From a virus: a stretch of 20,370 nt of DNA. The stretch is from the IMG/VR virus record IMGVR_UViG_3300024346_000659, positions 1 through 20,370 of that record. One strand, written 5' to 3'. A program made the position numbers and the translations under genes. Of the stretch, positions 1-20,370 are shown piece by piece. The notes below the pieces were generated by a model that saw only the letters and a program-made list of their open reading frames with translations, was not told where the DNA came from and did not search any database. Position 1 is the first letter of the stretch. Each line of letters opens with the position of its first letter.

Positions 1-1
1 G

Positions 2-100
2 AGAGAAACTGGAAAGTTTTGGGTTGGTGGCAATAGCCAAGTTACCTACGTTAAACAAGCAGAGGCAAACCCAACTAATTCCGTATATCTAAAAATATGA
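2..100 (+). CDS. C-terminal end of an unknown protein (5' truncated by window edge)
   Basis: A frame open from base 2 to a TGA at 98-100 encodes the last 32 residues of a protein, ending in ...NPTNSVYLKI. The stop overlaps the ATG of the portal gene as ATGA, the coupling used throughout this genome, so this is a real gene end and not leader sequence. The fragment is rich in Gly, Asn, Val and Tyr, with no recognisable motif. Its place just before the portal suggests a virion protein (capsid, fibre or other structural), but that is inference from position only. Confidence 0.6.
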   Translation, partial: RETGKFWVGGNSQVTYVKQAEANPTNSVYLKI

Positions 101-2127
101 GTTTAAGAATAGTAAATTTAGCAGCAGAGAAATCTCCAAAAGCAAAGGAATCAGCATCGAAAGAGTGGGTTTCTTATGGGGATGATAACAACTACTTTGA
201 ATATCTTATAGATAGATACAATGGGAGTGCCGTAAATAACGCGATTATCTCGTCTGTCAGCGACCAAATCTATGGAGAGGGGTTATCATGTACTAATGAG
301 AGTAAAAAGCCGTTAGACCACGCTAAAATGAAGTCTATATTTAAGGCTGATGATTTGAAGCGAGTTGCACATGACTTGAAACTACTCGGACAAGCTGCTT
401 TTAACATAGTTTGGAATAAGGGTAGGACTGAAATTTTGATGGCGAAGCACATCCCAATGCAGAATCTTAGACCAGAGAAAGCAGAAGATGGCGATATTAA
501 GGCTTATTACTATTCTGATGACTGGTCGCAGTCAAGAAAAAAACAATATGCGCCAAGACGTATTGAAGCATTTACTGGAGCAAGAGGCGAAGAAACACAG
601 ATATTAGTTATTAAGCCATACGCAGCTGGATATTTTTACTTTAGCCCAGTTGATTATGCTGGTGCTTTGCAATGGGCTGAGATTGACGAAGAAATAGGTA
701 CATATCACCTGACAAATATCCAGAACGGCTTTGCACCTACAATGATGATTAATTTTAACAATGGGCAACCTACCGAAGATGAGCAAAATCATATTGAGAG
801 GAAAGTTACTCAAAAGTTGGAGGGTGCAAAAGGGAAGAAGTGGCTTATATCATTTAATGATGATACTGCAAACGCAACAACGATTGAGAGTTTGCCAATT
901 TCAGAAGCAAGTGAGCAGTACAAGTTTTTAAGCGAAGAGGCTACTCGTAAGATATTAATAGGTCATAAAGTTACCAGCCCAATTTTATTTGGTATCAAAG
1001 ACAATACTGGACTTGGAAATAATGCCGAAGAGATAAAAACGGCATCGCAACTATGGGATAACACAGTTATTCGACCATACCAAAACATGATTCTTGAAGT
1101 TATTAACCAAGTGTTGGCAGTTAATGGTATTGTACTTGACACATACTTTAAAACACTACAACCGATTGAGTTTATAGAAACTGATGGTTTAGATGCTGAT
1201 GAGATTGAAAAAGAAACTGGAGTAGACCAAGACGATGCAGTAGATGTTACACCAGATACTGAGGTAGTGGATAACGATATTGAAAAAGTAGATGCATCTT
1301 ACAATGGCGCACAGATTAGTTCAGCAATTGACATAGTTGCTAAAGTGAAAGAGGGTATTCTTAACGAGGCTCAAGCTATTGTATTCCTTGTACAATTCTT
1401 ACAGTTACCAGAGAGTGTTGCAAGAGGCTTCTTTAGTGGTGGAACAGAGCAGTTACTTTCAAAAATTGCCCTATCCAAAGAAGAGAATTTTAAAAAGTGC
1501 AAAAAAAAGAAGTGTAATAAAGGTAAATGCACTTGCCAAAACTACACTAAAGAAGATGAGAAGAACGACATCATTGTAGCAAATGCTTTAATTGATTTAG
1601 GCGAAGAGTTAAGTTCTGACGAGTGGGAGGTTATCGAAGAGGTAGATGCTGAAACACATGAAGAATTAGAAGCATATAAATTCGCATCTACTGGAGTAGC
1701 AAGACCAAACTCAAACAGCGACCAAGATGCAACTATCGGAGGGTTTATGTACAAAGTACGATACGAATATTTCCCTAAGAAAGTAAGTTCTAACTCCAGA
1801 GAGTTTTGCCGTAAGATGGTAGCTGCAGACAAGCTATATCGTAAAGAAGACGTTATCTCAATGGGAGATAAATCAGTAAATGCTGGTTGGGGATTAAATG
1901 GTGCAGATACTTACTCAATATGGAAGTATAAAGGGGGAGGCTCATGCCACCACAAATGGAGAAGAAAAACATTTAAGTCTTTAACTAAGATAGACACAAA
2001 AAGTCCTTTAGCACCGACTGTATCAACTAACAAGGCTGACAAAGAGGGTTATAGAGTACGTAATGAGAAAGAGGTGGCAATGAAGCCAAAAGATATGCCT
2101 AACAAAGGATTTGTAAATAAAAAATAA
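97..2127 (+). CDS. Phage portal protein with MuF-like C-terminal extension
   Basis: Portal proteins form the dodecameric ring at one capsid vertex through which DNA enters and leaves. Residues 1 to about 370 read as a portal: an N-terminal 'WVSYGDDNNYFEYLIDRYNGSAVNN' type opening, a central region ending in 'ISEASEQYKFLSEEATRKI', then 'ITSPILFGIKDNTGLGNNAEEI'-like sequence (residues about 295-320) typical of portals from Bacteroidota phages. At 676 residues it is long for the family (usually about 400-550). The extra C-terminus has an acidic linker (about 370-400), a Lys/Cys cluster with Cys at 468, 473, 478 and 480, and a final domain with REFCRKM (Cys571), a WKYKGGGSCHHKW box (Cys617, His618, His619) and a basic tail. 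The 'R-FC ... Y-GG--C-H-W' pattern resembles the C-terminal box of Mu gpF/SPP1 gp7 head-morphogenesis proteins. The portal assignment is firm; the MuF relation is pattern-based. Confidence 0.88.
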   Translation: MSLRIVNLAAEKSPKAKESASKEWVSYGDDNNYFEYLIDRYNGSAVNNAIISSVSDQIYGEGLSCTNESKKPLDHAKMKSIFKADDLKRVAHDLKLLGQAAFNIVWNKGRTEILMAKHIPMQNLRPEKAEDGDIKAYYYSDDWSQSRKKQYAPRRIEAFTGARGEETQILVIKPYAAGYFYFSPVDYAGALQWAEIDEEIGTYHLTNIQNGFAPTMMINFNNGQPTEDEQNHIERKVTQKLEGAKGKKWLISFNDDTANATTIESLPISEASEQYKFLSEEATRKILIGHKVTSPILFGIKDNTGLGNNAEEIKTASQLWDNTVIRPYQNMILEVINQVLAVNGIVLDTYFKTLQPIEFIETDGLDADEIEKETGVDQDDAVDVTPDTEVVDNDIEKVDASYNGAQISSAIDIVAKVKEGILNEAQAIVFLVQFLQLPESVARGFFSGGTEQLLSKIALSKEENFKKCKKKKCNKGKCTCQNYTKEDEKNDIIVANALIDLGEELSSDEWEVIEEVDAETHEELEAYKFASTGVARPNSNSDQDATIGGFMYKVRYEYFPKKVSSNSREFCRKMVAADKLYRKEDVISMGDKSVNAGWGLNGADTYSIWKYKGGGSCHHKWRRKTFKSLTKIDTKSPLAPTVSTNKADKEGYRVRNEKEVAMKPKDMPNKGFVNKK

Positions 2128-2128
2128 G

Positions 2129-2635
2129 ATGGCAGTATTATTTGTAAACGAAGATAAATTAAAGAGTTCAACGGCAATCAACTACAATGTTGATACTGCC
2201 TTTTTACTACCCTTTTTAAAGATAGCACAAGACAAGCACCTACAAATAATCTTGGGTACTAAGCTATATGATAAATTACAGAATGACATTGCTGGTGTGG
2301 ATGGTGCAACTTTAACGGGGCTTTACAAAACCTTAGTTGATGACTATATCCAAGACGCTATTATTCACTACGCACTTGTGGAGGCTTTGCCTTTTATATC
2401 GTTCCAGATTAAGAACGGAAGCATAACGCAAAAGAATAGTGAGAACGGAACGGCAGCAACTCGTCAGGATGTGGATTACTTAGTACAGAAAGAGAGAGAT
2501 TCAGCAGAGTTTTATGGGCAAAGAATCGTAGAGTATTTATGTAACGATAGTAGTTCATTCCCAGAATATAGCCAAAATACTGGTGCTGATTTGAACCCAA
2601 TATCGAACGCATATTATACTGGTATTAAATTATGA
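2129..2635 (+). CDS. Head-tail connector-like protein (DUF6712-like)
   Basis: A 168-residue protein starting one base after the portal stop. The opening (LFVNEDKLKSSTAINYNVD), then LLPFLKIAQDKHLQIILGTK and a later DYIQDAIIHYALVEALPF helix, match the pattern I associate with DUF6712, a family found next to portal genes in Bacteroidota phages and thought to be a head-tail adaptor of the gp6/gp15 type. The predicted content is mostly helical, which fits an adaptor ring subunit. Position directly after the portal supports a role in closing the filled head and attaching the tail. Family membership is from memory of the pattern, and the adaptor role is inferred. Confidence 0.7.
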   Translation: MAVLFVNEDKLKSSTAINYNVDTAFLLPFLKIAQDKHLQIILGTKLYDKLQNDIAGVDGATLTGLYKTLVDDYIQDAIIHYALVEALPFISFQIKNGSITQKNSENGTAATRQDVDYLVQKERDSAEFYGQRIVEYLCNDSSSFPEYSQNTGADLNPISNAYYTGIKL

Positions 2636-2724
2636 GATATAAGCCGAAGCAAAATAATATAAAGAAGCTAAAGGTATTTTTAAAGAAATTGAAAGATGAG
2701 AAACGACTTGATAGAGTTAAATAG
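2632..2724 (+). CDS. Small basic protein, 30 residues
   Basis: The ATG overlaps the previous stop as ATGA, and the frame runs 30 residues to a TAG at 2722-2724. The product is very basic (about 11 Lys/Arg, sequence KKLKVFLKKLKDEKRLDRVK at the end) and would form one amphipathic helix. It overlaps the next gene by 29 bases in another frame. I do not recognise it. The ATGA coupling is the main support; it could also just be a translational bridge to the next small gene. Confidence 0.4.
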   Translation: MRYKPKQNNIKKLKVFLKKLKDEKRLDRVK

Positions 2725-2833
2725 TATTAACATTGCAGCTTTAGGAGTTAGTTTTTCTGATTTAGATGCAGTCTTAACTACGTTGGTTTTGGTTACTGCG
2801 TTAGTATATAACGTGAAAAGACTGATGAAATGA
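2696..2833 (+). CDS. Small single-span membrane protein, 45 residues
   Basis: It starts at ATG 2696 inside the preceding small ORF, and its TGA (2831-2833) overlaps the endolysin ATG as ATGA. The 45-residue product has a polar N-terminus (MRNDLIELNSIN) and a hydrophobic stretch around residues 26-38 (AVLTTLVLVTALVYNV), followed by the basic end KRLMK. This is one transmembrane helix with a positively charged C-terminal tail. Its place immediately before the endolysin makes a lysis role (pinholin, antiholin or regulator) plausible, but no family is recognisable. Confidence 0.55.
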   Translation: MRNDLIELNSINIAALGVSFSDLDAVLTTLVLVTALVYNVKRLMK

Positions 2834-3180
2834 AGTATTTTAGCGAGAGCGAATTTAAGTGCAACGGAGTAGAGTGTTATGATCTGATGAACCCAGAACT
2901 TATAAAGCGTTTGGATTTAGCGCGTGGCATAGCTGACGTACCTTTTTTTATAACCTCTTCTTACAGAGATAAGGAAACAAACATGAAAGTAGGAGGCTCT
3001 AAAAAGTCTGCTCACTTGAGAGGTAATGCAGTAGACTTGCATTGTGAAAATTCATACCATAGATTTAAAATAGTACAAGCGTTATTAGATGCTGGTTTCA
3101 CTAGAATAGGTATTGCCAGTAATTTTATACACGCTGATGTAGACGAAGAACTTACTGATTGTGTAATTTGGACTTATTAA
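2830..3180 (+). CDS. Endolysin, peptidase M15 (D,D-carboxypeptidase / L-Ala-D-Glu peptidase type)
   Basis: A 116-residue zinc peptidase that would cut peptidoglycan stem peptides at the end of infection. The M15 signature SxHxxGxAxD is present as SAHLRGNAVD (residues 60-69), giving zinc ligands His62 and Asp69. The second metal motif HxD is HADVD (His101, Asp103). FFITSSYRDKETN (39-51) is the usual segment ahead of the active site. There is no signal peptide, so export would need a holin, and membrane proteins flank the gene on both sides. Length is normal for a single-domain M15_3-type phage endolysin with no cell-wall-binding domain, as expected for a Gram-negative host. The start is fixed by the ATGA overlap with the upstream gene. 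Confidence 0.9.
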   Translation: MKYFSESEFKCNGVECYDLMNPELIKRLDLARGIADVPFFITSSYRDKETNMKVGGSKKSAHLRGNAVDLHCENSYHRFKIVQALLDAGFTRIGIASNFIHADVDEELTDCVIWTY

Positions 3181-3181
3181 T

Positions 3182-3319
3182 ATGACTGGTTGGGATTTGA
3201 GTATTGGTACATATACTGGAATACTTATTGGTGTATGGACATCTAAATACGATGCTGGATACCAGCATTGTTTATATTTACCTTTTTTTTTCATTGAAAT
3301 AAATACGTATTATGATTGA
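3182..3319 (+). CDS. Small hydrophobic/aromatic protein, 45 residues
   Basis: ATG at 3182 lies one base after the endolysin stop, and TGA at 3317-3319 overlaps the next gene start by eight bases. The product begins MTGWDLSIGTYTGILIGVWT and ends in a hydrophobic, aromatic segment (LYLPFFFIEI). The pattern 'SIG-Y-GILxGxRT....YLPF' is one I associate with a small unnamed protein that recurs near lysis genes of marine phages; I cannot name a function. A membrane-associated lysis accessory is the most natural guess from the neighbours. Confidence 0.6.
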   Translation: MTGWDLSIGTYTGILIGVWTSKYDAGYQHCLYLPFFFIEINTYYD

Positions 3320-3473
3320 GATTTTAAAATCAAACTGGGCAGAGTTGCTGATCGGAGCAATGGCATTCTTTAAAGTTATTGCAAATGTAACTCCTACGGA
3401 AAAGGATAACAAGATGTTTGGCTATTTGGATGACTTAGTCAGCTACTTTATTAAGGATAAAAGGACAAAATAA
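3312..3473 (+). CDS. Small membrane protein, possible lysis accessory, 53 residues
   Basis: It starts at ATG 3312 overlapping the preceding gene, and its TAA (3471-3473) overlaps the next ATG as TAATG. It contains one hydrophobic helix (about residues 9-26, WAELLIGAMAFFKVIANV) followed by a conserved-looking 'TPTEKDNKMFGYLDDLVSYF' segment and a basic tail, KDKRTK. Proteins of this 'NxTPTxKD---xGxLD' layout occur beside endolysins in many marine phages. Together with the next gene it is a candidate holin/antiholin pair, which the sequence alone cannot prove. Confidence 0.62.
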   Translation: MIEILKSNWAELLIGAMAFFKVIANVTPTEKDNKMFGYLDDLVSYFIKDKRTK

Positions 3474-3691
3474 TGCCTATATCCTCGGTACTAGCAAAAG
3501 GGCTTTTCGCTATCATACCAGATATGCTTAAAGATAACAAGGGAAAATGGAGCAGTAAAAGGACTGTATCTGGTGTTTTGGCTATTGCTTGTGTTACGCA
3601 AATAGATGCTAACGGCTTAGATATTAACACCTTATTGTTAGCATTAATTTCCATACTACCTTTATGCTTCTCAGTATTTGAGAAAAAATAA
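3473..3691 (+). CDS. Holin-like membrane protein
   Basis: A 72-residue protein coupled by TAATG to the previous gene. It has an N-terminal amphipathic part (ISSVLAKGLFAIIPDMLKDN), a short basic hinge GKWSSKR, and two hydrophobic segments: about residues 32-43 (TVSGVLAIACVT) and 53-69 (LNTLLLALISILPLCFSVF), ending in EKK. Two membrane spans, small size and a charged C-terminus fit a class II-type holin that would release the M15 endolysin about 300 bases upstream. No sequence signature proves it; the call rests on topology and location. Confidence 0.6.
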   Translation: MPISSVLAKGLFAIIPDMLKDNKGKWSSKRTVSGVLAIACVTQIDANGLDINTLLLALISILPLCFSVFEKK

Positions 3692-3722
3692 CTATATTGA
3701 AGCCGTAACCAATCAATTAATT

Positions 3723-4802
3723 ATGGCTAACAATCGAATACGCTTAAAGGCTCATGAACTAGAGTTGATTAAGCAACACAGAGCAAAAACCTTAGATAAT
3801 ATTAACGACAATACTGCTTTAGATTTACACCTAAAGGATAGAGGTATTAAAAAGAAAGACGTTGTATCTGTCAAACATTGGCAGAATATGAACGGAGAGT
3901 TGCGTTTTTCTGTCGTTACAAAAGAGGGTCAAGGATTTAATGAGAACGATCTACTTAAAAGAGTCGGTAAATTCATATCTGAACACGCACCGATATACCC
4001 AAAGATTGACCACGTTGCTGGTAGACACCTATTAGTCATTAATCCAGCAGACATACATATAGGAAAGTATGCTAACTCCGAGGAAACTGGTGAGGACTAT
4101 AATATACCTATTGCAGTTTCAAGGGTTTTAAAGGGTATTGAGGGCATTATAGCAAAGTCTAAAGGGTTTACTATAGATAGGGTTTTATTCTGCATAGGCA
4201 ACGATGTTTTGCATATTGATAATGTTTACAATACAACAACAAAAGGAACGCCACAAGATTGCGATGGTAAATGGTGGGAGCATTATGAGGTGGCTTTGCA
4301 GTTATATGTTAAATGTGTAGAGATGCTTAGACAGATTGCGCCAGTTGATTGCGTACATTCTATGAGCAACCATGATTATCAAAGTGGATTCCATTTGGCT
4401 CATGCATTAAAGAGTTGGTTTAGAAAGGCTGATGATGTAAGCGTAGACGCAACGGTCAATCATCGCAAGTATTATAGATATGGCAAGAACTTAATCGGTC
4501 TTGAGCATGGCGATGGTGCTAAGATGGATAACCTACCTTTATTGATGGCACAAGAGAAGCCCCAAGAATGGGCAAACACTAAATATAGATACTGGTATTT
4601 ACATCATTTACACCACAAGGTTAAGCATAAGTGGAGAGATGCAAAAGACTTTATAGGTGTTACAGTTGAATACCTACGAAGTCCAAGCGCAGCCGATTCT
4701 TGGCACAATCGCAAAGGTTTTACTGGCTCACCAAAAGCAGTAGAGGGCTTTATACACGAATATGATAATGGTCAAGTCGCAAGGCTTACACACTTTTTTT
4801 AG
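3723..4802 (+). CDS. Calcineurin-like metallophosphoesterase
   Basis: This protein of 359 residues carries the dinuclear-metal motifs of the family in order: DxH as PADIHIG (Asp110, His112), GND as CIGNDVLHID (159-161), NHD as MSNHDY (216-218), HGDG (262-265) and a late HHLHH cluster (294-298). These ligands coordinate two metals that attack phosphoesters, commonly in nucleic acids or nucleotides. The N-terminal 100 residues are helical and basic and have no clear assignment. A TTG start at 3678 would add 15 residues but overlap the holin-like gene by 14 bases; I chose ATG 3723 because nearly all genes here start with ATG. Similar phosphoesterases occur in many marine phage late regions; the substrate is unknown. 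It is the last gene before a strong terminator. Confidence 0.85.
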   Translation: MANNRIRLKAHELELIKQHRAKTLDNINDNTALDLHLKDRGIKKKDVVSVKHWQNMNGELRFSVVTKEGQGFNENDLLKRVGKFISEHAPIYPKIDHVAGRHLLVINPADIHIGKYANSEETGEDYNIPIAVSRVLKGIEGIIAKSKGFTIDRVLFCIGNDVLHIDNVYNTTTKGTPQDCDGKWWEHYEVALQLYVKCVEMLRQIAPVDCVHSMSNHDYQSGFHLAHALKSWFRKADDVSVDATVNHRKYYRYGKNLIGLEHGDGAKMDNLPLLMAQEKPQEWANTKYRYWYLHHLHHKVKHKWRDAKDFIGVTVEYLRSPSAADSWHNRKGFTGSPKAVEGFIHEYDNGQVARLTHFF

Positions 4803-4822
4803 TATCTAATACATTGAAAACT

Positions 4823-4853
4823 AAGCATCTAAGAAATTAGGTGCTTTTTTTTT
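4823..4853 (+). terminator. Rho-independent terminator closing the late region
   Basis: A 10-bp stem (4823-4832 with 4837-4846, one G-T pair) is closed by a GAAA tetraloop and followed by nine T (4845-4853). It lies 20 bases after the phosphoesterase stop and just before an early promoter, so it separates two transcription units. Confidence 0.88.
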
Positions 4854-4864
4854 GCTTATTATTG

Positions 4865-4894
4865 TTGTTATTCTAAAAATCTTTTTTATATTTG
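4865..4894 (+). promoter_or_regulatory. Bacteroidota-type promoter for first early block
   Basis: TATATTTG at 4887-4894 matches the -7 element TAnnTTTG used by the primary sigma factor of Bacteroidota. A TTG at 4865-4867 sits 19 bases upstream, the expected spacing for the -33 element. The ATG of the first early gene follows 34 bases later behind an A/C-rich leader with no Shine-Dalgarno sequence. Confidence 0.75.
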
Positions 4895-4928
4895 TTGAAA
4901 CAAAACAAAACAACTAAAAACAAACATT

Positions 4929-5117
4929 ATGGAATTTTTTGACAAAACACCGAGATTATTTAGAAACGAAGTTTATGGATTTGATTACACATTCGATTGC
5001 GACATAGAAATATTTGTTTCTTTAGACGGAGAGATAGAGGATGTTTCTGGATGTGGAGAGAAAACTGCAAAAAGATTAATTGCTGAAGCTGAAAAACAAA
5101 TTAATAAGATAAAATAA
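4929..5117 (+). CDS. Small early protein with a helix-hairpin-helix-like segment
   Basis: The first gene after the early promoter encodes 62 residues. The N-terminal half is aromatic and acidic (MEFFDKTPRLFRNEVYGFDY). The C-terminal half, EDVSGCGEKTAKRLIAEAEK (about 37-56), has the 'GxGxKTAxxLI' spacing seen in helix-hairpin-helix DNA-binding motifs, though a single short copy is weak evidence. Promoter-proximal small genes of phages often encode host-takeover proteins; no specific function can be given. Confidence 0.6.
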   Translation: MEFFDKTPRLFRNEVYGFDYTFDCDIEIFVSLDGEIEDVSGCGEKTAKRLIAEAEKQINKIK

Positions 5118-5123
5118 ACAAAC

Positions 5124-5141
5124 GGAGGGGGAAGCCCCTCC
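5124..5141 (+). other. GC-rich intergenic hairpin
   Basis: A perfect 7-bp stem GGAGGGG/CCCCTCC with a GAAG loop lies six bases after the stop of the first early gene. It is followed by TTAATTAAC and not by a T-run, so it is a poor classical terminator. It could be a partial terminator, an mRNA 3'-end stabiliser or a processing site that sets the ratio of the first gene to the following ones. Confidence 0.6.
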
Positions 5142-5155
5142 TTAATTAACTAACT

Positions 5156-5323
5156 ATGACAACAGAAATAGCTACATTCCAAATTGTAGGAAAATACAAA
5201 GGGGGAAAAACCGAAGACATTGATATTGCTTACGGAGAAGATAACAAAAAATATTTATTAGAAGAGTATAAAATGGCTCTAGGTAATAACTGGGATATTA
5301 TAGCCTTTAGAATAGACGAATAA
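5156..5323 (+). CDS. Small protein of unknown function, 55 residues
   Basis: ATG at 5156 follows the A/C-rich leader 'TTAACTAACT' used by other early genes here. The TAA at 5321-5323 overlaps the next ATG as TAATG. The product (MTTEIATFQIVGKYKGGKTE...) alternates beta-prone and charged segments and ends ...NNWDIIAFRIDE, acidic overall. No family recognised. Clean coupling at the 3' end supports it as a gene. Confidence 0.65.
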   Translation: MTTEIATFQIVGKYKGGKTEDIDIAYGEDNKKYLLEEYKMALGNNWDIIAFRIDE

Positions 5324-5523
5324 TGGGGAAGCTAAAAGAATTATTATTAGGTACTAGAGAGCAACAAATTGATAGAGAGCAAATGTTGGAGATGCAATAC
5401 AATGCTCATTACGATGAATGTGCTAACTACGTGGAAGAATGGAAACAAGGGACTCGTTCACCTTTAAACGCAACGATAAACGAATTTAACTACCTAAACA
5501 AACCGACAAATGGAAGCAAGTAA
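5323..5523 (+). CDS. Small protein of unknown function, 66 residues
   Basis: Coupled by TAATG to the gene before and overlapping the next by 14 bases. It is hydrophilic and mostly helical (KLKELLLGTREQQIDREQML), with no membrane segment and no recognisable motif. Position between early genes and the putative annealing protein suggests an accessory role in early infection or DNA metabolism; this is inference. Confidence 0.6.
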   Translation: MGKLKELLLGTREQQIDREQMLEMQYNAHYDECANYVEEWKQGTRSPLNATINEFNYLNKPTNGSK

Positions 5524-5884
5524 ACTAAACGAATTGTATGTTAAGAATGGCTTAACTAAAGACGATGTATTTAAGCATAAGTTTTATACGATTATCTCAC
5601 GTGCTGGGATTGATAAAATACAAGCCAATAACAATATTGTAATTGACTACGATTTATCTCACAACTCACCAGATAATAAATGTATTATTATTAAGGCAAC
5701 GGCTCAATGTGGGGATAAGGTAATCCAGACTTACGGAGAATCAAGTCCAGCAAATACATCAAATGCTTATCCAGTTGCAATGGCTGAAAAGAGAGCGATG
5801 AGTAGAGCCGTTCTTAAACTTACTGGATTTTATGAACTAGGTCATTTTGGAGAAGACGAAGCAGATGATTTTAAACGCAAATAA
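5510..5884 (+). CDS. Putative single-strand DNA annealing-like protein (short)
   Basis: This 124-residue protein has beta-rich middle strands (NNIVIDYDLS, KCIIIKATAQ), then the segment YGESSPANTSNAYPVAMAEK followed by RAMSRAVLKLTGFYELGHFG. The 'AYPVAMAEKRAxSRAVLxLxGFYE' pattern (about 86-110) recalls the conserved block of phage recombinases of the Rad52/ERF/Sak superfamily, where a conserved Ala/Lys/Arg helix follows a beta sheet. It is shorter than typical annealing proteins (about 200 residues), so it may be a minimal core or an unrelated protein with a similar motif. Neighbours (HTH, DnaA-like, OB-fold, initiator) make a recombination/replication role sensible. Confidence 0.5.
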   Translation: MEASKLNELYVKNGLTKDDVFKHKFYTIISRAGIDKIQANNNIVIDYDLSHNSPDNKCIIIKATAQCGDKVIQTYGESSPANTSNAYPVAMAEKRAMSRAVLKLTGFYELGHFGEDEADDFKRK

Positions 5885-5885
5885 T

Positions 5886-6104
5886 ATGAACGAAAAAGGG
5901 AGAGGGTGGCAACCTAAAACAAAGCTGCAAGACGTATTACTTGAAACGTACAAAACAAAAAGTACGATCAGTAATAAGCTACAAATATCGCAACCTACAT
6001 TAATGCGTTTGTTAGCAGATGAAAAATGTATCACGTTCAAGCAAATTAAAACTATTTCAACAGATGCAAATATCAGCATCATAAAACTAATATCATTATT
6101 ATGA
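5886..6104 (+). CDS. Small helix-turn-helix DNA-binding protein
   Basis: A 72-residue protein. Residues about 25-60 (KSTISNKLQISQPTLMRLLA, then ITFKQIKTIS) have the spacing of a Cro/XRE-like helix-turn-helix: 'xISxxLxISxPTLxRxL' places the turn before the recognition helix. I chose ATG 5886, one base after the previous stop; an upstream in-frame TTG at 5847 would overlap the prior gene by 38 bases. The stop overlaps the DnaA-like gene as ATGA. It is a candidate regulator of early transcription or an accessory factor at the origin. There is no divergent partner, so a classic repressor switch is not seen. Confidence 0.65.
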   Translation: MNEKGRGWQPKTKLQDVLLETYKTKSTISNKLQISQPTLMRLLADEKCITFKQIKTISTDANISIIKLISLL

Positions 6105-6571
6105 AAATAACAGAAGATAACTTAGAAGAGTTTTTAGAGTTAGTAGCTTTTGAAAACCGTACATCAATGAAGATGTTAAGAACAAAAGACCGAACTAGGT
6201 TTTTGGTAGAGGCTCGAATGATGGCTTATAGAATTTTACGCGATAGTGGTTTCACACAGCAGTTTATAGGTAACTTATTTAATCGCGACCATGCCGTTGT
6301 AATTCATGGACTAAAAAAGCACGAGCATAATTACAATACTTACAATTACTATCAAGAAACTTTTGATAATATACGCTATAAAATGGGCTTAGATGATAAG
6401 GGTAGTATGGTGGATAAACAACTGGTTGAAAAGTACCAGCAAAACGTAGCAGATTTGCACGTAATTATAGCGAATCAAAAAGAGAAGATTATCACTTACA
6501 AAAGAAGAATCCAATCAATAGAGAAAACAAGTAAATTATTAACACAAAATCTAAAGCAGTTATGCAATTAA
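6101..6571 (+). CDS. Stand-alone DnaA domain IV-like DNA-binding protein
   Basis: Residues about 28-75 closely follow the C-terminal DNA-binding domain of DnaA: a basic helix (RTRFLVEARMMAYRILRDSG), then FTQQFIGNLFNRDHAVVIHG. The block IGxxFNRDHxVVxHG (56-70) is the DnaA box-binding signature (consensus IGxxFGGRDHTTVxHA); Arg62, Asp63 and His64 are kept, and the usual Thr/Ser after His is Ala. There is no AAA+ ATPase domain, so it cannot act as a full initiator. The remainder (about 95-156) is a charged helical, coiled-coil-like tail that could multimerise. Likely roles are binding DnaA boxes on phage or host DNA, either to help melt the phage origin or to titrate host initiation. The fold call is strong; the role is inference. 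Confidence 0.8.
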   Translation: MKITEDNLEEFLELVAFENRTSMKMLRTKDRTRFLVEARMMAYRILRDSGFTQQFIGNLFNRDHAVVIHGLKKHEHNYNTYNYYQETFDNIRYKMGLDDKGSMVDKQLVEKYQQNVADLHVIIANQKEKIITYKRRIQSIEKTSKLLTQNLKQLCN

Positions 6572-6873
6572 AAGGAAAAGTAGTAAGTATCAAAGACGTT
6601 GAAGTTATTAGTGATAAATTTCAAAAGCAGATTATTCTGGTAGAGCAAGACACTAAATTTGATGCGATAATACCAATAGAATTTATAAACCAGAAAATAG
6701 ATTTAGCCTCCAAATTACAAGTTGGTGAAACTAAAACTTTCAATATTAACATTAACGGAAGAGAATGGAAAGACAAACATTTTGTTTCAATCAGATGTTA
6801 CGCAATTAGCAACAACAATACAGAGGTTGCAGAGGGAAACGATCAAGGGCAAAAAGAGAACTTGCCGTTCTAA
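6562..6873 (+). CDS. OB-fold single-strand-binding-like protein (DUF3127-like)
   Basis: A 103-residue protein opening MQLKGKVVSIKDVEVISDKF and with KQIILVEQDTKFDAIIPIEF, KLQVGETKTFNININGREWK and a final strand VSIRCYAI. This is the layout of DUF3127, an OB-fold family common in Bacteroidota and thought to bind single-stranded DNA. After a flexible Asn/Gln/Glu stretch the protein ends in ENLPF, resembling the C-terminal 'DDxPF' tip through which bacterial SSB recruits partners. It overlaps the DnaA-like gene by ten bases and is the last gene before a terminator. It is likely the phage SSB at the fork; binding is not demonstrated by sequence. Confidence 0.75.
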   Translation: MQLKGKVVSIKDVEVISDKFQKQIILVEQDTKFDAIIPIEFINQKIDLASKLQVGETKTFNININGREWKDKHFVSIRCYAISNNNTEVAEGNDQGQKENLPF

Positions 6874-6888
6874 TTGATAAACTGGATT

Positions 6889-6919
6889 TGGAGGTTTTAT
6901 AGCCTCCATTTCTTTTTTT
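6889..6919 (+). terminator. Rho-independent terminator after the OB-fold gene
   Basis: An 8-bp stem (6889-6896 with 6901-6908, one G-T pair) with a TTAT loop is followed by a T-rich tract at 6909-6919 (TTTC then seven T). It ends the first early block 16 bases downstream of the OB-fold stop. Confidence 0.82.
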
Positions 6920-6920
6920 C

Positions 6921-6928
6921 TATATTTG
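6921..6928 (+). promoter_or_regulatory. Promoter -7 element for replication block
   Basis: TATATTTG matches the Bacteroidota -7 consensus TAnnTTTG and sits immediately after the terminator T-tract, 14 bases before the initiator ATG. No good TTG is found at the -33 position, where the terminator hairpin lies, so the element may be weak or use a variant upstream contact. Confidence 0.62.
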
Positions 6929-6942
6929 TAAAAAACTAAACT

Positions 6943-7593
6943 ATGGAACAACCAAACTACTACTCAATCCTTACGGCTGAGGTTCGATACGACAAAGAAC
7001 TTACACCTAACGCAAAATTACTCTACTCAGAGATAACTTGCTTAACAAACAAGAACGGCAAATGCTGGGCATCAAACAACTACTTTGCTGGTCTTTACGG
7101 AGTTTCTAAGGAAACAATATCTAGATGGATTAGCAAACTTGCAACAAAGGGATATATAAATTTATCCTTTAGTTATGTGGGAAATACCAAGCAAGTAGAG
7201 AAGAGAATTATAAGCCTTAACCCTATTGACAAAATAATCAATACCCCTACTAAATATCAAGGGGGTATTGACAAAAAGGTCAAGGGGGGTATTGACAAAA
7301 TCGTCAAAGATAATATTACAAGTATTAATAATACAAGTAATAATAATATAGAGGATAAACCCTCTTCGCTCGATGAGGTTAATAATTATTTTTTACAGAA
7401 AAATTTTGATTTGTCAGAAGCAATTAATTTCTTTGAGTATTATGAGAACAATGGTTGGAAGCAAGGCAAGAACAAAATGAAGAAATGGAAACTGGCTGCA
7501 AATCGTTGGATGAGAAATTATAAGCCAAAGCAAAAGCAAGGTTTAGCTTCTCAATATGGATTTAGTATTAATACTCAAAAGCAAATATCATGA
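6943..7593 (+). CDS. Replication initiator-like protein with winged helix-turn-helix (HTH_36-like)
   Basis: A 216-residue protein. Residues 5-75 (YYSILTAEVRYDKELTPNAK, ASNNYFAGLYGVSKETISRW, ISKLATKGYI) are a winged helix-turn-helix of the type found at the N-terminus of phage replisome organisers. A variable Lys/Gly/Asn linker (about 95-135) holds the repeated word GGIDKxVK. The C-terminal part (about 150-192; FFEYYENNGWKQGKNKMKKW then LAANRWMRN) resembles the tail of phage DnaD-like initiators, which bind DNA and the helicase loader. The linker-coding DNA carries the iteron-like repeats and an AT-rich stretch, as in the lambda O gene. Its own promoter lies upstream. It is followed by a probable partner gene with an ATGA overlap. 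Confidence 0.78.
   Translation: MEQPNYYSILTAEVRYDKELTPNAKLLYSEITCLTNKNGKCWASNNYFAGLYGVSKETISRWISKLATKGYINLSFSYVGNTKQVEKRIISLNPIDKIINTPTKYQGGIDKKVKGGIDKIVKDNITSINNTSNNNIEDKPSSLDEVNNYFLQKNFDLSEAINFFEYYENNGWKQGKNKMKKWKLAANRWMRNYKPKQKQGLASQYGFSINTQKQIS
7221..7352. other. Candidate replication origin inside the initiator gene
   Basis: The iteron cluster is followed directly by a very AT-rich run at 7308-7352 (TAATATTACAAGTATTAATA and related words, with ACAAGTA repeated at 7317 and 7333), suitable for strand opening. Iterons plus an AT-rich unwinding stretch in the middle of the initiator's own gene is the arrangement of lambdoid origins. The call is inferred from this layout; no experimental marker is available in the sequence. 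Confidence 0.6.
7224..7307 (+). repeat. Iteron-like repeats, three 18-bp copies
   Basis: Three direct copies of TATTGACAAAAnnnTCAA lie at 7224-7241, 7266-7283 and 7290-7307. The last two are also preceded by TCAAGGGGG, giving a 24-base period. A perfect 10-bp inverted repeat, TCAATACCCC (7238-7247) with GGGGTATTGA (7262-7271), overlaps copies 1 and 2. The repeats encode part of the initiator linker (GGIDKxVK), but base identity extends beyond what the amino acids require. Confidence 0.75.
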
Positions 7594-8258
7594 TAGGAAA
7601 AGAGCCAAGCGAGGACTTACTAAACTTTTGTTTTGTAACTATTAACAAGGCATTGTTTGAGATGAGCCAGAACAGAGCCGAAGAGGATAGAAAGATATTA
7701 GCTAACATTCTTATGAATGATTTGAACGACAAATTCCATAGGCTTACAATAGAGGATGTTACAAAAGCGTTTCACGTTGGAGTAAGGGAAGCTGACCAAA
7801 TGGCTATCAATCCAAGAACGTGGTTTAACTGGCTCAACAAACAGAAATTAAAAGCCAACGCAGTACGCATTGAATCATCTCAAGAAAGTGAAAGGGTGCA
7901 GATAGAACAGAAGTGTCAGCAAATCGACCGTAAAGAGGTTTTAAGGGAGTTTATTGAGTTATGTTTGATTGAGGTTTACGAGCAGTATGTAGCTGGGGAG
8001 AAGTTTAAATTTCAAGGTGTGAGCCAAGTTTTTAACTGGTGCGAAAGCGTTGGGTTAATTTCCTTAACTTTAAAAGAGAAAGAGAGGTTGTGGGATGAGA
8101 TACAAGAAGAGATCAAACAAAAAAAGAAATTTGTACATAATGAGCGAAAGAAATTCCATCCAGTAATCATGTGCAGAGAAAAGACATTGATGACATATTT
8201 TAGTAAATGGAGAAAACAAAAATTTGATTTAAGAACTAAAGTAAAACAACTATTATGA
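7590..8258 (+). CDS. Replication-associated protein of unknown family (helicase-loader position)
   Basis: A 222-residue protein joined to the initiator by ATGA. The N-terminal 90 residues are helical, with a conserved-looking block: LTIEDVTKAFHVGVREADQM then INPRTWFNWLNKQK (about 52-87). I associate this with proteins that follow initiators in Bacteroidota phages. The middle is charged and helical (ESERVQIEQKCQQIDRKEVL), and the C-terminus is very basic (KKKFVHNERKKFHP, KWRKQKFDLRTKVKQLL), consistent with nucleic-acid binding. There is no Walker motif, so it is not a DnaC-type ATPase loader. Position analogous to lambda P makes a helicase-recruiting role plausible. Confidence 0.6.
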   Translation: MIGKEPSEDLLNFCFVTINKALFEMSQNRAEEDRKILANILMNDLNDKFHRLTIEDVTKAFHVGVREADQMAINPRTWFNWLNKQKLKANAVRIESSQESERVQIEQKCQQIDRKEVLREFIELCLIEVYEQYVAGEKFKFQGVSQVFNWCESVGLISLTLKEKERLWDEIQEEIKQKKKFVHNERKKFHPVIMCREKTLMTYFSKWRKQKFDLRTKVKQLL

Positions 8259-8896
8259 AAATTACTAACGAGTGTAACATGGAACTAATGTCAAGGTACG
8301 AGGATAATTACTTTGATTTGGCTATTGTAGACCCTCCTTATGGGATTGATGCTGACAGAAAAAACAGTGTAAATAAATTACAGAGTAAAAAATCAGCAAG
8401 TTTAAGCAAAGATTATGGCAATCAAAATTGGGATAGCGCGATTCCAGATGATTTTTATTTTACAGAACTAAAAAGAGTAAGTAAAAAACAAGTAATTTGG
8501 GGCGCAAACTTTTTTGATTTAAAAGGTGGTATGTTGTATTGGCATAAGCACGTAACAATGCCAACATATAGCCAAGGCGAATTAGCTTGGTTGTCATGGT
8601 TAAATAAAATTGATTATGTAAGTATCGCATGGCATGGAATGTTTCAGCACGATATGAAAAACAAAGAGGTGCGCATACACCCAACACAAAAACCCGTAAA
8701 GCTATACGAATGGTTACTAATGAACTACGCTAAAGAGGGCGATAAAATACTTGATACTCACTTAGGTAGTGGAAGCATTGCAATAGCTTGTCATAATTTA
8801 GGCTATGATTTGACTGCTTGTGAATTAGATAAAGATTATTTTGAATCGGCAATAAAAAGAATAAATCAACATAAATCACAATTAAGATTGATATGA
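8255..8896 (+). CDS. DNA adenine-type methyltransferase, N4/N6 (beta-type motif order)
   Basis: The catalytic motif IV DPPYG is at residues 26-30 near the N-terminus and motif I, the SAM-binding DTHLGSGS, is at 167-174 near the C-terminus, with CELD (189-192) as the acidic SAM-ribose contact. HPTQKPVKLYEWLL (142-155) is the family's motif X-like segment. This IV-before-I order defines the beta group of N6-adenine/N4-cytosine methylases. At 213 residues it is compact, with a small target-recognition part between about 31 and 100. No restriction enzyme is adjacent apart from the VRR-NUC protein two genes on, so it is probably an orphan methylase guarding phage DNA from host restriction or marking DNA for replication. 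ATGA-coupled on both sides. Confidence 0.88.
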   Translation: MKITNECNMELMSRYEDNYFDLAIVDPPYGIDADRKNSVNKLQSKKSASLSKDYGNQNWDSAIPDDFYFTELKRVSKKQVIWGANFFDLKGGMLYWHKHVTMPTYSQGELAWLSWLNKIDYVSIAWHGMFQHDMKNKEVRIHPTQKPVKLYEWLLMNYAKEGDKILDTHLGSGSIAIACHNLGYDLTACELDKDYFESAIKRINQHKSQLRLI

Positions 8897-9096
8897 AGTA
8901 CAACACAGACAAGCGAACACGAAAAAAGATTGACAAGCTGCTAGAACAGAATGCCAGAAACGTAGCTAATCTAGGAACTAAAAGTAAGTATGATTTAAAA
9001 ACTAAATCAGAATTTAACAAGGCTTGGTCAGAAATACAAAGAGAAATACGAGAACTGGATGCAGATTTTTACAAAGTAATAAAGGCACAGAATTGA
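8893..9096 (+). CDS. Small charged protein of unknown function, 67 residues
   Basis: Starts in ATGA overlap with the methylase and ends in a TGA whose first two bases complete the TTG start of the nuclease gene. The product is strongly basic and helical (MKYNTDKRTRKKIDKLLEQN..., then EIQREIRELDADFYKVIK) with no cysteine or membrane segment. No family recognised; a small DNA- or protein-binding partner of the flanking methylase or nuclease is possible. Confidence 0.62.
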   Translation: MKYNTDKRTRKKIDKLLEQNARNVANLGTKSKYDLKTKSEFNKAWSEIQREIRELDADFYKVIKAQN

Positions 9097-9440
9097 AAGC
9101 GTTAGAGGACAAGCTGCAAACGGCAGTTATAACATACCTAAGACTTGATAAGAAAGCATTATACTGTTCCTCTCTAGGAGGTCAATATCAACGCTACCAT
9201 TCGCAAAGGATGAAAGCTAAAAGGACTGGATATGTGGCTGGATTCCCAGATGTATTTTGCTACGATGCTAGAGGTGGGTATCATGGTCTTGCATTAGAAT
9301 TAAAGGTCAAGGGTAACTACGCAAGTCAAAAGCAGAAGAACTGGATTAAAAGATTGAACGAGCGAGGCTATATGGCAAAGGTATGTACTGGCTTTGATGA
9401 TGCTAAAAAGTTTATTGATGATTACTACGATTTAGAATAA
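9093..9440 (+). CDS. VRR-NUC domain nuclease
   Basis: A 115-residue protein with the PD-(D/E)xK core of VRR-NUC nucleases: an N-terminal E-x3-Q helix (EDKLQTAVITYL; Glu5, Gln9), GFPD (50-53, catalytic Asp53), LELKVK (Glu69, Lys71) and SQKQ (78-81), ending in KVCTGFDDAKKFI. Such small phage proteins cut Holliday junctions, flaps or branched DNA. I chose TTG 9093, which overlaps the upstream TGA as TTGA, mirroring the ATGA couplings elsewhere. An earlier in-frame TTG at 9024 would overlap the preceding gene by 73 bases and add sequence with no family match. It is the last gene of the replication block. Confidence 0.86.
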   Translation: MKALEDKLQTAVITYLRLDKKALYCSSLGGQYQRYHSQRMKAKRTGYVAGFPDVFCYDARGGYHGLALELKVKGNYASQKQKNWIKRLNERGYMAKVCTGFDDAKKFIDDYYDLE

Positions 9441-9446
9441 TTTTTT

Positions 9447-9454
9447 TATATTTG
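9447..9454 (+). promoter_or_regulatory. Promoter -7 element upstream of 9475 gene
   Basis: TATATTTG again, directly after the nuclease stop in a T-run, 20 bases before the next ATG and followed by the A/C-rich leader ACAAACTAAACAAACTAACT. No TTG is present at the -33 distance. The identical octamer at three gene-block starts is the main support. Confidence 0.65.
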
Positions 9455-9474
9455 ACAAACTAAACAAACTAACT

Positions 9475-9792
9475 ATGAAAGTAACGATAGATACAAACTG
9501 CAAAACCTACTTAGACTCTAGAGGGGAGTTTCCAGTTGGTCATGTAAAGCTTTTGGTAAACCATTATATAGATAGAGCCGAGAACCTTGATTTGCTTATG
9601 AAAGTATATAAGAGTAGATTAAAAGAATTAAAGGCATCAAACCACGAGCATAAATACCTAATAATACAAGAGTTAAAAAATGTATTTATAGAGGGTGGTT
9701 GCGATTGGTCTGGAACTGATGGAATCAAAGTAGAAAAAGTCGGCACAGATATGATGTTAAGACATTTCCCAGCCGATGTGCTTGGGAAGTAA
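9475..9792 (+). CDS. Protein of unknown function, 105 residues
   Basis: First gene behind its own promoter. The product opens with a beta strand (MKVTIDTNCKTYLDSRGEF), has a helical middle with LLVNHYIDRAENLDLLMKVY and KSRLKELKASNHEHKYLIIQ, and ends ...KVGTDMMLRHFPADVLGK. Soluble, mildly basic. No family recognised. It is followed by the structured non-coding stretch. Confidence 0.68.
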   Translation: MKVTIDTNCKTYLDSRGEFPVGHVKLLVNHYIDRAENLDLLMKVYKSRLKELKASNHEHKYLIIQELKNVFIEGGCDWSGTDGIKVEKVGTDMMLRHFPADVLGK

Positions 9793-9963
9793 GTGAGCAA
9801 GCCACTAGAGTGCTGCACTACAAGTCCTATCCAAACTATATACAAAGGTTTATTTCAGTAGGGTAGGCAAATTTAAATCTACGGATTTGAAAATCAGCGA
9901 TTGAGATGGGGGGTGTGGGAACTCCCCAACTTAAACAAAACTAACTTTAATCTATTTATAGCT
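9793..9963 (+). other. Non-coding stretch with three consecutive hairpins
   Basis: No credible ORF lies here. Three foldable units are seen in order. CCTATCC (9826-9832) pairs with GGGTAGG (9861-9867), with an inner AAAC/GTTT pair. An 8-bp stem at 9872-9879/9884-9891 is capped by the exceptionally stable C(UACG)G tetraloop. A 7-bp G-rich stem lies at 9907-9913/9922-9928. A short palindrome AGTGCTGCACT (9809-9819) precedes them. This could be a small RNA, a leader for the downstream tRNA transcript, or a mild terminator. It matches no tRNA or riboswitch I know. Confidence 0.5.
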
Positions 9964-10044
9964 ATGGCAGAAAATTACATTTACGCAGTCGCAATACTAT
10001 TACCAATGGTGTACATATTAGGTATGTACTTTACAACAAAGTAG
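9964..10044 (+). CDS. 26-residue single-span membrane peptide
   Basis: ATG at 9964 behind the leader 'AAACTAACTTTAATC'. The product is essentially one membrane helix, YIYAVAILLPMVYILGMYF, with a short MAEN start and a TTK end. Its TAG at 10042-10044 lies inside the acceptor stem of the tRNA gene. Too short for a family match; the hydrophobic composition and A/C-rich leader are the support. It might also be a translated leader of the tRNA transcript. Confidence 0.45.
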   Translation: MAENYIYAVAILLPMVYILGMYFTTK

Positions 10045-10132
10045 GGTGGTGGAACTGGCAGACACGCCTCCTTGTCTCGGAGGTAGAGATAACAGAAATG
10101 CCTCTATGAACGTTCGAATCGTTCCCCTACTG
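10040..10132 (+). tRNA. Class II tRNA, anticodon GUC (Asp) on a Leu-like body
   Basis: A full cloverleaf can be drawn. The acceptor stem 10040-10046/10125-10131 is seven perfect pairs. T8 G9 precede a D arm with stem GTG/CAC and loop GAACTGGCAGA (G18 G19 kept). The anticodon stem CCTCC/GGAGG holds the loop TTGTCTC with U33 and anticodon GTC at 10074-10076. A 24-base variable region forms a stem TAGAG/CTCTA (10084-10088/10102-10106). The T arm GAACG/CGTTC has loop TTCGAAT. A15-U48 gives a normal Levitt pair. The discriminator is G (10132) and CCA is not encoded (CTA follows). The D arm and long variable arm are those of tRNA-Leu, but the anticodon reads Asp codons and G73, G10 and C38 are also aspartate identity bases. 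Position 37 is an unusual pyrimidine (U). Confidence 0.82.
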
Positions 10133-10153
10133 CTAAACATAAAAACTAAACAG

Positions 10154-10279
10154 ATGAGCAAAGACAAAGAAACAGAAGTAGATACTACTTGGGATTCGTG
10201 GCTTAACGATATGAGCGACAGAGAGCAACCAGATGTATGTGGTGTAGATAACCCAGACTGCGAAGCTTGTGGTTCATGA
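10154..10279 (+). CDS. Small acidic Cys-containing protein, 41 residues
   Basis: ATG 10154 follows the leader AAAAACTAAACAG. The product MSKDKETEVDTTWDSWLNDM... is acidic and ends in a Cys-rich tail, CGVDNPDCEACGS (three Cys), possibly metal-binding. The longer in-frame ORF from 10046 runs through the tRNA and is spurious. The TGA at 10277-10279 overlaps the next ATG as ATGA. Function unknown. Confidence 0.55.
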   Translation: MSKDKETEVDTTWDSWLNDMSDREQPDVCGVDNPDCEACGS

Positions 10280-10479
10280 GTAGTATTGAAAACAAAGTCT
10301 GTATTAAGATACTAGACAGAGCAGAGGTAGGTGAGAAGAAATACGGTACTACAATGGATAGAACAGATTTGTCTACTGCTGACTGGATAAAACACGCACA
10401 AGAGGAAGCTATGGATTTAGCAGTTTATTTAGAGAAGATATTAGAGTTATTAACAAAGGAACAAAATGCTAAGAAATAA
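10276..10479 (+). CDS. MazG-like / phage nucleotide-pyrophosphatase-like small protein
   Basis: Start chosen at ATG 10276 (ATGA overlap); a TTG three codons earlier is ignored. The 67-residue product reads RAEVGEKKYGTTMDRTDLS then WIKHAQEEAMDLAVYLEKIL. The conserved helix with EExxD (Glu43, Glu44, Asp47) is the metal-binding half-motif of all-alpha NTP pyrophosphatases (MazG/dUTPase-2-like). Very similar short proteins with 'KYGTTMxRxDLSxxxWLxHAQEEAMDLAVYLE' are common in phages. It would trim nucleotides from the pool or modulate ppGpp, if active. It lacks the second EExD half, so it may act as a dimer or be a binding-only remnant. Confidence 0.68.
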   Translation: MSSIENKVCIKILDRAEVGEKKYGTTMDRTDLSTADWIKHAQEEAMDLAVYLEKILELLTKEQNAKK

Positions 10480-10521
10480 AGTATATTAGCAATGTAAGGT
10501 TTTCACATAGTTAGTTTTGGG

Positions 10522-10558
10522 TGGGGTAGAGAGAAATCTTTACTCCATCTTTTTTTTT
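10522..10558 (+). terminator. Strong rho-independent terminator before the sigma-like gene
   Basis: An 11-bp stem (10522-10532 with 10537-10547, two G-T pairs) with a GAAA tetraloop is followed by TC and nine T (10550-10558). It separates the tRNA/small-gene block from the sigma-packaging block. No TAnnTTTG promoter is seen between it and the next genes. Confidence 0.88.
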
Positions 10559-10562
10559 ACTT

Positions 10563-10736
10563 ATGATACAAAAAGGATTAATTAATAGAATCATCCTCAA
10601 AGCAATACGCAGAGGTAAAGGAATAAAAGTCATAGAACGCTATTTATATATATATCACAAAATCAACATAGGGCAAAAGGCTCTTAACAGAAGATATGCA
10701 AGAATTAAAGTATTTGCTCGGCAAGGAGTACGATAA
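10563..10736 (+). CDS. Small very basic protein overlapping the sigma-like gene
   Basis: ATG 10563 lies four bases after the terminator T-run and the frame stays open for 57 residues. The product is highly basic (MIQKGLINRIILKAIRRGKG..., RRYARIK) and could bind nucleic acid. It overlaps the sigma-like gene by 41 bases in another frame. Against it: there is no room for a leader between terminator and ATG, so it would need read-through transcription. Treat as tentative. Confidence 0.38.
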   Translation: MIQKGLINRIILKAIRRGKGIKVIERYLYIYHKINIGQKALNRRYARIKVFARQGVR

Positions 10737-11220
10737 AATCCATGACATAGCCTTAAAGATTACAAAGGGTAACGACATAGATGCTCAGGACTTAACACAA
10801 GAGGTCTATGTAATAATGTTAGAATACGACCAAGAGAAGCTACAAACAATCTACGACAATGGTCATCTCAATTACTGGGTTGCTAGAGTAATGCTCAACC
10901 AATATCTTAGAAGCACATCTCCATTTAAAAAGAAGCATCATTCATACCTAAAAGATGCAAACGCAATAGTCAGCGATTTAGCCTATGACAATACCGAAGA
11001 GGTAATATATGATAAAATACTATTTGAGGAACGTTTGCAAATGGTAGAGGATGCAATGAAAGACCTACATTTTTACGATAAGACTTTATTTAAGATATAC
11101 TACGAATCTGATCACTCAATTAGGAGTCTATCAGAATCCACAAGCATCAGCACAACGTCTATATTTAATACAATTAAGAACGTCAGAAATTATATAAAAA
11201 ATGAGATTAAAGACAAGTAA
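10696..11220 (+). CDS. RNA polymerase sigma-factor-like protein (ECF-like)
   Basis: A 174-residue protein with the two-domain layout of ECF sigma factors. Region 2 lies at about 8-75, with DAQDLTQEVYVIMLEYDQEK: DLTQEVY (32-38) corresponds to the conserved core-RNAP-binding 'DLxQExF' and HLNYWVARVMLNQYLRS to the -10 contact helix. A linker follows, then region 4 at about 115-172 (LFKIYYESDHSIRSLSESTS, ISTTSIFNTIKNVRNYIK) forms the -35-binding helix-turn-helix. It may redirect host polymerase to late genes; its place just ahead of the terminase and tail genes fits. Sequence divergence means it could instead be a sigma-like activator. The next gene starts within its last 20 bases. Confidence 0.72.
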   Translation: MQELKYLLGKEYDKIHDIALKITKGNDIDAQDLTQEVYVIMLEYDQEKLQTIYDNGHLNYWVARVMLNQYLRSTSPFKKKHHSYLKDANAIVSDLAYDNTEEVIYDKILFEERLQMVEDAMKDLHFYDKTLFKIYYESDHSIRSLSESTSISTTSIFNTIKNVRNYIKNEIKDK

Positions 11221-11575
11221 TAAGGTATATAATGAGCGAATGGAGATATGTAAGAAATGTAACCATTTTCGCAAATCTGTTTCTCAATGCAAAAAATGTG
11301 GGTGCTTTATGAAGATAAAAGGTGCTATTGCTTTTACTCGTTGTCCAATCGGTAAATGGGATAGAGAGAAGGATATAACCCAAGACCAATTATCTATCCT
11401 TAGACGGCTTGTAAATAGCTTAGAGAATACAAAAGTATCACATGAGCAGAACGTAGGACTTACTAATTTATACAATGAGATATTTGGGATGCGTAAAAAC
11501 GTATCTTCTTGTGGTACGTGCGTTAGAGATATGGTAAAAGACTTAAAAGAATTATTACAGAGTTATGAAGATTGA
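11201..11575 (+). CDS. Zinc-ribbon-like cysteine-rich protein
   Basis: A 124-residue protein with an N-terminal metal-binding pattern: CKKCNHF (Cys17, Cys20), CKKCGC (Cys30, Cys33, Cys35) and TRCPIGKW (Cys48). Four or more of these can hold one zinc. A second CxxC (Cys104, Cys107) lies in the helical C-terminal half (SSCGTCVRDMVKDLKELL). Small 'CxxC...CxxCGCFM...CPxGKW' proteins recur before terminase genes in Bacteroidota phages. The role is unknown; nucleic-acid or protein binding is the reasonable guess. Overlaps its neighbours by 20 and 11 bases. Confidence 0.68.
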   Translation: MRLKTSNKVYNERMEICKKCNHFRKSVSQCKKCGCFMKIKGAIAFTRCPIGKWDREKDITQDQLSILRRLVNSLENTKVSHEQNVGLTNLYNEIFGMRKNVSSCGTCVRDMVKDLKELLQSYED

Positions 11576-12014
11576 TAGCATTAAAATATCGGAGTTAAAG
11601 TTTGCAGAATATAATCCTCGCACAATATCAAAGAAGCAGTTTAAAGACCTAAAGAAAAGCCTCGAAGAGTTTGGTTTAGTAAACCCTATTGTAATTAATT
11701 CAAACGAGGATAGAAAGAATGTAATAATCGGAGGGCATCAAAGAGCCAGAGCATGGGAAGATTTAGGCAATGACCACATACTAACGTACGCAGTTAATTT
11801 GCCTATCGAGAAAGAAATGAAACTAAATCTTAGGCTAAATAAAAACGGTGGTAAGTTTGACGATGACCTACTGCTAAACTACTTTGATGAAGAGGTTTTA
11901 TTTGAGGTAGGGTTTACTGTAAACGATTTAAATATTAATATAGACAAGTACGAAGATAATACGCTTGAAGAGGCAACGAAAGACGTTTGCGAGTGTTGTG
12001 GTGCAAGTATATGA
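11565..12014 (+). CDS. ParB N-terminal-like (ParB/Srx superfamily) protein
   Basis: A 149-residue protein. It begins with IKISELKFAEYNPRTISKKQ (the 'L--NPR' start of ParB N-terminal domains), followed by LKKSLEEFGLVNPIVINS and IIGGHQRARAWEDLG. The GGHQRARA box (56-63) is the conserved nucleotide-binding motif; in cellular ParB it binds CTP, and in phage relatives it is often linked to DNA modification or nuclease activity. There is no ParB helix-turn-helix domain, so it is not a segregation protein. It ends in a small Cys cluster, CECCG (142-146). Lying between the Zn-ribbon and HNH genes, it may take part in DNA modification, transcription or packaging. Confidence 0.8.
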   Translation: MKIDSIKISELKFAEYNPRTISKKQFKDLKKSLEEFGLVNPIVINSNEDRKNVIIGGHQRARAWEDLGNDHILTYAVNLPIEKEMKLNLRLNKNGGKFDDDLLLNYFDEEVLFEVGFTVNDLNINIDKYEDNTLEEATKDVCECCGASI

Positions 12015-12274
12015 AAAAACACACTAAAATATATCTAGATTATTTCAGCTTTGATAGGTGCGATTTTATTCCTTGCGAAGTATGTGGTAATCCAGCAACA
12101 GACATTCACCACATAGATGCTAGAGGAATGGGGGGAAGTAAAACAAAAGACTACATTGAAAACTTACAAGCATTGTGTAGAGGTTGTCATATTGAGTACG
12201 GAGATATAACCGATTTAAAAGATATTTTAAAGAAGATACACTTAAAATATATGCAAGTATATGGAACAAAATAG
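12011..12274 (+). CDS. HNH endonuclease
   Basis: Start at ATG 12011, in ATGA overlap with the ParB-like gene. The 87-residue product has zinc-binding CEVC (Cys22, Cys25) and CRGC (Cys56, Cys59) around the HNH core: HHID (His33, His34), Asn51 in ENLQALC, and His60. This is a compact HNH nuclease without accessory domains. Sitting directly before terS/terL, it fits the HK97 gp74-type HNH proteins that work with terminase in cutting DNA during packaging. A homing endonuclease is less likely, because it is in frame with a tight operon and interrupts nothing. Confidence 0.85.
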   Translation: MKKHTKIYLDYFSFDRCDFIPCEVCGNPATDIHHIDARGMGGSKTKDYIENLQALCRGCHIEYGDITDLKDILKKIHLKYMQVYGTK

Positions 12275-12620
12275 AACAATAGTAGCTAAAGAGAGAATGC
12301 TTAAAGCGTTGGAGAAATCTCTGGGTATTGTATCAACGGCTTTAAAGATGACAGACCTATCTAGAACTAACTATTACAAGTGGCTCAAAGAAGATGAAGA
12401 GTTTGCATCTAGAGTAAAAGAGATAGAACAAATAGAGCATGATTTTATAAGGTCTAAGTATTACGAATGTATAAAGGATAAAGTGCCAAGCGTTGTAATT
12501 CACGCAGCCAAAACACAATTAGGATTAAGTGAGAAGCAGCAGATAGATGTAACTACGCAAGGTGATAAAATTAACAAAATAGAGATAGAAATTGTCCAGT
12601 CTAAAAATACAGACGAGTAA
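12261..12620 (+). CDS. terS: Terminase small subunit
   Basis: A 119-residue DNA-recognition subunit of the packaging motor. The N-terminal helix-turn-helix (about 8-45) reads KERMLKALEKSLGIVSTALK then MTDLSRTNYYKWLKEDEEF, the usual phBC6A51/TerS 'xALxxxxGNVSxAxxxxGxSRxTYYxWxxxDxxF' pattern. A helical oligomerisation region follows (EIEQIEHDFIRSKYYECIKD), then VPSVVIHAAKTQLGLSEKQQ and a C-terminal strand segment. It overlaps the HNH gene by 14 bases and terL by 29, as expected for a packaging operon. Confidence 0.88.
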   Translation: MEQNRTIVAKERMLKALEKSLGIVSTALKMTDLSRTNYYKWLKEDEEFASRVKEIEQIEHDFIRSKYYECIKDKVPSVVIHAAKTQLGLSEKQQIDVTTQGDKINKIEIEIVQSKNTDE

Positions 12621-13758
12621 CGTATTTGAGAGGAACTACAACGCACCTACTAAGCTGGTAGTCAATCAAGGTGGCACGCGAAGTGGGAAAACCTATTCAC
12701 TTTGTCAGTTGCTTATTGTCAAGGCTTTTGAGGAATCAGGTAAAAGGTTCAGCATCGTAAGGAAATCATTACCCAGTTTGAAGCTTTCGGTAATGAAAGA
12801 CTTTTTTGAGATACTTAATGCACATGGTTTATACGATGAAACAAAGCATAATAAATCAGACCACACTTATACGCTAAACGACAATACATTTGAGTTTATA
12901 TCTTTAGACCAGCCACAAAAGAAGAGGGGTGCTAAACGGCATTATCTATTTTGTAATGAAGCAAACGAATTAACGTGGGAAGATTTTTTTCAGCTGCTAG
13001 TAAGGACAGAGGAAAAGATATACATTGACTACAACCCATCTGAGACACATCATTGGCTATATGATAAAATACTCAATAGAGAGGACTGTACTTTTATCAA
13101 ATCAACGTACAAGGATAACCCATTCTTACCAGATGAGTTGGTTAAGGAGATTGAAAGACTACGAGAAACGGATGAGGACTACTGGAAGATATACGGATTG
13201 GGTGAGCGAGGTTTCTCAAAGTCTATTATATTTCCAAGGGTTGAGATGATGAGCAAAATACCAGAAGAGGCTACGCTTATATCTACGGGCTTGGACTTTG
13301 GATATACCAATGACCCTAGTTCTATGGTAGAGGTTTATGAATTAGAAGACAAATTAATATTTAACGAATTACTATATGAACGAGGACTCACTAACTCTGA
13401 CATTGCTAACCGAATGGATGCTTTCTGGACTGATAAGCGAAGAGTTGTATTTGCAGACAGTTCAGAGCCTAAGTCCATCGAAGAACTATATCGCTTAGGA
13501 TACAACGTAAAGCCTTGCGTAAAGGGTAGGGATTCGATTAACATAGGGATAGACCTACTAAAACGATTTAAGCTATGCGTAACGACCAAAAGCACAAACC
13601 TAATATCAGAGTTTAATGGCTACAAATGGCAAGAGGATAAGAACGGCTACCTACTTAATAAGCCAATAGATAATAACAATCACGGAATTGATGCTTTACG
13701 TTATGCCGTTACTATGGTCAAGAGTAAACCAAACGTAGGTAAATACTCTATTCGATAA
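12592..13758 (+). CDS. terL: Terminase large subunit (ATPase/nuclease)
   Basis: A 388-residue packaging motor. The ATPase domain has Walker A GGTRSGKT (27-34) and Walker B HYLFCNEANE (Glu123 catalytic), with DYNPS (146-150) as the coupling region. The C-terminal RNase H-like nuclease has its acidic residues in GLDFGYTNDP (Asp235), VVFADSSEP (Asp289) and NNHGIDALRYA (Asp367). Length and motifs are complete. The start is a TTG at 12592, 29 bases inside terS; no ATG or GTG lies between it and the conserved 'VFERNYN' segment, so a TTG start is the simplest reading. It is followed by tail genes, not by a portal gene, which is unusual. Confidence 0.93.
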   Translation: MSSLKIQTSNVFERNYNAPTKLVVNQGGTRSGKTYSLCQLLIVKAFEESGKRFSIVRKSLPSLKLSVMKDFFEILNAHGLYDETKHNKSDHTYTLNDNTFEFISLDQPQKKRGAKRHYLFCNEANELTWEDFFQLLVRTEEKIYIDYNPSETHHWLYDKILNREDCTFIKSTYKDNPFLPDELVKEIERLRETDEDYWKIYGLGERGFSKSIIFPRVEMMSKIPEEATLISTGLDFGYTNDPSSMVEVYELEDKLIFNELLYERGLTNSDIANRMDAFWTDKRRVVFADSSEPKSIEELYRLGYNVKPCVKGRDSINIGIDLLKRFKLCVTTKSTNLISEFNGYKWQEDKNGYLLNKPIDNNNHGIDALRYAVTMVKSKPNVGKYSIR

Positions 13759-13794
13759 ATTTTATACATAATTAACTTTTTACTATTTAATAAT

Positions 13795-14394
13795 ATGAAG
13801 CTGACAATACCGACAGATACGAGTGAGATTACTCTAGGGCAATTACAAAGGCTCACAGAAATAGAAGAGGCTGAACTTGGCAATCTGGAGAAGCAGAAAC
13901 AAACCATTGAGTTGCTAACTGGGGTTGATAGAGGAACACTTGATAGATTCCGTTTAAGCGATTTAGAGGGTGTTTACGACAAGCTTTTGTATTTATCCAA
14001 GCAAGACAATAGGCTTATTAAATTCGTTACGTTAGAGGGCGTTAAATACGGCTTTCATCCTAACCTATCAAATATTACTACTGGAGAGTTTGCAGACCTT
14101 GATACTTTCTGTAAGGATTTAAACAAGAACTTGCATTACATTATGGCAGTTCTTTACAGACCAGTAACAATAGACAAAGCTGGGAAGTACGATATAGAAC
14201 CATACAAAGGAACTGAGGCACGTGCTGAGTTGTTTAAAAACAAGTTACCAGCTAATGTAGTAAATGGTGCTATGGTTTTTTTTTGGACTTTAGGGAAAGA
14301 TTATTTGACAGATATTCTTCGGTCTTCATCGGAGGGCAAAGTTCACAAAAGCAACAAAGATTCAGTAAAAAGTGGGGATGGTACGCAATCCTGA
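13795..14394 (+). CDS. Tail assembly chaperone-like protein, short (zero-frame) form
   Basis: A 199-residue protein, first gene after terL with a 36-base gap. It opens with MKLTIPTDTSEITLGQLQRL and has a conserved-looking helical core (ELLTGVDRGTLDRFRLSDLE; GEFADLDTFCKDLNKNLHYI; MAVLYRPV) ending in AMVFFWTLGKDYL. A polar, low-complexity tail (SSSEGKVHKSNKDSVKSGDG) follows. I take it as the G-like tail assembly chaperone because a second overlapping frame follows (see 14283-14507), the usual gpG/gpGT arrangement, and tail completion genes follow in order. The family call is by architecture more than by motif. Confidence 0.65.
   Translation: MKLTIPTDTSEITLGQLQRLTEIEEAELGNLEKQKQTIELLTGVDRGTLDRFRLSDLEGVYDKLLYLSKQDNRLIKFVTLEGVKYGFHPNLSNITTGEFADLDTFCKDLNKNLHYIMAVLYRPVTIDKAGKYDIEPYKGTEARAELFKNKLPANVVNGAMVFFWTLGKDYLTDILRSSSEGKVHKSNKDSVKSGDGTQS
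14276..14284 (+). promoter_or_regulatory. Candidate -1 ribosomal frameshift site (T9)
   Basis: A run of nine T places the slippery heptamer T_TTT_TTT (14277-14283) in the correct zero-frame phase (codons TTT TTT at 14278-14283). The -1 frame is open from 14256 to the stop at 14507, so a slip here would fuse 163 zero-frame residues to 74 more. A weaker alternative is A_AAA_AGT near 14366-14372. Confidence 0.55.
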
Positions 14395-14507
14395 TGACAT
14401 TGGCAAACGATGATATTTTAAAGATAGATGAGGCAACCGAAATGAGTATAAACAAATGCTTTACCTATTTAACATATATAAAGGATAAAGAAAACGCAAA
14501 GAAATGA
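14283..14507 (+). CDS. Tail assembly chaperone C-terminal (-1 frame) extension
   Basis: This frame overlaps the short form by 112 bases and has no good start of its own before conserved sequence begins. The part FSKKWGWYAILMTLANDDIL then KIDEATEMSINKCFTYLTYI resembles the second half of tail-chaperone proteins in related phages ('KxGWYxxxxxLAxxDxxKxDExxxLxxxxCLxYLxYxK'). The GWY lies upstream of the only ATG (14394), so starting there would lose it. The likely product is a -1 fusion (join 13795..14283 with 14283..14507, 237 residues). It ends in ATGA overlap with the next tail gene. Alternatives: restart at ATG 14394 by TGATG coupling, or a homopolymer sequencing error splitting one gene. Confidence 0.6.
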   Translation: MDFRERLFDRYSSVFIGGQSSQKQQRFSKKWGWYAILMTLANDDILKIDEATEMSINKCFTYLTYIKDKENAKK

Positions 14508-14959
14508 AGTCATTTAAAAGCATAGTAGAGCAGTTCGAGAAAATATGTAACGCACATAAGCAACTTAACTCGTTTACGTTTGGAGATATATTTGAGGTAG
14601 ACCTATCCAATGAGGTAGACTTTGCAAAGGCTCATCTAATAGAGCAACCCTCTACAATCAACAATAGAGATTTTGTGTTTACGTTTGATTTGCTTGTAAT
14701 GGATTTAGTGGCAGCAGATGGTTCAAATGAAACCGATGTACTGAACAATACGTTTCTTATAATGGCTGATATATACAGAGAGTTCAAGAATGGACTCGGT
14801 AGGGGTACATCGCCTATTGATTCTCGAACTTACTCAATAAACGAGAGCGTATCATGTGAACCGTTTACAGACCGATTTGAGAACTTACTCGCTGGTTGGA
14901 AAGGAACTATTAGTATAACAGTCCCAAGTCATAATAACGCTTGTAATAGTCCTATATGA
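14504..14959 (+). CDS. Tail terminator / tail completion-like protein
   Basis: A 151-residue protein in ATGA overlap with the chaperone extension. It starts MKSFKSIVEQFEKICNAHKQ, then a beta-rich part (FTFGDIFEVDLS; NNRDFVFTFDLLVMDLVAAD) and the block SNETDVLNNTFLIMADIYRE. It closes with FENLLAGWKGTISITVP. This 'xFxLxVMDLVxxDxxNxTDVLxxT' pattern is one I link to a Bacteroidota phage protein in the tail-terminator slot. Alpha/beta content and location between chaperone and gp10-like genes support a ring protein at the head-proximal tail end. Function is inferred. Confidence 0.62.
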   Translation: MKSFKSIVEQFEKICNAHKQLNSFTFGDIFEVDLSNEVDFAKAHLIEQPSTINNRDFVFTFDLLVMDLVAADGSNETDVLNNTFLIMADIYREFKNGLGRGTSPIDSRTYSINESVSCEPFTDRFENLLAGWKGTISITVPSHNNACNSPI

Positions 14960-15486
14960 AGCTAGAACTAGAAGCAACACAGAAAGCCTTAAACAAGTTC
15001 GGCAAGGATGTTATAATTAAGGCAGCAACGTATCTAAAGACTAGAAAAAAAGGTTACGATACTGGAAAGCTATTTAAATCCTTGGATTATGATTTAGGTG
15101 TTGCAGCTAATTCTATAAGCCTTAAAATAAGAATGGAGGACTACGGTCTTGCGATCAATGAGGGTAGGGGTAAATCTGGAGGTGGCTCTGGTGTTTTATT
15201 CCCTAAGATATTGGAATGGGTTAAGCGTAAAGGATTACGACCTAGAAATAGCAAAGGGCAGTTTGAAGCATGGAGAAACAAGGAACAACAACAACGTGGT
15301 ATCGCCTACGTGGTTACAAGAAAGATACACCGATTTGGCTATAAGGGTACGCATTTCTTTGATGATGCTTTTGCACAAAGCTATAAGAAACTACCCAAAA
15401 AAATTACTAAAGCATTTGCTTTGGATTTAGAAAACTTTTTGAATTTTACAATAGACGAGATAAACAATGGCACTAACAGTAACTAG
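14956..15486 (+). CDS. HK97 gp10-like tail/neck completion protein
   Basis: A 176-residue basic protein, ATGA-coupled to the gene before. After a basic N-terminal helix comes DTGKLFKSLDYDLGVAANSI and the typical RMEDYGLAINEGRGKSGGGS glycine loop. Then FPKILEWVKRKGLRP and GIAYVVTRKIHRFGYKGTHF lead to FDDAF. Tyr/Gly pairs around 'Y-xxINEGR' and the 'RxIxxxGxxGTHFFDDAF' end match HK97 gp10/Gp10-like proteins that sit at the neck or tail-completion position. The next gene starts within its last 20 bases. Confidence 0.75.
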   Translation: MKLELEATQKALNKFGKDVIIKAATYLKTRKKGYDTGKLFKSLDYDLGVAANSISLKIRMEDYGLAINEGRGKSGGGSGVLFPKILEWVKRKGLRPRNSKGQFEAWRNKEQQQRGIAYVVTRKIHRFGYKGTHFFDDAFAQSYKKLPKKITKAFALDLENFLNFTIDEINNGTNSN

Positions 15487-17476
15487 ACCAAATTATTGGA
15501 CAATAACCTTAGATTCTACTGGAACTGGAACAGTATATAAATTTAAGTATGTGGTTTTTGCAACTTTTCCAAGTCCTATCGGAACAATACAATTAAAGCA
15601 ATCAAGAAACCCACAAGCAAAAGGGCATTTTGATATTGAAAAGTTGGTAAAGACTTATTTAAAGGTAACTCATAAACACGAGAATACTATTACTGGTAGC
15701 GTAGATTATGACTCATTACATTTGATGCCACAGAATACGACTGATGTAGGTACGGCATCAACTCCAGATATTGAGGATTATCCTATAAGTAAGAATAACA
15801 ATACTTTAATGGATGTTACATTTATTTGTTATGAAGAATATGCGACCACACCAAATGGTGAAGCAACTTTACAAGGCTCTCCCACAAGCGTTACTTACCC
15901 ATTTATAAACTACGCTAACGAGTGGGAGGATGAGAAGGAGTTAGATGTAGATTTGTTTAGCTTTCAATCCTCAGATGTTTTACTAACTAGCATATTTAAA
16001 TGGTCTGATTGGGGTTTTAATACTGTTTTAACACCACCTACTGGGTTACCATTAATAATGAGTATGAACATATTAAACACTCCTACTAATCAATTTAACA
16101 GAATAGTAACAGATAAATCTGGTCAGACTACGACACAACTTGCCGGTGTAAAATACAATTATATATATAAAATTGAAAACACAATAGGTGTTACAAATCT
16201 TCAAATTTTTGATGGCTCTGCATATTTAGATATTCCTTTTAATTTGGGTTGGAATGATTTTACATACACTTGTCAGTTAAATGGTTTTATTATTATGAAT
16301 GTGCAAGGCACAACTGATGGGAGAATTGATTTTTCCTACACTAAATCAGAGTATGGTGGCAACCTTGGAAAATTTTTAACAGAACTACCTTTGGATACTT
16401 TAAATGGTAATAATACTGCCAATAAAATCCCACACATAACTAGTTACAAAGATTATAAATTATTTAGTTGGTTAAATAAATTTACTAATTTTAATACTGA
16501 TGACGGAAAGTTAGTATATATGTTTTTCGATGATGTACCAATATTTCAATCAGTAATGGGTAATCTTATACCTACAAATTATGTAGGTACTATTCAGGTT
16601 GATAATAACGCAAATAATGGAGGGCATCTTCCAAGTACGGCAGATGAAGATGATGAGTACCTTTTGTTTGGTGGTGTTGGTGGTGCTAATGTGAAGAATA
16701 TAAAATATCCAGATAAAGGAGGGTATCAATTACTAGAATCATCAAATGTAAAATATTATACAGTTTATTATGCTGGTACAAGTACGTCAAACGATTCTTT
16801 TACAGAAGCTTCAGATATTAAAGCTGGGGATTTTATAAGAATAACCATTGGAGGGGGTATTGGAAATAATCAAATAGACTACACAACAATCGGTTCAATT
16901 AGCAATTCAGCTAACACAGAGTTTTACGCAACTGGCTCAACTACTGGTACTGGAGCGTATCAAAAAAAATATGGTAAACCAGCATCTAAAACATATTTAT
17001 TTGAGATTGCATCCGATACTAACTGCAATTCTACAAGGTTTAAGGAATATTCTTTAACATGGAAGAATAAGTACGGTACATGGGATTATTATATGTTTGA
17101 TGGTGAGCATACAGATGTAAGAAACTATAAAAGGGAAACAGATTACAGTAGGTTAGCTGGTGGATGGTCAGATGCTACTTTTACAATAGATTCATTTGAA
17201 AGAGGTAAAGTTCAAAAGGTAAACGGAACAAAGCAAACGACCATAAACACAAGATTTATTACTGATGAGTATAATGATTATTTTAATGGATTGCTTATGT
17301 CTAATGAAGTTCTTTTACTCTCACCAGTTAAAAAAGGTGATGATGATATTAAGCAAGTTCCTATTCCTATAAACATACAAGACACATCGCTTACGTTTAA
17401 AACAAATTTAAAGGATAAATTAGTTCAATACTCATTTACTTTTGAGTATGCTCACGATTTAAAGCAAAGGGTATAA
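15467..17476 (+). CDS. Large beta-rich tail structural protein
   Basis: A 669-residue protein with few charged helices and long beta-rich stretches. It begins TRPNYWTITLDSTGTGTVYK then FKYVVFATFPSPIGTIQLKQ and GHFDIEKLVKTYL. This opening (small strand, 'KxKYVxxxxxxxxGxIxLKQxxNxxxxGxFDIxKLVKxYL') is shared with proteins I know from Bacteroidota phage tail modules. The middle is Asn/Thr/Gly-rich like receptor-facing domains. The end contains TWKNKYGTWDYYMFDG and RFITDEYNDYFNGLLMSNEV, a distal-tail-like segment. It is probably a distal tail or baseplate-associated protein; which component is not determinable. TAATG-coupled to the next gene. Confidence 0.62.
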   Translation: MALTVTRPNYWTITLDSTGTGTVYKFKYVVFATFPSPIGTIQLKQSRNPQAKGHFDIEKLVKTYLKVTHKHENTITGSVDYDSLHLMPQNTTDVGTASTPDIEDYPISKNNNTLMDVTFICYEEYATTPNGEATLQGSPTSVTYPFINYANEWEDEKELDVDLFSFQSSDVLLTSIFKWSDWGFNTVLTPPTGLPLIMSMNILNTPTNQFNRIVTDKSGQTTTQLAGVKYNYIYKIENTIGVTNLQIFDGSAYLDIPFNLGWNDFTYTCQLNGFIIMNVQGTTDGRIDFSYTKSEYGGNLGKFLTELPLDTLNGNNTANKIPHITSYKDYKLFSWLNKFTNFNTDDGKLVYMFFDDVPIFQSVMGNLIPTNYVGTIQVDNNANNGGHLPSTADEDDEYLLFGGVGGANVKNIKYPDKGGYQLLESSNVKYYTVYYAGTSTSNDSFTEASDIKAGDFIRITIGGGIGNNQIDYTTIGSISNSANTEFYATGSTTGTGAYQKKYGKPASKTYLFEIASDTNCNSTRFKEYSLTWKNKYGTWDYYMFDGEHTDVRNYKRETDYSRLAGGWSDATFTIDSFERGKVQKVNGTKQTTINTRFITDEYNDYFNGLLMSNEVLLLSPVKKGDDDIKQVPIPINIQDTSLTFKTNLKDKLVQYSFTFEYAHDLKQRV

Positions 17477-20370
17477 TGGTATTACTAAGAGTTGAAACAC
17501 AAGGTACAGAAAATGCTCATTACTTAGACCTAGGTAATGTAAGTATGAAAGCTGACTATTCTATTTTAGAGATTCAAGATATAACACAAAGGAAGTCAGA
17601 AAATACCCAAGCGTTTACATTACCATTTACAGAAACTAACAACGATTTCTTTTCACACTTTTACAATGTTAATGCGACTGGAGATTTTGATGTAAACGCA
17701 AAGACCAACGCAATAGTATCGGTAGATAGTATCGAAGTAATAGAGGGTTATTTACAATTATTATCTGTTAATACTACAACGCAAACTTATGAGGTAGTTG
17801 TTTATGGTGTTATTGCTAATATAGTAAATCAGCTTTCAGATAATAAACTAAACGAACTAGATTTATCTGCCTACAACCACGTTCTAAATATTGATAACGT
17901 TAAAGACTCGTGGGATGGTGCAATAACTTACACAGATGCATCTACTGGGGATGAGATACTCTATCCTATTATTGATTATGGCTATGGTTATGATGAGGAT
18001 AATATTGAGATAACTTACAACAAGCCAGTATTAACTTGCGATAGATTAAAACCAGCTATTAAAGTAAGAACCGTATTTGAAGAGATTTTAAAAAGCGTAG
18101 GGTACACAACCATAAATTCTAATTTTTTAAGTTCAGATTTTTTCAATAAGCAATATATGACTTTGGGCGACAGTTCGGAGTTTTTAAATAACGACATAGA
18201 AGATAGCTTTAGAGTTGGTAAAAATTTTGGGCAAACATTTAACCTAAACACACCAACCGATATAACATTTCCTTATCAAACGGCAGCAACTGGATTGGAC
18301 TTTCATACTGGTGAGGGTAACCTTGACTCTAGTGGGTTTTATACTGCACCGTCTGACGGCTTTTATAGGTTTAGATTTAAAATAAATTACACCTCTACCA
18401 GCGTAGCATTTTACGGTTTTAAAATAAACCCAGTTATAAACTCCGTTGTACAAGATGAAACATACTACGGAAATATAGCCACTACAAGTAGTGGTTCTAT
18501 GTACTTTACAGTAACAACAGAATTAGTGTATTTAAATTCTGGAGATGTGTTAAAGTTTCAAGGTAATTATACTGGTGCTTCTGCTGGAAATAGTATGCTT
18601 ATATTGGCTTCTGTTGCTGGTGTATCTAGACAAACATCTTTTGAACTTATAGAGTCCCCAGCATCATCGGTAGGCTCAACAATAAAGTTTGATTCTGGTA
18701 ACAATATAATGCCAAAAGACACTCAGATAGATTTTTTAAAATCTATTCTATCAAGGTACAACATGATAATGCAGCCGAATAGATTGTTTGCTAGTAGCTT
18801 AGATATTGAGCCAATACAAGACTTTTTTGATGTGGGTCTATCTATTGATTGGACTGAAAAACTAGATACATCAAAGCCAGTTATAATAAAACCTACATAC
18901 GAGTTTCAAAAGGACAAGATAGTATTTAAAGACCAAGAGGCAGAGGATTACCCAACGGTAGAGTATGAAAATAAGTTTGGACATCCATACAATTTTTATA
19001 GTATAGAAATACAATCTGACTTTAAGCAAAAGGGTACAAATCTAGAGATTGATAGTATTTTTTCATCATTTACAAATGATTGGATTGGTGGAGGTGTTGA
19101 TATGTTAATACCTAGACTATATCAAATTAATAATAATGAGATTGAGAGAATAGATGCAAAACCTAAATTATTCTACTATTCTGGTAAAAAGACTTGTAAT
19201 AACTTTGACTTGTACGAATCTTCTGGTAGCACATCTGGAACTACGATAACACAGTATCCTTTTTGTTCTCACTATTCAATGGCTGGGGATACAATACAAG
19301 AAACGGACTTTGATATTAGATTTAAATCTGGTGCATCCATTGGTGAGAGTAAAGGGGGTTTAGTTCATAAGCAAACAAAGACGGATACATTCTCTAGATG
19401 CTGGAAGCAGTATTTAGATAATATATTTAACAAAGATGCTAGGATGTTAATTGCCGATTTTAAACTATCAGCGATTGATATAGCAAAGTTTAAATACAAT
19501 GATAGAATATTTGTTAAAGACACATATTATCGCGTAAATAAGATTGGTAACTACGCTATTGGTAAGGATGTAACAACAAGAGTTGAGTTAATTAAAATAC
19601 TAGACTTTGAAGATACTTTGGCAATAGGTGGTTGTTACCTAAGAGTTGGTGCTATACAATATGATGGTACAGTTTTATTTACTGAATCAGACGGATCGGC
19701 ATCAACTGGTAATAAGGTTTGTTGTGAAAAAAATGGTTATCAATGGATAGGGCGAGATATACAGAAATGTAAACAAATTACGGACTCCAGAATAAACACG
19801 CAACCACCAACGGCAGAACGTAACAGAATAACACAAGAGTCTAGATTAGGAACGGATAGAAGAGATACCAAAGTAAAGGGTAGAGTTACAGAGTTAAGTG
19901 ATAGTGATAACGCTACTGATGGGCAACTGTTAAGTTGGAATACTACTGATGGTAACACGGAGTGGGTAGATGCTGCCGTTACTCCTAGTGCTCCAAATTA
20001 CTCTGTTCAATTTAATGATGGTGCAAGTGGTTTTGGAGGAGAGTCTTCTTTTACGTATAGCCCTACAAACAACACACTTTCTTGTGAAACTATAAAAGGA
20101 AAACTAAAAGGTGATAACATTGGTACGGGTATATATGCTACTGGCTCTGCGAAGTATTGGTATCTAATGCCTCAAGACTTTTTGGGTGCAAGCTCGGGGT
20201 ACGGTATATTAACTACCTCAGGTAATTATATGATGATGCCTAGTGCAAGTGCTAATTATATGTTTTCATTACAAATTCCAGTAGGGTATAAAATTGTTAA
20301 AGTATTTATAAAAGGTAATGTTGCAAACCCTTTTTCTGTTAATGCTTCTAGTTGGAGTTCTATATATGGA
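17476..20370 (+). CDS. Very large tail tip/fibre protein, 3' end beyond the window
   Basis: ATG 17476 overlaps the previous TAA as TAATG, and the frame stays open for 965 codons to the last base, so the gene is truncated only by the window edge. Residues 1-130 (MVLLRVETQGTENAHYLDLG..., SENTQAFTLPFTETNNDFFS) resemble the N-terminal domain of Bacteroidota phage tail proteins ('RxxNxxxFTLPxTxxNNxFF'). About 262-394 looks like a C1q/TNF-like jelly roll (SSGFYTAPSDGFYRFRFKIN ... VYLNSGDVLKFQG). About 410-700 is a conserved-looking core starting DTQIDFLKSILSRYNMIMQP. From about 790 the style changes to fibre-like: VTELSDSDNATDGQLLSWNT, then YSVQFNDGASGFGGESSFTY. It is likely a tail-tip/hub protein with a receptor-binding fibre end. 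Confidence 0.75.
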   Translation, partial: MVLLRVETQGTENAHYLDLGNVSMKADYSILEIQDITQRKSENTQAFTLPFTETNNDFFSHFYNVNATGDFDVNAKTNAIVSVDSIEVIEGYLQLLSVNTTTQTYEVVVYGVIANIVNQLSDNKLNELDLSAYNHVLNIDNVKDSWDGAITYTDASTGDEILYPIIDYGYGYDEDNIEITYNKPVLTCDRLKPAIKVRTVFEEILKSVGYTTINSNFLSSDFFNKQYMTLGDSSEFLNNDIEDSFRVGKNFGQTFNLNTPTDITFPYQTAATGLDFHTGEGNLDSSGFYTAPSDGFYRFRFKINYTSTSVAFYGFKINPVINSVVQDETYYGNIATTSSGSMYFTVTTELVYLNSGDVLKFQGNYTGASAGNSMLILASVAGVSRQTSFELIESPASSVGSTIKFDSGNNIMPKDTQIDFLKSILSRYNMIMQPNRLFASSLDIEPIQDFFDVGLSIDWTEKLDTSKPVIIKPTYEFQKDKIVFKDQEAEDYPTVEYENKFGHPYNFYSIEIQSDFKQKGTNLEIDSIFSSFTNDWIGGGVDMLIPRLYQINNNEIERIDAKPKLFYYSGKKTCNNFDLYESSGSTSGTTITQYPFCSHYSMAGDTIQETDFDIRFKSGASIGESKGGLVHKQTKTDTFSRCWKQYLDNIFNKDARMLIADFKLSAIDIAKFKYNDRIFVKDTYYRVNKIGNYAIGKDVTTRVELIKILDFEDTLAIGGCYLRVGAIQYDGTVLFTESDGSASTGNKVCCEKNGYQWIGRDIQKCKQITDSRINTQPPTAERNRITQESRLGTDRRDTKVKGRVTELSDSDNATDGQLLSWNTTDGNTEWVDAAVTPSAPNYSVQFNDGASGFGGESSFTYSPTNNTLSCETIKGKLKGDNIGTGIYATGSAKYWYLMPQDFLGASSGYGILTTSGNYMMMPSASANYMFSLQIPVGYKIVKVFIKGNVANPFSVNASSWSSIYG

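Follow-up and report, generated by a model that had tools for sequence, protein, structure and literature searches.

The main long-armed tRNAs known are tRNA-Leu, tRNA-Ser, bacterial tRNA-Tyr and tRNA-Sec, and among the synthetases that serve them LeuRS requires A73. Bacterial AspRS relies mainly on the GUC anticodon, C38 and G73, with contributions from G10 and G2-C71, and G1-C72 is strictly conserved in bacterial tRNA-Asp (PMC9976931). The corresponding bacterial Ser set includes a class II arm, G73, G2-C71, R4-Y69, C72 and C11-G24 (PMC9976931). Allo-tRNAs, which occur with many anticodons, and selC* tRNA-Cys have 12-bp acceptor domains in an 8/4 or 9/3 arrangement, or other stems of the tRNA-Sec kind (PMC7609411). 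Our search of the literature, whose coverage was partial and whose negative outcome is weak, found no description of a long-armed tRNA family with an aspartate anticodon. Here we analyze such a tRNA gene in a 20,370-base virus record (IMGVR_UViG_3300024346_000659, positions 1-20,370; hereafter the window, meaning this entire stretch of DNA), together with its relatives in phages and bacteria.

Results

The window encodes a class II tRNA with a GUC anticodon

ARAGORN independently called one tRNA in the window, at 10040-10133 on the + strand, with the anticodon gtc. The initial annotation ended this gene at 10132, which is indeed G73; the gene as called runs on to an encoded C74 (10133), the only part of the CCA that is encoded. 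The complete class II cloverleaf that had been described, with a Leu-style D arm and a 24-nt variable arm, was confirmed by our reading of the sequence, which also bore out GUC, U37, C38, G10 and G73. The 5' side of the acceptor stem (AGTAGGG, containing A1 and G2; 10040-10046) pairs 7/7 with CCCTACT, which together with G73 and C74 occupies 10125-10133. U8 and G9 lead into the Leu-type D arm (GTGGAACTGGCAGACAC; 10049-10065), which is near-identical to that of host tRNA-Leu(TAA). In the anticodon arm (CCTCC-TTGTCTC-GGAGG; 10067-10083) the stem pairs 5/5 and the loop presents U33, the anticodon G34-U35-C36 (10074-10076), U37 (10077) and C38 (10078). The variable arm (TAGAG..CTCTA; 10084-10107) contains an inner hairpin capped by GAAA. 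Relatives show such hairpins more clearly, with GNRA caps that were read by eye. Next comes the T arm (GAACG-TTCGAAT-CGTTC; 10108-10124), likewise on the + strand. A 26-aa hydrophobic mini-ORF (9964-10044, + strand) has its TAG stop within the 5' acceptor strand of the tRNA, an overlap that recurs in one relative (L013).

In single-sequence folding, the energy of the window tRNA alone was not significant (z -1.09), and the Rfam tRNA model (RF00005) gave no window match at E<=10, short of its gathering threshold. The case for the window tRNA thus rests on comparison.

Phage relatives display strong covariation

Relatives of the window phage were gathered via terminase and upstream-gene searches. 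The tRNA was present at the same site in ~10 of their contigs, in eight distinct versions. Within this clade the anticodon stems compensate (CCTCC/GGAGG, CCCTC/GAGGG and CCCAC/GTGGG), as do the T stem and the acceptor; positions 33-37 (UGUCU) and G73 are invariant, and position 38 is C or G. A wider search pattern, consisting of a Leu-type D arm and a YTGTCT loop, matched 29 viral stretches and 6 bacterial contigs, and the acceptor and T stems were complete (12/12 pairs) in every match with enough sequence. In an alignment of 18 diverse members, the cloverleaf was paired in 99.3% of cells, double changes were found in 16/24 pairs, and the covariation score was 0.662, compared to 0.177 for shuffled and 0.11-0.18 for slid controls. 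The outer stem of the variable arm and the T stem are among the helices that covary, and pair 2-71 did not vary in this alignment.

Since our tally of family members (see below) required GTC in each, the constancy of the anticodon rests on an anticodon-blind test, in which viral contigs were searched with the type B variable-arm motif alone. This search returned 14 stretches, 2 of which were chance matches; the remaining 12 were true members, and all of them carried GUC-U37-C38 (loop YTGTCTC). Three further members, with a different D stem, were found in tRNA-rich phages, and one member resides in the 636-kb huge phage LR756504.1. DNA similarity searches of annotated phages and plasmids matched only this huge-phage copy, which is unannotated. 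In most of the small phages examined the GUC class II tRNA was the sole tRNA detected; huge and tRNA-rich phages carry it alongside ordinary tRNAs, and in these no ordinary tRNA-Asp was detected. The tRNA arrays of L005, L008 and L009 contain other class II tRNAs with odd anticodons, namely CCA as read from the loop TTCCAAC and GAU as read from the loop CTGATAC.

Because the stems covary strongly, comparison identifies the long-armed GUC tRNA as a real, selected RNA, and not a decayed tRNA-Leu. A decayed, mis-sequenced or pseudogene tRNA-Leu would explain the Leu-like D arm, and one cellular copy (L147), which lacks the T arm, is probably a pseudogene. As an account of the family this explanation is hardly credible: covariation, with compensatory changes and an invariant loop, in 93 distinct members from independent assemblies ruled it out. 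Homologues with Leu anticodons, or a different reading in other assemblies, were sought and none were found, all relatives recovered having GUC. What had been treated as a single oddity is instead part of a broad phage and cellular family of 93 distinct relatives, 31 of them from phages.

Copies in Sphingobacteriaceae chromosomes

The 6 bacterial contigs matching the wider pattern belong to Pedobacter, Anseongella and an unclassified Bacteroidota MAG. A stricter pattern matched 90 of 251 Sphingobacteriaceae genomes, mostly as two tandem copies ~185 bp apart, and the reversed control gave 0 in every genome listed. The regular order in which the matching genomes are listed suggests that one genus, which we infer to be Pedobacter, carries the tRNA pair almost universally. 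In overlapping phylum-wide samples of 395 and 247 genomes the matches fit Sphingobacteriaceae only, apart from one (L196) that was judged by eye to be a chance match. Among 12 Sphingobacteriaceae genomes missed by the stricter pattern, 5 have copies with TTGTCCC or TTGTCGC loops at the same locus; such variant copies have a longer D loop and, in one case, the loop CGGTCAC.

Cellular copies of type A have a variable arm of ~40 nt with a GNRA-capped hairpin, and those of type B an arm of 72-77 nt, whose fold is conserved with compensatory pairs in an alignment of members. The anticodon arm is nearly invariant between these paralogues. The Rfam tRNA model gives some type A copies 32-36 bits but recovers neither the window tRNA nor type B copies, and ARAGORN misses the long-armed copies. 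By eye, the flanks of the cellular copies show a promoter-like site (TTTG/TAnnTTTG), a leader with boxA-like GTTCTTTAACA, and a hairpin resembling a terminator, and the copies would represent a chromosomal stable-RNA operon. In one Pedobacter genome (L118:4754-5600 and L125) there are five tandem copies, ~370-400 bp apart, with promoter- and terminator-like flanks. A trailer, TAATTTAGGTTTATAATTGGTTAGT, is conserved between the last tRNA copy and the terminator in L138, L136, L180, L183 and L185, and is common to genomes of differing D-loop type. In 7 of 8 regions an Lrp/AsnC-type gene adjoins the copies in divergent orientation. An obligate Lrp/AsnC partner was nevertheless rejected: of 12 further genomes, 7 have the regulator but yielded no tRNA copy beside it, and some copies are elsewhere. 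Likewise rejected was an anti-Shine-Dalgarno mimic, CACCTCCTT, which is found in the Pedobacter copies and is not retained in phage members. By sequence comparison, then, the tRNA represents a conserved and largely unannotated family in many phages and Pedobacter-type chromosomes.

Conservation across 93 members

Our tally comprised 93 distinct members, 31 from phages and 62 from cells (Sphingobacteriaceae chromosomes). G2-C71, G73 and C74 were present in 93/93, U33 in 92/93 (one copy has G33) and C38 in 89/93. C74 is also encoded in the ordinary host tRNAs inspected, and so is no mark of the family. Position 37 was U in 79 members, C in 8, G in 5 and A in 1, and hence a pyrimidine in 87/93; in the ordinary tRNAs of one Sphingobacteriaceae genome it was a purine in 30/30 distinct sequences (A in 26, G in 4). 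Pair 1-72 was U-A in 85 members and A-U in 8, the window having A1-U72. Variable arms ranged from 19 to 83 nt and were themselves structured. The 31 phage members share an invariant YTGTCT loop; C38 is replaced by G or A in 4 of them, and 7 have A10 (A10-U25) in place of G10.

Identity elements and mischarging

The initial annotation proposed that a Leu tRNA had been converted to Asp identity. Of the features of tRNA-Leu, the large variable arm and the Leu-type D arm are present, while A73 and a Leu anticodon are not. The body likely descends from tRNA-Leu(UAA), since its D arm is that of the host tRNA-Leu(UAA). With respect to tRNA-Asp, the window gene has GUC, G73, C38, G10 and G2-C71; it has A1-U72 rather than G1-C72, and a 24-nt arm rather than the short variable loop of class I. 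The proposal is therefore partly supported, by the Leu(UAA)-like D arm and by GUC, G73 and G2-C71, which the family retains; pair 1-72, which is A-U or U-A, does not fit it. Similarly, C38 and G10 qualify as Asp identity bases in the window, but not family-wide, given the phage exceptions noted above. The combination U1-A72, G2-C71 and G73 also fits the tRNA-Gln acceptor set.

It had further been suggested that the tRNA is charged with serine. SerRS might recognize the long arm and G73, or LeuRS the Leu body with its Leu-type D arm, resulting in programmed Ser or Leu at Asp codons. The class II arm, G73, G2-C71 and R4-Y69 do occur in the bacterial Ser set (PMC9976931). However, C72 and C11-G24 of that set are absent, the family having U72 or A72 and most members U11-A24; the serine proposal is less well supported than conversion to Asp identity. 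In addition, the A73 required by LeuRS is never present, an arm of such variable length suits no fixed SerRS geometry, neither SerRS nor LeuRS needs strict conservation of GUC, and an Asp-to-Ser change across the proteome would be harmful. We consider mischarging by either enzyme very unlikely.

Gene neighborhoods and other candidate roles

In a 108-kb phage (L108:4942-9377), the GUC tRNA lies in a cluster with two Mom-family genes, a glutamine-synthetase-like gene, a CTP-transferase-like gene and a lone class II (D/K/N) aaRS catalytic core. This region and L006 hinted that the GUC tRNA serves as donor for Mom-type DNA modification, a candidate that was rejected: Mom is found in 2 of 29 tRNA-bearing records and is absent from 27 (many of them fragments), including two 28.7-kb contigs, so that a general link is not supported. 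Five window-phage relatives (L022:2500-3236, L023:552-1339, L034:8705-9391, L043:749-1503 and L047:764-1458) have a Mom-family gene followed by an odd tRNA-Gly(TCC) that bears A8, U73 and C74, lies on the opposite strand and overlaps the Mom 3' end. The Mom product is glycinamide-like, which makes a Gly-tRNA donor a testable thought. An intron in the variable arm of the GUC tRNA was also rejected, since Rfam matched no intron family in the tRNA genes and the arm has a conserved fold.

Discussion

The reading that we prefer, and to which we assign about an even chance, is that a tRNA-Leu-derived body was selected for recognition by AspRS, producing a specialized Asp-tRNA that probably serves mainly for something other than routine GAY decoding. 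Host AspRS would charge the long-armed GUC tRNA with aspartate, because the tRNA has the principal features that bacterial AspRS recognizes, namely GUC, C38 (in most members) and G73. Less securely, the tRNA would not be optimized to decode GAY codons routinely, given that almost all members have a pyrimidine at position 37 and that the host's own tRNA-Asp suffices to read GAC as well as GAU; an ordinary tRNA-Asp(GUC) was present in the one Sphingobacteriaceae genome inspected. Phages may carry the gene to supply, replace or sequester this same Asp-tRNA function.

Conserved GUC, U33 and G73 would also be expected of an ordinary, if odd, elongator tRNA-Asp, charged by AspRS and decoding GAC/GAU in cells or when late phage genes are expressed. 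Its occurrence alongside ordinary tRNAs in the huge and tRNA-rich phages is in keeping with this role, and since it is the only Asp-anticodon tRNA detected in tRNA-rich phages, decoding is possible there. Arguing against it are the pyrimidine at position 37, the copy with G33, the ability of host tRNA-Asp(GUC) to read both Asp codons, and the status of this tRNA as the only one detected in most small phages. Moreover, a codon count placed GAC at 29% of the Asp codons in the window; given this lack of enrichment, codon-usage compensation was rejected. An elongator function is, in our estimation, possible but improbable.

Conservation of the loop past the anticodon, relaxed decoding features (position 37, and 33 once), an elaborate and conserved variable arm, and an anticodon arm nearly invariant between cellular paralogues could alternatively reflect a decoy or regulator that delivers no amino acid and uses its YUGUCUC loop to bind AspRS, an anticodon nuclease or another RNA. 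Because G73, C74 and the intactness of the acceptor and T stems point to an RNA that is processed, receives its CCA and is charged, we view a decoy as unlikely.

Aside from these alternatives, a specialized Asp-tRNA might, as a tentative possibility, be dedicated to extra-ribosomal work: charged by AspRS and relaxed in decoding, it would use its large, structured variable arm to dock an aspartate-using transferase or other partner. If so, aspartate would become one of the few amino acids that have a tRNA dedicated to non-translational use. The long-armed GUC tRNA would separate the needs of AspRS from those of the ribosome, and would thereby offer a clean system for asking what role a tRNA plays when decoding is relaxed. 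The family is mostly invisible to ARAGORN and Rfam, even though the pair seems to be present in almost all genomes of one cultured genus.

Compared to bacterial tRNA-Leu(UAA), the family has the long variable arm, the cloverleaf and, nearly letter for letter, the D arm (TGGTGGAACTGGYAGACACG) in common, and differs in having GUC, Y37, G73 instead of A73, an arm of up to 83 nt, and U1-A72 or A1-U72 with G2-C71. It shares G34-U35-C36, G73, G2-C71, mostly C38 and mostly G10 with bacterial tRNA-Asp(GUC), but whereas the latter has a 5-nt variable loop, A37 and G1-C72, the family has a 19-83 nt arm, U37 and no G1-C72, as well as a different D arm. Like tRNA-Sec it belongs to class II, has G73 and bears an unusually long variable arm; tRNA-Sec, in contrast, has a UCA anticodon and an 8-bp acceptor stem, compared to GUC and 7 bp. 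Allo-tRNAs and selC* tRNA-Cys are, like the family, natural bacterial class II tRNAs, many of them from metagenomes, and in allo-tRNAs too the anticodon is at odds with the body (PMC7609411). Unlike those tRNAs, all aligned members of the family, with no instance of 8/4, 9/3 or 8/5, build their 12-bp acceptor domain from acceptor and T stems of the canonical 7/5 lengths, and the family has one anticodon.
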